Shown here in pieces: positions 1 to 64,000 of a DNA stretch of 64,000 bases (position 1 is its first letter; each line of letters opens with the position of its first letter). The DNA comes from Natrinema zhouii (GTDB lineage Archaea; Halobacteriota; Halobacteria; Halobacteriales; Natrialbaceae): positions 3,100,001 to 3,164,000 of the forward strand of contig NZ_CP059154.1 in the NCBI RefSeq assembly GCF_013456555.2, written 5' to 3'. The position numbers were made by a program, and so were the translations under genes. The notes under the pieces are model-generated. The model was not told the origin of the DNA. It ran no database searches and saw nothing but the letters and a program-made list of their open reading frames with translations.

Positions 1-539
1 GACTGGTCGAAGTTGATGTGGAACGGCCCCTGCCGCTCACAGCCCGAGCACTCGTGTGGCTCCTGGAAGTCGTCGCTTGGTCCAGACTGAGGCACCCGAT
101 TGAGCGTTCCACACAGCTGGCACTCAAAGGCTGCTTCCTCGAGCTTCGGGTCGACGTCGGTCGCCTTCTCGACCTGGCCCTCGACCGTGAGGTACGGCGA
201 CTTGTCGTGGCGCTCCGTCGGTGAGAACCACCCTGGGTAGAACGAGTCGGTCTCGTTCAGATTCTTCACGCGGACGTGTGCCTGCCCGAGCGAGACGTCG
301 ATCGGGAGGTCGTACAGCCGCAGCGCCTCTTCGGCGTAGCGCTGGAGCTGGTCCGGCTGGACGAGGTAGTCGTCCGCGAGATCGGGATCGTACCGGTAGA
401 GATCACCCCAGCCAACCTCGAGGGACCGCTGCTCGTTGGGGTAGTGCTGGGCGAGCGTCCGGATCTCGTCGTCGTAGTAGTTCCGGAAGAACTTCTGGAA
501 GTCATCCATGAGCTCTGAACCGCCGTCTTGAGCCGTCAC
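1..539 (-). CDS. MCM-type replicative helicase of an integrated element, C-terminal part off the left edge
   Basis: This is the N-terminal part of an MCM-family DNA helicase, the ring helicase that unwinds replication origins. The reverse-strand product reads MDDFQKFFRNYYDDEIRTLA, then motifs typical of the MCM N-domain (DPDLADDYL, EEALRLYDLP, GQAHVRVKNL), then a zinc ribbon CQLC...CSGC near the window edge. The AAA+ domain lies outside the window. The start could be ATG at 509 or GTG at 539; the frame is open to 584, and I prefer 539 because related haloarchaeal proviral MCMs carry a short extra N-terminus (from memory). The neighbours are small orphan genes and repeats, so this is probably the accessory MCM of a plasmid or provirus rather than the chromosomal one. 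No clear TATA box was seen upstream. Confidence 0.85.
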   Translation of the reverse strand, partial: MTAQDGGSELMDDFQKFFRNYYDDEIRTLAQHYPNEQRSLEVGWGDLYRYDPDLADDYLVQPDQLQRYAEEALRLYDLPIDVSLGQAHVRVKNLNETDSFYPGWFSPTERHDKSPYLTVEGQVEKATDVDPKLEEAAFECQLCGTLNRVPQSGPSDDFQEPHECSGCERQGPFHINFDQ

Positions 540-589
540 AGCGACCACCTCCGGGATCGGACGGCTGTTGTGGAGGTGTGTAGACTACA

Positions 590-611
590 CAACACCGAAC
601 GAGAGGTGTTG
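590..611. repeat. Inverted heptamer pair 1 (CAACACC / GGTGTTG)
   Basis: CAACACC at 590-596 and its reverse complement GGTGTTG at 605-611 are separated by 8 bases. The pair lies just upstream of the MCM-like gene. It is the first of three such pairs, and may be an initiator or repressor binding site. Confidence 0.7.
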
Positions 612-740
612 CGCTGTTCGAATGCGAGCGATGCGAGCGATGTGCGAGCGTACCTATGACTAATCGACATTTGCTTTCTTGAATTACTTCAGGGGATTTT
701 CTCCCAATTCAACCGTCCTTGTACTCAGAACGGTCCTGGA

Positions 741-752
741 GGGGGTACCCCC
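741..752. repeat. Perfect 12-base palindrome GGGGGTACCCCC
   Basis: Five G, TA, five C. It lies 7 bases before the second heptamer pair in the same intergenic region, and may be a protein-binding site or cruciform. Confidence 0.6.
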
Positions 753-759
753 CTGATGA

Positions 760-781
760 GGTGTTGTGTAACCGCAACACC
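760..781. repeat. Inverted heptamer pair 2 (GGTGTTG / CAACACC)
   Basis: GGTGTTG at 760-766 and CAACACC at 775-781 are separated by 8 bases, the same spacing as pair 1 but with the opposite outward orientation. Confidence 0.7.
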
Positions 782-790
782 CCTGCAACA

Positions 791-811
791 GGTGTTCACC
801 CGGACAACACC
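791..811. repeat. Inverted heptamer pair 3, one half imperfect
   Basis: GGTGTTC (one mismatch) at 791-797 and CAACACC at 805-811 are separated by 7 bases. This pair overlaps the last codons of the neighbouring gene, so it is under coding constraint and weaker evidence than the other two. Confidence 0.45.
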
Positions 812-1389
812 CCCTCGTGAATCCGGACGCCGGCGACCGTCTCTGGGAGATCGGTCGGCGACTTCACGATCAACCGCGTGTTCTTCAAACTCGATCGGGA
901 TTCCTTCTGGACGCGGCAGAGATCACGATTGTCGACCAGCTGCTCAGCCTTCTCCATCACGGCGTAGGTGTTTGTCCGGTGGATCTTCTCCTCGGCTGCC
1001 TCAAGGACGTCCTGAATCCGACTGCCATCGTACTCCTGGCGGCCTGCCGCGCTCGTCACCTTCGTCGCATGTTTGAGCACGAGGGCGGCCTGTCGATCTC
1101 GCTTCGCGGCGCTGTTGCGAGCGACCGTCTGGTAGAGCTCGGCGCCGCGATTCATCTTCTCCGTCTGATCGCGAAGATCGCAGACGCGCTGGCGGAGTTG
1201 CTCGTTCTCTTCCTCCAGGGCGTCGACGCGATCGATAGCTCGTTCGGCGGCCTCGACTGGACCGCACTCGCACGGGTCGACGTCGTCGCCGGCGAGCCCG
1301 TAGATCATCTTCCGGAAAGCCATCTGGTTGGCACCGTCCTCGTCGAGCGCTTCGTCAGCGCGACGGGCTTCGGCGTACTCGTCGCTCAT
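796..1389 (-). CDS. Hypothetical coiled-coil protein of the integrated element
   Basis: A 197-residue protein I cannot assign to a named family. Residues about 50-80 (AERAIDRVDALEEENEQLRQ) have the heptad pattern of a coiled coil, so it is probably an oligomer. A basic, Arg/Lys-rich middle and C-terminal half could bind DNA. Its start overlaps the end of the upstream 115-residue gene by four bases (ATGA), so the two are translated together. It points toward the MCM-like gene across the heptamer region. A role in replication or partition of the element is inferred from position only. Confidence 0.65.
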   Translation of the reverse strand: MSDEYAEARRADEALDEDGANQMAFRKMIYGLAGDDVDPCECGPVEAAERAIDRVDALEEENEQLRQRVCDLRDQTEKMNRGAELYQTVARNSAAKRDRQAALVLKHATKVTSAAGRQEYDGSRIQDVLEAAEEKIHRTNTYAVMEKAEQLVDNRDLCRVQKESRSSLKNTRLIVKSPTDLPETVAGVRIHEGVLSG

Positions 1390-1733
1390 GCGCGATCACC
1401 GTCCGGATCGTAGCGGATTTCACCGACGCCGGCGATCTCGAAGTCTGGTCCAGCGACCAGACCCTGGATGCGCTTTTTCAGCGTGTCGTCGGACCGGATA
1501 TCGGTATGTCGCCGGTACAAGCGGCGGAGTTGTGAGACGGTGACGAATTCCCCTGCCACGAGGTGTTCGATCACGGCGCTATCTCGATCGTCGTAGTCGT
1601 AATCGTCGTCGACAGACTCGCCGTCGTCCCCCTCGAGTTCGGCAACACGTTCCTCGAGATCCTGAACCTTCGACAGCGCTCGCTGGGCGACCTCGAGGGC
1701 ATCTTCTGGGCGAACATCCGCGGCCTCAGACAT
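1386..1733 (-). CDS. Hypothetical acidic protein with coiled coil and possible winged helix
   Basis: A 115-residue protein. The N-terminal third is a short coiled coil (LSKVQDLEERVAELEG), followed by an Asp/Tyr-rich linker (DDDYDYDDRD). The C-terminal part (VIEHLVAGEFVTVSQLRRLY ... DDTLKKRIQGLV) looks like a helix-turn-helix. It is the middle gene of a three-gene minus-strand operon, overlapping the genes on both sides by a few bases. No family is recognised; a small DNA-binding protein of the mobile element is the best guess. Confidence 0.65.
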   Translation of the reverse strand: MSEAADVRPEDALEVAQRALSKVQDLEERVAELEGDDGESVDDDYDYDDRDSAVIEHLVAGEFVTVSQLRRLYRRHTDIRSDDTLKKRIQGLVAGPDFEIAGVGEIRYDPDGDRA

Positions 1734-1878
1734 GGCGGATCACCGGGTAGCCGCCTGTACAGCCATTACAGACGATCCGCTTCCCGTACTTCGGGTGATC
1801 GATGATGACGTCAGCGTCATTCGTACAGCTGAGCGCCCCGCAGGTTGTGCCGTCCCCATCGTCAGTCTGGGCACTCAT
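1726..1878 (-). CDS. Small zinc-ribbon-like protein, 50 residues
   Basis: This short reading frame starts at ATG 1878 (MSAQTDDGDGTTCGALSC) and ends at TGA 1726-1728. It contains four cysteines as CGALSC and CNGC, the spacing of a small treble-clef or zinc ribbon. It overlaps the start of the next minus-strand gene by eight bases, which supports it as the first gene of the operon. Tiny zinc-finger proteins of this kind are common in haloarchaeal plasmids and proviruses. The function is unknown. Confidence 0.55.
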   Translation of the reverse strand: MSAQTDDGDGTTCGALSCTNDADVIIDHPKYGKRIVCNGCTGGYPVIRHV

Positions 1879-1988
1879 GCCCCGATACCCCCTATCTGAC
1901 CGCCAGATTGATGCGTCGGCCGGAAAATGTCGGAGTGACTACTTCCTATGCACCGGTTTGCCGGTTTCTCTGGCAGACTCGGGATCCA

Positions 1989-2008
1989 AGAAGTAACTTC
2001 TATACCCT
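1989..2008 (+). promoter_or_regulatory. Probable sdh promoter with overlapping palindrome
   Basis: AGAAGT-A-ACTTCT at 1989-2001 is a perfect 6+6 palindrome. It runs into TTCTATAC, a TATA-like box about 30 bases before the sdhC start codon, so a protein bound there would cover the TFB/TBP site. This is the only promoter candidate for the operon; regulation is inferred. Confidence 0.45.
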
Positions 2009-2034
2009 CGCGGTCTAACGCACCACATGAGCGT

Positions 2035-2466
2035 ATGAGTCAGTCTTACAATCGCGGTCTCGTCGAGGACTTCGGTCGCTGGAAGGAGTTCTCGGCCGGC
2101 ATGTGGGCGTGGATCTTCCACAAGTTCACTGGGTGGGTGCTAATCGGCTACCTGTTCACCCACATCGCCGTGCTGAGTACCTCCATCGGTGGCGCACAGG
2201 GCGAAACGACAATGGTCGACGGAGAAGCGGTCAACGTGTACACTGCGACGCTGCAGGGTCTCGAAGGGCTGTTTCTCGTCCGGCTGCTCGAGGTCGGTCT
2301 GCTCGCAGTGGCGGTCTTCCACATCCTGAACGGCATCCGCCTGCTGATGGTCGATCTCGGCGTCGGACTCGAGGCACAGGACAAGAGTTTCTACGCCTCG
2401 CTGGTGTTGACGGGTGCGATCACCGTCGCCAGCGTCCCCACGTTCCTCGCGGGGGTGTCGCTCTGA
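2035..2466 (+). CDS. sdhC: Succinate dehydrogenase cytochrome b subunit SdhC
   Basis: A 143-residue membrane anchor of succinate dehydrogenase (complex II), which passes electrons from succinate to the quinone pool. It has three hydrophobic segments (about residues 35-55, 85-105 and 120-143). Candidate haem-ligand histidines are in [15 protein letters not shown] and [10 protein letters not shown] chose the ATG at 2035 ([16 protein letters not shown]) over an upstream in-frame ATG because it follows the TATA-like box at usable distance. Its TGA overlaps the ATG of sdhD. It is the first gene of sdhCDBA. Confidence 0.92.
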
Positions 2467-2831
2467 TGGCGGAACGATACTCTTCCTTTACGCCCGGCGG
2501 AACCGGCTGGTTCCTCCAGCGGATCACGGCGGCGTTTCTCGTCGTCGTTCTCGCCTTCCACTTCTTCCTCTTGCACTTCGTCAACCACGCGTACGAGGTA
2601 ACCTTCATGGGCACCGAAGCCCGAATGCAGAACATCGGTTACTTCCTCACGATGGTGCTGTTCCTGATCACCGCCGCGTTCCACGGCGTCAACGGCGTCT
2701 ACAACGCGCTGGTCAATCAGGGCCTCAAGGGGACGCAGAAGAAGGTCGTGCTGGCGGTGCTGGTAATCGCCGGCACCGCGCTCGTCGCACAGGGAATCTA
2801 CGTCGCACTCACAATGAGAGGCATGATCTAA
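2466..2831 (+). CDS. sdhD: Succinate dehydrogenase membrane subunit SdhD
   Basis: A 121-residue second membrane anchor of complex II. It starts at ATG 2466, overlapping the sdhC stop codon. Three transmembrane helices are visible (FLQRITAAFLVVVLAFHFFL, NIGYFLTMVLFLITAAFHG and VVLAVLVIAGTALVAQGIYV), with histidines suited to haem or quinone binding (AFHFFLLHFVNHA, AFHGVNG). sdhB starts two bases after its stop codon, so the genes are translationally coupled. Confidence 0.9.
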   Translation: MAERYSSFTPGGTGWFLQRITAAFLVVVLAFHFFLLHFVNHAYEVTFMGTEARMQNIGYFLTMVLFLITAAFHGVNGVYNALVNQGLKGTQKKVVLAVLVIAGTALVAQGIYVALTMRGMI

Positions 2832-2832
2832 T

Positions 2833-3711
2833 ATGAGCACGCAACAGGCCGAACCCGAGAGCCAGGAAGCACCGGAAGACCCGGAGATGAAAGGCGCGGA
2901 GTCGCCCCAGGAGCGGCGACTCGATGACAAAGACGACGGAATGGTCGACGAACATTCCGAAAAGAAGGCCGAACTCGAGGGGGAGACGGTCCTCATCAAG
3001 GTGTTCCGCTACGACCCCGAAGTCGAGGGGAAACAGGAACCCCGATTCGACGACTTCCACGTCCCCTTCGAGAAGGGGATGACCGTCCTCGACGCAGTCA
3101 TGTACGCCCGCGACGAGTACGATTCGTCGCTGACGTTCCGACACTCCTGTCGGCAGGCCGTCTGTGGCTCCGACGCGTTCTTCGTCAACGGACGGCAGCG
3201 ACTCGGCTGCAAGACCCAGATCTCCGACCTCGACCAGCCGGTTCGTATCGAGCCGCTACCCCACCAGGAGGTCGTCAAGGATCTGGTCGTCGACATGGAC
3301 CACTTCTACGACCAGATGCACACGGTTGAGCCGTACTTCCAGGACGGGGATACGCCCGCGGTCGACGACCTCGAAGAGCAGCGCCAGAGCCCGGAAAACC
3401 GCGAGAAGATCAAGATGTCCTCGCGGTGTATCTGGTGTGGCGCGTGCATGTCCTCGTGTAACATCGCGGCCGGCGACAACGAGTATCTGGGCCCCGCGGC
3501 GATCAACAAGGCCTACAAGTTCGCGATGGACGACCGCGAAGACGAGCAGATCAAAGAGCACCGACTCCGCATTCTCGAGCAGGAACACGGCGTCTGGCGG
3601 TGCCAGACCCAGTTCTCCTGTACCGAGGTGTGTCCGAAGGACATTCCGCTCACCGAGCACATTCAGGAGCTCAAGCGGGAAGCAGTCAAGAAGAACCTGA
3701 AGTTCTGGTAA
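2833..3711 (+). CDS. sdhB: Succinate dehydrogenase iron-sulfur subunit SdhB
   Basis: A 292-residue electron-transfer subunit carrying the three Fe-S clusters between the flavin and the quinone site. The 2Fe-2S ferredoxin motif is CRQAVCGSDAFFVNGRQRLGC (written as the stretch from about residue 108). The 4Fe-4S and 3Fe-4S ligands are in CIWCGACMSSC and CTEVCPKDI. The first about 50 residues are a charged acidic extension (EPESQEAPEDPEMKGAE), longer than in bacteria and common in haloarchaea. sdhA begins two bases after the stop. Confidence 0.95.
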   Translation: MSTQQAEPESQEAPEDPEMKGAESPQERRLDDKDDGMVDEHSEKKAELEGETVLIKVFRYDPEVEGKQEPRFDDFHVPFEKGMTVLDAVMYARDEYDSSLTFRHSCRQAVCGSDAFFVNGRQRLGCKTQISDLDQPVRIEPLPHQEVVKDLVVDMDHFYDQMHTVEPYFQDGDTPAVDDLEEQRQSPENREKIKMSSRCIWCGACMSSCNIAAGDNEYLGPAAINKAYKFAMDDREDEQIKEHRLRILEQEHGVWRCQTQFSCTEVCPKDIPLTEHIQELKREAVKKNLKFW

Positions 3712-3713
3712 CT

Positions 3714-5552
3714 ATGTACGAACACGACGTCATCGTGGTTGGCGCCGGCGGCGCCGGCCTCCGAGCCGCGGTCGCAGCGCACGAAGCAGGAGCCGACGTG
3801 GCGATGGTTTCGAAGCTCCACCCCGTCCGTAGCCACACCGGCGCGGCAGAGGGTGGCATTAACGCGGCGCTCCAGGAGGGCGACGACTGGGAGCTTCACG
3901 CCTACGACACGATGAAGGGGTCGGACTACCTCGGCGACGCGCCCGCGGTCGAGACCCTCGCTCAGGACGCCCCCGAAGAGACGATTAACCTAGAGCACTG
4001 GGGGATGCCGTTCTCCCGCGAAGAGGACGGTCGGGTCTCCCAGCGGCCGTTCGGCGGACTCTCGTATCCGCGAACGACCTACGCCGGCGCGGAGACCGGC
4101 CACCACCTGCTGCACACGATGTACGAGCAGGTCGTCAAACGGGGCATTCAGGTCTACGACGAGTGGTACGTGATGAACCTCGCGACGACCGACGAGCCGG
4201 ACCCGAACGACCGCGAGTGTCACGGCGTCGTCGGCTACGACGTCCAGTCCGGCAAGATTGAAGGCTTCAAAGCGAATCAGGGCGTCGTCCTCGCGACCGG
4301 CGGCCCCGGACAGGCCTTCGATCACACCACCAACGCCGTCTCCTGTACCGGCGACGGCCACGCGATGGCGTACCGTGCTGGCGCACCGCTCGAGGACATG
4401 GAGTTCATCCAGTTCCACCCGACTTCGCTGCCCTCAACCGGCGTGCTGATCTCCGAGGGTGTCCGCGGCGAAGGTGGCATCCTCTACAACAACGAGGGCG
4501 AACGGTTCATGTTCGAGCACGGCTACGCGAACAACTCCGGCGAACTCGCCTCGCGGGACGTCGTCGCGCGTGCCGAACTGACCGAAGTCAACGAAGGCCG
4601 CGGCGTCGAGGACGAGTACGTCCATCTCGACATGCGCCACCTCGGCGAGGAGCGCATCATGGACCGCCTCGAGAACATTCTGCACCTCGCAGAGGACTTC
4701 GAGGGCGTCGACGGCCTCGTCGAGCCGATGCCGGTCAAGCCCGGCCAGCACTACGCGATGGGCGGCATCGAGGTCGACGAGAACGGCCAGACCTGCGTGA
4801 GCGGTCTCTACGCTGCCGGCGAGTGTGCCTGCGTCTCCGTCCACGGCGGCAACCGACTGGGCGGGAACGCCCTGCCGGAACTGATCGTCTTCGGCAAGCG
4901 CGCCGGCCGCCACGCCGCCGGCGACGACCTCGGCGAGCCCCAGATCCGGACCGGGTACGGCGACGACGTCGAGGACGAAACCGACGCCGACCTGCCGGTC
5001 CAGCCCGGTGAGGCGGGACTGGACACCACTGGTGGCGTCGCAGCGGACGGCGGGATCACCGCCGACGCCGAGGGCGTCCTTGAGCGGACCGTCGAGACGG
5101 CCCGCGAACGTGTCGACCGCCTGATGAACAAGGACGACGGCGTTCAGCACGCCGAGATCCGCGCGAAGCTCCAGAAGGCCATGACGGACAACGTCAACGT
5201 CTTCCGGACCGAGGAAGGTGTCAAGAAGGCGCTGAAGGCCATCCGCGAGTGCCGTCAGGAGTATCAGGACGTCTACGTCGACGACCCCTCGCGGACGTTC
5301 AACACGGACCTCCAGCAGACGATCGAGACGCGGAACCTGATCGACGTCGCCGAGTCGATCGCGCTCGGCGCGCTCGTTCGAAACGAGTTCCGCGGTGCCC
5401 ACTGGCGCCAGGAGAACCAGATCCGCGACGACGAGAACTGGCTCAAACACACGCTCATCTCGTGGGACGAGGGTGAACCCTCGATCTTCTATCGCCCGGT
5501 CATCCTCGAGGGCGAGAACAAGACCTACGAGCCGAAGGAACGTAGCTACTGA
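3714..5552 (+). CDS. sdhA: Succinate dehydrogenase flavoprotein subunit SdhA
   Basis: A 612-residue catalytic subunit that oxidises succinate to fumarate using covalently bound FAD in the TCA cycle. The N-terminal dinucleotide motif is VVGAGGAGLRAA. The flavinylation histidine is in RSHTGAAEGGIN, and active-site segments include FHPTSLPSTG and GGNRLGGNALPEL. The length is normal. I chose ATG 3714 (MYEHDVIVVG), two bases after the sdhB stop, over a distant upstream in-frame ATG inside sdhB. It is the last gene of the operon. Confidence 0.96.
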   Translation: MYEHDVIVVGAGGAGLRAAVAAHEAGADVAMVSKLHPVRSHTGAAEGGINAALQEGDDWELHAYDTMKGSDYLGDAPAVETLAQDAPEETINLEHWGMPFSREEDGRVSQRPFGGLSYPRTTYAGAETGHHLLHTMYEQVVKRGIQVYDEWYVMNLATTDEPDPNDRECHGVVGYDVQSGKIEGFKANQGVVLATGGPGQAFDHTTNAVSCTGDGHAMAYRAGAPLEDMEFIQFHPTSLPSTGVLISEGVRGEGGILYNNEGERFMFEHGYANNSGELASRDVVARAELTEVNEGRGVEDEYVHLDMRHLGEERIMDRLENILHLAEDFEGVDGLVEPMPVKPGQHYAMGGIEVDENGQTCVSGLYAAGECACVSVHGGNRLGGNALPELIVFGKRAGRHAAGDDLGEPQIRTGYGDDVEDETDADLPVQPGEAGLDTTGGVAADGGITADAEGVLERTVETARERVDRLMNKDDGVQHAEIRAKLQKAMTDNVNVFRTEEGVKKALKAIRECRQEYQDVYVDDPSRTFNTDLQQTIETRNLIDVAESIALGALVRNEFRGAHWRQENQIRDDENWLKHTLISWDEGEPSIFYRPVILEGENKTYEPKERSY

Positions 5553-5621
5553 GCCCTCGTCCACAACGGGTTTCGATCGGCGGATGGCGGGCGTTTACAC
5601 TCTTATTCACGGGCAGAAGGC

Positions 5622-5629
5622 TTTATATA
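5622..5629 (+). promoter_or_regulatory. TATA box TTTATATA for the small membrane protein gene
   Basis: TTTATATA lies about 25 bases before the ATG at 5651, the expected distance for a leaderless haloarchaeal transcript. Confidence 0.65.
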
Positions 5630-5650
5630 CACATATTCTGAAGAATAAAT

Positions 5651-5869
5651 ATGAACGAGGATCGGATCGAGACTCGACTAAACGTCACCATCGGGCTTCT
5701 GCTTATTATTATTGGCTACCTGTTTTTGGGTTCTCTTCTGCCCGAATTTGTACTCAGTATCGTTCAGAACGTCCTGTCGCCGTTCGCCGTTGTAATTCTC
5801 GTGCCCGCTAGTATTCTGCTCCTAGTTTGGGGACTCGCGAAGATTTCAGTGGCACTCGAATCGTCCTGA
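5651..5869 (+). CDS. Small two-helix membrane protein
   Basis: A 72-residue protein with two hydrophobic helices (VTIGLLLIIIGYLFLGSLL and LSPFAVVILVPASILLLVWG) joined by a short loop, with charged ends. No family is recognised. The gene has its own TATA box and stands alone between the sdh operon and the convergent XapX gene, which makes a real gene likely despite its size. It should sit in the cytoplasmic membrane. The function is unknown. Confidence 0.6.
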   Translation: MNEDRIETRLNVTIGLLLIIIGYLFLGSLLPEFVLSIVQNVLSPFAVVILVPASILLLVWGLAKISVALESS

Positions 5870-5899
5870 TCGCCGAACGGTATGCACTCGTCCGCGCGA

Positions 5900-6094
5900 C
5901 TACAGTCCCAGCGTCTCGAGAAGGTCGATGCCAACGTCGACGTGTTCGATGACTTTGTATCCGAGATAAATCCCGATGATGCCCATGATTCCGGGAAGCT
6001 CCGGTGGGGCCGGGATCGGTATATTGAGAAACCGAAACAGTGCACCGGTCAACAACCCGGTCAGGAGCGCGAGGAAAGTGAGTTGCGTCGACAT
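5900..6094 (-). CDS. XapX-domain small membrane protein
   Basis: A 64-residue protein starting MSTQLTFLALLTGLLTGALF. It contains the motif IPIPAPPELPGIMGIIGIYLG, which is the core of the XapX family (two helices around a Pro-rich turn). XapX proteins are short, widespread in archaea and bacteria, and of unknown function. The start at 6094 is chosen because the family begins close to this Met; an upstream in-frame ATG at 6124 would add ten residues that do not fit. It is convergent with the small membrane protein gene. Confidence 0.75.
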   Translation of the reverse strand: MSTQLTFLALLTGLLTGALFRFLNIPIPAPPELPGIMGIIGIYLGYKVIEHVDVGIDLLETLGL

Positions 6095-6330
6095 CGTTCC
6101 TATTAGTCGCGAGTGCGTCCACAAAAGCGGTCCGTCTGAATGTATCGGATGCGACGTTCCTGCGACCGGTTGTCACAGCTGACCGATTACGACGATTACC
6201 TATACCCAAGAGTAGTCGATCGAGCGGCTGAGCCGCGATCACAGCGGATTTCGAGGATCCATATTCCGCATATCAACGAGGTGTAACGGTAGTCGAGTCG
6301 CCGTGTTTTCGACAATTGTTGTAGAGAGAG

Positions 6331-6338
6331 TTTATTAT
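6331..6338 (+). promoter_or_regulatory. TATA box for the winged-helix gene
   Basis: TTTATTAT lies about 27 bases before the ATG at 6362, consistent with a leaderless transcript. Confidence 0.6.
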
Positions 6339-6361
6339 CGTCGAAATACAGTAGTGGATAT

Positions 6362-6583
6362 ATGAGCCAGTCAGCGACGACCCCGAACGTCTCGATTCCG
6401 ACCGATCTCGATTCCGCTCGAGCGAAGCTCGTCTACCTGTATCTCGCCTCGAGCGGCGGCGCGACCGCCGAAGACCTCTGTGACGACCTCGCGGTCACGA
6501 AAGGGACGGTCCTCTCGATCACCGGAACGCTTCGGGATCGCGGGTATCTCGAGCGAGCGGACGGACGATTCGAACTCGCCTGA
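6362..6583 (+). CDS. Small winged-helix transcription regulator
   Basis: A 73-residue protein consisting of one winged-helix domain. The helix-turn-helix reads TAEDLCDDLAVTKGTVLSIT and is followed by a wing (LRDRGYLERADGRFELA), the pattern of TrmB/MarR-like regulators reduced to the DNA-binding domain. It has no effector domain, so it probably acts as a dimer or with a partner. It has its own TATA box. The gene is followed by the hairpin array and a convergent HD-domain gene; the target is unknown. Confidence 0.75.
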   Translation: MSQSATTPNVSIPTDLDSARAKLVYLYLASSGGATAEDLCDDLAVTKGTVLSITGTLRDRGYLERADGRFELA

Positions 6584-6880
6584 AACAAGGAACCGAGCAA
6601 GTTGAGTGGCCGGGAGCGAGTTCCGAGCGTTGCGAGGAACTCGCGACCCGGGGGAGGGTAGGCTATTTCCTGTTACTCACCGCGAGCGCCGAAGGCGCGA
6701 GCGGGCCGACGACTGATGTGGAGAGCGCGAAGCGCTCGGAACGGAAGGAGGAGTGCTTTTAATCGAATTTTTACCGAGTGCGGTCGCGAAGCGACCGCAC
6801 GTGGTTCGAGAGGCGCAAAGCGCCTCTCGTCATCACGGAAGACGCGAAGCGTCTTCCGAACGACAGCGTAAAACTTCGTT
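6584..6880. other. Intergenic region filled with hairpins
   Basis: No gene is seen. The stretch between the winged-helix gene and the convergent HD gene holds at least six inverted repeats: 6616-6644 (9-bp stem, 11-base loop), 6686-6698 and 6723-6737 (5-6 bp stems, GAA loop), and the three regular 23-base hairpins listed separately. It also carries a GGGGGAGGG segment near 6650 that recurs in the 47,280 region. Confidence 0.75.
6778..6858. repeat. Three identical-geometry hairpins at 29-base period
   Basis: Three perfect 10-bp stems with 3-base loops lie at 6778-6800 (GTGCGGTCGC, loop GAA), 6807-6829 (CGAGAGGCGC, loop AAA) and 6836-6858 (CGGAAGACGC, loop GAA). Each is 23 bases long and they are separated by two 6-base spacers. 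The stems differ in sequence but share the GC-GAA-GC (or GC-AAA-GC) tip; GCGAAGC is known as an unusually stable DNA mini-hairpin. Confidence 0.85.
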
Positions 6881-7696
6881 TTATAGCTCGATTCGCTCGA
6901 CCAACTGCTCGTGGTTCTCGTTCGTGTTGAGCGCGACGATCCGGATCTGATCCTCGAGACCGGAGTCCTCGAGTTTGGCCTTCAGCAGGTTGTCGACCTG
7001 GTAGACGCCGGCGGCGTTGGTCATCTCGATTTCGACCATAACGGGCGTGGTATCGCCGGACTGGAGCGAGACGCGCTTGATTGCCTGGCTCGAGAGGGTG
7101 TTAATTCCCCGGCCGCCGTACTCGTAGGGGATCCGGGAGCGACCGCTCTCCATGTCGAGGGCGTCGGCGACGCGGATAACACCTGCTTCGGTGGTCAGCG
7201 GCGTTTCCGCGGTGTGGTGACAGAGGATCGCGTGGAGGATCTCGCCTTTCATCCGGACGGTGTCGCCGACGCCGTAGAACTCGGGGAGGACGCGGTCGAG
7301 GATGTCCGCCGCCAGCGGAATCGAGTAGTAGGCGTGACTGTCGCGGTGGACGACGTGGCCGACGTCGTGGATCGTCGCCGCGAGCGCGATGATAACCGAT
7401 TCGTCCTCCTCGGCCAGTCCCTGCTGGCGCGCGCCGTTGAAGTCGACGTCGCCTGCCTTGAGCAGGTCGTACAGACACAGCGCCCGGTTGCGGACGATCT
7501 CGATGTGTTTCGAGCCGTGATCGTTGTACTGCATCCGGTCGACTGCGTTGACGTTCTGGGCCTCGAGGTAGGCGGTGATCTCTTCGTCGCTATCGATGAA
7601 CTCGAGAACGGTGTTCAGTTTCTCGTCGGGAAAGTTGTGATCGTTGTCGGGAAAGTAGACGCGGCGGGAATCCTCGTCGGCGGGAGAATCGCTCAT
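6881..7696 (-). CDS. HD-domain metal-dependent phosphohydrolase
   Basis: A 271-residue protein of the HD superfamily (COG1418-like). The metal site is visible as the first His about residue 64 (NDHGSKHIEIV), TIHDVGHVVHRDSH, ILHAILCHHTAE and VIRVADALDM. Such proteins hydrolyse phosphomonoesters or cyclic nucleotides; the substrate here is unknown. The start at 7696 (MSDSPADEDSRRVYF) is taken because the frame upstream runs into the peroxiredoxin gene in a different register. A homopurine/T-rich hairpin lies just upstream. Probably transcribed from its own promoter near 7720. Confidence 0.85.
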   Translation of the reverse strand: MSDSPADEDSRRVYFPDNDHNFPDEKLNTVLEFIDSDEEITAYLEAQNVNAVDRMQYNDHGSKHIEIVRNRALCLYDLLKAGDVDFNGARQQGLAEEDESVIIALAATIHDVGHVVHRDSHAYYSIPLAADILDRVLPEFYGVGDTVRMKGEILHAILCHHTAETPLTTEAGVIRVADALDMESGRSRIPYEYGGRGINTLSSQAIKRVSLQSGDTTPVMVEIEMTNAAGVYQVDNLLKAKLEDSGLEDQIRIVALNTNENHEQLVERIEL

Positions 7697-7714
7697 AGCT
7701 GTACGTCGGTTGCG

Positions 7715-7729
7715 GGCTAAAAAAGCCCT
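7715..7729 (-). terminator. Hairpin GGGCT-AAAAA-AGCCC between the peroxiredoxin and HD genes
   Basis: A 5-bp inverted repeat with a homopolymeric loop lies in the 82-base gap. On the minus strand it gives a T-run, fitting either termination after the peroxiredoxin gene or the TATA-like element of the HD gene, about 25 bases from its ATG. I cannot decide between the two. Confidence 0.35.
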
Positions 7730-7778
7730 GCGACAGTTGCGGATCGAACGGTTCTCGAGGCGGGTTCTCGATGCGGCG

Positions 7779-8258
7779 TTAGGACAGGTTCTCGACGGCG
7801 GCTTCGACCTCGTCGTAGTCGGGTTCGACGCCGGGGTCGTCGCTGACCCATGAGTAGGCGATTTCGCCGTCGGCGTCGACGACGAACACCGAGCGCTTGG
7901 CGACGCCGTAGACGCCCAGATCGGCGAAGTCCATCGGGATTTCGTAGTCGTCGATGATCTCCTTGTTGTAGTCGCTGATGAGGCCGAACTCGAGGCCGTT
8001 CTGCTCGCGGAACTCGTTGAGCGTGAACGGCGAGTCGCGGCTGACGCCGTAGACGGTGGCGTCGAGATTGTTGAACGCGGCCAGGCGGTCCTGGAACGTA
8101 CACATCTCGGTTGTACAGACACCGGTGAACGCGCCGGGGAAGAACGCGAGGACGATCGGTGCTTCGTCCTCGAGGCGCTCGGAGAGCGTGAACTCCTCGA
8201 TGTCGCCGTTTGCGAGCGGTGCGGTGAAGTCGGGTGCGGTATCGCCGGTGGTTACCAT
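7779..8258 (-). CDS. Peroxiredoxin (AhpE/Bcp-like thiol peroxidase)
   Basis: A 159-residue thioredoxin-fold peroxidase that reduces peroxides in the cytoplasm. The active site PGAFTGVCTTEMC gives Pro41, Thr45 and the peroxidatic Cys48; Cys53 is a nearby candidate resolving cysteine. The conserved Arg is in YGVSRDSPF. The C-terminus is short, as in AhpE-type enzymes. It is transcribed in the same direction as the HD gene but with an 82-base gap containing a hairpin, so co-transcription is uncertain. Confidence 0.92.
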   Translation of the reverse strand: MVTTGDTAPDFTAPLANGDIEEFTLSERLEDEAPIVLAFFPGAFTGVCTTEMCTFQDRLAAFNNLDATVYGVSRDSPFTLNEFREQNGLEFGLISDYNKEIIDDYEIPMDFADLGVYGVAKRSVFVVDADGEIAYSWVSDDPGVEPDYDEVEAAVENLS

Positions 8259-8439
8259 CGCTCGACACTAGTGTGCAAGCGGGAAAGACAGTTTCGTTCG
8301 CGGAACGGTCTGAGAGCAGATGGCGCGTGAACTCGGGCGGTGTCCGCCTCCAGCCATTGTGAAAAAATATCATTCCCGACGGATCTCGTCCTCAGACGGA
8401 CTGTCGCGGTGTCTTGTTTACCTAAGTGGTCCAAAAAGG

Positions 8440-8447
8440 TTATAATT
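8440..8447 (+). promoter_or_regulatory. TATA box TTATAATT for tatA
   Basis: TTATAATT lies about 27 bases upstream of the ATG at 8473, supporting that start and a leaderless message. Confidence 0.6.
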
Positions 8448-8472
8448 GCCAGCGGGTAAGCCACGCATAGAG

Positions 8473-8787
8473 ATGGTAGCCGAAATTGCACCGCTGTTCA
8501 TCCCCGGCGGCATGGGGCCTCCGGAACTCGCAATCATCCTCATCATCGCAGTCTTGCTCTTCGGAGCGAACAAGATTCCGAAGCTGGCACGGTCGACCGG
8601 TGAGGCGATGGGAGAGTTCCAGAAGGGCCGCGAGAAAGTTGAAACGGAACTCGAAGAAATGCGTGACGGGAGCGGGAACGTCAACGAGAACGACCTCGAG
8701 GAAGACGAAGAGTTCGTTGACACGGAGCCTGTGACCTCCGAAGAGGAGACGGCTACCGACGCTGAAACCGAAACGGAAACCAACTAA
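8473..8787 (+). CDS. tatA: Twin-arginine translocase subunit TatA/E
   Basis: A 104-residue TatA-family protein, the pore-forming part of the pathway that exports folded proteins and is heavily used by haloarchaea. It has a short N-terminal helix (MGPPELAIILIIAVLLFGAN), the conserved hinge KIPKLARSTGEAMGEFQKG forming the amphipathic helix, and a strongly acidic C-terminal tail. Several proteins in this window (binding proteins at 15304 and 62473, the lyase-like protein at 45383) carry Tat signals. A T-rich stretch (TTCTTTT) after the stop may terminate transcription. Confidence 0.93.
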   Translation: MVAEIAPLFIPGGMGPPELAIILIIAVLLFGANKIPKLARSTGEAMGEFQKGREKVETELEEMRDGSGNVNENDLEEDEEFVDTEPVTSEEETATDAETETETN

Positions 8788-8803
8788 CGTTCTTTTCACG
8801 CCG

Positions 8804-8876
8804 GGGCGTGTGGCCTAGCGGAGAGGGCAGGAGGTTCCTAACCTTCTGATCGCGGGTTCGAATCCCGTCACGCCCG
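8804..8876 (+). tRNA. tRNA-Arg (anticodon CCT)
   Basis: A complete cloverleaf. The acceptor stem is GGGCGTG/CACGCCC with discriminator G. The anticodon arm is GGAGG-TTCCTAA-CCTTC with anticodon CCT (Arg, codon AGG). The T arm is GCGGG-TTCGAAT-CCCGT (one G-T pair). No intron is seen and CCA is not encoded. Confidence 0.93.
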
Positions 8877-9327
8877 TCCTGCAACGAACGGATATGAGGA
8901 GCGGACGGACCCGGAGTTCGAACCAGGGAGGTCGTGCGCAGCGAAGCAAGCACGTCCGACCGTGGTTCGAATCCCGCCACGCCTGTTTATAACCGGACTT
9001 GAGGCCCAGTCAACGAACACAGGAAAATGATCACGACCGAACGACGATGGTCGCTCGAGCGGCTGACGACAGTTGCAGTCTCGCCCCGTTCTAACCCGTC
9101 GGTCGCGTGCGGTGCTCCTAGACTATCGTGCCATGTGAACGACAGACATGCGGAGTGGCGTACCCGAACTGTAACGGGGAACCGACTACCGCGAGCAGGG
9201 CGTCAGTGCACCGTCCGTTGCTCTCGGTTCTGATCGCTGGATTCGGGTCAGCGGCTCGAGGTCGCGCTGCTTCTGTCCGTCGTTCCCGGCCCGCTCGAGG
9301 CAGCCATATCTCCGTCGCGGTCGCGTG
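8877..9327. other. Intergenic stretch with tRNA relic, no gene
   Basis: About 450 bases between tRNA-Arg and the SDR gene. Apart from the duplicated tRNA end at 8961-8985, I see no reading frame with haloarchaeal codon bias or a recognisable product. It could be eroded mobile DNA. Confidence 0.5.
8961..8985 (+). repeat. Degenerate copy of the tRNA-Arg 3' end (attachment-site relic)
   Basis: GGTTCGAATCCCGCCACGCC at 8964-8983 repeats the T arm and acceptor 3' strand of tRNA-Arg (8855-8875) with few changes, about 109 bases downstream. Integrases of archaeal elements recombine at tRNA 3' ends, so this is probably the scar of a lost element. Confidence 0.6.
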
Positions 9328-10095
9328 CTATCGGGCCGTCCAGCCGCCGTCGGCCGCGAGCACGGAGCCGGTCATGTAACTCGCGGCCTCGCTCGCGAGA
9401 AAGACGACCGGGCCGGCGATTTCGTCGGGTTCGGCGAACCGATCCAGCGGCGTGCGATCGATGATCGACTGGCGCAACCGATCGTTTTCCTCGAGCGCCG
9501 CGGTGAGTTCCGTCGAGACGTAGCCGGGCGCGACGGCGTTGACCCTCACCTCGGGAGCCCAGTCCAGTGACATGCTCTTCGTGAGTCCGACGAGTCCGTG
9601 TTTCGAGGCGACGTAGGGATGCTGGCGCGGCAGCCCGACCAGTCCACCCACGCTCGCGACGTTGATCACGGAGCCGCCATCGCTCTCGAGGAGGTGGTCC
9701 GCTGCCGTTCGCGTGACCTCGTAGGCACCGTTCAGGTTGACGTCCATGACGCGGTCGAGATCCGCGGTGTCGACGTCCTCCGGCCGGCCGAGGGCGTCGT
9801 CGGGATTGAAGCCGGCGTTGTTGACCACGATGTCGACGCCGCCGAACGCCTCCACGGTTCGCTCGATGACGTCGCTGACATCGTTCGGGTCGGTGACGTT
9901 TGCGGGGACGGCAAGCGCATCGCCGCCCGTCTCTTCGATTTCCGCGGCGACGGCCTCGATCTCGTCCGTCGACCGCGCGCTCGGAACGACCGCTGCTCCC
10001 GCATCCGCCAGTTCGGTCGCAATGGCGCGTCCGATACCGCGTCCGCCGCCCGTTACCACTGCAACTCGGCCGTCGAGATCGAATAACTCGCTCAT
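9328..10095 (-). CDS. Short-chain dehydrogenase/reductase (FabG-like)
   Basis: A 255-residue NAD(P)-dependent oxidoreductase with a Rossmann fold. The cofactor motif is VTGGGRGIGRA, followed by NNAG, the active-site Ser in NVASVGG, and Tyr/Lys in YVASK. The C-terminal end FLASEAASYMTGSVLAADGG is typical of 3-oxoacyl-ACP reductase or 3-hydroxyacyl dehydrogenase relatives. Its ATG overlaps the stop of the acyl-CoA synthetase (ATGA), so it is the last gene of the liv-type operon. It may oxidise or reduce the imported acyl substrate; the substrate is unknown. Confidence 0.9.
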   Translation of the reverse strand: MSELFDLDGRVAVVTGGGRGIGRAIATELADAGAAVVPSARSTDEIEAVAAEIEETGGDALAVPANVTDPNDVSDVIERTVEAFGGVDIVVNNAGFNPDDALGRPEDVDTADLDRVMDVNLNGAYEVTRTAADHLLESDGGSVINVASVGGLVGLPRQHPYVASKHGLVGLTKSMSLDWAPEVRVNAVAPGYVSTELTAALEENDRLRQSIIDRTPLDRFAEPDEIAGPVVFLASEAASYMTGSVLAADGGWTAR

Positions 10096-11711
10096 CGGTT
10101 CTCCGTTTCGCTGTCGCCCACGTCAAGCTTTTCGCGTAGGCCCTGCTTGTCGAATTTTCCGGTCGCCGTCTTGGGGATCCGCTCAACGACGCGGATCTCG
10201 TCGGGGAGCCACCAGTCGGGCTGCTCGAGCGTTTCCTGGAGGTGGCCGTGTAACTCGTCCTCGGCGAGGTCGGCGTCTTCGGCGGTGACGACGGTCGCAA
10301 GCGGGCGTTCCTGCCACTTCTCGTGGGGGACGCCGATCACCGCGGACTCAATCACGTCGGGGTTCGCCATCAGCGCGTTCTCGAGTGCGATCGAGGAAAT
10401 CCACTCGCCGCCGCTCTTGATGACGTCTTTCGCGCGGTCGACGATCTCGATGTAGCCGTCCTCGTCGACGGAAATGATATCGCCCGTTTTCAGCCACCCG
10501 TCCTCGAAGTCCTCCTCGTCGGCCCGCGGGCGGTTGTAGTACTCCGTGATGACCGTCGGCCCGCGGATCCACAGTTCGCCGGCCGACTCACCGTCCCACG
10601 GGACTTCCTCGCCCGCGTCGTCAACGACGCGCATCTCAAGGCCGGGGGAGAGCAGGCCCTGTTTGCGGCGTTTCTCGTACTTCCGGCTCGGGTCCCAGTC
10701 GGCCATGCGGGACTTCGGCCGGGAGACCGAACCGATGCTCATCGTCTCGGTCATTCCCCAGGCGTGTTCGACGGTGACATCGAATTCCTCGTCGTAGCGG
10801 CGTATCATCTCCTCGGGCGCGGCGCTGCCTCCGACGACGATCCGCTCGAGAGAGGAGAGGTCGCCGCCGTGTTCATCGACATGTTTGAGGAGATTTATCC
10901 AGACCGTGGGAACGCCGGCGGTCATGGTGACGCCCTCGCGCTCGATTAACTCGAGCAGGTCCGCCGCGCTCGGTGACGGACCGGGGTAGACCTGCGCCGC
11001 ACCGGCCATCGTCGCGGCGTAGGGGAACTCCCAGGAGTTGACGTGGAACATCGGCACGACGGGCATGACGACGTCGCGCTCGCTGATGTCGAGTCCGGCC
11101 GGCGTCATCACCATCATCGCGTGGGCATAGATCATCTTGTGTGTGTACTCGACGCCCTTCGGCCGGCCGGTCGTGCCGGAGGTGTAGCACATCCCCGCGG
11201 GGTAGTCCTCCTCGAGGTCGGGCATCTCGTCCTCCGGAATCGGGTCGTACTCAGCGATGAGGTCCTCGTAGGCAACGGCGTTGACCTCGGTGTCGGGCAC
11301 CGTCTCGTCCATCACGACGACCTGCTCGACGGGGAGCTCCGCCCAGAGCCGCTCAATCGTCTCGAACGGCTCTCCCGGATCGACAAACAGGATATCGTCG
11401 GCCGCATCGTCGACGATGTAGACGATGTCCTCGTCTCCAAGTTGGGCGTTAATCGTGTGTAACTGCGCGCCCGAGAGGGGTGCGGCGTAGTACGTCTCGA
11501 GGTGTCGGTGGTGGTTCCAGCCGAACGTCCCGATTCGATCCCCGTGGCCGAAGCCACGGTCGGCGAGCGCCGCGAGCAGCGATCGGACGCGCTCGCCGAA
11601 CTCGCCGTAGGAACTCTCGACGATGCCGTCGTGCGTTCGAGAGACCAGTCGGGTCTCCGTGAAGAGGTGGGTCGGCCGCCAGAAGAACGGCCGGATCGTC
11701 AGGTCGGTCAT
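10092..11711 (-). CDS. Acyl-CoA synthetase (AMP-forming) of the liv-type operon
   Basis: A 539-residue member of the ANL superfamily that activates a carboxylic acid to its CoA thioester through an acyl-adenylate. The P-loop-like motif YTSGTTGRPKGVEYTH is at about 175-190, the adenylate-binding WGMTET at about 320, and the hinge motif and catalytic Lys (KTATGKFDKQGLRE) at the C-terminus. I chose ATG 11711 (MTDLTIRPFFW), one base after the livF stop; a longer frame runs back into livF. It resembles medium/long-chain fatty acyl ligases (FadD3/AlkK type). Co-transcription with a solute importer suggests it traps the imported acid as CoA ester. Confidence 0.92.
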   Translation of the reverse strand: MTDLTIRPFFWRPTHLFTETRLVSRTHDGIVESSYGEFGERVRSLLAALADRGFGHGDRIGTFGWNHHRHLETYYAAPLSGAQLHTINAQLGDEDIVYIVDDAADDILFVDPGEPFETIERLWAELPVEQVVVMDETVPDTEVNAVAYEDLIAEYDPIPEDEMPDLEEDYPAGMCYTSGTTGRPKGVEYTHKMIYAHAMMVMTPAGLDISERDVVMPVVPMFHVNSWEFPYAATMAGAAQVYPGPSPSAADLLELIEREGVTMTAGVPTVWINLLKHVDEHGGDLSSLERIVVGGSAAPEEMIRRYDEEFDVTVEHAWGMTETMSIGSVSRPKSRMADWDPSRKYEKRRKQGLLSPGLEMRVVDDAGEEVPWDGESAGELWIRGPTVITEYYNRPRADEEDFEDGWLKTGDIISVDEDGYIEIVDRAKDVIKSGGEWISSIALENALMANPDVIESAVIGVPHEKWQERPLATVVTAEDADLAEDELHGHLQETLEQPDWWLPDEIRVVERIPKTATGKFDKQGLREKLDVGDSETENR

Positions 11712-11712
11712 C

Positions 11713-12429
11713 TCAGGCCACCTCCTCCGGAGAGACGGCAAGATACTTCTCGAGCAAGTCGTCTCGCTCGCGGATATCCTCGATGGAGCCCTCGAAGACG
11801 ATCGAGCCGGTGTCGATAACGTAGCCCCGGGTCGCGAGGTCGAACGCGAAGTTGACATTCTGCTCGGAGAGCAAGACGGTCACGTTTTGGTCGACGACAT
11901 CCTGAAGCATCTCTCGGAGGTCGTCGACGATGACCGGAGCGAGTCCCTCGGTCGGTTCGTCAAGTAGCAGCGTCGACGGCCGCTGGATCAGTGCGCGGGC
12001 GACCGAAAGCATCTGCTGTTCGCCGCCGCTCAGGTTCTGACCGTTGTTCGACCGGAGATCGTCGAGGACCGGGAACAGATCGTACATCTCCTCGACGGGT
12101 CGAGGGTCGTCCGCGAGTTTGTGTGCGAGGACGATATTCTCGTGGACGGTCAGCGTCGGGAATACTCGACGGTCCTCGGGAACCAGATTGAGCCCGAGTT
12201 CGTTGATCTCGTCCGGTGATTTCCCCACGAGTTCCTCGCCGCGATACCTGATACTGCCGCGTTGGGGCGGGGTGACGCCCATGATCGATCGCATGGTCGT
12301 CGTCTTCCCGGCCCCGTTACGCCCGAGCAGTGCAACGACTTCTCCCTCCGCGAGGTCCAGCGAGACGTCGTGGAGGATGTGACTGTTTCCGTAATAGGTG
12401 TCGATGTCGTCGATTTCGAGAACGGTCAT
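11713..12429 (-). CDS. livF: ABC transporter ATPase, LivF type
   Basis: A 238-residue nucleotide-binding subunit of a branched-chain-amino-acid-type importer. Walker A is GRNGAGKTTT, the signature is LSGGEQQML, Walker B is LLLDEPTEGLAP and the switch His is replaced by Gln in LLSEQN, which is normal for LivF. EDRRVFPTLTV is the typical Q-loop region. It overlaps livG by four bases. Located on the cytoplasmic face. Confidence 0.93.
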   Translation of the reverse strand: MTVLEIDDIDTYYGNSHILHDVSLDLAEGEVVALLGRNGAGKTTTMRSIMGVTPPQRGSIRYRGEELVGKSPDEINELGLNLVPEDRRVFPTLTVHENIVLAHKLADDPRPVEEMYDLFPVLDDLRSNNGQNLSGGEQQMLSVARALIQRPSTLLLDEPTEGLAPVIVDDLREMLQDVVDQNVTVLLSEQNVNFAFDLATRGYVIDTGSIVFEGSIEDIRERDDLLEKYLAVSPEEVA

Positions 12430-13193
12430 ACGGTCTCACTTCCGAGGTAGGCTTCGGTCACTCGTTCGTCGCTCAGTACGTCCTGTGGGTCACCGTCGGC
12501 CAGCACTGCGCCCTCGGCGAGGACAACGATCCGATCGGAGATATCGGTGACGACGTCCATGTCGTGTTCGGTGACGATGAACGTCGCGTCGATGTCTCGA
12601 TTCAGTTCCTGAATGAGCGAGACGATTTCCTCCGTTTCGGTCGGGTTCATCCCCGCGGTCGGCTCGTCCAACAGGAACACCGTTGGCTCGATCGCAAGCG
12701 CCAGCGCGATCTCGACGTTGCGTTTCTCGCCGTGGCTCAGCGTGTCACACTGAACTTCGGCGAGTTCCGTCAGATTGGTGAGTTCCATCAGCTCGTCGAT
12801 CTCCTGATTGAGTTCCTCGTCGGCGTCCGGACGCGACCGCATGTCGAACGTGCGACCCTCGTGGGTGATGCGTGCGACCTGCAGGTTCTCACGGACTGTC
12901 AGACCCTCGAAAATATTTGTAATCTGGTAGGAACGGGAGAGTCCACTCCGTGCGACTTCGTGGGGCTCCGCGTCGGTAATCTCGCTCATTTCGCCGTCCT
13001 TGCGGAGCCAGATTTCCCCACTAGTCGGCTGCAAGACGCCGGTCAACAGGTTGTAGAACGTCGTCTTCCCGGCTCCGTTGGGGCCGATGATGCTGGTGAC
13101 CTCCTCGTCGTCGAACGCGAGGCTGACATCGTCGGTAGCGATCAGGTCCCCGAACTGCTTGCGGAGGTCCTCGGTGCGGAGGACGGTGGTCAT
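12426..13193 (-). CDS. livG: ABC transporter ATPase, LivG type
   Basis: A 255-residue second ATPase of the same importer. Walker A is GPNGAGKTTFYN, the signature is LSHGEKRNVE and Walker B is FLLDEPTAGMNP followed by the LivG-type TEHDMDVV. It overlaps both livM and livF by four bases, so the whole set is one transcript. Confidence 0.93.
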   Translation of the reverse strand: MTTVLRTEDLRKQFGDLIATDDVSLAFDDEEVTSIIGPNGAGKTTFYNLLTGVLQPTSGEIWLRKDGEMSEITDAEPHEVARSGLSRSYQITNIFEGLTVRENLQVARITHEGRTFDMRSRPDADEELNQEIDELMELTNLTELAEVQCDTLSHGEKRNVEIALALAIEPTVFLLDEPTAGMNPTETEEIVSLIQELNRDIDATFIVTEHDMDVVTDISDRIVVLAEGAVLADGDPQDVLSDERVTEAYLGSETV

Positions 13194-14377
13194 CGATCTA
13201 TACCTCCGTCGTCGGACCGGCCGCTATCCCGGGACATCGCGTTACCGAGTTTCTGACTGATCGATTTGCGGACGAATGCCGTCGCAGCGCTCGCGCCACC
13301 CGTATCGTGGGCCGCCTTCACGTCTTGCAGCCACATGCGAAGCATTGCCAGTCCGCCAGCTGCCCCCTGCTTGAAATAGAGGACGACGACGATGAGCATG
13401 ATCCCGAAGAACAACTCCCAGTAGGCCTCGAGCGCCGGGAACCGACTGATCCCCCAGCGAACATAGTGGTAGAGGAACGCACCGACGATCGGGCCGCCGA
13501 AGTAGCCGGCACCGCCGATGACGGTCGCGACAACGGGCGTTGCGCTCATCGACCAGTGGGCTTCGTTGGGCGTCGCAACGCTCGAGAAGCCAGCGATCAA
13601 CACGCCGGCGATCGCGACGAACAGCGCCGAGACGATGAAAGTCATCCATCGGTGGACGGAGACGTTGACCCCCAGCGCCGCGGCCCGATCGGGGCTCTCA
13701 CGGAGCGCCTTACAGACCGTTCCGAACGGCGAGTTAACGATCCGCCAAATGCCGTAGATCGAGAGCGTGACGACCGCCGCCGTGAGGTAGTAGTACGTCC
13801 GGCGGCCGCTCAATCTGAACTCCGTCCCGCCGAGTTCGACCATCCCGAGCAACACGAAGACCCCGTCGGAGCCGTTGGTGAGTCCGTAGGGATCCTGGAG
13901 GAGCAGCGAGTAAAACAGCATCCCGAAGGCGAGGGTGATCAGTGCGAAGTAGATCTCCTCGAGGCGGACGCTGAGGTAGCCAACGGGGATAGCGATCACG
14001 AGGGCCAGCGATACGCCGACGACTCCGCCGACGACGAACGTGGCTAGCGGCGCGACGCCAGTACCGACGACATCGGCTATCGCCGTCTGGTAATCTCGCA
14101 TCACGATCGCGAGCCCGTAGGCACCGGCCCCAAAGAACATCGCGTGACCGAACGAGAGTAACCCGGTGTAACCGTACAGCAGATTGAACGCGACGGCGAA
14201 CAGCGCGATAATCAGGAACTCGGTGAAGAGGTAGACCTGGAACGGCGGCCCGAAGGAGACGAGTACGAGGCCGAGCAGGCCGAGCAGCACGAACCGTTCG
14301 GTCGTCCAGCCGTTGCTGACTGCCTGGCGACCGAACGTACCGATCCGACCGACGAGGCCGTCCGATTGCGTACTCAT
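13190..14377 (-). CDS. livM: ABC transporter permease, LivM type
   Basis: A 395-residue membrane permease with about 9-10 hydrophobic segments. The LivM family core is recognisable from FNLLYGYTGLLSFGHAMFFG, and the EAA-like loop from ALRESPDRAAALGVNV to GGAGYFGGPIVGAF. The C-terminal extension (about 40 residues, SISQKLGNAMSRDSGRSDDG) is hydrophilic and cytoplasmic. It pairs with LivH to form the membrane channel. Confidence 0.92.
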   Translation of the reverse strand: MSTQSDGLVGRIGTFGRQAVSNGWTTERFVLLGLLGLVLVSFGPPFQVYLFTEFLIIALFAVAFNLLYGYTGLLSFGHAMFFGAGAYGLAIVMRDYQTAIADVVGTGVAPLATFVVGGVVGVSLALVIAIPVGYLSVRLEEIYFALITLAFGMLFYSLLLQDPYGLTNGSDGVFVLLGMVELGGTEFRLSGRRTYYYLTAAVVTLSIYGIWRIVNSPFGTVCKALRESPDRAAALGVNVSVHRWMTFIVSALFVAIAGVLIAGFSSVATPNEAHWSMSATPVVATVIGGAGYFGGPIVGAFLYHYVRWGISRFPALEAYWELFFGIMLIVVVLYFKQGAAGGLAMLRMWLQDVKAAHDTGGASAATAFVRKSISQKLGNAMSRDSGRSDDGGIDR

Positions 14378-15282
14378 TCACCGATCCCTCCGAACAGTCC
14401 TTCCGGTTTGATCAGTAACACGATAACCATGGCGAGGAACGGCACTGCGATACTGCCGGCATCGAAGAATTGGGGAACGATGCTCTGCATCATCCCCACG
14501 AACATCGCACCGACGAACGCGCCCGACAGCGAACCAAGGCCACCGATGACAACGATGATAAACGCGTCAATGATGACCGCCTCGCCCAGACTGGGACCGA
14601 TCGACTGCATCGGGGCCGCGAGGGCACCGCCGAGTCCCGCGAGGAGGCTCCCTGTGAAGAAGACCGCGGTATACAGCCGCGGCACGTCGACGCCGAGCAT
14701 CGACGCCATCTCGCGGTCCGAAGAGGTTCCTCGCACCAGCGAGCCGAAGTACGTCCGTTTGATGAACAGCCAGAGGCCGACCATCACCGCAGCCGCCGCC
14801 ACGATGACGAACAACCGATAGGCGGTGAACTGACTGCCACCGATCGACACGGAGAAGTCGAGGAGGCCCGGGGCGTCCGTCGAGTACGGTTGCGATCCCC
14901 AGACGAACCGAACAACCTCGTGAGTAATGAGGACGAACCCGAACGTAACGATCAACTGGTCGAGGTCGCTCTCGGCGCGTTCGTACAACGGCCGGATCGT
15001 TACCACCTCGATGGCCGCGCCAACGACCCCGACCGCAATCGCGCCGACGACGAGCGCCAGCCAGAAGTTGCCGATCACGTTCGTTGAGAAGCTCAGGGCG
15101 AAGTACGCGCCGAGCATATAGAGCGCACCGTGTGCAAAGTTGAGCACGCCGAGCACGCCGAAGATCAGGCTCAATCCAACGGCGATCAGGAACAGTCGAC
15201 TCCCGAGGCTCAACCCGATAACGATATCCCCTAACCCGACGCCCCCCAGGCCGAGGAGCGGAAATATGTTTACTGGGTCCAT
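14374..15282 (-). CDS. livH: ABC transporter permease, LivH type
   Basis: A 302-residue permease with about 8 transmembrane segments. Family motifs include VLGVLNFAHGALYMLGAY near the N-terminus and SMLGVDVPRLYTAVFFTGS. The start is ambiguous: ATG 15282 (MDPVNIFPLLG) gives the usual length, while ATG 15297 adds five residues. The gap to livK is only 7-21 bases. Ends with the overlap to livM. Confidence 0.9.
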   Translation of the reverse strand: MDPVNIFPLLGLGGVGLGDIVIGLSLGSRLFLIAVGLSLIFGVLGVLNFAHGALYMLGAYFALSFSTNVIGNFWLALVVGAIAVGVVGAAIEVVTIRPLYERAESDLDQLIVTFGFVLITHEVVRFVWGSQPYSTDAPGLLDFSVSIGGSQFTAYRLFVIVAAAAVMVGLWLFIKRTYFGSLVRGTSSDREMASMLGVDVPRLYTAVFFTGSLLAGLGGALAAPMQSIGPSLGEAVIIDAFIIVVIGGLGSLSGAFVGAMFVGMMQSIVPQFFDAGSIAVPFLAMVIVLLIKPEGLFGGIGE

Positions 15283-15303
15283 TATAAATGATTGCAATCA
15301 GTC

Positions 15304-16593
15304 TTACAGGCCCGCGGGCAGGTCCGAGCCCTCGAGCGCGCTCCGGACGTCCGACGGTGCGGCCTCGTACCTGTTGACCGGCTCGAGCACATTACTCTCG
15401 TGCTCGTCAGAGTAACTGACCTCGCCCCAGATGGAGGCGACGGAGGCCTGATTGTTCTCGGTGAACTCGTACTCCCCGACCGGTCCCGTGTGTTGCATCC
15501 CGGAAAACTGATCGATGAGGTCGTCAGCGTTTACGCTGCCGCCTTCTTCGATAGCGTTCTTGTACAGGTAGACGGCCCGGTAGGCACCCTCCGCGTTGTA
15601 CGTCGGCAGAGTATCATACTCCTCTATATAGGTCTCCCGGAACGTCTGGTTCTCCTCGATGTCGGGGACGAAGGGGTCGTAGCGGGTCGAGGCCCATTCT
15701 CCTTCGGGGAGCGGACTTCCATCGGAGGGCAGGTCCGTCCCCATCCCGACGCTGAACAGCGTGTGGTCGATCTGATCGAACCAGCCGGAGTCCTCGGCCT
15801 GTCCGAGGAACGTTGTCAGGTCCGATCCCCACAGCGGCGTGATAACGGCGTCCGGATCCGCATCTAGGATCGAGCTAATGAACGGCGAGTAGTCGTTCGT
15901 CTCGAGTTCGGGGAACTGTTCGGTTTCGAACGTGGCGTCAACGTCGAACCCGTTCATGAACGCCTGGAAGTAGTTCCAGGTTTCGGTTCCGAACGCGTAG
16001 TTGGGGCCGATCGTCGCCCAGTCGGTCGCGTCGAGCTCTGAAGCGGTCTGGGCGGCACCATACATATCGTGGGCGACGGTGTTGGAACACCGGTAGACGT
16101 AGTCATTACCGACTGACTCCTCGTGTTCGCCCTCCGGAGAGGTAACAAACGGAGTCCCTGCGTGGGTGATCATCAACGGGATCTGGTTCTGTCTGATCAG
16201 CGGTGCGAGGTTCTTCGCGACGCCGCTGCTGTCGAGTCCCACTAGCCCGTCGACGCTTTCTTCCTCGATCAGACTAATCATCTGGTCCCTCGCCGTGCCG
16301 GAGTCCGCCTCCGTATCACGGAGGATCACCTCGACATCGTCGCCGTCGATACCGCCGTCATCGTTAATCTCCTGAGCGGCGAGGTCGTATCCACGCTCGG
16401 CTTCATCCCCGTACAGCGAGGCGAAGCCAGACATGATGTTCATCGCTCCCAGCGTGACGCCGCTGCTGCCACCACCCATACAGCCGGCGATCGATGCGAG
16501 AGCTGCACCGGCTGTCGCCGTTTTAAGGAAGGTACGCCGTCTGTACCCGCTTCGACTGCTTTGCTGTATGACACCGTCTTTCCCTTGTTCCAT
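15304..16593 (-). CDS. livK: Substrate-binding lipoprotein of the liv-type importer
   Basis: A 429-residue periplasmic-binding-type protein anchored outside the membrane. It has a Tat signal (YRRRTFLKTATAGAALASIA) ending in the lipobox IAGC, then a Gly/Ser linker and a type I binding fold (LGAMNIMSGFASLYGDEAERGYDLA). I chose ATG 16593 (MEQGKDGVIQQ) over 16620. It is the first gene of an operon livK-H-M-G-F, acyl-CoA synthetase, SDR. The partner enzymes suggest a carboxylate (short-chain, aromatic or branched acid) rather than an amino acid as ligand; this is inferred. Confidence 0.9.
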   Translation of the reverse strand: MEQGKDGVIQQSSRSGYRRRTFLKTATAGAALASIAGCMGGGSSGVTLGAMNIMSGFASLYGDEAERGYDLAAQEINDDGGIDGDDVEVILRDTEADSGTARDQMISLIEEESVDGLVGLDSSGVAKNLAPLIRQNQIPLMITHAGTPFVTSPEGEHEESVGNDYVYRCSNTVAHDMYGAAQTASELDATDWATIGPNYAFGTETWNYFQAFMNGFDVDATFETEQFPELETNDYSPFISSILDADPDAVITPLWGSDLTTFLGQAEDSGWFDQIDHTLFSVGMGTDLPSDGSPLPEGEWASTRYDPFVPDIEENQTFRETYIEEYDTLPTYNAEGAYRAVYLYKNAIEEGGSVNADDLIDQFSGMQHTGPVGEYEFTENNQASVASIWGEVSYSDEHESNVLEPVNRYEAAPSDVRSALEGSDLPAGL

Positions 16594-16948
16594 GTTACTT
16601 CCAACCACGATTGACCACACCCCAAGTGGCCAAGGTATATATATAAATATAATGTATAAATTCAGATGTGTTTTGATATGAGTTACAGCTATTCGAACCA
16701 GATATCACTCTTCCATCCTACATTCCTCAACATTATACGCATAATCCGCGGTGTTATGTGTCTGGTTATAATTGTGCCATATTGACCAGTGAGGGCCGGA
16801 GCAAGCCCACCGTCGAAACTAGTATCAACTGAGAAGGAAGATCTTGGAAGAGGGCGCTAGAATTGAACGGAAATGACCGCATTCAGAATTATCAGAACTG
16901 GTAATGGGTGGATGAATTTTTTGAGGGGTGACTGTTTGGATAGCTGCA
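16594..16948. promoter_or_regulatory. AT-rich divergent promoter region between the liv and pilus operons
   Basis: About 355 bases without a gene. A very AT-rich run at about 16634-16660 (TATATATATAAATATAATG) supplies the minus-strand TATA element for livK. On the plus strand, TTATAATT at about 16774 and GAATTTTTTG at about 16913-16922 are candidate elements, the second at the right distance for the ATG at 16949. Confidence 0.5.
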
Positions 16949-19900
16949 ATGGCTATTGACGAGGCCGACCAGTCGGATGCCGGGGACTTCTCCGAGGGGG
17001 AGGCGTCCGATCCTGCGTCGGAGGACGAGCGGGCCCACGAGTCGGAGCCGAGATCGAACTCGGCCATCCGCGTTGGAGAATACACGTGGGAAGAGTTCAT
17101 GGACGAACACGGACATGGCGACGAGGTATCCGTCCTGTATCCGGACGATCCCAATCCCGCGGATAATCAACTCGGGCTCGATACCGACGAGGACATCGGG
17201 ACGACGGTTCCGAGCGGTGACGACTGGAATCGGGTCGAGTTCGATCCGGAAGCGTATCTCGGCCATCACCCGGACGCCCTCGAGGACACCCTGTTGCCGA
17301 TCGCCGGCGACAACGCGGACGCGCTCTGGGAGATTTTCTGCGAGTACGCCGACCCCGAAACGACGCCGGTCGTCAAGGACACCTGGACCTGGGAGCACTA
17401 CAAGTGGGAGTACTACTACGAGGACGACGGGAGTCGCCCACGCGACGGTGCCGGGGAGATCGTCCGCCACGACGAGGAGGACGCGCTCGGTTTCGATCCC
17501 GACACGATAGAGGGGCGTCTCGCGGCCGGCAACGACGCCGCGCTGGAACTGGACGATATCGTCGAGGAACGGACCGTCAACGTGCAAGAAGAGATCGAGG
17601 AAGACGAGTTCTTCTCGACGACCGCGGGCAATACCACCGTCGCCAACCGATACGATCTCGAGAAGGCAGTGCCCCTCGAGAAGAAGACCCACTTCCGCGA
17701 ACTCGAGCGCTACTGGGTGAACAAACCCTACGCCTACGTTATCATCTTCCACTCGGAGAAGGAAAACGAGAAGAAGTACTACATGATCGAGCCGTACCAG
17801 AACGAGATCGAGGACGAACTCAAGGAGTTCCTCTCGGGCAAACTCAGGACGGCAATCAAGTACTCCGAAGACGGCATCAAGGAACAATCGACCGAGGACG
17901 GCCGACGGACGGTCATCGACGACGAAACGCGACGGCTCCTCGAGCGATACGATCTCTTCGAGGCGACCTCCGGCGAGACATCGGAAGGGATCCTCGAGAC
18001 GCTCCGGGGACTCCTCGATGACGACGAGGAAGACGCGGAGACCGACGACGGCCCGAGTCAACTCGAGGGAATCGAAGTGCGGCCCGAGCCCGCGATTCTC
18101 GAGGACGATCCGGACACGATGAGCGAGTATCAGGTCGAGAAGCTCCTCTACCTGCTCAAGCGAGACTTCATCGGCTACGAGCGCATCGACGGCATCAAAC
18201 ACGACATCAACGTCGAGGACATCTCCGTCGACGGCTACAACTCGCCGGTCTTCGTCTACCACTCCGAGTACGAACAGATCATTTCGAACATCTACCACGG
18301 CGAGGACGAACTCGACGACTTCGTCGTCAAACTCGCCCAGCGCTCGGGGAAAGGAATCAGTAAGCGGCTGCCGCAGGTCGACGCGACGCTGCCCGACGGC
18401 TCGCGTGCACAGCTCACGCTCGGGAAGGAAGTGTCCGCACACGGGACGAACTACACCATCCGCCAGTTCAAAGACGTCCCCTTCACCCCGATCGACCTCA
18501 TCAACTGGAACACCTTCTCGCTCGACGAGATGGCGTTCCTCTGGCTCGCCATCGAGAATCACAAGAGCCTGATCTTCGCCGGGGGGACCGCCTCCGGGAA
18601 GACGACCTCGCTGAACGCCGTCTCGCTGTTTATCCCCTCGAGCGCGAAGATCGTCTCGATCGAGGACACCCGCGAGGTTGAACTCCCCCAGCGAAACTGG
18701 ATCGCCAGCGTCACCCGCCCATCGTTCACCGACGACGAACAGGGCGACGTCGACGAGTTCGACCTGCTCGAGGCCGCACTGCGACAGCGGCCCGACTACA
18801 TCGTCATGGGTGAGATCCGCGGTGAGGAAGGGCGAACGCTGTTTCAGGTCATGTCGACCGGTCACACCACCTACACCACCTTCCACGCCGACTCCGTCGA
18901 CGAGGTCCTCAAGCGGTTCACGACGGACCCGATCAACGTCTCGAAAACGATGTTCACGGCGCTGGATCTGGTCTCGATCCAGACCCAGACCCGGGTACAG
19001 GGGAACAAGGTTCGCCGGAACAAGTCGCTGACCGAGATCAACCATTACGAGGCGGAACACGACGAGATCAACGTTCAGGACGTCTACCAGTGGCAGGCCG
19101 AAACCGACGAGTACCTCAAGATGGGGGACTCGAATACTCTGGATGAGATTCAGTTCGATCGCGGCTGGAGCATGGAGAAACTCCAGGAGGAGCTGTTCCA
19201 GCGAGAAGTCATCCTCGCCTATCTCATCAAGAACGGACTGAACACGTACGCACAGGTCGCCGCAACGGTGCAAGCGTTCGTCAACGATCCCGAGACGATC
19301 CTCACGCTCATCGCGAACGGTCAACTCGAGGACAGCCTCGAGGACCTCCGGGAGATGGAGAGCGTTCTGATCGACGTCGACCCGGAGAAAGAGGAACTCG
19401 TCCCGCGACCCGATGCGACCAGCGAGACGTACAACCTCTCGATGGACATTCTCGAGCGAGCCGAGGAGTCGCTGTTCGAGGAGTACCGCGGGAAGGTCCC
19501 GAGCGGCCTCGCGAGCGCCCTCGGCGACGTCGAGGAAGAGAGCACGATCGAGGTCGACAGTGCCGATAGCGAGGAGTTCGACTTCGCCGGTGCTGTCGAC
19601 GAAACGGTCGACGAAGACCGATGGGAACTCGGCGACAGTTCGTCGGCGTTCGCCGTCGAGGGCGACGACGGCAGCGACGAACCGGCATGGCTCAGCGAAG
19701 ACACAGGGTTCGCCATCGGCGGTAACAGTGACAGCGACGAGACTGCCGCAAGCGCTGCCGATGCCGCGACCGGTGGAGCGACTACCGCTAATGCGAGTGC
19801 GTCAGACGACGCGTCCCACACCCACGCCGGCGATAGTTCGACCGCGATAGAGCCGGCACCGACAGCCGACGAGTCCAGTGGCGCCGCCTCCTCGAGTAGC

Positions 19901-21028
19901 GGTTCACAGCCTCCGACTGCGGCCGATACCGAATCGAAAACCGGGGCTGCGGCCACTGACGCTGAGCCGACGGGCCGCGAAGAAATGGAGACGACAGCGG
20001 ACCGGTCGGCGGCCTCGAGTCCAGCTGCGGGATCGAACGGTGATGGAGCGAACTCGGCCCAAAACGCATCGACGGTACTTCCGACAGACGACGCCGAGGA
20101 CGGCGATCTGGGCGGACTGTTCGACGATATGGGGAAGACGATCGACGAACTCGGCAATCCGGACGTCGATCGAGCGGAGCGCAGCGAGGAGCCGACGACC
20201 AGCCAGCCGGATACGTCCGGCTTCGATTCGATGTTCCCGGAAGACGACCTCGATTCGATCTTCGATCCGGAGTCGTCCGACGGCGGAGCACCGAGCGAAT
20301 CCGGTACGCAGTCCGACGAGGAGCCAGACTCGGCCTCGGCGGCCGCTGCCGACACCGGCGGTTCCCCAGCCTCGAGTAGCGCAGATTCGAGCACCGGGGA
20401 TGAGCCGGAGACGCCCACGATCGATGTCGACCGCGAGTCGAGCTCAGATCGGGATGAGGCGAGTACCGAGCCACTGGTAACGGATGCCGGAGCCAGCAAC
20501 GAGACGGCGGCCGATAGTGCAGACGAACGGCGTTCGGATCGCGACGACCAGCCAGCAGGGGATCCCGTCGTCGAACCGCCGACGATCGATGTCGATGACG
20601 ACACGTCGGATCCACCGGATAGCATGACGGACGATGCGACCAACAGCACGGGAGCGGAAGCGGACGATTCGACGAGTGAGACACAGTCTGCTTCCACCGA
20701 GACGGTGACCGACGACTCGGCATCGGCCGACGAAGTCGCGGCCGATACCGAAGCCAACACCGACACTGAAGCTGCCGATACCGACGAGGGAGAGTCGATA
20801 TTCGACGGCGGGGCTGACTCCATCTTCGGCGACGACGAAGACGTAACCGACGATGACGATGGATCCCTGTTCGACGGCAGCGAGACGAGCGACGAGGGAT
20901 CGATCTTCAGGGACGACCAGACCGACACTGACCGCGAATCGACGGACGGTAACACCGGGATCTTTGACGACGAAACCGACGAGGACGATGCTGCGACGGA
21001 CGAAACCGACGAGGACGGCGACGCATGA
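16949..21028 (+). CDS. Type IV pilus/secretion ATPase (PilB3-like) with giant acidic tail
   Basis: A 1359-residue GspE/PilB/ArlI-family ATPase that powers filament assembly. The N-terminal region (to about 330) holds the docking domain. The ATPase core has Walker A GGTASGKTTS at about 545-554, the Asp box IEDTREVELPQ, Walker B PDYIVMGEIRGEE and the His box STGHTTYTTFHADS. From about residue 860 to the end is a low-complexity Asp/Glu/Ser/Thr/Ala tail with repeated short motifs (SIFDGG, SIFGDD, SLFDGS, SIFRDD). I chose ATG 16949 over a GTG seven codons upstream. The downstream platform protein and pilin-like genes favour a PilB3-type pilus ATPase over archaellum ArlI; archaellum-specific genes are absent from this window. 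Confidence 0.88.
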   Translation: MAIDEADQSDAGDFSEGEASDPASEDERAHESEPRSNSAIRVGEYTWEEFMDEHGHGDEVSVLYPDDPNPADNQLGLDTDEDIGTTVPSGDDWNRVEFDPEAYLGHHPDALEDTLLPIAGDNADALWEIFCEYADPETTPVVKDTWTWEHYKWEYYYEDDGSRPRDGAGEIVRHDEEDALGFDPDTIEGRLAAGNDAALELDDIVEERTVNVQEEIEEDEFFSTTAGNTTVANRYDLEKAVPLEKKTHFRELERYWVNKPYAYVIIFHSEKENEKKYYMIEPYQNEIEDELKEFLSGKLRTAIKYSEDGIKEQSTEDGRRTVIDDETRRLLERYDLFEATSGETSEGILETLRGLLDDDEEDAETDDGPSQLEGIEVRPEPAILEDDPDTMSEYQVEKLLYLLKRDFIGYERIDGIKHDINVEDISVDGYNSPVFVYHSEYEQIISNIYHGEDELDDFVVKLAQRSGKGISKRLPQVDATLPDGSRAQLTLGKEVSAHGTNYTIRQFKDVPFTPIDLINWNTFSLDEMAFLWLAIENHKSLIFAGGTASGKTTSLNAVSLFIPSSAKIVSIEDTREVELPQRNWIASVTRPSFTDDEQGDVDEFDLLEAALRQRPDYIVMGEIRGEEGRTLFQVMSTGHTTYTTFHADSVDEVLKRFTTDPINVSKTMFTALDLVSIQTQTRVQGNKVRRNKSLTEINHYEAEHDEINVQDVYQWQAETDEYLKMGDSNTLDEIQFDRGWSMEKLQEELFQREVILAYLIKNGLNTYAQVAATVQAFVNDPETILTLIANGQLEDSLEDLREMESVLIDVDPEKEELVPRPDATSETYNLSMDILERAEESLFEEYRGKVPSGLASALGDVEEESTIEVDSADSEEFDFAGAVDETVDEDRWELGDSSSAFAVEGDDGSDEPAWLSEDTGFAIGGNSDSDETAASAADAATGGATTANASASDDASHTHAGDSSTAIEPAPTADESSGAASSSSGSQPPTAADTESKTGAAATDAEPTGREEMETTADRSAASSPAAGSNGDGANSAQNASTVLPTDDAEDGDLGGLFDDMGKTIDELGNPDVDRAERSEEPTTSQPDTSGFDSMFPEDDLDSIFDPESSDGGAPSESGTQSDEEPDSASAAAADTGGSPASSSADSSTGDEPETPTIDVDRESSSDRDEASTEPLVTDAGASNETAADSADERRSDRDDQPAGDPVVEPPTIDVDDDTSDPPDSMTDDATNSTGAEADDSTSETQSASTETVTDDSASADEVAADTEANTDTEAADTDEGESIFDGGADSIFGDDEDVTDDDDGSLFDGSETSDEGSIFRDDQTDTDRESTDGNTGIFDDETDEDDAATDETDEDGDA

Positions 21029-23094
21029 GCCTGCAAACTGACGACAGTGGCGGCTCGAGTATGTCAGCCAGTTCCGACGCGCTAGGTGACCGGTTCTACC
21101 CCCTGTACGATCGCCTGTTTGGCGACGACAGCGAGTTCGTCGCCGACGTCGAGACGAAACTCGCACAGGCTCGAATGAGCGATACGGTCGAACTCTACCT
21201 CTCGAGAGCGCTCGGGATCGGATTCATCAGCGGCCTGAGTCTCTGGCTGGTCGGCCTGATGCTCGGCTACGGCGTCTTCGCGATCGGCCTCCTCTCGAAC
21301 GAAGCGCTCATCGGCATTCCGGTCGGTCACGGGCTCCTCCTCGAGCTCATCGAACTACTTCGCATCCCGGCTGTCGTCTTCTTTACCGGGTTGGTGTTCG
21401 GCTCGATCGGCTTCGCGATCGGGTTCGGTTCGATGGTCGCGATCCCCTACTCGCGCGCCTCGACCCGTAAGCGCGAGATCAACATGCTGTTGACCGACTC
21501 GGTCTCGTTCATGTACGCCCTGTCGGTCGGCGGCCTGAATCAACTCGAGATCATCGAGGCGATGGCGCAAGCCGACGATACCTACGGTGAGGTCGCAAAG
21601 GAGTTCCAGAGCATCGTCAAGGAGACCGAGTACTTCGACATCGACTACCGAACGGCGATCCGGAAACAGGCGCTTCAGACGCCCAGCGACGACCTCTCTC
21701 AGTTCCTGACTGACATGCTCTCGATCGTCAACAGCGGCGGCGACATCGAGAGCTTCCTCGAGGACAAGAAGGAAAAGCACATGCGGACCGCAAAGCAGGA
21801 ACAGGAACTCACCCTCGAGACGCTCGAGCTGTTCGGTGAGATGTACATGACGCTGTCGCTGTTCCCGCTCCTGTTGATCATCATTATGGTCGTCATGAAG
21901 ATGATTCCCAACGCGACCGTGACGGACCAGATGCTCTACATGGTCGTCTACGGGCTAATTCCGATGATCGGCGTCGGCTTCCTCGTCCTCGTCTCGACGG
22001 TCAAACACGACGAACCCGGTGATGGCTTTCTCTCGATGGGGAACACCGAACAGCGGACCGAAACGGGCCAGGAAGGCGGATTGCTGAGCCTCGGACTCGT
22101 CGAGCAGTTCACCGGCGAGCACAGCATCTTCGATCGGGTCAAGAACCGCGAGGGGACCTACGAGACGATGGAAGTCCTGCGGAAGCCCCACCTCTTCTTC
22201 CGAGACAATCCGCTGGTAACCCTTGCGCTGACCGTTCCCATGGTCCTGGTCATCGTCGTGACGGCCATGGTAAACGGGTCGGCTCCCACTTCCTGGCAGG
22301 GGATGCTCGATAGGCCGATCTGGGGAACGTTCATCTACGTCTATTTGCCCCTCTATATCACGGCGATCCCGCTCTCGATCTTCCGCGAGTGGAACGTCAG
22401 ACACCGAAACTCCGTCGTCAACAAGCTCTCCGAAGACCTGCGGAAGCTCTCGAGTTCGAACGATACCGGACTGACCCTACTCGAGTCGCTCAAGTCCGTC
22501 TCCGATACCACGAACGGCAAGCTGGCTCGCGAGTTCGAGATGATGCACACGAAGGTCAACTACGGAATGAGCCTGAAGGAGGCGCTCATCGAGTTCAACA
22601 ACAAGTACCACATCCCGCGACTCGCCCGGACGACACGACTGATCACCGAAGCGCAGGAAGCGTCGAACCAGATCTCGGACGTGCTTCGGACGGCCGCCAC
22701 TGCGAGCGAGAACCACGACGATATTGAACGCGAACGGAAGTCCCGGACTCGCATGCAGATCGTAATCATCATCATGACGTTCATGACAGTGCTGGCGGTG
22801 ATCGCGATCCTCAAGACGCAGTTCATCGATACGATGGCGGGGCTCAACGCCGGCGGTGGCGGTTCCGAGGCCAGTGCCAGCGCCGGCGGAGGAAGCGGAA
22901 TGGAAGGGGCCAACCTCAGCGAGAACATCGACGTCGACATGCTGTCGGTGTTGTTCTTCCACGCGGTGACGCTGCAGGCGATCATCTCCGGGTTCATCTG
23001 CGGGTATATCCGGGACGCGGACTTGCTGAGCGGGTTGAAGTACGCGGTCGCACTGTCGTCGATCGCACTCATCGGCTGGATGCTGGTGGCCTAA
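21025..23094 (+). CDS. Type IV pilus membrane platform protein (PilC3/TadC-like)
   Basis: A 689-residue polytopic protein of the GspF/PilC/ArlJ family, the membrane platform on which the ATPase acts. It has two type II secretion F domains (about 150-290 and 470-600), each a helical bundle with motifs such as LTDSVSFMYALSVGGLNQLE and LSEDLRKLSSSNDTGLTLLE, and hydrophobic clusters at about 55-150, 275-340, 400-450 and 580-689. Its ATG overlaps the ATPase stop (ATGA), so the pair is co-translated. A Gly/Ser-rich loop near 615-635 links the last helices. Confidence 0.9.
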   Translation: MSLQTDDSGGSSMSASSDALGDRFYPLYDRLFGDDSEFVADVETKLAQARMSDTVELYLSRALGIGFISGLSLWLVGLMLGYGVFAIGLLSNEALIGIPVGHGLLLELIELLRIPAVVFFTGLVFGSIGFAIGFGSMVAIPYSRASTRKREINMLLTDSVSFMYALSVGGLNQLEIIEAMAQADDTYGEVAKEFQSIVKETEYFDIDYRTAIRKQALQTPSDDLSQFLTDMLSIVNSGGDIESFLEDKKEKHMRTAKQEQELTLETLELFGEMYMTLSLFPLLLIIIMVVMKMIPNATVTDQMLYMVVYGLIPMIGVGFLVLVSTVKHDEPGDGFLSMGNTEQRTETGQEGGLLSLGLVEQFTGEHSIFDRVKNREGTYETMEVLRKPHLFFRDNPLVTLALTVPMVLVIVVTAMVNGSAPTSWQGMLDRPIWGTFIYVYLPLYITAIPLSIFREWNVRHRNSVVNKLSEDLRKLSSSNDTGLTLLESLKSVSDTTNGKLAREFEMMHTKVNYGMSLKEALIEFNNKYHIPRLARTTRLITEAQEASNQISDVLRTAATASENHDDIERERKSRTRMQIVIIIMTFMTVLAVIAILKTQFIDTMAGLNAGGGGSEASASAGGGSGMEGANLSENIDVDMLSVLFFHAVTLQAIISGFICGYIRDADLLSGLKYAVALSSIALIGWMLVA

Positions 23095-23095
23095 T

Positions 23096-23653
23096 ATGAT
23101 CGAGAACAGAACGGACGAACGGAAAGAGGGACGGACTCGAGTGCGGCGGCCACGAACCATCAGTATCTCGTTGGCCGAGCGGGGCCAGACGACACAGGAC
23201 TTCGCCATCGGAATCGGCGTCTTTCTGTTAGCGATCGCATTCGTCTTCTCGTTTCTCCCATCGATCGTGACGCCGTTTGACTCGTCAGTTAGTGGGGCCG
23301 AGACGGCACAGGCGGATCGAATCGTGGACCGAATCGTCCACAATGTTTCGACTGACACGCCGAACGAACTCGACAGTTCAGACTTCAATGAGAACTATAC
23401 CGGTACAAACCTAGCTGCCCAACTCGGATTGCGAGCGAATGGTCCTGGTAGTGACGATACCGTGTACGACAATGTCAACGTAAGTGTTGTCTCGATAAAC
23501 GGTAGCGTGCCCGTCACTGACGCCAATGGAGAGAAGTTGGCTGGTGGTGAACACTATTCAGATCAACCGGCAGCGAGCGCTGCGCGAATTGTCACGGTAA
23601 ACAGCCCAGATACCTGTACACCAGCCTGCAGACTCATAGTGAGAGTGTGGTGA
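23096..23653 (+). CDS. Pilin-like protein 1 of the pilus operon
   Basis: A 185-residue protein with a basic N-terminus, then ERGQTTQDFAIGIGVFLLAI, a hydrophobic helix preceded by RGQ like an archaeal class III (prepilin) cleavage site. The rest is a secreted Asn/Ser/Thr-rich domain with two close cysteines (DTCTPACRL) and a C-terminal end in VRVW. It starts one base after the platform gene. Likely a minor pilin or pseudopilin; it probably belongs to one of the haloarchaea-specific DUF72xx families, number not checked. Confidence 0.7.
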   Translation: MIENRTDERKEGRTRVRRPRTISISLAERGQTTQDFAIGIGVFLLAIAFVFSFLPSIVTPFDSSVSGAETAQADRIVDRIVHNVSTDTPNELDSSDFNENYTGTNLAAQLGLRANGPGSDDTVYDNVNVSVVSINGSVPVTDANGEKLAGGEHYSDQPAASAARIVTVNSPDTCTPACRLIVRVW

Positions 23654-23657
23654 TTCG

Positions 23658-24284
23658 ATGACTCAAAAACAGACTACTGATACCGACCGCGGACAGGCCT
23701 ACACCCTCGAGGGCTTCATCGGTGCGATGGTCGTGTTGATGGCCGTCCTGTTCGCGCTACAGTCGGCCGTGATTACGCCGTCGACGGGCGGATTAGCTGA
23801 TCGGTCGGTCCAGGCCCAAATTCAACAGGAGACACAGGACGCACTGGTCGTCGCCGCAACGGCTGAGGAGGACGAAGCAAGGAGCCTCTCGTACATGGTC
23901 CGTCACTGGGACGAGACCGGTGGATTCGAAGGGGCTGACGATTCGACCTACGACATGAGCGAGGACTATTTCAAAGACGAGTTTAAATTGGGTGCCATTT
24001 TAGAGGGCCGATTCGGAGAGGGATGGAGCTACAACGTCGAACTCCATCCCCAGAACGACAACGAGAAGACACACGAACTCGTCTATCAGGGGAATCCATC
24101 CTCGAGTGCCGTGACGGCGAGTTATACTGTCACGCTGTATAGCGATCAGAATGCAACTGGAAGCGATAAGCGAGAACTTTCCGTTATTAACGATGATGAT
24201 TCGACAGAAGCGGCAATAGACGATATCGATGATAGCAATGGACCGGTGTACAACGTAGTCGAAGTGAGGGTAGTCGTATGGTAA
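23658..24284 (+). CDS. Pilin-like protein 2 of the pilus operon
   Basis: A 208-residue protein. TDRGQAYTLEGFIGAMVVLM contains an RGQ site followed by a Glu at the +5/+6 position and a hydrophobic helix, the best prepilin-peptidase-like site of the set. The exported domain is acidic with a C-terminal VEVRVVVW similar to the previous protein. It overlaps the next gene by seven bases. Function as a minor pilin is inferred from the signal and context. Confidence 0.7.
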   Translation: MTQKQTTDTDRGQAYTLEGFIGAMVVLMAVLFALQSAVITPSTGGLADRSVQAQIQQETQDALVVAATAEEDEARSLSYMVRHWDETGGFEGADDSTYDMSEDYFKDEFKLGAILEGRFGEGWSYNVELHPQNDNEKTHELVYQGNPSSSAVTASYTVTLYSDQNATGSDKRELSVINDDDSTEAAIDDIDDSNGPVYNVVEVRVVVW

Positions 24285-24694
24285 CCGACGACCGGAGTCG
24301 CGGACAGGTAATCCTAATCGGGGCGATCACTCTCGCATTCATCATTCTCGGGATTGTCGTCGTCTTCAACGGAGTTCTCTACACCGAAACCCTCTCGTCG
24401 GGTTCGTCAGGCCAAAGTGCGGCCGACGCCACGGTTACCGAACTCGAAATCGAACAGGGTATCGCCTGCGTCCTTGCGAGAGGCAACGAGAATATCGAGG
24501 AAAACATCACGGCTTTCAACAACGCCTACCGAAACGCAACGACTGAGTCGACGACGACCGCTGTAAATATCAGCGTTGGGAAGGACCCGAGTCTAGAGAG
24601 CACGAATATCACGATCACCTACGATTCGAACGGCATTAGTTACGAACAGAAACGAATGATCAGAGAGGGTGACTGCCTGACGAGGGGCTCATGA
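24278..24694 (+). CDS. Pilin-like protein 3 of the pilus operon
   Basis: A 138-residue protein. The N-terminus DDRSRGQVILIGAITLAFII again has RGQ before a single hydrophobic helix. The remaining domain is short and contains several Asn-Xaa-Ser/Thr sequons (ENIT, RNATT, VNIS, TNIT), so it may be N-glycosylated outside the cell. Two cysteines (IACVLA, GDCLTR). It overlaps the next gene by four bases. Confidence 0.7.
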   Translation: MVTDDRSRGQVILIGAITLAFIILGIVVVFNGVLYTETLSSGSSGQSAADATVTELEIEQGIACVLARGNENIEENITAFNNAYRNATTESTTTAVNISVGKDPSLESTNITITYDSNGISYEQKRMIREGDCLTRGS

Positions 24695-25173
24695 TCAGAT
24701 CCCGTTCCGACCGAGATCGGGGGGTGTCGATCTCCGTCACACACGTCCTCACGATCGGGATCACGACGATCCTCATCGCCATGTTATTGACGAGTGCCAG
24801 TACGATGCTGGAGACAGAGTCGGATCACAGCGCGGAGGAGTCACTCGAGACGATCGGCGAACGGCTCGCCGACGAAATCAGGAACGTGGATCAAATTGGA
24901 GATGCAAACACGACCGTCAATGCTACTGTCAAACATCCACGGCGGGCTGCGAGTTCGAGGTACACTGTCGAGTTAGAATCGAGCTGTGACGCTCCGTTGA
25001 TCGCCCCATCTACAAATACGGATTGTCTGAAACTGACAGCACACAGCGCTAGTGCCGTTGTTTACGTTCCAATCGAGACCGATGCAGATCTCAAGGGAGA
25101 AGCCACTGGCGGGACCATCGAGATACAGTATAACAGTAACGGGGATATTTCGATCACGGAGGGAAGCCAATGA
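24691..25173 (+). CDS. Pilin-like protein 4 of the pilus operon
   Basis: A 160-residue protein with the N-terminal segment DRDRGVSISVTHVLTIGITT, a DRGVS site resembling haloarchaeal major pilins, then a hydrophobic helix and a predicted beta-rich exported domain with two cysteines (SSCDAPL, NTDCLKL). It overlaps the genes on both sides by four bases. Confidence 0.7.
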   Translation: MIRSRSDRDRGVSISVTHVLTIGITTILIAMLLTSASTMLETESDHSAEESLETIGERLADEIRNVDQIGDANTTVNATVKHPRRAASSRYTVELESSCDAPLIAPSTNTDCLKLTAHSASAVVYVPIETDADLKGEATGGTIEIQYNSNGDISITEGSQ

Positions 25174-25901
25174 TCTCGAGCCGAAATAGAACGACCACTA
25201 AACAGACGGATAACGACCGTGCCGTATCAGATATGATCGCGTTCATGCTCGTGTTCGCGACGATAATCGGTTCCGTCGCGTTGTTGTCGACGTTCGGAAT
25301 ACAGGCGATGACCGACTACCAAGAGGGCGAGCAACTGCAAAACGCCGAGCGAGCGATGATTTCACTCTCGGATAATTTCGACGACGTACTCCGACACGAT
25401 GGAATCGAACAACGGTACGGTGAACTCTCGCTTCGAGAGGGGACAATCACAACCGGCAACAGTGGGACGGACGTCACTATTGAGGACAAGAATGGTGTCT
25501 CCCTTCACGACACTAACCTCGGTACATTCGCATACCAATCCGGATCGGACACGATCGCATACGAAGGTGGTGGTGTCTTCCGGTCTGATGGGGAGGGAAG
25601 TGTCGTTCTCAAACGCCCCTCACTTGCATGCCGAGAAGACAACGGAGTAGCGATCATCTCTCTCATAAAAGTCGCCTCGGAAAAGCGGTCGATACAGAGC
25701 AGCGGTGGACTCGGCGTGACGATGACTGAAACTGATCGGAATCGAACCGTCTACGACAATATTGATACCGTTACTGTCACAGCCAACACGGACTCGAGCT
25801 ACGAGGGCGCATGGAACGATGTGTATAATAGCGACGACAAGTGGACGTGCGAAGCTGATCGAGCCGTCGTCACAATTGTCACGGTCGATATCGAATATTG
25901 A
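25170..25901 (+). CDS. Pilin-like protein 5 of the pilus operon
   Basis: A 243-residue protein. NDRAVSDMIAFMLVFATIIG is very close to the haloarchaeal pilin consensus (D-R-G/A-V-S-P-V-I-G), followed by one helix and a large beta-rich domain with two cysteines (SLACRED, WTCEAD). It is the last gene of the operon; the next gene is convergent. It may be the largest minor pilin or the tip subunit; this is inferred. Confidence 0.7.
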   Translation: MISSRNRTTTKQTDNDRAVSDMIAFMLVFATIIGSVALLSTFGIQAMTDYQEGEQLQNAERAMISLSDNFDDVLRHDGIEQRYGELSLREGTITTGNSGTDVTIEDKNGVSLHDTNLGTFAYQSGSDTIAYEGGGVFRSDGEGSVVLKRPSLACREDNGVAIISLIKVASEKRSIQSSGGLGVTMTETDRNRTVYDNIDTVTVTANTDSSYEGAWNDVYNSDDKWTCEADRAVVTIVTVDIEY

Positions 25902-25964
25902 CCAAAGCAGTCCCCGGAAATCACATTCGATATCCTACGGCTTCGGTTCTGCGGCGAAATTCTC

Positions 25965-27272
25965 TCAGCCCCAATCTCCGGTGAGCATCGCTCGCAGTCC
26001 CGCTCGAGCGGCCAGTGCTTCGACACGAGCAGCATGCTCGTTGATGTCGCCAGCAGTCTCGAGAACGAAGCCATTCGCGAGTCGTTCCGGATCGTCCATC
26101 GGTGAGCCGTCGGCGTGAGTAGGATCAGCGTTGAGAATCGTTCGATCGGTCTCTTCCGGAGACCAGGGAACGTCGACGCCGGCGAGGCCGCGCTCGAGGA
26201 GGTAGTCGGCGGCCTCCACAAGCGCCCCTGCCGACGTCGAGTGGCCGATCGCACCGATCGAACTCCGGTCGTTGAAGAACCGCACGACGTATTCGCCGTC
26301 CTCGCTGTCCCCTCGAGCTTCGCTTTCGCTCGCACCTGCGTTGCTATCAACCGCCGTCGGCTCCGAGACACCGTCTCGAGTATCGAGTCCTGACTGGCCG
26401 GTACCACCCTGATTCGTGTCGTCTTCCGTCTCGAGCTCGGTATCGGTACTCGAGTCCGTGTCGACGGACGACTCATTCAAGGTGCCGTCCGCATCGGTGG
26501 TCTCAGTGGCGTCACTATCCCGGTCAACACTGCCCGGTCTGGAACGAGAATCGGGATCGCTCTCCGCACTCGGAACTCCGTCGTCGGTGATTGCTGACTC
26601 GCTGAACTGGACCGAAACGGCTGCGTCGTCGTCCGGTGGTGGTGCTCCGTCCTCGGCGAACGCGACGACCAGTTGATCGAGGAACCTGGCGGTCGCGGTC
26701 TCGAGTTCCTCGGCGTAGATGTCGCCCTGAACGGTGGCGTCCGCAAGCCGGTCGGCGACCGACTCGACGAGCGTCGGCCGATCGACGGCGAGCTGTCTGG
26801 CAACGTGAGATCGCGTGTGTCGTCCCAGACGCTGGCCGATCGTCGCTCTCGAGAAGCCGGCGAGCATCGATTCGTTCGCGGCGAGTTCGGCGCACTCGAG
26901 CGCCCAGTATTCGATGTCCGTCGTGCCGGCCAGCAGGAGGTACTGTCGGCCGTTCGTGTAGATTGCACGGTCGACGCCCGTCCAAGCCATCGCTCGCCGG
27001 AGGGCGTTCGCTCGAGACTCAGTGAGCGACTCGGTAGCGGGCTCGACGGCGACGAACAGGGCCGGAACCGACTCGACGGTCGGCACGTACTCGAGACGAA
27101 CGTCGTCGACGACCCGGTCGGTCACACACGCATCGGTCCGGACGGTCCAGCCGAGCGCCTCGAGGAAGGGCTCGACGAGCCAGGTTCGGGTCTCCCGCAG
27201 AGTGGTCGGTGGCGAGGAGTCGACCAGCGCCGCGGTGCGGGCGACGAACGCATCGAGGTCGAGCGAAGGCAT
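25965..27272 (-). CDS. Restriction-nuclease-like protein with acidic linker
   Basis: A 435-residue protein with three parts. Residues 1-150 resemble the N-terminal nuclease-like domain of type I restriction R subunits (RETRTWLVEPFLEALGW ... DDVRLEYV ... ALFVAVEPATESL). Residues about 210-320 are an acidic, repetitive linker (DSSTDTELETEDDTNQGG). The C-terminal about 110 residues (EYVVRFFNDRSSIGAIGHST) form a conserved-looking domain I do not recognise. The catalytic E-x-K of active PD-(D/E)XK enzymes reads V-E-P-A here, so it is probably not a nuclease. Confidence 0.6.
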   Translation of the reverse strand: MPSLDLDAFVARTAALVDSSPPTTLRETRTWLVEPFLEALGWTVRTDACVTDRVVDDVRLEYVPTVESVPALFVAVEPATESLTESRANALRRAMAWTGVDRAIYTNGRQYLLLAGTTDIEYWALECAELAANESMLAGFSRATIGQRLGRHTRSHVARQLAVDRPTLVESVADRLADATVQGDIYAEELETATARFLDQLVVAFAEDGAPPPDDDAAVSVQFSESAITDDGVPSAESDPDSRSRPGSVDRDSDATETTDADGTLNESSVDTDSSTDTELETEDDTNQGGTGQSGLDTRDGVSEPTAVDSNAGASESEARGDSEDGEYVVRFFNDRSSIGAIGHSTSAGALVEAADYLLERGLAGVDVPWSPEETDRTILNADPTHADGSPMDDPERLANGFVLETAGDINEHAARVEALAARAGLRAMLTGDWG

Positions 27273-27391
27273 TCATCGGACGTATTCGGCGGACCGCTAT
27301 GTAACAAGTGGTTATTTTCCAGCTCGCGAACCTGTGTCGTCTCGCGTTCGGTCAGCGAGGATTCCGAACGCGAGTTCGCGCGCCGGCCGGG

Positions 27392-28300
27392 TCACGGAGC
27401 GTTCGAACCGCTGACGTCTCGCTGGTAAATCCGCAGGCGCGCCTCGCGGACGTCGAACGCCGACTGGAGAGTCGGCGGGATCGTCTCGGCCTTGCCGATG
27501 ACGAGGTAGCCGTCTCGTCGCAGCGACCGCGCGATCGTCTCGAGCATCGGCTCCTTATACGCGTTGTCGATGTATATAAACAGGTTGCGACAGATGACGA
27601 GGTCGAATCCGGCCTTCGGCTCGTCGTTGATCAGATCGTGACGCTGGAAGCGGACGTTCCGTTTCGCGGCGTCGCGGATCCGGTAGGTCCGGCCGTCGAC
27701 CTCGACGTAGCGGTGGTAGTTGTTGAGAAAGGAGAGCTGCTCGTCCAGATCGATGGTCCGCGATTCCTCGTAGACGCCGTTCCGCGCCGTCTCGAGCGCC
27801 GGAGAACTGATGTCGGTCCCGAGAACGGAAACGGACGATTCGTCAATTTTTGGGTCCTCGTGGGCAAGCATTGACACTGAGTACGGCTCCCGGCCGTCGG
27901 CACACGCGGCACTCCAGACCCGGACGGTGTCCGTCGTCTCCGAGAGCCGCCGGAGGATCGTCCGAATTCCGGCCCAGACGTCCGGGTTGCGAAAGAATCC
28001 CGTGACGTTGATGCTCAGCGCCTCGAGGAGCGCTTCCTGTTCGTCCGGATCGGTACGGAGCAACTCGAAGTACGTCGCGTAGCTCTCGCGCTGGGTGCGG
28101 CGCATTCGCGATGAAACGCGGCGGTCGAGATAGCTGTCGTTGTAGTGGCTCGTCGCGAACGCCAGTTCGTCCTCGACGAATTCGAGAAGCGCGGCGAACG
28201 CGTCGTCATCGTCGAGTTCCGTGGTATCGTTGTCATCGGATGCAGTGCCGTTATTACTATTTGGAGTAGTGTCTGTGTCGCTCCCGCCGTCGCCGATCAC
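27392..28300 (-). CDS. cheR: Chemotaxis protein methyltransferase CheR
   Basis: A 302-residue SAM-dependent methyltransferase that methylates glutamates of chemoreceptors during adaptation. The all-helical N-domain includes YLDRRVSSRMRRT and INVTGFFRNPDVW. The catalytic domain has VWSAACADGREPYSVSML, LGTDISSPALETAR and DLVICRNLFIYI. I start it at GTG 28300, whose last two bases begin the cheD stop (GTGA overlap); a longer frame would lie inside cheD. The first about 30 residues are an acidic Asn/Asp-rich extension. Last gene of the che operon. Confidence 0.92.
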   Translation of the reverse strand: MIGDGGSDTDTTPNSNNGTASDDNDTTELDDDDAFAALLEFVEDELAFATSHYNDSYLDRRVSSRMRRTQRESYATYFELLRTDPDEQEALLEALSINVTGFFRNPDVWAGIRTILRRLSETTDTVRVWSAACADGREPYSVSMLAHEDPKIDESSVSVLGTDISSPALETARNGVYEESRTIDLDEQLSFLNNYHRYVEVDGRTYRIRDAAKRNVRFQRHDLINDEPKAGFDLVICRNLFIYIDNAYKEPMLETIARSLRRDGYLVIGKAETIPPTLQSAFDVREARLRIYQRDVSGSNAP

Positions 28301-28812
28301 AGCTCCGTCACTCCGTTGTCGGCGTCCGAGCTCTTGATGGTGAGCGTCCCCGTACCGGGCGTGAACTCGACGGTTCGGCCGTATTCGCCGCCGACATCCT
28401 CTCCCTCGAGCGGGACGCCTAGCTTCTCGAGTTCCTCTTTCGCGGCGGCGATGTTTCGCTGGCCGACGCCGTCGCCGAAGCTCTCGAATTCGAACATATC
28501 GCTGCCGCCGGCAATCTTCGCTTCGACGGTAGTGTAGCTGGCACCCTGTTCGACCATCCGGCGCAACAGCGCGCGGATCGCCGTATCGGCGTACTTCCCG
28601 GGTTTGCGGTCGCTGTTGTCCGCGGCGTCGCCGTCGGGCAACATGACGTGGGCCAAGCCGCCGATTTCCGATCCAGGATCGTACAGTGCGATGGCCAGAC
28701 ACGAACCCAGCCCGTAGGACTTGAGCGTGTCGTCGCCGTCGCTGACGATCAGCTCCGAGATGCCGACCTGGACCGGCGTCGGTGCGCCCGGTTCGGTGCC
28801 GTAGGTTTTCAT
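28297..28812 (-). CDS. cheD: Chemoreceptor glutamine deamidase CheD
   Basis: A 171-residue CheD that deamidates receptor glutamines and partners with CheC. Catalytic motifs are GLGSCLAIAL (Cys), GGLAHVMLPD (His) and the Thr in ASYTTVEAKIAGG. It overlaps cheC by four bases and cheR by a few, matching a coupled operon. Confidence 0.93.
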   Translation of the reverse strand: MKTYGTEPGAPTPVQVGISELIVSDGDDTLKSYGLGSCLAIALYDPGSEIGGLAHVMLPDGDAADNSDRKPGKYADTAIRALLRRMVEQGASYTTVEAKIAGGSDMFEFESFGDGVGQRNIAAAKEELEKLGVPLEGEDVGGEYGRTVEFTPGTGTLTIKSSDADNGVTEL

Positions 28813-30077
28813 GAGGTATCGACTTCTTGGAACTCCGCCGTCGTCGGAGCGTCTTCGATCCGATCGACGTCGAGGCTGTTCAACGCCCGCTCGAGATCCG
28901 ATTCGTCGGGGATCGCGTACACTTCACAGTCGAACTCGCGACCGTCGGCCATGACGACCGTATCGAAGACGAACGCGAAGTCCTGGTTCTCGCCCAGTTG
29001 GATGATCACTGGGTCGACGGCCGCCGCGCCGATATCGTGGATGAACTCCGGCGGCGAGTGATCGATCGTCGTATCGAGCACGTTCGCCCAGCCGTCGAGA
29101 AAGCCGCTGGCCATGATGTTTCCCAGTTCCTTGATCGCGCTGGTCCCCATCTCGCCGAAGCCGTCTTCATCGACTTCCATCGGCACCATCGCGTCGACGA
29201 TCTCGTGGGCCGACTCCTCGTCGAACAGGAAGAGGAGATAGCCGCTGGGCATCCCGTCGAACTCGAAGGCGACCCCGACGAGTTTTTCGTTCGCTACCTG
29301 TTCGGGGATCGCCTCGAGCGAGACGAAGTTGAGCCGCCGAATTTCGACGCTCGTATCGATGCCGGTCAGCGTGGTCGCCGTCTTGGCGACCTCCTCGGCA
29401 CCCCGCTCGGCCATGCGATCGAAGCCGTCGAGTTTGTCGTACTCGATGCCGTTGCTGGTCCGCAGTTGCTCGAGGAGCGCCGACATCGACTCGCGTTTCG
29501 GGAAGAGGTAGTGGCTGAAGCCGACCTCCGTGCCGACGGTCTCGATCTGGCTCTGGAAGAGCAAGGCGAGGTCGTCGTCCGCAGGGGCCTCGTCGATGTC
29601 GCCGAAGAACGGGTCGGCGGACTCACTCTCGACGAACTCCGGCGTCGAGACGTCGATGACCGCCTCGAGGACATCGGCCCAGCCGTCGATGAAGCCGCTG
29701 TTGATGATGTGACCGACCTCCGTGGCTGCGCTCTTGGTCATCTCGTCGAACTCGTCGATCTCGCCGGTATCGGCGTCGGCGTCCACGTCGGTGTCCGCTT
29801 CCGCGAGCAGGGTTTCGACGATTCGGAGCGCGTTCTCGCGCTCGAAGACGACCACCGAGTAGCCGTCGATTGCGCCCGTCAGCTTGACCCGGACGCCGAC
29901 TTTCTCGGTCGAATCCTCGAAGTCGCGCCGGATCTCCTGCCCGCGCATGAAGTTGAGTTTCGTCACGCCGACCTGCGTCTCGACGCCGAGCATGTGTGTC
30001 AGTCGACCCGCCGCCAGTCCGGCGCCCTCTCGAGCCATCCGGTAGAACGTACCGAGTGCGTTGACGTCGAGTTTCAT
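28809..30077 (-). CDS. cheC: CheC-like phosphatase with two CheC domains
   Basis: A 422-residue protein of two tandem CheC domains (about 1-200 and 205-405) that dephosphorylate CheY-P and bind CheD. The active-site helix in the second domain, TSAIKELGNIMASGF, keeps the S-x3-E-x2-N motif. In the first domain the same helix reads KSAATEVGHIINSGF, with the Asn replaced by His. The N-terminal pseudo-symmetric motif of each domain is degenerate. So only one of the potential sites looks complete. It overlaps cheD and the upstream cheC gene by four bases each. Confidence 0.9.
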   Translation of the reverse strand: MKLDVNALGTFYRMAREGAGLAAGRLTHMLGVETQVGVTKLNFMRGQEIRRDFEDSTEKVGVRVKLTGAIDGYSVVVFERENALRIVETLLAEADTDVDADADTGEIDEFDEMTKSAATEVGHIINSGFIDGWADVLEAVIDVSTPEFVESESADPFFGDIDEAPADDDLALLFQSQIETVGTEVGFSHYLFPKRESMSALLEQLRTSNGIEYDKLDGFDRMAERGAEEVAKTATTLTGIDTSVEIRRLNFVSLEAIPEQVANEKLVGVAFEFDGMPSGYLLFLFDEESAHEIVDAMVPMEVDEDGFGEMGTSAIKELGNIMASGFLDGWANVLDTTIDHSPPEFIHDIGAAAVDPVIIQLGENQDFAFVFDTVVMADGREFDCEVYAIPDESDLERALNSLDVDRIEDAPTTAEFQEVDTS

Positions 30078-30679
30078 GCGGGTTGGACTTCGATGCCGTT
30101 GACCATTTCAACGAACTCTTCCAAGTCGGGGAAGGCGTAGATTTCGGCTTCGATCTGATAGCTGGGGACTGACAGGTCCGAGTCGAAGAACAGCGCCAGA
30201 TCGTCGCCGCCGAGGCTTGCCGTCCGGGTAACGATGTCCTCCGTCGGCGCGTAGACGAGCTGCGGTGCGGCGATGTCGATCGCGCGCCCGAGTACGTCGG
30301 CCCAGCCGTCGATGAAACCGCTGGCCATCATATTCCCCATCTCTTCGACGGCGCTCCGGGCCATCTTTCCGGAGACGTCGCCCATGTCGTCGACGACGTC
30401 GCGCAGCATGATCGCCGTGATCTTCTTCGCGCTCGCCTCGGGGAAGAGGATGAGGATGTGCCCGTGTGGCGGGTCCAACAGCCGGACGCGGACGCCGACT
30501 CGTTTCCCGCTGTCGAGTTGGGATCCGATATCGTCGACGTCGATGAAGTTGGTCTTGGTCACCTCCATCTGTGCGTCTTCACCGGTTAGTTTACTCATGT
30601 TGTCGGCGACGCCGTTCGTCCCGACCTTTGCCATCTCGTTTATGAAGCTCAGCTTTCGTATATCGACCATCATCGTCAT
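30074..30679 (-). CDS. cheC: CheC-like phosphatase, single domain
   Basis: A 201-residue single CheC domain. The catalytic helix ARSAVEEMGNMMASGFIDGW keeps S-x3-E-x2-N. The first half-site (SFINEMAKVG) has Lys in place of Asn. Start at 30679 (MTMMVDIRKLSF); internal Mets at 30673 and 30670 are also possible. It lies 34 bases after cheA and overlaps the two-domain cheC gene by four bases. Role: removal of phosphate from CheY in adaptation. Confidence 0.9.
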   Translation of the reverse strand: MTMMVDIRKLSFINEMAKVGTNGVADNMSKLTGEDAQMEVTKTNFIDVDDIGSQLDSGKRVGVRVRLLDPPHGHILILFPEASAKKITAIMLRDVVDDMGDVSGKMARSAVEEMGNMMASGFIDGWADVLGRAIDIAAPQLVYAPTEDIVTRTASLGGDDLALFFDSDLSVPSYQIEAEIYAFPDLEEFVEMVNGIEVQPA

Positions 30680-30713
30680 GGATTCCTCCGTAGGGTTGGG
30701 TGTTCGCGTTTGT

Positions 30714-33700
30714 TCATAGTGTCGTCACGTCCAGAATGTTGACTACCTCTCCCCGCCCCCGAACCGTTGCACCGCTAATTCCCGGCACTCCGCTCATGAA
30801 GCCCTCGAAGGGCTTGACGACGGTCTCCTGCTGACCGCTTACGTGATCACAGTGTAACGCCACGTCCCGGACCTCGCCGCGAATCCGGACGACCATGCCG
30901 TCGCCGTCCGTCTCGGATTCCGCCATCCCGAAGCAATCGATCAGCGAGATGACTGGATAGTCGCCGTCGTCGCTGGGAAGGACGGATTCGCCGCCCGCCG
31001 TCTCGATTGCCGTGGCAGACTCGATGTCGCGGACGGCCTTGGTCGGGACGCCGAACTCCTCGCCGCCGCTCTCGACGAACAGGATCTCGTCGATGGCGAC
31101 CGTTACCGGGAGCTGCATCGTGACGGACGTCCCCTCGCCTTCGGCGCTGTCAATCGAAACCGTGCCGTCCAGGTCTTCGACCGTCCGCTTGACGACGTCC
31201 ATCCCGACACCGCGGCCACTGACATCGGTTACCTCGTCGACCGTCGAGAGGCCGGGATGGAAGATGAGGTCGTAGGTTTCGTCGTCGGTCATCGCCGCCG
31301 CTTCGTCCTCGTCGAGGACGTCGGCCACGACAGCTGCCGAGCGCAGTCGGTCGGGATCGAGTCCGGCACCGTCGTCTTCGACCGTGATCGTCACGCGATC
31401 TCGCGCGCGATCGGCGTGCACCTCGACGGTCCCCTCTCGAGGTTTCCCGTCCGCCTCCCGCTCTTCCGGCGATTCGATCCCGTGGTCGACGGCGTTGCGA
31501 ACCAGGTGGATCAGCGGATCGCCGATCCGATCGAGGATACTCCGGTCGAGTTCGACGTCCTCACCGGTCATCTCGAAGGCGACCGTCTTCTCCTGATCGC
31601 GAGCGATGTCGCGAACGACCCTCGGTAGACGGTTCGTCACCGTCTGGAGCGGCACCAGCCGGATATCCATCACCGTCTCCTGCAGGTCGGTCGTCAGGCT
31701 CGACAGCGCGTCGAGTTCCGTCTCGAGGGCGTCGCTGTCGTCGTCGACGTCGGCCGCGTGTCGGAGTCGAACGCGGCTCGTCACCAGCCCCTCGACAAGT
31801 GTGAGCAGCGAGTTGATCTGTTCGACGTCGACCCGGACCGACTGGATTTCGTCGGTTTCGGCGTCGGCATCGGACCGATCGCTCGTCTCGGGGATCGAGA
31901 TATCCGGAATCTCGAATTCGGGCTCGACGATGCTCCGCACGACGTCGTCATCGGCCCCGTCGGCGTCCGACGCGGCCGCATCGTCGCCGAACGAGTCCGT
32001 CGATGGATCGCTCGAGTCGTCAGTTCCATCCGACGCGGCCGCATCGTCGCCGAACGAGTCCGTCGATGGATCGCTCGAGTCGTCAGTTCCATCCGACGCG
32101 GCCGGCGAGTCGAACGCCGTGTCGCCGACGCCGAACTCGTCGGTTCCGGCGAAGGCTTCGTCGTCGAGGTCGTCGGACAGGGTGTCACCGAACTCGCTCT
32201 CGAAGTCGTCGTCCGCGTCTGAATCGACCGATTCGGCGGCGAAGTCGTCGAACGCGTCGTCGTCCAACGTTCCGGCGTCCTCGTCGTTGAACGGATCCGA
32301 ATCGTCGGCGGTTCCCTCGAGGTCGTCGTCGAAGGCAGCCGTCGGATCGAACCAGTCGTCGACGTCAGCACTGAAGGAATCGCCGGTTGTGACATCATCT
32401 TCCGTGTCGTCTTCTGCGGTGTCTTCCGTGGATTCGAGGTCGGAATCGTCGTTCTCGAGGAGAGTATCGGTGGGTTCCTCAGCCCCGGCTTCGTCGCCGG
32501 TCGCTGCGGGCTCGCCAGCGTCGTCGATCGGTTCGGTGTCACCGGTATCGGCCACGGCGATATCGTCGGCAGTCTCGGCGTCACCAACTCTCTCGTCCAT
32601 TTCGTCAGCGTCGTCGACTGTCTCATCAGTGACTGGTTCGTCGTCGACGGCGTCATCGATAACTGGTTCGTCGCCGACTGTTTCGTCGGAAACCGAGTCA
32701 TCTACGGCGGCTTCGCCAGCAGCGGTCCCGTCGGCCGCATCAGTTTCGGCTGCGGCGACATCGGCCGGCTCGTCACTGGAAACACCGAGGTCCGACTCCA
32801 TCGGTTCGACGTCGTCGGCCTGATCGGGCGCGGTTTCGGGCTCGATTTCGTCGGCTGTCCCTGCGGCCACGCCATCGTCAGCGTCTGCGACTACGTCCTC
32901 GTCCGGCTCGACTGCAGCCATGTCATCATCCGGCTCAACTACAGTCATGTCATCATCCGGCTCAACTACAGTCATGTCATCGTCCGTCCCAACTGCGGCC
33001 ACATCATTGTCTGTCTCGACTGTGGTCACGTCATCGTCGGCCACGCCCTCGTCGTCCGGCTCAGCACTCGGCTCGAGGCCGTCTTCGTCTCCAACCGGGT
33101 CCTCGTCTACGTCGACGTGTGACACAGTGTCGACACTCGATGCGGTGATTTCGTCTTCGTCGTCGGCCACATCGACAGCGTGATCATCGTCCGATCCCGC
33201 ATCGACCAGTATATCGTCGACTGCACTCTCGGACGGCTCCTCGCCGTCAAGGAACGTGTCGTCATCGACGTCCTCGCCGAGGAGCTCGTCCATATCGACC
33301 TCGTCCTCCGCGTCGAACTCGTCGAACTCGAGTTCCGCGAGTTCGTCCTGCAACTCGTCGAAACCGACCATTTCGACCTCGTCTTTGAGTTCGTCGAAGA
33401 CCGCGCTGGCGTCTTCGACATCGTCGGCGTCGTCGGCTTCGGCTGTCGAATCCGTGCGAGAGCCGTCGTCGGTTGCCGTTTCGGTAGCGTCCGCCGTCGC
33501 CGTCTCCGGCTCGGAAGTCGCTGCTTCATCGGCCTCGTCGAGTGGCGTGGCCGGCGGTTCGCCCGGCTCGGTCCCGAGGTCGAGATCATCGTCACCCAAC
33601 AGGTCGTCGAACGAGCCGGCTTCGCCCATATTATCGAAGGCCTCGAGTTCGTCGGCCTCGACGTCCTCGACCATCTCGTCTAAGTCGTCGAACTCGGTGA

Positions 33701-34535
33701 ACTCGTTGAGGAGGTCGTCGACCTCGAGGTCCTGCGCCTCTTCGGCCGAAATGCCGTCGTCCCGCTCGGCTGCATCGGCGAGTCGATCCGCCGTCACGGC
33801 CTCGTCAGCCTCGAACCGATCGGAGACGTCGACGAGCTCGAAATCCGCGACCGCTTCGACCGGCTCGAGGCCGGAGGAGATCGCACCTTTACCGACCGCG
33901 GTGCCGAAGACAGCGTCGAAGCGACCGCCGTACTCTGCAGCCTCGATTGTCTCGCGCGGCGGATCGGTCCCGATCAGATCGAACGCGTCGATCAACGCGT
34001 CGACGACCAGTTCGCCGTTGTTGACGTCGTCGCGCTCGACGATCTCGAGCCGTGCGAGGTAGACGTCGTGGGCGTCGTCGGCCGGCGGGTCGAAGCGCGA
34101 ACATACGGCGTCGAGTTCGCCGGCCGTCGGTGCGACGAGTCCGGCCGCCGCCTCGAGTTCGGCGTCCTCGAGGTGCGTTCGAAGCGCGTCGATCGTCGCC
34201 GACGGATCGGTCTCGATTTCGCCCGTCGCGGCGACTTCGTCGACCATCGTCTCGAGTTCGTCGACGGCGTCGAAGACGATGTCCATCAGCTCCGGTGTCA
34301 CGTCGATCTCGTCCCCGCGGATGGCGTCGAGCAGATCCTCAACTGCGTGTGCGAGGTCGCTGGCCGACGTCAATCCCATCGCTCCGCAGTTGCCTTTGAG
34401 AGTGTGTGCGATCCGGAAGATGTTCTCCATCGCCTCCTCGTCGTCCGGATCGCTCTCGAGCGTGAGTAAGGCGTTGTTCAGTTCCGTAATTCGTTCTTCG
34501 CTCTCCTGAACGAAGTCTGTTAGATAATCAGTCAT
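30714..34535 (-). CDS. cheA: Chemotaxis histidine kinase CheA with very long acidic linker
   Basis: A 1273-residue CheA that phosphorylates CheY and CheB in response to receptors. Domains: HPt 1-105 with phospho-His44 (RIAHTLKGNCGAMG), a P2-like response-regulator binding domain about 145-245, an Asp/Glu-rich low-complexity linker of about 640 residues, dimerisation helices from about 895 (VRVDVEQINSLLTLVEG), the kinase domain (HLVRNAVDHGIE, DDGAGLD, GRGVGMDVV) and a CheW-like C-terminal domain (EILFVESGGEEFGVP). I chose ATG 34535 (MTDYLTDFVQESEER). The linker makes it roughly twice the usual length and contains perfect tandem repeats. It overlaps cheB by eight bases. Confidence 0.93.
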   Translation of the reverse strand: MTDYLTDFVQESEERITELNNALLTLESDPDDEEAMENIFRIAHTLKGNCGAMGLTSASDLAHAVEDLLDAIRGDEIDVTPELMDIVFDAVDELETMVDEVAATGEIETDPSATIDALRTHLEDAELEAAAGLVAPTAGELDAVCSRFDPPADDAHDVYLARLEIVERDDVNNGELVVDALIDAFDLIGTDPPRETIEAAEYGGRFDAVFGTAVGKGAISSGLEPVEAVADFELVDVSDRFEADEAVTADRLADAAERDDGISAEEAQDLEVDDLLNEFTEFDDLDEMVEDVEADELEAFDNMGEAGSFDDLLGDDDLDLGTEPGEPPATPLDEADEAATSEPETATADATETATDDGSRTDSTAEADDADDVEDASAVFDELKDEVEMVGFDELQDELAELEFDEFDAEDEVDMDELLGEDVDDDTFLDGEEPSESAVDDILVDAGSDDDHAVDVADDEDEITASSVDTVSHVDVDEDPVGDEDGLEPSAEPDDEGVADDDVTTVETDNDVAAVGTDDDMTVVEPDDDMTVVEPDDDMAAVEPDEDVVADADDGVAAGTADEIEPETAPDQADDVEPMESDLGVSSDEPADVAAAETDAADGTAAGEAAVDDSVSDETVGDEPVIDDAVDDEPVTDETVDDADEMDERVGDAETADDIAVADTGDTEPIDDAGEPAATGDEAGAEEPTDTLLENDDSDLESTEDTAEDDTEDDVTTGDSFSADVDDWFDPTAAFDDDLEGTADDSDPFNDEDAGTLDDDAFDDFAAESVDSDADDDFESEFGDTLSDDLDDEAFAGTDEFGVGDTAFDSPAASDGTDDSSDPSTDSFGDDAAASDGTDDSSDPSTDSFGDDAAASDADGADDDVVRSIVEPEFEIPDISIPETSDRSDADAETDEIQSVRVDVEQINSLLTLVEGLVTSRVRLRHAADVDDDSDALETELDALSSLTTDLQETVMDIRLVPLQTVTNRLPRVVRDIARDQEKTVAFEMTGEDVELDRSILDRIGDPLIHLVRNAVDHGIESPEEREADGKPREGTVEVHADRARDRVTITVEDDGAGLDPDRLRSAAVVADVLDEDEAAAMTDDETYDLIFHPGLSTVDEVTDVSGRGVGMDVVKRTVEDLDGTVSIDSAEGEGTSVTMQLPVTVAIDEILFVESGGEEFGVPTKAVRDIESATAIETAGGESVLPSDDGDYPVISLIDCFGMAESETDGDGMVVRIRGEVRDVALHCDHVSGQQETVVKPFEGFMSGVPGISGATVRGRGEVVNILDVTTL
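31978..32103 (-). repeat. Perfect tandem duplication of 63 bp inside cheA
   Basis: Units at 31978-32040 and 32041-32103 are identical base for base, encoding two copies of a 21-residue Ser/Asp/Thr-rich unit (core DDSSDPSTDSFGDD). A partial further copy (GACGCGGCC) precedes the first unit. Identity at synonymous positions indicates a recent duplication. Confidence 0.95.
32921..32974 (-). repeat. Perfect tandem 27-bp repeat inside cheA
   Basis: Units 32921-32947 and 32948-32974 are identical and a third, degenerate unit follows at 32975-33001. They encode repeats of VEPDDDMTV in the acidic linker. Confidence 0.9.
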
Positions 34536-35745
34536 CGGTCTCACCATCCATCGTGAACGCGTCGACGATCGCGTCGACGATGCCCTGAGCGGGCGCGACC
34601 GCGTCGACACAGCCCGTTTCGATTGCCCGACAGGGGATGCCGAAGACGGGACTCGTCGCCTCGTCCTGGGCAATCGTCCGACCGCCGGCGGCCTTGATCG
34701 CCTCGATGCCGGCCGCGCCGTCGCGGCCCATGCCGGTCAGAACGACGCCGCAGAGCGCGTCAGAAACCCGCTCGGCAGCGCTTTCCATCGTCACGTCGAT
34801 CGCCGGCCGCACGCCGTGGACCCGCTCGCCGTCGTCAAGTTGCAGGCGGAGACGGCCGCTCACGTTGCTCGCCACCTCGAGGTGGGCGTCCCCCGGTGCG
34901 ATCGCGGCCTCGCCGGCTCTGAGCAGATCGCGGTCCGCGGCCTCGGTGACGTCGTACGCGCTTCGGGCGTCGAGCCGTTCGGCGAATCGGGCCGTAAACT
35001 CCGGCGGCATGTGCTGGACGACCAGCACTTTCGCCTCGAGGGCGGCCGGAAGCCGTTCGAACAGCCGTTCGACGATCTTCGGACCGCCGGTCGACGCGCC
35101 GAGAACGATCGTCGGTTCGTCCGCCAGGTCGCCGCCAACAGCGATCGAATCAACGTCCTCGCCGACAGCGGGCGAAGCCCCGACTCCGGCCGTCGCGTCG
35201 GGGGCGGTCGTCCCGCTATCGTGATTCAGCTGTCCAGCGGAGCCACCGCCCGCGACGGCGTTTTCGGTCACGGCGCTGCCCCTCGAACTGTCGGCGCGTC
35301 CCGCCCGGGTCGAGTGGGCCGCCGCGGTCGCGCGAGCGAGCGCTACCGACGAGACGTTCGCCTCGGCGAGGTCGTCGACTTTCGCGACGACGGCATCCGT
35401 GAGATGAGCGATGTTGCGCGAGTCGGAGCCGTCGGGCTTGTGAAGGAAGTCGACGGCACCGCGCTCGAGGGCGTCGAGCGTTGCCTCCGCACCGCGTTCA
35501 GTGTGAACGCTGAGCATGAGAATCATGGTCGGATTCGCCGCCATGATCCGCTCGACGGCGTCGATGCCGCCCATCTCGGGCATCTCGACGTCCATCGTGA
35601 CGACGTCCGGATCGTAGGTATCGGCGAGTTCGACACCATCCGCACCGTTCGCCGCGGTTTCGACCTCGTAGCCGTCCGTGTCGAGCGCGTTGCCGATGAC
35701 TGTCCGCATAAACCTCGAGTCGTCGACAACGAGTACTCGCGTCAT
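34528..35745 (-). CDS. cheB: Chemotaxis response regulator/methylesterase CheB
   Basis: A 405-residue protein with a receiver domain (1-120; phospho-acceptor Asp52 in TMDVEMPEMGG, Lys in FLHKPDG), an Ala/Ser/Gly-rich linker (about 140-205), and a methylesterase domain with catalytic Ser in GASTGGPK, His in VVQHMPPEF and Asp in GMGRDGAAG. It removes methyl groups from receptors. It overlaps cheY by four bases and cheA by eight. Confidence 0.95.
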   Translation of the reverse strand: MTRVLVVDDSRFMRTVIGNALDTDGYEVETAANGADGVELADTYDPDVVTMDVEMPEMGGIDAVERIMAANPTMILMLSVHTERGAEATLDALERGAVDFLHKPDGSDSRNIAHLTDAVVAKVDDLAEANVSSVALARATAAAHSTRAGRADSSRGSAVTENAVAGGGSAGQLNHDSGTTAPDATAGVGASPAVGEDVDSIAVGGDLADEPTIVLGASTGGPKIVERLFERLPAALEAKVLVVQHMPPEFTARFAERLDARSAYDVTEAADRDLLRAGEAAIAPGDAHLEVASNVSGRLRLQLDDGERVHGVRPAIDVTMESAAERVSDALCGVVLTGMGRDGAAGIEAIKAAGGRTIAQDEATSPVFGIPCRAIETGCVDAVAPAQGIVDAIVDAFTMDGETDD

Positions 35746-36104
35746 GCCGCAACGACGTCTGAGAGGGCCTTTCTAACGCTGGGCTCCTCGAACGGTTTCG
35801 TCACGTAGCCGTCAGCACCAGCTTTCACGGCGAGTTTCATTTTCTCACGCTGTCCGACGCTCGTACACATGATGACGCGGGCACCCGGGTCGATTTTCTT
35901 GATCGCCGCGGTCGCCTTGATGCCGTTACATTTGGGCATCACGATATCCATCATGACGATGTCGGGGTCGTGTTCTTTGTACAGTTTGACGGCTTCTGCT
36001 CCGTTGGACGCTTCTCCGAGAATGCGGTAATCTTGTTCCAAGATCTGCCGCAGTAGGTTCCGCATAAAATGTGAGTCGTCCACGATGAGCACCCCTGTCG
36101 ACAT
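35742..36104 (-). CDS. cheY: Chemotaxis response regulator CheY
   Basis: A 120-residue single receiver domain that carries the phosphoryl signal from CheA to the archaellum switch (through CheF in archaea). Acidic pocket VDD at 8-10, phospho-acceptor Asp53 in MMDIVMPKCNG, switch Thr in IMCTSVG and Lys in VTKPFEEP. It overlaps cheB by four bases; cheW lies 139 bases upstream, so a separate promoter is possible. Confidence 0.95.
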   Translation of the reverse strand: MSTGVLIVDDSHFMRNLLRQILEQDYRILGEASNGAEAVKLYKEHDPDIVMMDIVMPKCNGIKATAAIKKIDPGARVIMCTSVGQREKMKLAVKAGADGYVTKPFEEPSVRKALSDVVAA

Positions 36105-36243
36105 TCAGTAGTACACCAAACGTCCGTAGAGATACAACTACCATAAATGCTGTCTCTCGATTATCAGTCGTGATAAATGACAAATATGGCCCGGAGATCC
36201 CACTCAGAACGAACGATAGAGAATCGCCCGTATGCAGCAGTCT

Positions 36244-37038
36244 TTACCGTTTTCCAGCGGCCAGTAGCAATCGATCGATATCAACGAGCGCAGTCGCCTC
36301 GACGATAATCTCCCGTGTCGAGTCGTCCGTCTCGCGCTCGTCGACGTCACCGCCGGCGTCCTCGTCCGAGTCGAACTCGAACGTCTCTCCGATCGACCCG
36401 CCGATTCCACCGCTGGTGCCCGGAGCTGACGACAGCGCCGCGGAACTGCCGATACCAGTTGTCGATCCGGTCTCGGGTGTCCCGACACCGTCGTCGGCCG
36501 GTCCATCCGGAGTCACGCCGCCAGCTTCGAGACGCGTCTCCGGCTCTCGTTCCTGGGTGATGAGTGCGACGACCAGCGGATGCTCGAGGGCATCGCCGGA
36601 GAGCTCGCTGGCATCGACGGTGTCGGCGTCGATTACGTTGCTTTCGGGAACAGTCTCGACGCCGATCACGTCGTCGACACTGATCGCAGCCGACTGTTGG
36701 TCGCTCGAGCGGTCGAGCACGAGGAGTTGTTCACTGCTCGAGCGGGGTTCGGAGACCGGGAAGTGAACCCGTGGATCGATGACCGCTGTGATATCACCTT
36801 TGAGGTCCATCAACCCCTCGATGGCGGGCGGGGATCGTGGCACATGGGTCAGTTCCGCCGGTGGTTCGGTGATCGTGCTGACCGCGTCAACCGGCAGTGC
36901 GAGTCGGTGTTCGCCGACGGCGACGACGACGAACTGGACGAATTTTTCCTGTTCCTCGTCCTCGCCGTCCGAATCGCGGGTCCGGTCGGCGTCGTCGATA
37001 TCGATTCCGAGGAGTTTCTCGGAGAGGTCCGGGGCCAT
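36244..37038 (-). CDS. cheW: Chemotaxis adaptor CheW with inserted flexible segment
   Basis: A 264-residue CheW, the adaptor joining receptors and CheA. The core (about 30-165 and 230-264) has FVVVAVGEHRLALPVDAVST, GLMDLKGDITAVIDPRVHF and QLLVLDRSSDQQSAAISVDD. A Gly/Ser/Asp-rich segment of about 65 residues interrupts the fold before the last part (REIIVEATALVDIDRLLLAA). The usual length is about 150 residues. A TATA-like TTTTATT lies about 29 bases upstream. Confidence 0.88.
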   Translation of the reverse strand: MAPDLSEKLLGIDIDDADRTRDSDGEDEEQEKFVQFVVVAVGEHRLALPVDAVSTITEPPAELTHVPRSPPAIEGLMDLKGDITAVIDPRVHFPVSEPRSSSEQLLVLDRSSDQQSAAISVDDVIGVETVPESNVIDADTVDASELSGDALEHPLVVALITQEREPETRLEAGGVTPDGPADDGVGTPETGSTTGIGSSAALSSAPGTSGGIGGSIGETFEFDSDEDAGGDVDERETDDSTREIIVEATALVDIDRLLLAAGKR

Positions 37039-37502
37039 AGTCCTGTTCGTGTATCAGCGTCCAACAATAAAACGTTGACTCCACCGTTACTGTCTCTATT
37101 TCTGATATATATTCGAGGTTCGTCTCTTCATCGTGACTCGAGAACGAGTCCCTGACGACTGGTCTCGGCAGTTTCCTGTGCTCCAACTGATCATCGTTCC
37201 AATCGTTTAACCGGCTGAACCCATCTTCGGGTCGAAGACGGCAAGCAGGTTCCCGGAGACATGAGTGCCTGACGGCCCGCTGTCGACGGACTGGCGGTCG
37301 CGAACGCGGTCCAGATGACGATATCCGAGGAGCAAGACGTCACAAAATCCGTGAGAGATTGCTTCACGATCTTCGAGAGACACGAACCTCACGACACTAC
37401 GATATTCAAACAAAGCGACTGGTGGCAACGGTTGCGCTGAAGCACCCCTCGAGTCTAGCGATTCGGAAGATTTATTCGATGTGTCAACAGTCATCGCAGC
37501 GA
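37039..37502. other. Divergent intergenic region between the two cheW genes
   Basis: About 460 bases. It holds the cheW promoter near 37066 and a TATA-like GATTTATT at about 37465-37472 for the plus-strand cheW-like gene. A minus-strand frame of 95 codons (37207-37494) is present but I see no support for it as a gene. Confidence 0.5.
37066..37073 (-). promoter_or_regulatory. TATA box for cheW / che operon
   Basis: On the minus strand the sequence reads GTTTTATT, about 29 bases before the cheW ATG at 37038. This is the best promoter candidate for the chemotaxis genes. Confidence 0.55.
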
Positions 37503-37961
37503 ATGGGATCGGTTCCGAACGACGAGACCAGTACCGAGGACGAACGCGTTACCGTCCTCACGTTCGACCTCGAGGAGCAGCGATACTGCGTCAGAGCAAA
37601 GTCCGTGGCTTCCGTGCTCGGCGTCGCGGACGATGCTCCCCTCGACGACGCCGCTGATCCCTGGAACGCGGGGACGCTCACCGTCGCCGGCGAGCAGGTC
37701 ACGGTGGTCGATCTCCCCCGGGCGTTCGGATCGACGTTTCGAACGGCGACCCGGGTCGACGAGCCGAGACTGCTCGTCTTCGCCGTCACCGACGAAACGG
37801 ACCACTACTACAGCTGGCTCGTCGACCACGTCGACGCGACCGAAACCGTCCGGACCGCCTCGCTCAAGCCGCCGCGCGTGAACGCGACCCATATCAACGG
37901 ACGGTTCGAGATCGACGGCACGGAAGTCGTCTGGCTCGACGAACGAACGATACACGGCTGA
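37503..37961 (+). CDS. CheW-like protein
   Basis: A 152-residue CheW-domain protein (VTVLTFDLEEQRYCVRAKSV ... AGEQVTVVDLPRAFG ... EPRLLVFAVTD ... YSWLVDHVDATETV). It diverges from the main che operon. I chose ATG 37503 (MGSVPNDETSTEDERV) because the TATA-like element at about 37465-37472 is at usable distance; ATG 37479 would lie too close to it. It may couple a different receptor set or act in a separate signalling array; this is inferred. Confidence 0.8.
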   Translation: MGSVPNDETSTEDERVTVLTFDLEEQRYCVRAKSVASVLGVADDAPLDDAADPWNAGTLTVAGEQVTVVDLPRAFGSTFRTATRVDEPRLLVFAVTDETDHYYSWLVDHVDATETVRTASLKPPRVNATHINGRFEIDGTEVVWLDERTIHG

Positions 37962-38021
37962 GCAATCGTCCTGACGGGACCGAACGACCGCTGAACCGGC
38001 GGGAAAACGGTGCTGAACGGA

Positions 38022-38792
38022 TTACAGGAGTCCCGGTGGCCCGCCGTCGGAATCGTCGTCGACGTCGACGCCGAACTCCTCTCGCTCCGCGCGGAGTCGC
38101 CTGACCTGCCGGTAGTAGTAGCCGATCCCGATCCCGCCGATCAGGACGACTGCTCCGATAAGACCGAGGAATAGCGGAATATCCCGCGCGAGGTAGTACC
38201 GAAGCGAGATCGGGCTATCGCCACCGATTTCCTCCCAGTAGAGTCGTTCCTGATCGTCGGTAACGGTTCGCTCGTACCCGTTCGGCGAGACGTCGCCGAA
38301 CAGGAAGTTCGACGTCCGATGGTTATCGGGAACCAGCACCTCGTAGGAGCCCGAGACGTAGGTCGGCTGCTGGAACGTCTTGCGCCCGGCCTCGCCGGAG
38401 AACGCGAGCGTGCCGTTCTCGTCGGGAACCTGGACAGTGGTCATCGACCCGCCCTGTTCGACCTCGAGATTCGAGCCCGTGACGGCGGTGCCGTTGGGAT
38501 ACCAGTAACGAACGCTGTGGATGTCCAGGGGCTCGTCGCTGAAGAGGGTCGATTGATAGAGCTCCAATTCGTCGGTCCCGCTCAGGTCGTAGACGGCACG
38601 GAACTCGCCATTGCCGAGCAGGTTTCCGTCCTCGAGCGCGATGGTGACGTCGGCGTCAGTGTCACGGATGTCACTGTAGTTCTGCTCCTGATCGAGTTGC
38701 TCGTCCGAGATCCCACCGGAGAACGCCGAACAGCCCGCTCCCAGTATCAACAACACGGCCGCAATCGTCGCGAGAGCGAGCCGGCGGTTCAT
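38022..38792 (-). CDS. Membrane-anchored lipoprotein in the tfe operon
   Basis: A 256-residue protein with a lipobox signal (LALATIAAVLLILGAGCSAF), an exported beta-rich domain (about 30-190) and a C-terminal transmembrane helix (IPLFLGLIGAVVLIGGIGIG) followed by a short basic/acidic cytoplasmic tail. Start ATG 38792 is one base after the DUF2110 stop. It may be the family called DUF5803, from memory of the neighbourhood. The function is unknown. Confidence 0.75.
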   Translation of the reverse strand: MNRRLALATIAAVLLILGAGCSAFSGGISDEQLDQEQNYSDIRDTDADVTIALEDGNLLGNGEFRAVYDLSGTDELELYQSTLFSDEPLDIHSVRYWYPNGTAVTGSNLEVEQGGSMTTVQVPDENGTLAFSGEAGRKTFQQPTYVSGSYEVLVPDNHRTSNFLFGDVSPNGYERTVTDDQERLYWEEIGGDSPISLRYYLARDIPLFLGLIGAVVLIGGIGIGYYYRQVRRLRAEREEFGVDVDDDSDGGPPGLL

Positions 38793-38793
38793 A

Positions 38794-39489
38794 CTAGGGA
38801 ACGACACAGCGGAGTTCGGACGGGAGGTACTCGCCGACGCTCGCGAGCAGTCCCGGCGGATCGGTGTTTTCGGTACAGATGACGCTCTGCTCGAGCAGGC
38901 CTAACCGTTCGACGGTGACGTAGTCCTGCGCGTGGCCCGCGCGGTTGAGCGTGGCCCGAACCTCCGCTCGCGTCGCGCTGTTGACGTTGAGCCGGCCGTC
39001 GCCGCGCGTCCACTCGTAGAGGCGATCCTGCTCTTCCTCGGCGAGTCGGGACGGTGATGCGTCCGGATCGCTTTCGGCACCGCCGTAGACGAACCGCAGG
39101 GGCAGATGCTGGACCAGCCCGTACCGTTCGCGGATCTGCGTCGCCGACCCCGGGCCGAGCCCGAGTTCGTCGGTCGGAATGCGGACTCCCTCGCCCTGTC
39201 CCGCATCGAGGACGAACCCGTCATCGTCCCAGGTCTCGAGCGTGCCGACGTAGGTCTCACCGGCCTCGAGATCGGGGACGATCTCGCCGAACGCCTCGCG
39301 GAGAACGTTACGCGCGGCGGTGGCGTCGTCACCCTCGATCGTCACGGAGGGGAAGTCGTCGTGGCGAACCCCGATCTCGAATTCGACATCGAGTTCGCCG
39401 ATTTCGTTGGTGACCAGCGATCGCAGCGAATCCAGCGACCGCTCGCGAGCGTCGCCCTCGACGTACAGTTTGGTTGCGAGTACGACCAT
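38794..39489 (-). CDS. DUF2110 family protein
   Basis: A 231-residue archaeal protein of unknown function. It starts MVVLATKLYVEGDARERSLD and contains a central small beta domain (YVGTLETWDDDGFVLDAGQG) like an RNA-binding fold and a helix-hairpin-helix-like C-terminal segment (LNVNSATRAEVRATLNRAGH). It overlaps tfe by one base and sits between tfe and a lipoprotein gene, an arrangement I believe is conserved in haloarchaea, which hints at a link to transcription. Confidence 0.8.
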   Translation of the reverse strand: MVVLATKLYVEGDARERSLDSLRSLVTNEIGELDVEFEIGVRHDDFPSVTIEGDDATAARNVLREAFGEIVPDLEAGETYVGTLETWDDDGFVLDAGQGEGVRIPTDELGLGPGSATQIRERYGLVQHLPLRFVYGGAESDPDASPSRLAEEEQDRLYEWTRGDGRLNVNSATRAEVRATLNRAGHAQDYVTVERLGLLEQSVICTENTDPPGLLASVGEYLPSELRCVVP

Positions 39490-40007
39490 TAGGCGTCCAG
39501 GTTGAGTTCGTCCTCGAGCGACGCGAGGCGGTCGTCCATCGCGTTGACCAGGCGGTCGTTATCCATCGATTCCAGCGGCGAGCCACACTCCGGACACTCG
39601 AAGCCGAAGTCCATCGCTTCGCCGAACTCGAACCGGATCGAACAGATCTCGCAGAGGTAGAACTCGTGGTTGCGCTCGTACTCCCGGCGATCGTCGAGCG
39701 CCTCGTGGAGCCGGTACATCTCCTCCTCGAGGTTCTCCGGGATGTTGTCGTACTCGAACGTCCAGAGGTAGGTCAGCCACCCCGAGTCCTCGTCGCGCAG
39801 TCGCCGATACGTGGCGAGATCGTTCTCGTACAGAATGAACAGCGCGCGCCGCACGTCGTTCAACTCGAGGTCGAGATCCTCGGCGAGCTCCTCGTCGGTC
39901 ACTTCCCCGTCCGGCGGTGCCGCCGCGACGGGCATCCCCTTGGGACCGACCAGCTCGTGCAAATATTTCTGGATTACCGGATCCTCGAGCAGGTCCTCAA
40001 AAGCCAT
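39489..40007 (-). CDS. tfe: Transcription initiation factor TFE, alpha subunit
   Basis: A 172-residue archaeal TFE-alpha, which helps RNA polymerase open promoters. The N-terminal winged helix (VIQKYLHELVGPKG ... DEELAEDLDLELNDVRRALF) is followed by a coiled linker and a zinc ribbon with CEIC and CPECG. I chose ATG 40007 (MAFEDLLEDPVIQKYL), the standard start; an upstream ATG at 40034 adds nine atypical residues. First gene of tfe-DUF2110-lipoprotein. Confidence 0.94.
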   Translation of the reverse strand: MAFEDLLEDPVIQKYLHELVGPKGMPVAAAPPDGEVTDEELAEDLDLELNDVRRALFILYENDLATYRRLRDEDSGWLTYLWTFEYDNIPENLEEEMYRLHEALDDRREYERNHEFYLCEICSIRFEFGEAMDFGFECPECGSPLESMDNDRLVNAMDDRLASLEDELNLDA

Positions 40008-40223
40008 TACCACTACGTAACGGCATGGAGCCATTAAAGCTTGTCAACTGCCCCGCCCACAGTGGCATGCGTTCCGATATCGATGTCACTGAAACGGCGT
40101 CTGACCGGTACGAGGACCATCGTTCTCCGAACTCCCGTTCTCCGTGGAGCTATCGCGACGAAACAGGGCCGTTGGTGCGGTCGGGCGCGACGTTTATGGG
40201 ACTGGCTGGTCCTTCTCGGAACA

Positions 40224-41219
40224 ATGACTACCGATACGGCCTGCAGTACTGTCCGGGCCGAACACGCTCTCTCACGCATCCATCGCCTCGAGTTCGACGT
40301 TCCCTGGCCGCCCAAACGCGTCGCCGCCTACCTCCTTGAGGGGCCCGAACCGATCCTGATCGACGCGGGCGCGCCGGGAGCGGCAGGCCAGTCGGAACTG
40401 CTCGAGGGCCTCGCCGAAATCGACTTCGAACCCGCCGATATCGACCACGTCCTCGTGACGCACGCCCATATCGACCACATCGGTCAACTCCCCGCCCTCA
40501 GGGAGGCCGGTGCGACGGTGCATGTCCCGAAGACGGCAGTTTCGCGGCTCGAACGCGATCTCGAAACGGCCCGCGACGGGTTTCGCGAGGCGGCGACGGC
40601 AGCGGGATACGACGGCGACGCGCTCGCAGAAATCGTCGACGAGCAAGGAGAGTCGCTCCGGCGGAATCGACGGCTAGTCGACCCCGAAACCGTCTGTCCC
40701 GTCGATTCGGGCGCGCCATTTACCGTCGGCGAACGGGAGTTCGAGCCGTTCGAGACACCGGGACACGAGATCGACCACCGCTGTTTCGAGACGACGGTCG
40801 CGGATGCGACGGTCCTCTTTTCGGGCGACGCGCTCATCGAGCCGTTCCGCGCTGGTGCCTTCCAGGTCGGCCTCGATCACGGTGCCGACGACGCCGTCGA
40901 CGCCTACTACGACGCGATGGATCGATTGACAGCGACGACCGCTACCCACGTCTTCCCCGGTCACGGCCCCACGTTCGAGGATCCCCAGCGGACCGTCGAG
41001 ACGACGCGCGATCGACTCGACGCGTTACTCGAGGGAACGCGAGGGGCGGTCGACGTGATCGAACCCGCCACGCCGCTGGAAATCGCCGAACAGCGGACTG
41101 GCGACGTTCGCCACATGGCACCGGTGCTCGACACGATCGGTGCCCTCGGCACGCTCGAGGGACGGGGGTCAGTATCGTCTGAGACGGAAGACGGTGTCCG
41201 CTACTACGAGACGACGTGA
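40224..41219 (+). CDS. Metallo-beta-lactamase fold hydrolase
   Basis: A 331-residue MBL-superfamily protein. Metal ligands are in VTHAHIDHIG, TPGHEIDHRC, FSGDALIEP and FPGHGP. A C-terminal winged-helix-like region (about 265-331, ALLEGTRGAVDVIEPATPLE ... GALGTLEGRG) resembles the LACTB2/GloB2 architecture. The usual activity of such proteins is thioester or nucleic-acid phosphodiester hydrolysis; the substrate here is unknown. ATG 40224 is chosen because the upstream part of the frame is basic and unlike a haloarchaeal protein. Confidence 0.85.
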   Translation: MTTDTACSTVRAEHALSRIHRLEFDVPWPPKRVAAYLLEGPEPILIDAGAPGAAGQSELLEGLAEIDFEPADIDHVLVTHAHIDHIGQLPALREAGATVHVPKTAVSRLERDLETARDGFREAATAAGYDGDALAEIVDEQGESLRRNRRLVDPETVCPVDSGAPFTVGEREFEPFETPGHEIDHRCFETTVADATVLFSGDALIEPFRAGAFQVGLDHGADDAVDAYYDAMDRLTATTATHVFPGHGPTFEDPQRTVETTRDRLDALLEGTRGAVDVIEPATPLEIAEQRTGDVRHMAPVLDTIGALGTLEGRGSVSSETEDGVRYYETT

Positions 41220-41269
41220 GCACGGAACCGGCTCCCGTGACCGGTAGCAGCCACCGGCAGTGAGCGGCC

Positions 41270-42844
41270 TTACTCCTCGTTCTCGAGTTTGTACTTCTGG
41301 ACCTTTCCGCTCGTCGTCCGCGGGAGTTCCTCGATGAACTCGATCTCGCGAGGGTGTTTGTAGCTGGCGACCTCATCGAGACAGAACTCTTTCAGCGCCT
41401 CGTTCGTGACGTCGCTGCCGGGTTCGACGCCCTCGGCCGGGACGACGAACGCCTTCGGCACCTCGTTGCGTCGTTCGTCCGGAACCCCGACGACAGCGAC
41501 ATCCGCGACGGCCTCGTGCTCGAGGAGGAGGTTCTCGAGTTCGCTGGGATAGACGTTGTAGCCGGCGGTGTTGATCATGTGCTTCTTCCGGTCGACGATC
41601 TCGTAGTAGTTGTTCCCGTCGCGACGGGCGATGTCGCCGGTCCGGAAGTAGCCGTTCTCGGTGAAGGCTCGATCCGTGGCCTCGGGCAAGTTGAGATAGC
41701 CCGTCATCACTTGCGGCCCGCGGACGACGAGCTCGCCCTCCTCACCGGGCGCGACCTCGTCGCCCGACTCGTCGACGAGCTTGCAGTCGGTCATCCGGAG
41801 CGGCTGGCCGATCGTCCCGTGTTGCAGGCCGAAGGTAGAGCCGGCCTGCGTGTGGGTCGCGCCGTGGGTCTCGGTGAGTCCGTACCCCTCCGAGATGTCG
41901 ACGCCCGCGGTCTCCTCGAACTGTTCTTGCACTGCCGTCGAGAGCTTCGCGCCGCCCTCGGAGGCCGACTCGAGGCTGGTGAGGTCGCACTCGCCGAAGT
42001 CCTCGGACTCGACCATGTCCGCGTACATCGTCGTCACGCCGACGAAGTGGGTGATCCCTTCGTCCTCGATGAGTTGCATGCACTCCTGGGCGTCCCACTC
42101 GAGCGCGCTGCGGAAGTAGAGTCGACCGCCGCCGACGAGCGGCTGGAGCGCCGTGTGAGTGAACCCGGTAATGTGATAGAGCGGGAGCCAGGTGAGGCTC
42201 CGAACGTCTTCGGGGTCGACGTCGACGTTGGACGCGGTCAGCGGCCACATCAGCTGCGCTCGCGTGTTGCGATGGGTGAGCCGGACGCCCTTCGGATCGC
42301 CCGTCGTCCCGGAGGTATAGGGTAGCAAGGCGACGTCGTCGTCCGCCCGATCGACCAGCGTCGGCTCGCCCCGCAGTTCCTCGAAGGCGTGATCGGCCGG
42401 CTCTCGATCCCAGTCCTCGCTCCGGATCGTGATCACCTCGAGGGTCATATCGGCGTCCTCGAGTGCCTGCTCCACGATCGGCCGCAGCGCCGGATGCGTG
42501 ACGATCGCACTCGCGTCCGTATCCGTCATCTGGTAAGCTACTTCGCGGCGCTTGTACTGCGGGTTGACCGGCGAGATCTCGATGCCGGCCTTGAACGCGC
42601 CGATCGACGCGACGAGATACTGCGGGCAGTTCGGCAGGAAGAGCAGCATTCGATCACCAGGCTCGAGTCCGATATCGTGGAGCGCGCCGGCGAGTTCGGC
42701 GGTCCAGTCGCGGAACTCCTCGTGGGTCCAGCGTCGCCCGTGGTGTTCCATCGCCTGTGCGTCCCCGTGTTGTGCCGCAGTCTGGTCGAACAGTTTCCCG
42801 ACGTTCCCCGCTCGAGCGGACGTATCGACTGCTTCCAGCTTCAT
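41270..42844 (-). CDS. Long-chain fatty acid--CoA ligase
   Basis: A 524-residue AMP-forming acyl-CoA synthetase. The adenylation motif is PYTSGTTGDPKGVRLTHRN (about 175), then GYGLTETHG, the hinge region GYFRTGDIARRD and the C-terminal catalytic Lys in PRTTSGKVQKYKLENE. It activates fatty acids for degradation or lipid metabolism. The gene is convergent with the MBL gene and is not in an obvious operon. Confidence 0.9.
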   Translation of the reverse strand: MKLEAVDTSARAGNVGKLFDQTAAQHGDAQAMEHHGRRWTHEEFRDWTAELAGALHDIGLEPGDRMLLFLPNCPQYLVASIGAFKAGIEISPVNPQYKRREVAYQMTDTDASAIVTHPALRPIVEQALEDADMTLEVITIRSEDWDREPADHAFEELRGEPTLVDRADDDVALLPYTSGTTGDPKGVRLTHRNTRAQLMWPLTASNVDVDPEDVRSLTWLPLYHITGFTHTALQPLVGGGRLYFRSALEWDAQECMQLIEDEGITHFVGVTTMYADMVESEDFGECDLTSLESASEGGAKLSTAVQEQFEETAGVDISEGYGLTETHGATHTQAGSTFGLQHGTIGQPLRMTDCKLVDESGDEVAPGEEGELVVRGPQVMTGYLNLPEATDRAFTENGYFRTGDIARRDGNNYYEIVDRKKHMINTAGYNVYPSELENLLLEHEAVADVAVVGVPDERRNEVPKAFVVPAEGVEPGSDVTNEALKEFCLDEVASYKHPREIEFIEELPRTTSGKVQKYKLENEE

Positions 42845-43001
42845 GTGTTATGATACCGAAGATCATACTTAAAATCGTCTCTCACTTACAGTCCGGGTGC
42901 AGAACTGACCGACCCCACGTTCGGGTTCCCGTGCCGACCGACCACGCGCACGGACCCTCCGCTGAGCGATAAACGTAGTACGCTCTTATGACGTCGATTG
43001 G

Positions 43002-43011
43002 TGGTAAGTTA
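43002..43011 (+). repeat. TGGTAAGTTA direct repeat, left copy
   Basis: Identical to 43641-43650. The two copies flank the AbrB and transposase relics. Ten bases is in the range of target duplications made by IS4-family haloarchaeal elements, but no terminal inverted repeats were recognised. Confidence 0.4.
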
Positions 43012-43103
43012 GAGCATAGTTTTGAGGGCTTCTCCTCTCCCCTTTCTCACACCCAGCCGATTAACGTTAGAATTGGCATTATCCCTAACGCTGTTGAGGA
43101 TAG

Positions 43104-43505
43104 CCGAAACGCACCACGACAACGGTCTCGCAGAACAGCAACAGACAGTACCAGGTCACGTTCCCGAAGGCAATGGGCGACGCGCTCGAGCTCGCTGGCG
43201 AAGATGTCGAATGGGTCATCGTCTCATCGTCGAAACTCGCCCTCGAGAAAACGGCTGAGTAGAGGCGCGCGTTTCTCCGCAAGTCACAGAGGAGTGACGA
43301 CGATGTCACCCTCGAGTTACAGCGCGACCGTGTCCCGGAACTCGCGGAGCAGTTGGCCGACAACGTCGACGTGATCGGCCTTGGCGTCCATACCGGGTTT
43401 AGTGTCCATACGATGGCTGTCGATGAGGAGCGGATCGACGTGAACTCGGAGGTTGAGGCCCTACTCGAGGCCTCTCTCGGGAGGAGTTTCGCCCGGCCGA
43501 TTTAG
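43104..43505 (+). pseudogene. AbrB/SpoVT-like antitoxin relic with continuing frame
   Basis: The frame 43104-43259 reads TTTTVSQNSNRQYQVTFPKA then MGDALELAGEDVEWVIVSSS, a swapped-hairpin AbrB domain, but it has no start codon (a TAG precedes it at 43101). After a TAG at 43260-43262 the same frame continues to 43505 (DVTLELQRDRVPELAEQLAD) without matching a family I know. Missing start and internal stop indicate a decayed gene or genes. Confidence 0.55.
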
Positions 43506-43633
43506 CGACGATCTACCGGTGTCGGTGGGAGGTGGAGTTGCTCTTCCGGGAAGTTAAAACGCAGTACGACCTGGATGAGTTTGATACGACGAAGAAGATA
43601 CTACCATCCAATCGACTGCTGAGATTTGCCTAA
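43481..43633 (+). pseudogene. IS4-family (ISH8-like) transposase fragment
   Basis: The frame reads EEFRPADLATIYRCRWEVEL then LFREVKTQYDLDEFDTTKK and soon stops. This is the conserved C-terminal catalytic region of ISH8-type IS4 transposases (the Y-(2)-R-(3)-E-(6)-K signature around YRCRWEVELLFREVK). Everything upstream and downstream of it is missing, so it is a remnant. Confidence 0.75.
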
Positions 43634-43640
43634 TTACCAA

Positions 43641-43650
43641 TGGTAAGTTA
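43641..43650 (+). repeat. TGGTAAGTTA direct repeat, right copy
   Basis: Second copy of the 10-base repeat, just after the transposase fragment. Confidence 0.4.
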
Positions 43651-43729
43651 CACCTTCTTGTAGAACATTTATTGATTGAGCCCCTTAATAAGAAAGCTTA
43701 TTAATGGGTACAATCAATCTATAATTAGA

Positions 43730-43783
43730 ATGAAGCGGAAAGTCGGCGAATACGACATTGCGCTGGACCTCAGCGAGTACTAG
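43730..43783 (+). other. Possible 17-codon open reading frame
   Basis: ATG at 43730 (MKRKVGEYDIALDLSEY, then TAG), preceded by AT-rich sequence with TATAATTA about 10 bases upstream. It may be the N-terminal remnant of a longer gene or chance. Low support. Confidence 0.2.
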
Positions 43784-43847
43784 GGAACCTTCCGCTAACG
43801 ACAGCTTTCCAGTAACACTAGGAAACTAGCTATAATCGCGGATACGC

Positions 43848-43899
43848 GGCTCTGGGTGGTCTGGGGGGTACCTCTCGGGTTCAATTCCGAGCAGAGCTA
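43848..43899 (+). other. Armless tRNA-like sequence
   Basis: GGCTCTG at 43848-43854 pairs with CAGAGCT at 43892-43898 (six Watson-Crick pairs and one G-T), followed by A as discriminator. Directly before the 3' strand is a T-arm-like hairpin CTCGG-GTTCAATT-CCGAG, with an 8-base loop instead of 7. A short G-rich D-arm-like part is present but there is no anticodon arm. At 52 bases it is a shrunken tRNA or attachment-site relic. Confidence 0.5.
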
Positions 43900-43915
43900 T
43901 TAGGGAGATAATCAG

Positions 43916-45130
43916 ATGCCAGTATCAAATATCGGCGTTGGCAGTATCACTTGGATCACTCTCAGTTTGGGGGCCTTTGGGATCCCTATCGGGGCATATG
44001 GTGTTGTTGCGATTACATACATTCTGTTCAAAGCATTCGTTGCCCGGTTCTACGAGCCCGTCGATCACTCCTATGATTACGACGGGGAGAGTGTGTCCGT
44101 GGTGATTCCGGAGTACAATGAGGATGCTGACCTGTTCGAACGCGGCCTCAAGACCGTACTCAACCAAGACTACGATAACCTCAAAGAGATCTGGGTGATC
44201 GACGATGGGAGCGATCAGCTCGATGCTTGGGAAATCGCTAAGCAGTACGCCGAAGAAAACGAAATTATCAACGTCGCGCGGCTAAATGAGAACCAGGGCA
44301 AGCGTCGCGCCCAGGCAGAAGGGTTCAAACAAGCGACCGGCGATATATTTGTCACGATCGACTCAGACACGCTCGTCAAACCCGACGCGATCAAAGAGTT
44401 AGTCCAACCCTTTCATGACCCAGAGATCCAAGCCGTCACGGGACAAGCCCGCATCGTCAATCCAGACAAAAAGCTGCTCCGTAAACTGATCGACATGCGG
44501 TTTTGGGTCGCATTCAACGTTGAGCGCGCTTGCCGGTCGGTATTCGGAACCGTGATCGTTTGCAGCGGCGTGTTCTCTGCGTACCGGCGCGAACTGGTCG
44601 TCAATAACCTCGATGATTACGTGAATCAGGAGTTCCTAGGCGCGGAGTGTACCTTTGGTGACGATCGTCATATGACCACCTACGCACTTCAGCGGGGGAA
44701 AGTTGTTTATCAGTCAACCGCCCAAGTCCTGACTGACACGCCCGATGAGCTCCAGAACTACCTGACCCAACAGACCCGCTGGATGCGCTCGTTCTGGCGC
44801 GAGTCGATACTTGCCCTTCGGTGGGCACCCAGCCGGAGCAAGCTCCTCGCTGGCATGATCACTATGGACATGGTGCTGCCGTTCGCACTGATCTTCTTCG
44901 GGTTTGGTTCTGTAATCTTCCGCACCCTAACCACAGCCGCGAGTATTCCGTTGATTTACGTCGGGATCGTCTTCGCGGTTGCGTACATCCGCAACGTCCC
45001 GTACAGCCGTGAGGACTTCACGACCTACCTCCTCGCCCCCGTATACGGCGTTCTGTACCTCGTCACGCTGCTCCCGCTGACGTTTTACGCGCTGGCGACG
45101 GTCAACTCCACCGGCTGGGGAACTCGATAG
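43916..45130 (+). CDS. Hyaluronan-synthase-like processive glycosyltransferase (GT2)
   Basis: A 404-residue membrane GT2 enzyme, the length of class I hyaluronan synthases. UDP-sugar and catalytic motifs are DDG at 96-98, DSD at 149-151, GDDRH at 248-252 and QQTRW at 285-289. The middle part matches streptococcal HasA, as I remember it, almost segment by segment: AFNVERACRSVFG, VCSGVFSAYRRELVV, YVNQEFLG, GKVVYQSTAQVLTDTPDELQ and RSFWRES. One or two helices precede and three or four follow the catalytic domain, enough to form the export channel. So it probably makes and secretes hyaluronan or a closely related polymer; chitin or another beta-linked glycan is the alternative. It lies in a low-GC island. 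Confidence 0.85.
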   Translation: MPVSNIGVGSITWITLSLGAFGIPIGAYGVVAITYILFKAFVARFYEPVDHSYDYDGESVSVVIPEYNEDADLFERGLKTVLNQDYDNLKEIWVIDDGSDQLDAWEIAKQYAEENEIINVARLNENQGKRRAQAEGFKQATGDIFVTIDSDTLVKPDAIKELVQPFHDPEIQAVTGQARIVNPDKKLLRKLIDMRFWVAFNVERACRSVFGTVIVCSGVFSAYRRELVVNNLDDYVNQEFLGAECTFGDDRHMTTYALQRGKVVYQSTAQVLTDTPDELQNYLTQQTRWMRSFWRESILALRWAPSRSKLLAGMITMDMVLPFALIFFGFGSVIFRTLTTAASIPLIYVGIVFAVAYIRNVPYSREDFTTYLLAPVYGVLYLVTLLPLTFYALATVNSTGWGTR

Positions 45131-45382
45131 AGACGGAGTTGCGCTGTCGTTGCTGTTTGGGAAGATCCCGATACTTCTGTGCAAGCCGTCTGAGAGGTCC
45201 CATATCGACAGATTTTTACTCACGTTATTCTGGAAGAATATTTCAGGACTAGCTGAAGTTGTCGTCAACCAGTGGAAAAACGGCAAACAGACTGAATCTT
45301 AGTCTCTAATGACAGTAATAGTGGCTTAATTGACAGTAGGCCATTAAATACAATACAATTTCACTTCTCGGTATAACTGTGA
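45131..45382. promoter_or_regulatory. Intergenic region with promoter of the lyase-like gene
   Basis: The octamer TGACAGTA occurs at 45310-45317 and again at 45331-45338, 21 bases apart (two helical turns). It is followed by a TATA-like ATTAAATA at 45343-45350, 33 bases before the ATG at 45383. This suggests a regulator binding one face of the DNA just upstream of the promoter. Confidence 0.45.
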
Positions 45383-46309
45383 ATGGAGAAAAGCGATCCG
45401 GACTCGCGTAGAGTGAACAGACGTCAGGTAATGCAAGGCGGGGTCGGGCTCGCGTTTGGTAGCATACTCAGCGCTGGAGTGCTTGGTATGCAGTCGGACG
45501 GGACGAATACCGAGAGTCCTGGCAGCCAAACCGAACTCCGACAGACCGAGATGAATCACTTAGAGTACGACGAGTATAATTCGTGGAACGATATGTATTG
45601 GCGCTCTGCTGGCGATAGAGACAATATTTCGTTGGGATCGTTTCCGGCATACACGGATGGCACAGCACTGCAAATACGTGCTCGAGATGGGAATCACTGG
45701 GGTATTGACACCCATTACGAGTTTGAGAACGGTGTAACCAAGTTGACCAGTGAATTCAATTTCACGCTCGGGAAAGATTGGCGTATGGATGGCCGCGAAG
45801 TAGCCTCCTGTCGACTGTGGAATTGCGCGGCTTCGTTAGGTGAGGGTTTCGCCGGTGGTGGGCAACCCGACGGCACGAACGGTTGGAGCAACCGATTGTA
45901 CGTTACCAACTGGCAGACTGACCCTGACGGTCCATTTCACCTCCATTCATACACGTACCATATGGATCGTATCTATGATACGGACTACATTATTGACGGA
46001 GAGCGCTACGCGCTAGCTCAGCCGGAGATCGTACCTTGTGAGTGGTATAACTTCAAATATACCGTGCAAGTCAATACTGTCGAGGATGGGAAGGCAAATC
46101 CTGACGGTGCCGTTACCTATTGGCTTGACGGAGACAAGATCTACCACCGATCCGATCTACGGTTTACCGAAGACCTCGACTCAAATATTATTGCCACGAA
46201 CGGACCTGCTGTTCACTATGGGGGCCGATACGCAGCTCCTCAGGACCTCTATGCCTACTTCGAGGATCACGCGATGGAGGTTGAGCGGGATCCTCGCAAC
46301 CCCTGCTAA
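45383..46309 (+). CDS. Tat-exported polysaccharide-lyase-like protein
   Basis: A 308-residue secreted protein. The N-terminus carries a Tat signal (NRRQVMQGGVGLAFGSILSA) with no lipobox Cys, so it should be released. The mature part looks like a concanavalin-type jelly roll of the PL14/PL20-like lyases: a strand-rich core with TSEFNFTLGKDW, then WYNFKYTVQVNT, TYWLDGDKIYHRSDLRF and AVHYGGRYAAPQDLYAYFED near the C-terminus. Such enzymes cleave uronic-acid-containing polymers. Its place directly after the hyaluronan-synthase-like gene suggests that it trims or releases that polymer. The family assignment is by pattern only and catalytic residues are not assigned. Confidence 0.65.
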   Translation: MEKSDPDSRRVNRRQVMQGGVGLAFGSILSAGVLGMQSDGTNTESPGSQTELRQTEMNHLEYDEYNSWNDMYWRSAGDRDNISLGSFPAYTDGTALQIRARDGNHWGIDTHYEFENGVTKLTSEFNFTLGKDWRMDGREVASCRLWNCAASLGEGFAGGGQPDGTNGWSNRLYVTNWQTDPDGPFHLHSYTYHMDRIYDTDYIIDGERYALAQPEIVPCEWYNFKYTVQVNTVEDGKANPDGAVTYWLDGDKIYHRSDLRFTEDLDSNIIATNGPAVHYGGRYAAPQDLYAYFEDHAMEVERDPRNPC

Positions 46310-46383
46310 TAGCTGAGTCGACTGCTCCGACCGTTCCATTTCTTTCGGCCCGCGGGTTGAGTCAGTACTTGAGCGCGGTTGGG

Positions 46384-46938
46384 CTACTCATCACTGTCGT
46401 CCGAGGACACGACACGTTTGCCCGTCTCCATCGGAATCACCTGCCGGTCGGCGCCGTCCCACTCCTGCTCGAGTTCCCGCCCCTCGAACAACCGATCGAG
46501 GAAGACTGCCAGTCCGGCCACTTCGGAATGGGGCTGGTTGGTGACGCCGACGTTCCAGTCGGCCTCCTCGTAGACGTCGAAGGAGACCTTCTCGGAGCCG
46601 ACGACAAGCAGGAGCGGCTCGCCCTCGGACGCGTGCGCCGTCCGGATATCGGCTTCCACGTCCTGGACGCGCTCGCCGTACATCGTGAGGTGAACGACCC
46701 GTCCCTCCCAGTTCCGGATGATTCCGAGTGGCGAATCGGTCAGTTCGGCCGCGAAGGGGCCACCGAACCGGTCGGTGATGTCCGCGACCGTCTCGAGGGA
46801 CTGGCCGGCGTTGTCGGGAAAGTAGACGCGGTCGGCCCCCAGCGCCCGCGCGGTCAGTCCGACGTGGGTCGTCATCCGCTCGTCTCGGCCGGGGCGGTGG
46901 CCGAGCCGAAGAACAGCGACCTCACTATCGTCATGCAT
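46384..46938 (-). CDS. trm56: tRNA (cytidine-56 2'-O)-methyltransferase Trm56
   Basis: A 184-residue archaeal SPOUT methyltransferase that methylates the ribose of C56 in the tRNA T loop. Family motifs: VAVLRLGHRPGRDERMTTHV at the N-terminus, LLLVVGSEKVSFDVYEEADW and NVGVTNQPHSEVAGLAVFLD in the knot region that binds SAM. Length fits the family. It marks the return to core chromosome after the low-GC island. Confidence 0.92.
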   Translation of the reverse strand: MHDDSEVAVLRLGHRPGRDERMTTHVGLTARALGADRVYFPDNAGQSLETVADITDRFGGPFAAELTDSPLGIIRNWEGRVVHLTMYGERVQDVEADIRTAHASEGEPLLLVVGSEKVSFDVYEEADWNVGVTNQPHSEVAGLAVFLDRLFEGRELEQEWDGADRQVIPMETGKRVVSSDDSDE

Positions 46939-47441
46939 ACTCGAATCCTCTCTCGGCGGCGGTTAGGGGGTTTCGTTTTGGGCGTACTGATTTCGATTGC
47001 GTTCGGTGGTGCGGTGCCACTCAGTAGAGACGAGCTACGTATCACTCCAAGTTAGTCAACCGGCAGCGGTGGCGCGCGCTGTCTGCGAGGCGCGACTATC
47101 GGGAGCGCCTCGGAAGCGAACGGAGAGCGAAGCGAGCCGTGAGCAGGCCGAACGATAGTGAGGGCGGCCGACGACACTGTGCGAGGTCGTCGCGAGTGGA
47201 ACGAGCGACTGCTTGGAAGACGCAAGCGTCTTCCAGTGGATGAAAGAGCGAACGAAGTGAGCGAATGAATCGGCTGGGGAGGGCGTGGCGATTCCCTGTT
47301 GCCACGATAGCAGGACGCTTCGTTCTACTCAGTCCTCTCAGAACCCACTGTTCCATTCACACGTATACTGAACGGCGAACCGACCCAAACCGCTCGAGAG
47401 CGACACGAAAGTATACGTAATTGACGTGAGTACCAGATCAT
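46939..47441. other. Intergenic region with hairpins and a dispersed repeat
   Basis: About 500 bases without a gene. Inverted repeats at 47169-47192 (CGACGAC, 10-base loop, GTCGTCG) and 47214-47235 (TGGAAGACGC-AA-GCGTCTTCCA). The segment around 47276-47302 (GGGGAGGG ... TTCC.TGTT) resembles 6650-6675, so the two regions may be copies of one repeat family. AAGTATAC at about 47409-47416 is a TATA candidate for the next gene. Confidence 0.6.
47214..47235. repeat. Hairpin TGGAAGACGC-AA-GCGTCTTCCA
   Basis: A perfect 10-bp stem; nine of its ten stem bases are the same as the third hairpin of the array at 6836-6858 (GGAAGACGC/GCGTCTTCC). Confidence 0.8.
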
Positions 47442-47918
47442 ATGGAAAAGGTCAACGAATCGACGTTCGGTTGGAAGGAGTTCGATCACGGGGAAACCGT
47501 CTTCCGCCGGAAGGAACTCTCCAACGCCGTCAACGCCTCGGACCTCGGCTGTAGCCTCTACGAACTCCCGCCCGGGATGCGGTCTTGGCCCTACCATTAC
47601 CACACGGCCAACGAGGAGGCGATCTACGTGCTGGCGGGCGATGGCCAACTCAAAACGGAAGACGGCCTCGAGCCGTTGACGGCCGGCGACTACGTGACGC
47701 TGCCGGCCGACGAGCGCGGCGGCCACAGAGTCGTCAACGACGGGGCGGACACGCTCCGATACCTGGCGATGTCGACGATGAACGAGCCGGACGTCACGAT
47801 CTACCCGGAAATGGGCAAGTTCGGTGTCTTCGTCGGCTCGCCGCCGGGTGGCCGCGACGAACGGTCGCTCGAGGGCTACTACCGCATCGACGACGAGACG
47901 GAGTACTGGGACGAGTAA
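47442..47918 (+). CDS. Cupin domain protein
   Basis: A 158-residue single cupin. Metal ligands are in PYHYHTANEEAIYVLAGDG (His, His, Glu) and GGHRVVNDG (His). The C-terminal 45 residues (EPDVTIYPEMGKFGVFVGSP) continue as in sugar-nucleotide-epimerase-like cupins of haloarchaea. Enzyme activity and substrate are unknown. A second cupin follows 54 bases later. Confidence 0.8.
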   Translation: MEKVNESTFGWKEFDHGETVFRRKELSNAVNASDLGCSLYELPPGMRSWPYHYHTANEEAIYVLAGDGQLKTEDGLEPLTAGDYVTLPADERGGHRVVNDGADTLRYLAMSTMNEPDVTIYPEMGKFGVFVGSPPGGRDERSLEGYYRIDDETEYWDE

Positions 47919-47940
47919 CGATTCGGAAACTCAGGGGTGG

Positions 47941-47948
47941 AATTAAAT
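47941..47948 (+). promoter_or_regulatory. TATA box for the second cupin gene
   Basis: AATTAAAT lies about 27 bases before the ATG at 47972, so this gene has its own promoter despite the close upstream cupin. Confidence 0.55.
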
Positions 47949-47971
47949 ACCGTTCGTTGTATTTTACTGCT

Positions 47972-48337
47972 ATGCGATCAGTACACAAATCTGACGCACC
48001 GGCGCTGAGCCGAGACGACGGACTCGTCTCCCACATTCTGCATTCCCAGCGGGACGTGTCGGAGACCGACCTGACGATCACCTGGGTCGATATCGAGCCA
48101 GGTGCACGGCAAGTTCGCCACGAGCACGATCCCGAACAGGTCTACGTCATCATTTCCGGCGAGGGCGTGATGTCCGTTGGCGACGACGAACGCGCGGTCG
48201 AAGCCGGCGAGCTGGTCCACATCCCGGCGAACACCGAACACGGCCTCGAGAACACCAGCGATCGAACGCTCGAGTACGTCTCCGCCGCGACACCGGCGTT
48301 TCCAACGGCCGAAGTCGACGAGTTCTACGACCAGTAA
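47972..48337 (+). CDS. Small cupin protein
   Basis: A 121-residue cupin with metal ligands in VRHEHDPEQVYVIISGEGVM and HIPANTEHGLEN. It starts at ATG 47972 (MRSVHKSDAPALSRDDG); a longer upstream frame runs through the previous gene in another register. Family function is broad (isomerases, dioxygenases, sensors), so no reaction can be assigned. Confidence 0.8.
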   Translation: MRSVHKSDAPALSRDDGLVSHILHSQRDVSETDLTITWVDIEPGARQVRHEHDPEQVYVIISGEGVMSVGDDERAVEAGELVHIPANTEHGLENTSDRTLEYVSAATPAFPTAEVDEFYDQ

Positions 48338-48418
48338 CCCGACACAGTCGTCGATAGCCTTTTTTGAGTGTCTGCGAAAGGTTCACGTGATGATGGAAAC
48401 CAGAAGGGTGGTCACTCG

Positions 48419-48640
48419 ATGACCGGAGCCGGCGAGTGGCTTCGAACCGCTCGCGAGGAGCGGTGGGGGATACTGACCGACCTCGCGTTCGCGGTCATCT
48501 GGGTGACGATCGTCGAGACCATTAACGCCCTGCTCGGGCCACCGACCATGGTGTATTACCTGCTCATGCTCGCCGGGATCGTCGCGTATTTCGGATTCGT
48601 CTGGAACTTCGAAATCGCGAGCAAACGCCAGAACCAGTAG
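48419..48640 (+). CDS. Small two-helix membrane protein
   Basis: A 73-residue protein (MTGAGEWLRTAREERWGILT) with two hydrophobic segments (LAFAVIWVTIVETINALLG and MVYYLLMLAGIVAYFGFVWN) and a basic C-terminus (ASKRQNQ). ATG 48419 is chosen since upstream residues of the frame are atypical. No family is recognised. It may be transcribed with the cupin, 82 bases away. Confidence 0.6.
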   Translation: MTGAGEWLRTAREERWGILTDLAFAVIWVTIVETINALLGPPTMVYYLLMLAGIVAYFGFVWNFEIASKRQNQ

Positions 48641-48819
48641 CTCCTGATCGTCGATTTCTCACGGTTCGCTACGGAGACTCTCGAGACTGTGGTTTCGCGG
48701 TTCCGTCCGCGACTACCGCCGACGGGTACCTCACTGTTCTCATACTCGTCCTATCGATATCGTCGTCGCTGTCCGGTGTAGCGTCGCAAAAAAGTCGCAG
48801 CCTCGATCCGCGAGTCGGT

Positions 48820-49272
48820 TCAGTTCGAGTCGACGACGAGGATCGGGACGCTGGTCGACCGGAGCGTCCGTTCGGTAACGCTGCCGAGCAGCGCCCGCTT
48901 AACGCCCGAGCGACCGTGCGAACCCATCACGACGAGATCAATTCCGTTCTTGTCGGCGTAGTTGGCGATCATCGAGTGGGGTCTGCCCGCCGAGACGTGC
49001 TCGACGACCTCGAGCCCCCTCTCGGCCGCGCGATCAGCGACGAAGCCGGTGGCGCTATCGGCGCGTTCCCGAACCTCGTCCATCTCGCCGTAGTTCCCTT
49101 GCTCGATGCGATCGAGCTGTTCGCCGCCGAGGCTGAGACTCATCGCGTTCGTATCGAGCACGTACAGGGCGTGTACTTCGGCCCCGTACTGTTCGGCGAG
49201 ATCGAGCGCGTGCTCGACCGCCTTCTCGGCCGTTTCGCTACCGTCCGTCGGAACGAGTATTTTCTCGTACAT
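48820..49272 (-). CDS. Universal stress protein (UspA family)
   Basis: A 150-residue UspA-fold protein. It begins MYEKILVPTDGSETAEKAVE and has the ATP-binding motif G-x2-G-x9-G-S (MGSHGRSGVKRALLGSVTER). It lies directly after the symporter gene on the same strand (three bases apart), so it is probably co-transcribed and tied to acetate uptake or energy status. Confidence 0.92.
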   Translation of the reverse strand: MYEKILVPTDGSETAEKAVEHALDLAEQYGAEVHALYVLDTNAMSLSLGGEQLDRIEQGNYGEMDEVRERADSATGFVADRAAERGLEVVEHVSAGRPHSMIANYADKNGIDLVVMGSHGRSGVKRALLGSVTERTLRSTSVPILVVDSN

Positions 49273-49275
49273 GGG

Positions 49276-50967
49276 TTAGTCGTCCGCGGGGGTTTCTCCC
49301 CCGTCGGTCACGACGTCTTCCGCGGTCTGCTGCTGCCCCATCGGTTCGGGGCTGTGACACTGTCGGACGACCCGCTTGGTCGCCATGTCCGGCTCGTCGG
49401 TCATCAGCGAGACGACGATGGTGACCACGAAGACGACCGGCAGCGTGATGAGCGCCGACCCGATGGCCGGCATCCACTGTGCCATTCCTGCCGAGAGCGG
49501 TGCCTCGAGCGAGGAGACGTACGTCGGGACGATCTCGTTGATCATCGGAAGGGACCACATGACCAGTCCGGTGGTCATGCCAGCGAGAGCGCCCTGACGG
49601 TTGGCGTTCTCCCACCACATGCCGAGGAAGAACATCGGGAACAGCACGGAGGCGGCCAGCGCGAACGCGTAGCCGACGAGAGCGGCGATCGACGATGCGG
49701 GGTCGAGCGCAGCCAGCGTGGTCAGCACACCGAGCGCGATGATCGACAGCCGTCCGACGAGGACCTGCTGGCGCTGAGTCGCGTCCGGGTTGATGATATT
49801 CGTGTAGATGTCGTGGCTGATCGCCGAGGAGCCGGCGATGAACAGCCCGGCAACCGTTGCGATCGCCGCGGCGATACCGCCTGCTGCGACCAGTCCGACG
49901 AACCACGTCGGCAGGGCCGCTAGCTGGGCCGCCAGCACGACGATGACCTCACTGGCTGCACCGGTCATGCCGGGGTCACCGTACGTTGCGCCGACGTTCG
50001 AGGAGTAGAGGTCCGTACCGAACGCCGCGAACGCGGGGGCGCTCCAGTACAGGATACAGATGAAGAACAGTCCCCAGACGGTCGACCAGCGGGCCGTCCG
50101 CTCGCTTTCGACCGTGTAGAACCGAACCAGCACGTGCGGAAGACCGCACGTACCGAAGATCAGCGAGAACGTGGTTGCGACCCACAGGTAGTAACTAGAG
50201 CCGGAGAACGGTTCGGAGAACTGGTCTCCGAGTTCGCTAATCAGCGCACCGTACTCGAGCTGGGGCAGCACCGTCGAGTAGCCCTGCGTCCAGCCGACGG
50301 CGTACAGGCCGAGCACGAACGCCATAATGAGGATGACGTACTGGACCGCCTGGCCCTTCGTCGCGCCCATCATCCCGGACAGCGTCAGGTAGGCGACGGT
50401 AATCGTCATCATGGCAACGACCATCACCTGGTAGCCGTCGAGGCCAGGGATGAGGCCGCCGAAGTCACCGAAGATGTACAGGCCGACGAGTGCCATCCCT
50501 TTCGCCTGACCGATAGCGTAGACGAATCCGATGAGGAACGTCGTCACGGCTGCGATGGCGCGTGCGGTGTCGGAGTTGAAGCGGTCGCCGACGAAGTCGG
50601 GTGCCGTATACTTCCCGAACCGGCGCAGCTGTGCGGCCATGAAGATGAGCAGAATGAAGTATCCCGTCGTCCAGCCGACGACGTACACCAGCCCGTAGAA
50701 GCCGGCCAGTGCGATGGATGCTGCCATCCCGAGATAGGACGCTGCCGACATCCAGTTGGCGCCGATTGCCATCCCGTTCTCGACGTTACCGATGGAACGA
50801 CCAGCGACCCACATGTTCTCGGTGTCGGCCACGCGGAAGACGAAGCCGATGGCGAGGAACAGGCCCAGCATCGCCAGCACCAGGATGGCCGGGACGATCT
50901 TGAACGAGATGTCCATCGCTTCCGGCAGAAGACTCTCCTGCAACGGAACGACCGGAACCCCCGTCAT
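49276..50967 (-). CDS. Sodium:solute symporter, large subunit (acetate-type)
   Basis: A 563-residue transporter of the SSS family with about 13 transmembrane helices. It resembles the ActP/VC_2705-type subfamily (ADTENMWVAGRSIGNVENGM, SAASYLGMAASIALAGFYGL, WTTGYFILLIFMAAQLRRFG). It overlaps the DUF4212 small subunit by four bases, and the pair lies next to acetyl-CoA synthetase, so acetate or a related short acid is the likely substrate. Confidence 0.9.
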   Translation of the reverse strand: MTGVPVVPLQESLLPEAMDISFKIVPAILVLAMLGLFLAIGFVFRVADTENMWVAGRSIGNVENGMAIGANWMSAASYLGMAASIALAGFYGLVYVVGWTTGYFILLIFMAAQLRRFGKYTAPDFVGDRFNSDTARAIAAVTTFLIGFVYAIGQAKGMALVGLYIFGDFGGLIPGLDGYQVMVVAMMTITVAYLTLSGMMGATKGQAVQYVILIMAFVLGLYAVGWTQGYSTVLPQLEYGALISELGDQFSEPFSGSSYYLWVATTFSLIFGTCGLPHVLVRFYTVESERTARWSTVWGLFFICILYWSAPAFAAFGTDLYSSNVGATYGDPGMTGAASEVIVVLAAQLAALPTWFVGLVAAGGIAAAIATVAGLFIAGSSAISHDIYTNIINPDATQRQQVLVGRLSIIALGVLTTLAALDPASSIAALVGYAFALAASVLFPMFFLGMWWENANRQGALAGMTTGLVMWSLPMINEIVPTYVSSLEAPLSAGMAQWMPAIGSALITLPVVFVVTIVVSLMTDEPDMATKRVVRQCHSPEPMGQQQTAEDVVTDGGETPADD

Positions 50968-51407
50968 TCGTCGACACCTCCGTCGGTGGCGGCGGCGGCC
51001 TCGCCGCCGGTCTCGTCACCGATGGTCGGGTGCTCGATACCGTACTTGGCATCGAGCGCGTCGCGCTTGCGCGAGTACCAGAACGCCAGGAGTAGCGCGC
51101 TGGTCGGCGCGCCGAACGCGACCAGGAAGTAGTGCAGCGGGAAGCCCAGAACCGGCATCTCGACCGTCATCGCGTCGGTCGCGAGGTACGTCAGCGTCAC
51201 CGGGGCCCACGTGGTGATGACCCAGATGACGAAGCCCGTCCAGACGATGCGCAAGTGGTCGCGCATGAACGGCGTACTCGGATTCAGGAGGTTCACCTCC
51301 GAACTGAGATAGTCGGTGTTTCGGTGCGCCTGGCTGGCCTGTCCAGCCACGCCACCGTCCGTTGCGGCCTGTTTATCAGTCGAGTCGTGAGTGTTATTAT
51401 CTGGCAT
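50964..51407 (-). CDS. DUF4212 small subunit of the symporter
   Basis: A 147-residue membrane protein with two helices (LRIVWTGFVIWVITTWAPVT and FPLHYFLVAFGAPTSALLLA) and the typical YSRKRDALDAKYGIEHP end. DUF4212 proteins accompany VC_2705-type symporters as a small subunit. The N-terminal about 45 residues are hydrophilic and acidic. ATGA overlap with the large subunit. Confidence 0.9.
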   Translation of the reverse strand: MPDNNTHDSTDKQAATDGGVAGQASQAHRNTDYLSSEVNLLNPSTPFMRDHLRIVWTGFVIWVITTWAPVTLTYLATDAMTVEMPVLGFPLHYFLVAFGAPTSALLLAFWYSRKRDALDAKYGIEHPTIGDETGGEAAAATDGGVDE

Positions 51408-51463
51408 ATGTGTGCGAATCGTATTTTTTAGTCGCGTTTTTTAGCCCGAAAATCGGGTGGTGG

Positions 51464-53440
<1,977 letters not shown>

Positions 53441-53513
53441 GGTACACCCACTCAATTGAATAGCTACTTAGTAAAGCACACCTCTAGTTGTGCAAAATCG
53501 ACCCGATTCTCGA

Positions 53514-53525
53514 GGGGGGGGGGGG
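53514..53525. repeat. Run of twelve G upstream of acs
   Basis: A homopolymer of 12 G (plus strand) lies about 75 bases upstream of the acs start codon, in the region between acs and the Bat-type regulator. Such tracts are prone to slippage and to sequencing error. Confidence 0.85.
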
Positions 53526-53719
53526 ACCTAGCATATATTGACAGTATTAGGAGGTGATACCCGCTCGGTGCGCGCGCTGAGCCCGAAAAATCGGTGGCGA
53601 GACGGGGTATCGCTCGGCGCGCATCGAGCCGTCTCGGAATAGTCCGTTCCGAACTCGGCGCAATCGAGCGGACCACCTAGAGACTTAGGCTCGAACCAGC
53701 CGACTACGACCAGGAGCCG

Positions 53720-55927
53720 TTACCCGTCCGGATCGTCGAGGAACGTCCGAAGCAACTCGTGTTGGCCCTTTCGAAGGTGGTTGTGCAGCGTCGGTGAGGA
53801 GACACCCATCGCGTCGGCGACTTCCTCGGCCGTGCTTTCCCGAGGCCAGTCGTAGTAGCCGCCGAAGTACGCTGCGCGGAGCGCGGCCTCCTGCCGGTCC
53901 GTGAGCCGGTCCTCGAGGCCTTCCCGGAACTCGCGGGCCGTCTGGACGGTCCGTTCGGCTTCGCGTTTCCCGATCAGTTCGGAGTCGGAAAACACCGACC
54001 GGAGGCCGTCGAGTATCGTCCGGAGGTCGGCGTCGGCCGCGCAATCTCCGGTGATCGTTGCGGACCCTCCCTCGAACACCGCCGCGTGGACGGTCACGCC
54101 GTACTCGGTTAACGTGACGATCGGACAGGAGCCCCTGATGACGAACTCGACGCGCCAGCTGTTCTCGTCGGTCTCGACCAGCCGACAGTCCTCGATCCCG
54201 GACGCAGCGTCGGCGAGGTCGAAGACGTCGGACGGCGAGGCCCCCTCGAGGCGGACGTAGTAGAGCTGCGTCGACTCGTCGATTGGGACTAATGAGTCGA
54301 GTTCGAACCGGCAGTCGAGCCGGCGCGAGGCGTCGACGAAGAACGATCGCTCGTCCCGACAGGCGACCTCGAGTTCGATCACCCGATCCGACAGCAAGAG
54401 GTTCCGTCGGCGGATCGCAGCGATCGCGTAGCCGACCTGACGGCCGATCATCGTGAGCCACTCGCGTTCGTCGGTATCGAAGGCCCCCGGACGGTCGGCT
54501 GCGATCGAGAGCATCCCGTAGACGGTGTCGCCGTACGCTAGCGGCACTCTCGCGACGGCCCCTTCGAACGTGTCGTCGCCGTCGAACGTCGCCGTGACGT
54601 CGTTCGCGACGACGACTTCGTCCGTCGGCCGAGCGTCGTCCGAGTCCGCCCGCTCGAGACCGGTAACCAGTTCGTCCTCGCGCCACTCATCGGGGACGAC
54701 TCGCTCGACCGCATCGGGGTTGATCCCGCTGGACGCGCGCCGTTCCCGGCGGCGATCCGAGATGGTGGCCCGGTCGATCCAGGCGAATTCGTACACTGGA
54801 CCGTCGGTGAGTGCGGCACACGTCGTCGTCTCGACCTCCTCGTGATCGGTCGACTCGAGCAACGCCGTCGTCACATCCCGGTGTCGCTGCGCGACCGCGT
54901 ACAGCCGGTCGAGTTCGTCTCGGCGCTCGCGGACGGCCTCGAGTTCCTCGTGCGTGCCCGTCCCGTCACGGACGAAGACGGCGAAGCCGCGGTGATTCCC
55001 CTGATCGTCTCGCAACGGCGAGACGACTTCGGTCGCCCGGAACTGCGAGCCGTCCTTGTGGACGCGCCAGCCGTCGGTCTCACAGCCCGACTCCTCGAGC
55101 GCGGTCGAGAGCGTTCGTTCGGGAGCCCCCGCCTCGACGGCGTCGTCCGTGTAGAACGTCGAGACGTGGGTGCCGACGATCTCGCCGGCCCGGTAGCCGA
55201 AGAGCGCGGCCGCACTGCGGTTCCAGCGCTCGACGTAGCCGTCCGCGTCGAGGCGGACGAGCGCGTATCGGTCGCTGGCGGCCAACAGGAGGCGAACGAC
55301 GCTGTCGTCGCTCACCGCGGGACCGGAGCGGGGATCGCCCGACTGCGGCCCGGACGGCCCCTCGACGGCGTCGAAGGCGTCGACGATCTCGGCGTCCGTC
55401 GGCTCGGGCAGATAGGACTCGAGGGCCTCGAAACTGCGCCAGCCGCCCGCGGTCTTGACGACTCGAGGGTTGACGTCGTGGTCGACGAGTGCAGTATGGG
55501 CGAAGTACTGCCGGAGGTCACTCGTCGAAACGTCGGCGAGTGCGGGGTCGTCGAAGAGCTCGTTCGCCCGATCGGCGACGTCCGAGACCAGCATCTGCAG
55601 TCGGCGAGGCGTGACGGCGAAAATACGATCGGTGGGGAGAAGGTCATTACTGCGGGCATATCGGCGGAGCTCGCGCTCGACGCGGGTCGGCAGATACGCG
55701 GTTCGGGTCCCTCGGTCGTCGGTCGGAACCCGCATCAGATATCGCGGCGGATCGATTCGCACCTGCTCGATGTCGTCGATCGTGAGCCGCGTCAACTCTG
55801 CCGGTCGAAGTCCGACATCCCCACAAAGCCGAATAACCAGTGCCTCACGGTAGGTTTCGGCCGCTTCGAGCAACGATTCGTACTCCTGTCGCGAAAGCAC
55901 CGCTTCCCCAGTCCCCTTGAGACTCAT
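53720..55927 (-). CDS. Bat-type transcription regulator with tyrosine-recombinase-like N-domain
   Basis: A 735-residue fusion. Residues 1-180 resemble the catalytic domain of tyrosine recombinases (CGDVGLRPAELTRLTIDDIE with Arg41, STSDLRQYFAHTAL with Arg139, GGW with Trp163, and ALESYLPEP with Tyr172). The His of the HxLR box is Ser136. Then a PAS domain (about 205-330), a GAF-type domain (about 345-510), a Bat-like region and a C-terminal HTH_10 (RLTDRQEAALRAAYFGGYYD). Bat proteins activate genes in response to redox or oxygen. Start ATG 55927. It sits between the two acetyl-CoA synthetase genes, so it probably regulates acetate use; its N-domain likely binds DNA rather than recombining it. 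Confidence 0.85.
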   Translation of the reverse strand: MSLKGTGEAVLSRQEYESLLEAAETYREALVIRLCGDVGLRPAELTRLTIDDIEQVRIDPPRYLMRVPTDDRGTRTAYLPTRVERELRRYARSNDLLPTDRIFAVTPRRLQMLVSDVADRANELFDDPALADVSTSDLRQYFAHTALVDHDVNPRVVKTAGGWRSFEALESYLPEPTDAEIVDAFDAVEGPSGPQSGDPRSGPAVSDDSVVRLLLAASDRYALVRLDADGYVERWNRSAAALFGYRAGEIVGTHVSTFYTDDAVEAGAPERTLSTALEESGCETDGWRVHKDGSQFRATEVVSPLRDDQGNHRGFAVFVRDGTGTHEELEAVRERRDELDRLYAVAQRHRDVTTALLESTDHEEVETTTCAALTDGPVYEFAWIDRATISDRRRERRASSGINPDAVERVVPDEWREDELVTGLERADSDDARPTDEVVVANDVTATFDGDDTFEGAVARVPLAYGDTVYGMLSIAADRPGAFDTDEREWLTMIGRQVGYAIAAIRRRNLLLSDRVIELEVACRDERSFFVDASRRLDCRFELDSLVPIDESTQLYYVRLEGASPSDVFDLADAASGIEDCRLVETDENSWRVEFVIRGSCPIVTLTEYGVTVHAAVFEGGSATITGDCAADADLRTILDGLRSVFSDSELIGKREAERTVQTAREFREGLEDRLTDRQEAALRAAYFGGYYDWPRESTAEEVADAMGVSSPTLHNHLRKGQHELLRTFLDDPDG

Positions 55928-56060
55928 CGATTCTAGTTCGCTCTTTCTGAAGACACGAACATAATTGTGTCGGCCTTTACCGGGTACATCGACAGTTGCC
56001 CGAATTCGGCGTCGCTCAAGGGGAGTACGTTCGTTTCGGGAATGTAGAAAGAGCGAAACG

Positions 56061-58112
<2,052 letters not shown>

Positions 58113-58216
58113 GTATCGTCCGAACCGTAGATGGTCAGAGGAATAAACGTTCCTTCTAATCCAAGACAATCAGCAGTTCAAGCTCCCGCTATTCGAGGCA
58201 GCGTTGCCCGCGTCGG

Positions 58217-58717
58217 TTAGAGATCGTCCTGGGTCGAATCGATATCGGCCATCTCCTCGGGATCGGCCTCGTGGCCGGGTTCGCGGACGACATAGACGTC
58301 GTACCGGTGGTCGTTCGCGACCGGGCTCCCGACGCTCGACTGAGGCGCGATGACCGAGCCCGCATTCTCCGAGCCGATGAAGACGACCGATGCCTCGATC
58401 TCGCCGGCGACCCGTCGGATCTCGCGGACGACGTTCGTCGTCGACGTCGCAGTCGGTTCGTCGGAGCTGACCCGCTCGACCCGGACGGTCGCCTCCGGCG
58501 TGACCTCCGTGGCGCGGGTCTGCATTCCTGTCGCGATCGCGTCCGGATCGAACGGCTCGCCCTGCGTGATCCAGCCGCGGTCCCGTGCGTACTCGGCGTC
58601 GTTCGGAATAACTGTCAGAACGACGAGCTCTTCGTCGAGCAACTCGCCGAACGTGGCGGCTCGCTCGAGCGCTTTCGTCGCCAACTCCGATCCGTCGAAC
58701 GGAACGAGTAGTGACAT
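58217..58717 (-). CDS. UspA-family protein, degenerate nucleotide site
   Basis: A 166-residue protein starting MSLLVPFDGSELATKALERA with a Usp fold (VVLTVIPNDAEYARDRGW, ASVVFIGSENAGSVIAPQSS). The usual G-x2-G-x9-G-S/T ATP motif is not complete, so it may not bind ATP. It lies between acs and another Usp gene on the same strand. Confidence 0.8.
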   Translation of the reverse strand: MSLLVPFDGSELATKALERAATFGELLDEELVVLTVIPNDAEYARDRGWITQGEPFDPDAIATGMQTRATEVTPEATVRVERVSSDEPTATSTTNVVREIRRVAGEIEASVVFIGSENAGSVIAPQSSVGSPVANDHRYDVYVVREPGHEADPEEMADIDSTQDDL

Positions 58718-58818
58718 ACGGCTAGCTCATACGACAGCGGAGGTAAATGTTCTCCCTCTCCGGCCATACTCATCCGTAATTCCCACCAGTATCGCGCGAC
58801 GGCTCGTTGTCCGGCCCC

Positions 58819-59262
58819 TCAGTGCCCCCCATCGTCTCCGTCGCCGACGACCAGCACGGGCCGGTCCGTGATCCTGACGACCCTGTCGACGGTGCTGCCG
58901 AGCAGTGCCCCTTTGAACGACGAGCGGCCGCGGGAACCGAGGACGATCGCCCCCGCATTCAGTTCGGCCGCGTAGTCGAGGACCTCCTCGTGCGGCACGC
59001 CGGAGCGAACGGCCGTCTCGACGGGAACACCGGCCGAGTCCGCCGTCGATTCCAGCTCCTCGAGCCAGCCCGACGCTCGCTCTCGATGGTGTCGCTTGGC
59101 CTCCGCGGGATCGACGATACCGGTGTCGTACTCGGTTCGTTCGTCGACGACAGCGATCCCGTACAGCGGTGCGTCGAACCGCTCCGCGAGTGCGATGGCG
59201 TGCTCGACCGCGGTCGCCGCGGCCTCGCTCCCGTCGGTCGCGACCAGAATGGAATCGTACAT
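58819..59262 (-). CDS. Universal stress protein (UspA family)
   Basis: A 147-residue UspA protein with an intact nucleotide motif (LGSRGRSSFKGALLGSTVDR) and start MYDSILVATDGSEAAATAVE. It is the third Usp gene near the acetate genes. The promoter is not clear; the next gene upstream (HD protein) diverges. Confidence 0.9.
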   Translation of the reverse strand: MYDSILVATDGSEAAATAVEHAIALAERFDAPLYGIAVVDERTEYDTGIVDPAEAKRHHRERASGWLEELESTADSAGVPVETAVRSGVPHEEVLDYAAELNAGAIVLGSRGRSSFKGALLGSTVDRVVRITDRPVLVVGDGDDGGH

Positions 59263-59400
59263 GGGCGTCGGTACGTGCCCCCTCGAGAAAGCATTGGGGC
59301 TCGCAGGGCAACGTCCTCGGACGTAGTTCCACCGCCCCGTCCGAGTGTCACCCGAAAGCTCCAGAACGATTATTTCTCGTCAAATAGTCACTCCTCTATA

Positions 59401-60066
59401 ATGTCGCAGGAACTGGGTTCCCGCGCTCGAGAGTTGGCGAAGCCCTACTACGAAGACGCCCTTCCGGCGCACGATCTGTTCCACGCTGCCCGAGTCAGAA
59501 ACGTATCGATTCGGTTAGCAGCGGAATGCGAGAGCAGGGTCGATAGAGCCGTCCTTTCCGCGGCGGCATGGTTACACGACATCGGTCGCCCGCAGGAGAG
59601 AATGGGAGCGATCGATGATCACGACGAGTGGGCCGCGGCCGAAGCCGCGGATCTTCTCGAGGCGGACGGAGTGACGGCGGATCGAATCGACGCAGTTACG
59701 CACTGCATTCGGGCGCACAGTATTCGGGCAAGTTCTCCGGAGCCGGAGACGCTCGAGGCCCGACTGCTCTTCGATGCGGACAAGTTAGACGCTGCTGGAG
59801 CGCGCGGTATCGTTCGACTGGCCTGTATCGTCGGCGAGCGTTCGGGCAGAGCCGGTGAAAAATACGCGGTCATCGACGATGCATCGGTGTCCGGAACGGA
59901 TTCGTCGGATAGTCCCGACATCACGCTCCTTCAGGAGTGGGCACGGGAGCGTCTGAACGCGTTGTATACCGCGCCGGGACGGTGCCTGGGCGACTCGCGA
60001 CGACAGTTCATGGACGATTTCTTCGCACAGTTCGAGAGCGAAATCGGTGTGGAGGGAGAGCGATAA
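59401..60066 (+). CDS. HD-domain phosphohydrolase, predicted
   Basis: A 221-residue HD-superfamily protein (LPAHDLFHAARVRNVSIRLA, AAWLHDIGRPQERMG, THCIRAHSIRASSP, LLFDADKLDAAGARG). This pattern matches the small YedJ-like HD hydrolases. The start at 59401 follows a TATA-like ATTATTTC about 29 bases upstream. Substrate is unknown, probably a nucleotide. Confidence 0.85.
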   Translation: MSQELGSRARELAKPYYEDALPAHDLFHAARVRNVSIRLAAECESRVDRAVLSAAAWLHDIGRPQERMGAIDDHDEWAAAEAADLLEADGVTADRIDAVTHCIRAHSIRASSPEPETLEARLLFDADKLDAAGARGIVRLACIVGERSGRAGEKYAVIDDASVSGTDSSDSPDITLLQEWARERLNALYTAPGRCLGDSRRQFMDDFFAQFESEIGVEGER

Positions 60067-60119
60067 TTTGGGCTTCGGTGAGTCTCGAGAGAGATGGCCG
60101 AGGGGGGTTCGAAGCACCG

Positions 60120-60854
60120 TCAGTCGCCAGTGCCCTTCTGTGAGCGATCTTCGATCCCGACACCACGCGCCGCCGTCGCCTTCACCGAGGCGACGATCGA
60201 CCGGCCCGGCTCGAGCCCCAGCGTCTCGACGCTCCGGCGAGTGACCAGTGCCACGAGTTCCGTGCTGTTCTCAACGCCCTCCCTGGCTTCCAGCTCGATC
60301 CCCACCCGAGCGACGGCGTCGCCGGCCTCGAGCCACGAGACGGTCCCCCGGAACCGATTTCGAACGCTCGTTCCCTCGGCTCGCGGCGCGTCGCTGGGCG
60401 CGTGGAGACTCACGGCGTCGGAGCGGATCGTCACGGACGCGGTCGAAGCCGCAGCCGGAACGACTGCCAGAATCTCCCCTGCATCGGTCTCGACGGTTGC
60501 CAGCTCACCATCGCGATCGATCACTCGCCCCGAGAGCACCGTCTCGTCGACGCGGGCGACGCCCTCGTAGGCCGCGACGAGCCGATCGAACCGCGCCAGC
60601 AGGTCCCGTGCCGTCGATGTCAGCGAACTCCCGCCGCCGTCGGCCCCGCCGCGGGTCCGCTCGACCAGCGGCCCGATTGCCTCCTCGAGCGCCACCACCC
60701 GTTGCTGGAGGCGGGGATAGGATCGCTCGAGGGCCTCGGCTGCCCCCGACAGCGAGCCGCGGTCATCGATCGCGCGCAGCATCTCGACGTCGCTGCGATC
60801 GACGGCGACGTCGTCGATCCGCAGGTAGGGGTCGAATTCCTTTTCCATGGTCAT
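60120..60854 (-). CDS. ModE-like molybdate/tungstate regulator
   Basis: A 244-residue regulator with an N-terminal LysR/ModE-type helix-turn-helix (LRAIDDRGSLSGAAEALERS) and C-terminal Mop/TOBE oxyanion-binding domains (VLSGRVIDRDGELATVETDA, LVALVTRRSVETLGLEPGRS). It is 63 bases after the ATPase gene of the adjacent transporter and on the same strand. It should repress the operon when molybdate or tungstate is bound. The start could be 60854 or 60848. Confidence 0.88.
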   Translation of the reverse strand: MTMEKEFDPYLRIDDVAVDRSDVEMLRAIDDRGSLSGAAEALERSYPRLQQRVVALEEAIGPLVERTRGGADGGGSSLTSTARDLLARFDRLVAAYEGVARVDETVLSGRVIDRDGELATVETDAGEILAVVPAAASTASVTIRSDAVSLHAPSDAPRAEGTSVRNRFRGTVSWLEAGDAVARVGIELEAREGVENSTELVALVTRRSVETLGLEPGRSIVASVKATAARGVGIEDRSQKGTGD

Positions 60855-60917
60855 CGGTGGGTCACGCGGTGATTTCGATCGAATCGCAGCCGAAGCTGAA
60901 TCCGCTCGAGTACCCCT

Positions 60918-61727
60918 TCACAATGAGGCGAGAAGTTCGTTTTCATCGTACAACAGGTCGCCGTTGACGAACCGAGCAGTTCGTTCGTCGCGGGGATCGT
61001 CGAAGATCCGCTCCGGTGGACCCACCTCGACCAGTTCGCCCTCGAGCAGGAAGGCGACGCGATCCGAGATCCGCTCGGCCTGGTGCATGTCGTGGGTCGC
61101 GAGTAAGACACCGTGATCGCGCTCGCGAGCGCGTTCGATCGCGCGCTCGAGGATAGCCGTGTTCCGCGGATCGAGATCCGAGGTCGGCTCGTCGAGCACC
61201 AGCAGGTCGGGATCCGCCGCGAGCGCGCGAGCGAAGGAGACCCGCTGGGCCTCACCGCCGGAGAGCGACCCCGCGTCGCGGTCCCACGCGTCCCGAAGGC
61301 CGACGAGTTCGAGGGCCCCGAGCGTTCGGTCGTCGACCGTCGGCGAGGCGCGAATCCAGCGGGCCGTGAGCCGCTCGAGGAAGTCTCCCACTCGCTGGGG
61401 CCACGACCGGCGAACCCGTTGGCCGATATCGACGTTGCGCGCCACCGAGGTCTCGAACAGGCTCGCTTGCTGGAAGACGATGCCGATCCGCCGACGGAAC
61501 TCGAGCCGATCGTCTCGAGACAGGGACCACGGATCCGTTCCGTCGGAGCGAACGGCACCGTCGGTCGGCCGCTCGAACAGCGCGGCCAGCCGCAACAGCG
61601 TCGTCTTGCCGGCCCCCGAGGGGCCGATGATCGTCACGATCTCGCCCGACTCAACCGCGAGCGAGACGTCGGTCAGGATCTCCGTCTCGTCGACGCCGTA
61701 GGACGCGTGCTCGAGTTCGAGGTTCAT
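60918..61727 (-). CDS. tupC: Tungstate/molybdate ABC transporter ATPase (TupC-like)
   Basis: A 269-residue ATPase. Walker A is GPSGAGKTTLLR, the signature is LSGGEAQRV, Walker B is LVLDEPTSDLDP and the His switch is in LATHDMHQAERI. It starts at ATG 61727 (MNLELEHASYGVDETEIL); an upstream in-frame ATG at 61826 would overlap the permease. Partner of the permease and binding protein upstream. Confidence 0.9.
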   Translation of the reverse strand: MNLELEHASYGVDETEILTDVSLAVESGEIVTIIGPSGAGKTTLLRLAALFERPTDGAVRSDGTDPWSLSRDDRLEFRRRIGIVFQQASLFETSVARNVDIGQRVRRSWPQRVGDFLERLTARWIRASPTVDDRTLGALELVGLRDAWDRDAGSLSGGEAQRVSFARALAADPDLLVLDEPTSDLDPRNTAILERAIERARERDHGVLLATHDMHQAERISDRVAFLLEGELVEVGPPERIFDDPRDERTARFVNGDLLYDENELLASL

Positions 61728-61761
61728 CGCTGCTCCGCCTCCATTGCAGTCGCTCGAATCA

Positions 61762-62433
61762 TTATCGACCTCCGAGCCGCAGGACGATTCCGTTGACGAG
61801 CAAGACGAGGACGAGCAACACCGCACCGAGCACCAGCGCCGTCTCGAACTCGCCGCGGCGCGTCTCGAGCGTGATCGCGGTCGTGATCGTGCGGGTTTTC
61901 GACGTCCCGTCGGCGTAGGCGATGTTGCCGCCGACGATCAGGACCGAGCCGACCTCGCTGATCGCGCGGCCGAAGCCGGCGAGAATCCCGGTCACGACGC
62001 CGTAGCGCGCCTCCTTGAGAGTGATCAGCGCGACGTCGGCTCGGGTCCCGCCGACACCGTAGGCCGCATCTCGGACGGCGTCGTCGACGCTCTCGATGGC
62101 CGACAGGGCGACGCCGGTGATCACCGGCGCGGCGAGGACGCATTGGGAGATGATCATGGCTTCGGGCGTGTAAACGAGCTCAAGCGCGCCGAGCGGGCCG
62201 CTGTTCGAGAGGGCCATCAGAACGAGCAGTCCGACGACGACGCTCGGAAAGCCCATCCCCGTGTTGATGACGGCCGTGATCACCCGCTTCCCGCGGAAGT
62301 CCGCGAAGCCGACGACGAAGGCGATCGGCAGACTGAGGAGGGTACTCAACAGGATGGCGGTCAGGCTGACCGTCAGCGAGACCTGGATGATGCTCCGGAG
62401 ATAGTTCGGTTCGGCGAGGGACTCGAATGGCAT
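61762..62433 (-). CDS. tupB: Tungstate ABC transporter permease (TupB-like)
   Basis: A 223-residue permease with about five to six transmembrane helices and the EAA loop ([20 protein letters not shown]). TupB-type motifs include [17 protein letters not shown] and [19 protein letters not shown]. It lies between the binding protein and the ATPase, with 34-39-base gaps. Confidence 0.9.
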
Positions 62434-62472
62434 CGGTAGTGGGTCGTTTCGTCTGGGTAGTGGACCTGCCGA

Positions 62473-63393
62473 TCACTCCTCGCTCGAGTCCGGTTGCCAT
62501 CCCTCCGGGACGTACTGCTGGAAGTTCGGGTCCTCCGACAGGGCCTCGGGGTAGAACAGCTGTTCGCCGTTCGCCGTGTAGTCCCCGACGAGTTCCTGCC
62601 CCTCCGGACTCGTGAAAAAGCCGATGTAGGCCATCGCGAGGTCGTAGTTGACGTTCGAGTGAATTTCCGGATTGGCCGCCATGATTCCGTAGGGGTTCGC
62701 GAGCAGCTCCGGTCCGCCCTCGATCGGTCCCTGTAGCAGGATCTCGAGGTCGACGTTATCCTGCATCGAAAGGAACGTCCCCCGATCGGCGAGCGTGTAC
62801 GAACCCGACTCGCTCGCGTTGTTTAGCGTCTCTCCCATGCCGCTCCCGAGTTCCTGGTACCACTCACCGCCGGGCTCAGCACCCGATTCGTCCCAGATAG
62901 CTAACTCTTTCGTGTGCGTGCCCGAGTCGTCACCGCGCGAAACGAACTGCGCTTGCGCGCTCGCGACGGCCTCGAAGGCCGCAGTCGCCTGCTCGGTGTC
63001 GCCGACGCCCGCCGGGTCGTCGCTCGGCCCGACGATCACGAAGTCGTTGAACATCAGGCTCCGCCGGTTGACTCCGTGTCCCTCTCGCATGAACTCGTCC
63101 TCGAGTGAGCGCGCGTGGACCAGAATCACGTCGGCGTTACCGTTGCGAGCAGACTCGATCGCGGCACCGGTTCCCTGGGCGTTGGCCGCGACGGGCGTTC
63201 CGAACCGCTCCTGGAACGCGGCGTTAATCTCGTCGAGCAGTCCCGTATCGTACGTGCTCGTCGTCGTCGCGAGCGCGAGTTCCTCGCCGGCGACCGATCC
63301 CTCGCCGTCGTCTCCGGACCCGAGACAGCCGCCGACGGCGGCGGCGATCCCCGCCGCACTGGCCCCGAGTAGCTCTCGTCGTCGATATTCCAT
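62473..63393 (-). CDS. tupA: Tungstate-binding lipoprotein (TupA-like)
   Basis: A 306-residue binding protein with a Tat/lipoprotein signal ([20 protein letters not shown], ending in GGCLG). The mature part begins [19 protein letters not shown], the TTTS oxyanion-binding motif that marks TupA. Specificity for tungstate over molybdate is typical of the family and not shown here. Start ATG 63393; an upstream ATG at 63447 is less likely because a TATA box lies between the two. Confidence 0.9.
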
Positions 63394-63418
63394 ATACGGA
63401 ACAACGATGGAACACAAC

Positions 63419-63426
63419 AATATAAA
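63419..63426 (-). promoter_or_regulatory. TATA box for the tup operon
   Basis: Minus strand TTTATATT, about 29 bases before the tupA ATG at 63393. It supports that start and a leaderless transcript. Confidence 0.6.
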
Positions 63427-63544
63427 CGTACCGCTCAGGGAACCCAACAGTGGTTATCGATGCTGCTCTCGAGCTCGATACGGGTGAAAACGTGACCGTA
63501 ATTGGTTACGCGAGGCGACCGACCCGACCGACGCTCGGTCGGAA

Positions 63545-64000
63545 CTAGTCGGACTGCGCCACCGCTACTACGACGTTCCGAACGTAGCGCATGCTCGTCG
63601 CGATCGACATGATCCCGTCCATCAGCGCCTGCTGAGAAGCGCCGTCCGGATAGACCCGATACTCCACCTGAACCGTCTCCGCCTCGCGCAACTGGCAGGA
63701 GACGCCGTCCTCATCGAGGAACGTGTAGAACCCGGGCGTCGCCGCCAGCATCGGCCCGACGTACTCGAGCAACTCGCTGCGCCGCTGATCGTCACGGAGC
63801 AGGTTCTGGGCCCGGTCGGTGTCGAACCCGCTCCGGCCGACGATCCGAATCGGGCCGAACTCGGTCTCCTTGACGACGTGGACCGGTAGCTTCGAGAGTT
63901 CGACCTGGAAATTGAATTCGGTATCCTCGTCGGTGTGGGGAGTCACGTTTCGGATGGCCGTGTCGTCCAGCCAGTGGCGGACCTGCGTTTCGCTGATGTG
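63545..64000 (-). CDS. Uncharacterised haloarchaeal protein, start off the right edge
   Basis: The frame is open through the window end: ISETQVRHWLDDTAIRN precedes the GTG at 63946, so the true start lies beyond 64000. It continues EFNFQVELSKLPVHVVKETE, then FGPIRIVGRSGFD and a C-terminal helix (GASQQALMDGIMSIATSMRY). This looks like a small alpha/beta archaeal protein (possibly DUF2299-like; not checked). The function is unknown. Confidence 0.6.
   Translation of the reverse strand, partial: HISETQVRHWLDDTAIRNVTPHTDEDTEFNFQVELSKLPVHVVKETEFGPIRIVGRSGFDTDRAQNLLRDDQRRSELLEYVGPMLAATPGFYTFLDEDGVSCQLREAETVQVEYRVYPDGASQQALMDGIMSIATSMRYVRNVVVAVAQSD

Follow-up and report, generated by a model that had tools for sequence, protein, structure and literature searches.

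Vertebrates, some bacteria, and chloroviruses are the known sources of hyaluronan, a polymer that lubricates animal tissues. The stretch of Natrinema zhouii DNA analyzed here (the window, 64,000 nt of a 3.78-Mb contig, the main one of this haloarchaeal genome of 5.3 Mb) raises the question of whether an archaeon might make such a polymer as well, since two neighboring genes had been proposed in an initial annotation to encode a hyaluronan synthase (HAS)-like enzyme and an exported lyase. We found no report of an archaeal hyaluronan synthase in a literature search of open-licence PMC papers. Haloarchaea growing on hyaluronan and chondroitin were described in 2026, and these polymers were called uncharacteristic of hypersaline habitats; growth on hyaluronan was attributed to PL8 lyases (PMC13260240), which belong to a different family from the second protein of this locus. 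If the first gene does encode a hyaluronan synthase, it would be a direct candidate for an endogenous source of the glycosaminoglycans that some haloarchaea degrade. Such an enzyme would, in addition, be relevant to how hyaluronan synthases arose, and a salt-adapted version could be useful in biotechnology, while the second gene would represent a new haloarchaeal family of lyases or binding proteins.

Both genes are intact open reading frames on the same strand, and they are flanked by ordinary haloarchaeal genes, including those for an AMP-binding enzyme and a Trm56-type tRNA methyltransferase (Table 1; gene neighborhoods here and below come from simple ORF calling and not from curated annotation). 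The GC contents of the synthase gene and the second gene are 55% and 53%, respectively; the window mean is higher, at 62%.

Table 1. Features of the two-gene locus, in window coordinates.
Feature	Position	Strand	Basis or comparison
IS4-family transposase remnant (C-terminal piece), abutting the left block edge	43496..43630	+	NF033592, E 2.4e-10
Two-gene block shared with Natrialba taiwanensis DSM 12281	43635..46319	+	88.2% identity over 2707 columns (2.7 kb)
Conserved upstream segment of the block	43635..43915	+	82% identical in Natrialba
Class I HAS-like GT2 protein, 404 aa: N-terminal membrane helix, GT-A domain, C-terminal membrane helices, terminal WGTR	43916..45130	+	Motifs, structure hits, tree, AF2 model
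Intergenic region, 252 bp	45131..45382	+	Comparison with Natrialba
Protein with Tat-type signal, 308 aa, assigned to the PL14/PL20/PL36 jelly-roll uronate-lyase superfamily	45383..46309	+	Profiles, homologs, residue alignment

Reading the first open reading frame confirmed the GT2 motifs at the residues originally claimed (DDG 96-98, DSD 149-151, GDDRH 248-252, and QQTRW 285-289), and both segments quoted from it, VCSGVFSAYRRELVV and GKVVYQSTAQVLTDTPDELQ, are present. The HAS motif set is complete (DxD 149-151, GDDR 248-251, QxxRW 285-289, and WGT(R/S) 401-404), and these motifs are beyond chance because the protein matches HAS structures at an E value of 5e-43. That value belongs to Chlorella virus HAS (CvHAS), its top solved relative together with Xenopus HAS1 (XlHAS1; E 5e-39); a profile search with the synthase family reached HAS structures at E 1e-70. 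Hydrophobic segments lie at the N terminus and within the last 100 residues, which fits HAS topology. The AF2 model (25 alignment rows; pLDDT 85.8, pTM 0.86) has the HAS layout and fold, in which membrane/interface helices at the N and C termini flank one GT-A domain, and a Foldseek search with this model returned HAS entries at all of the first thirteen ranks. In VIA-align comparisons, the model fitted CvHAS with a Z score of 35.9 (rmsd 2.1, 372 residues aligned) and XlHAS1 with a Z score of 32.5, compared to no more than 24.6 for chitin synthase and 24.3 for cellulose synthase.

The residues that contact substrate in solved HAS enzymes are mostly kept. In the channel of XlHAS1, GlcA has R287 and R296 close by, and the acceptor site is lined by F292 (PMC11750622); the window synthase has R195, R204, and F200 at these positions, as expected of an HAS. 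CvHAS binds the GlcA carboxylate through K177 and R341 (PMC12987647), which correspond to K129 and R288 of the window synthase; both of these are also found in NodC, the rhizobial chitooligosaccharide synthase, which shares the superfamily and the core motifs. Elsewhere NodC differs, with E and C at the positions of R195 and F200, GED in place of GDD, and a terminal WLSR in place of WGTR.

The top-scoring named NCBIfam model for the synthase is NodC (TIGR04242). The score, 242.7 bits, falls far below the equivalog cutoff of 550 and resembles those of two streptococcal HasA proteins (222 and 224), both of which have an adjacent UDP-sugar dehydrogenase; a Lactococcus protein scored 319 and a true NodC 748. 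In a tree of 48 sequences, the window protein formed a haloarchaeal clade (support 99/97) with the proteins of Natrialba taiwanensis and of two genomes from a different family. This clade adjoins streptococcal HasA (assigned from sequence and hasB context, not from record names), whereas NodC lies deep inside a different group. An AU test rejected grouping of the haloarchaeal clade with NodC (P = 0.022) and did not reject grouping with streptococcal HasA (P = 0.33), a result that permits this grouping without proving it. Grouping with the Chlorella virus and Xenopus enzymes was also rejected (P = 0.003), although the exact position of these two is unsure because of their long branches, and they are represented in the tree by the stretches that PDB alignments show, not by full-length sequences. 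The GT2 protein does not group with NodC, chitin, or cellulose synthases: it stands beside streptococcal HasA, it retains residues of the HAS type, and its best model fit is to HAS. On the combined evidence of fold, residues, score, and tree, an identity as NodC or a chitin synthase was rejected. It is also improbable that the enzyme uses GlcNAc only, in the manner of NodC, and makes a chitin oligosaccharide or a chitin-like polymer; GlcNAc-only enzymes are indeed close kin, and NodC is the nearest named model, but that score, the rejected grouping, and the HAS-type residues R195, F200, D249, and WGTR all argue otherwise.

We conclude that the first gene product is a class I HAS-like enzyme, and the synthase half of the original two-gene reading is well supported. 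Its likeness to streptococcal HasA (class I-R) extends to size and layout, to the GDDR, QQxRW, and WGTR motifs, and to the Cys before the SG motif, which is one position off relative to CvHAS and XlHAS1, as it is in HasA. HasA proteins are the nearest rows outside the haloarchaea; the tree path to them is nevertheless long, at about 3 changes per column, and the host is an archaeon. CvHAS and XlHAS1 (class I-NR) are the best structural matches but are much longer proteins.

For hyaluronan to be made, UDP-GlcA would be needed. The UDP-glucose dehydrogenase gene that adjoins the synthase in has operons is absent from the surrounding window genes and from the Natrialba locus, and there is no adjoining hasC; the gene that comes after encodes the exported lyase-like protein instead. 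An AglM UDP-glucose dehydrogenase scoring above the curated cutoff is encoded elsewhere in the genome, and Natrialba has one too; therefore, UDP-GlcA is probably available in both hosts. In all of the Lactococcus, Pilibacter, and streptococcal HasA-like relatives examined, a UDP-sugar dehydrogenase gene adjoins the synthase gene. Such arrangements also occur in other archaea. A Bathyarchaeota MAG, DVMM_5, carries genes for an HAS-like synthase, a UDP-sugar dehydrogenase, and a GalU-like uridylyltransferase consecutively on one strand (L071:5170-8375; JAOZGY010000049.1, a 9.7-kb contig); AglM is the top equivalog for this dehydrogenase, and the gene order is that of the hasABC operon. An HAS-like synthase gene is followed by a nucleotide-sugar dehydrogenase gene in a 1.18-Mb Bathyarchaeota contig (L070:5968-8560; CP070826.1) and in a Nanoarchaeota MAG (L090:1751-4179).

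Gene context alone is no proof of hyaluronan, because in two Streptococcaceae genomes (L193 and L194) a 546-aa capsule-type synthase, possibly a GlcA/Glc capsule synthase, also adjoins a UDP-glucose dehydrogenase gene and falls just outside the HAS clade. The dehydrogenases at L070 and L090 score best as UDP-ManNAc dehydrogenases, and thus some relatives may use other uronates. The window synthase could make a different uronic acid polymer, for example a GlcA/Glc polymer like the type 3 capsule or one containing ManNAcA or GlcNAcA, and its partner could be a lyase for that polymer; the characterized PL14, PL20, and PL36 enzymes in the literature covered act on alginate or glucuronan and not on hyaluronan. 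We think this unlikely, since HasA is a closer neighbor of the window synthase than the capsule synthase is, and since the Arg of GDDR and the Ser and Arg after QQxRW are present in the window synthase but absent from the capsule synthase.

The second protein had been described as Tat exported and as resembling a PL14/PL20-type jelly-roll lyase. Its N terminus does carry a twin-arginine motif (NRRQVMQGG), from which export by this route is predicted. Taken alone, the protein gave a subthreshold Pfam match to PL14 (PF21294; E 0.0011, 19.2 bits against a cutoff of 27), and an AF2 model from a two-row alignment reached a pLDDT of 28, too low for use. Its homologs were more informative. In an alignment of 25 of them, 21 matched PF14099 and 9 matched PF21294 at an E value of 0.01 or better. 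One paralog encoded by N. zhouii itself scores above the PF14099 cutoff (30.9 versus 29.9). The best solved match to the family profile is the Chlorella virus PL14 lyase vAL-1 (E 7e-4); among the homologs, one from Halorussus matches Aly36B, a PL36 lyase, at E 1e-10. The active center of PL36 consists of K143, R169, Y185, and Y187 (PMC8286568), and R144, R171, Y190, and Y192 of the second protein fall at or next to these positions, with the alignment of R144 ambiguous by one column. Because of the homolog and profile matches and the Arg and two Tyr shared with the PL36 center, kinship with the superfamily that comprises PL14 (vAL-1 and AkAly30), PL20 (glucuronan lyase), and PL36 (Aly36B) is supported at the sequence level. 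The protein differs from these enzymes in its Tat-type signal, in forming a separate haloarchaeal family, and in carrying Arg where the catalytic Lys would be, or directly beside that site.

This last difference makes lyase activity uncertain, and with it the enzymatic part of the original claim; the Lys-to-Arg change opens the possibility of a role in binding only. The second protein could then be a catalytically dead lyase relative that holds the polymer at the cell surface as an anchor or capsule protein. Arg occupies the catalytic Lys position in the close family, and the Tyr that matches PL36 Y185 varies in the wider family. There is also a precedent in Cip1, a solved structural relative of the lyases in which convincing lyase activity was not seen (PMC3764139). 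The window protein itself, on the other hand, keeps R171, Y190, and Y192. In pectate lyases, moreover, Arg is the catalytic base. We regard a binding-only protein as a serious possibility, though one that we do not favor over an active lyase.

In the plasmid records closest to the second protein, this family goes by the name "hypothetical protein." The neighborhoods of 16 lyase-like homologs, about 50 to 56% identical, were scanned for a polysaccharide locus shared among them, and no recurring synthase partner was seen. In the N. zhouii genome itself, three distant lyase-like paralogs are clustered with glycosyltransferase-like and flippase-like genes (L044:8466-15192; C1, about 326.5 to 333.2 kb); at least one has a Tat signal match, and one is the paralog above the PF14099 cutoff. 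On a Halorussus aquaticus plasmid (L067:1712-11248), two relatives annotated "polysaccharide lyase," including the one that matches Aly36B, lie in a glycan synthesis cluster with an ABC transporter and a CDP-glycerol glycerophosphotransferase.

Whether the two genes belong together was addressed by their distribution. The synthase was found in 4 of 391 haloarchaeal genomes and, within the family, in 2 of 125, namely, the window genome and Natrialba, where the lyase-like gene lies directly behind it in both cases. The expectation that the pair would recur was thus borne out in N. taiwanensis (91% amino acid identity for the synthase and 88% for the second protein), but in just that one other genome of the 391 and as a comobile block. 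The shared block has sharp borders, starting 281 bp before the synthase gene and stopping 10 bp past the second gene; beyond it, no sequence in the 64-kb window matched the 18.7-kb Natrialba stretch compared. The full upstream segment of the block was found in none of the 391 haloarchaeal genomes apart from these two. A transposase remnant abuts the left edge in the window (Table 1), and in Natrialba an integrase gene lies about 330 bp from that edge. Between the two genomes, dS was 0.28 for the synthase gene and 0.27 for the second gene, and dN/dS was 0.16 and 0.23, respectively. By these estimates both genes are under purifying selection, and the similar dS and low dN/dS values fit a joint transfer followed by ongoing selection on the two genes.

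These data also bear on the possibility that the two genes are unrelated passengers, brought side by side by chance on one transferred segment. Lyase-like homologs are common without the synthase (homologs occur in 62 of the 391 genomes, most of which lack it), and two genomes (G070 and G125) carry the synthase without the lyase. The 252-bp gap could, moreover, hold a separate promoter: an AT-rich stretch directly before the second gene (positions 45330 to 45359) is kept in Natrialba and may be that gene's own promoter. However, in both genera the block holds no other genes and its edges fall at the borders of the pair, and selection appears to act on both, so that a chance pairing seems quite unlikely. 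Because two genomes carry the pair, the case for a functional unit is built on one shared block together with selection.

A tRNA-like hairpin (positions 43848 to 43898, with the T-arm-like sequence GGTTCAATTCC) lies just upstream of the synthase gene and is kept in Natrialba. It was considered as an integration site and rejected: ARAGORN called no tRNA, its folding equaled that of shuffled sequences (z = -0.01), and its sole other genome hit was in an apparent coding sequence.

We hypothesize that the two genes move horizontally as one unit, whose products build a GlcA-containing polymer resembling HA and then act on it extracellularly; we give this reading an even chance of being correct. The first gene would encode a class I HAS-type synthase, a single chain embedded in the membrane, most likely using UDP-GlcNAc and UDP-GlcA, the latter from the host AglM, and extruding hyaluronan or a closely related GlcA-containing polymer through a membrane channel of its own. 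The product of the second gene would be a jelly-roll protein of the PL14/PL20/PL36 superfamily, exported by the Tat route, that most likely cuts the polymer by beta-elimination, thereby setting chain length or releasing the polymer, or at least binds it. An HA-like identity of the polymer is moderately supported and its trimming by the second protein weakly supported; some archaea may thus make and trim hyaluronan-like material. A more far-reaching version, in which archaea make hyaluronan itself, haloarchaea exchange a two-gene cassette of a class I HAS and a dedicated, previously undescribed HA-trimming jelly-roll lyase, and Bathyarchaeota possess complete hasABC-like operons, is tentative and in our judgment rather unlikely to hold in full.

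Among viral contigs, a query with the single synthase protein and a search with the lyase profile found no relatives, and more distant HAS-like proteins were found only with the synthase profile. Three contigs catalogued as viral (L106, L107, and L108) encode full-length HAS-like synthases with 34 to 35% identity, and those of L106 and L107 cluster with a protein from Actinoplanes, close to the Chlorella virus and Xenopus enzymes.
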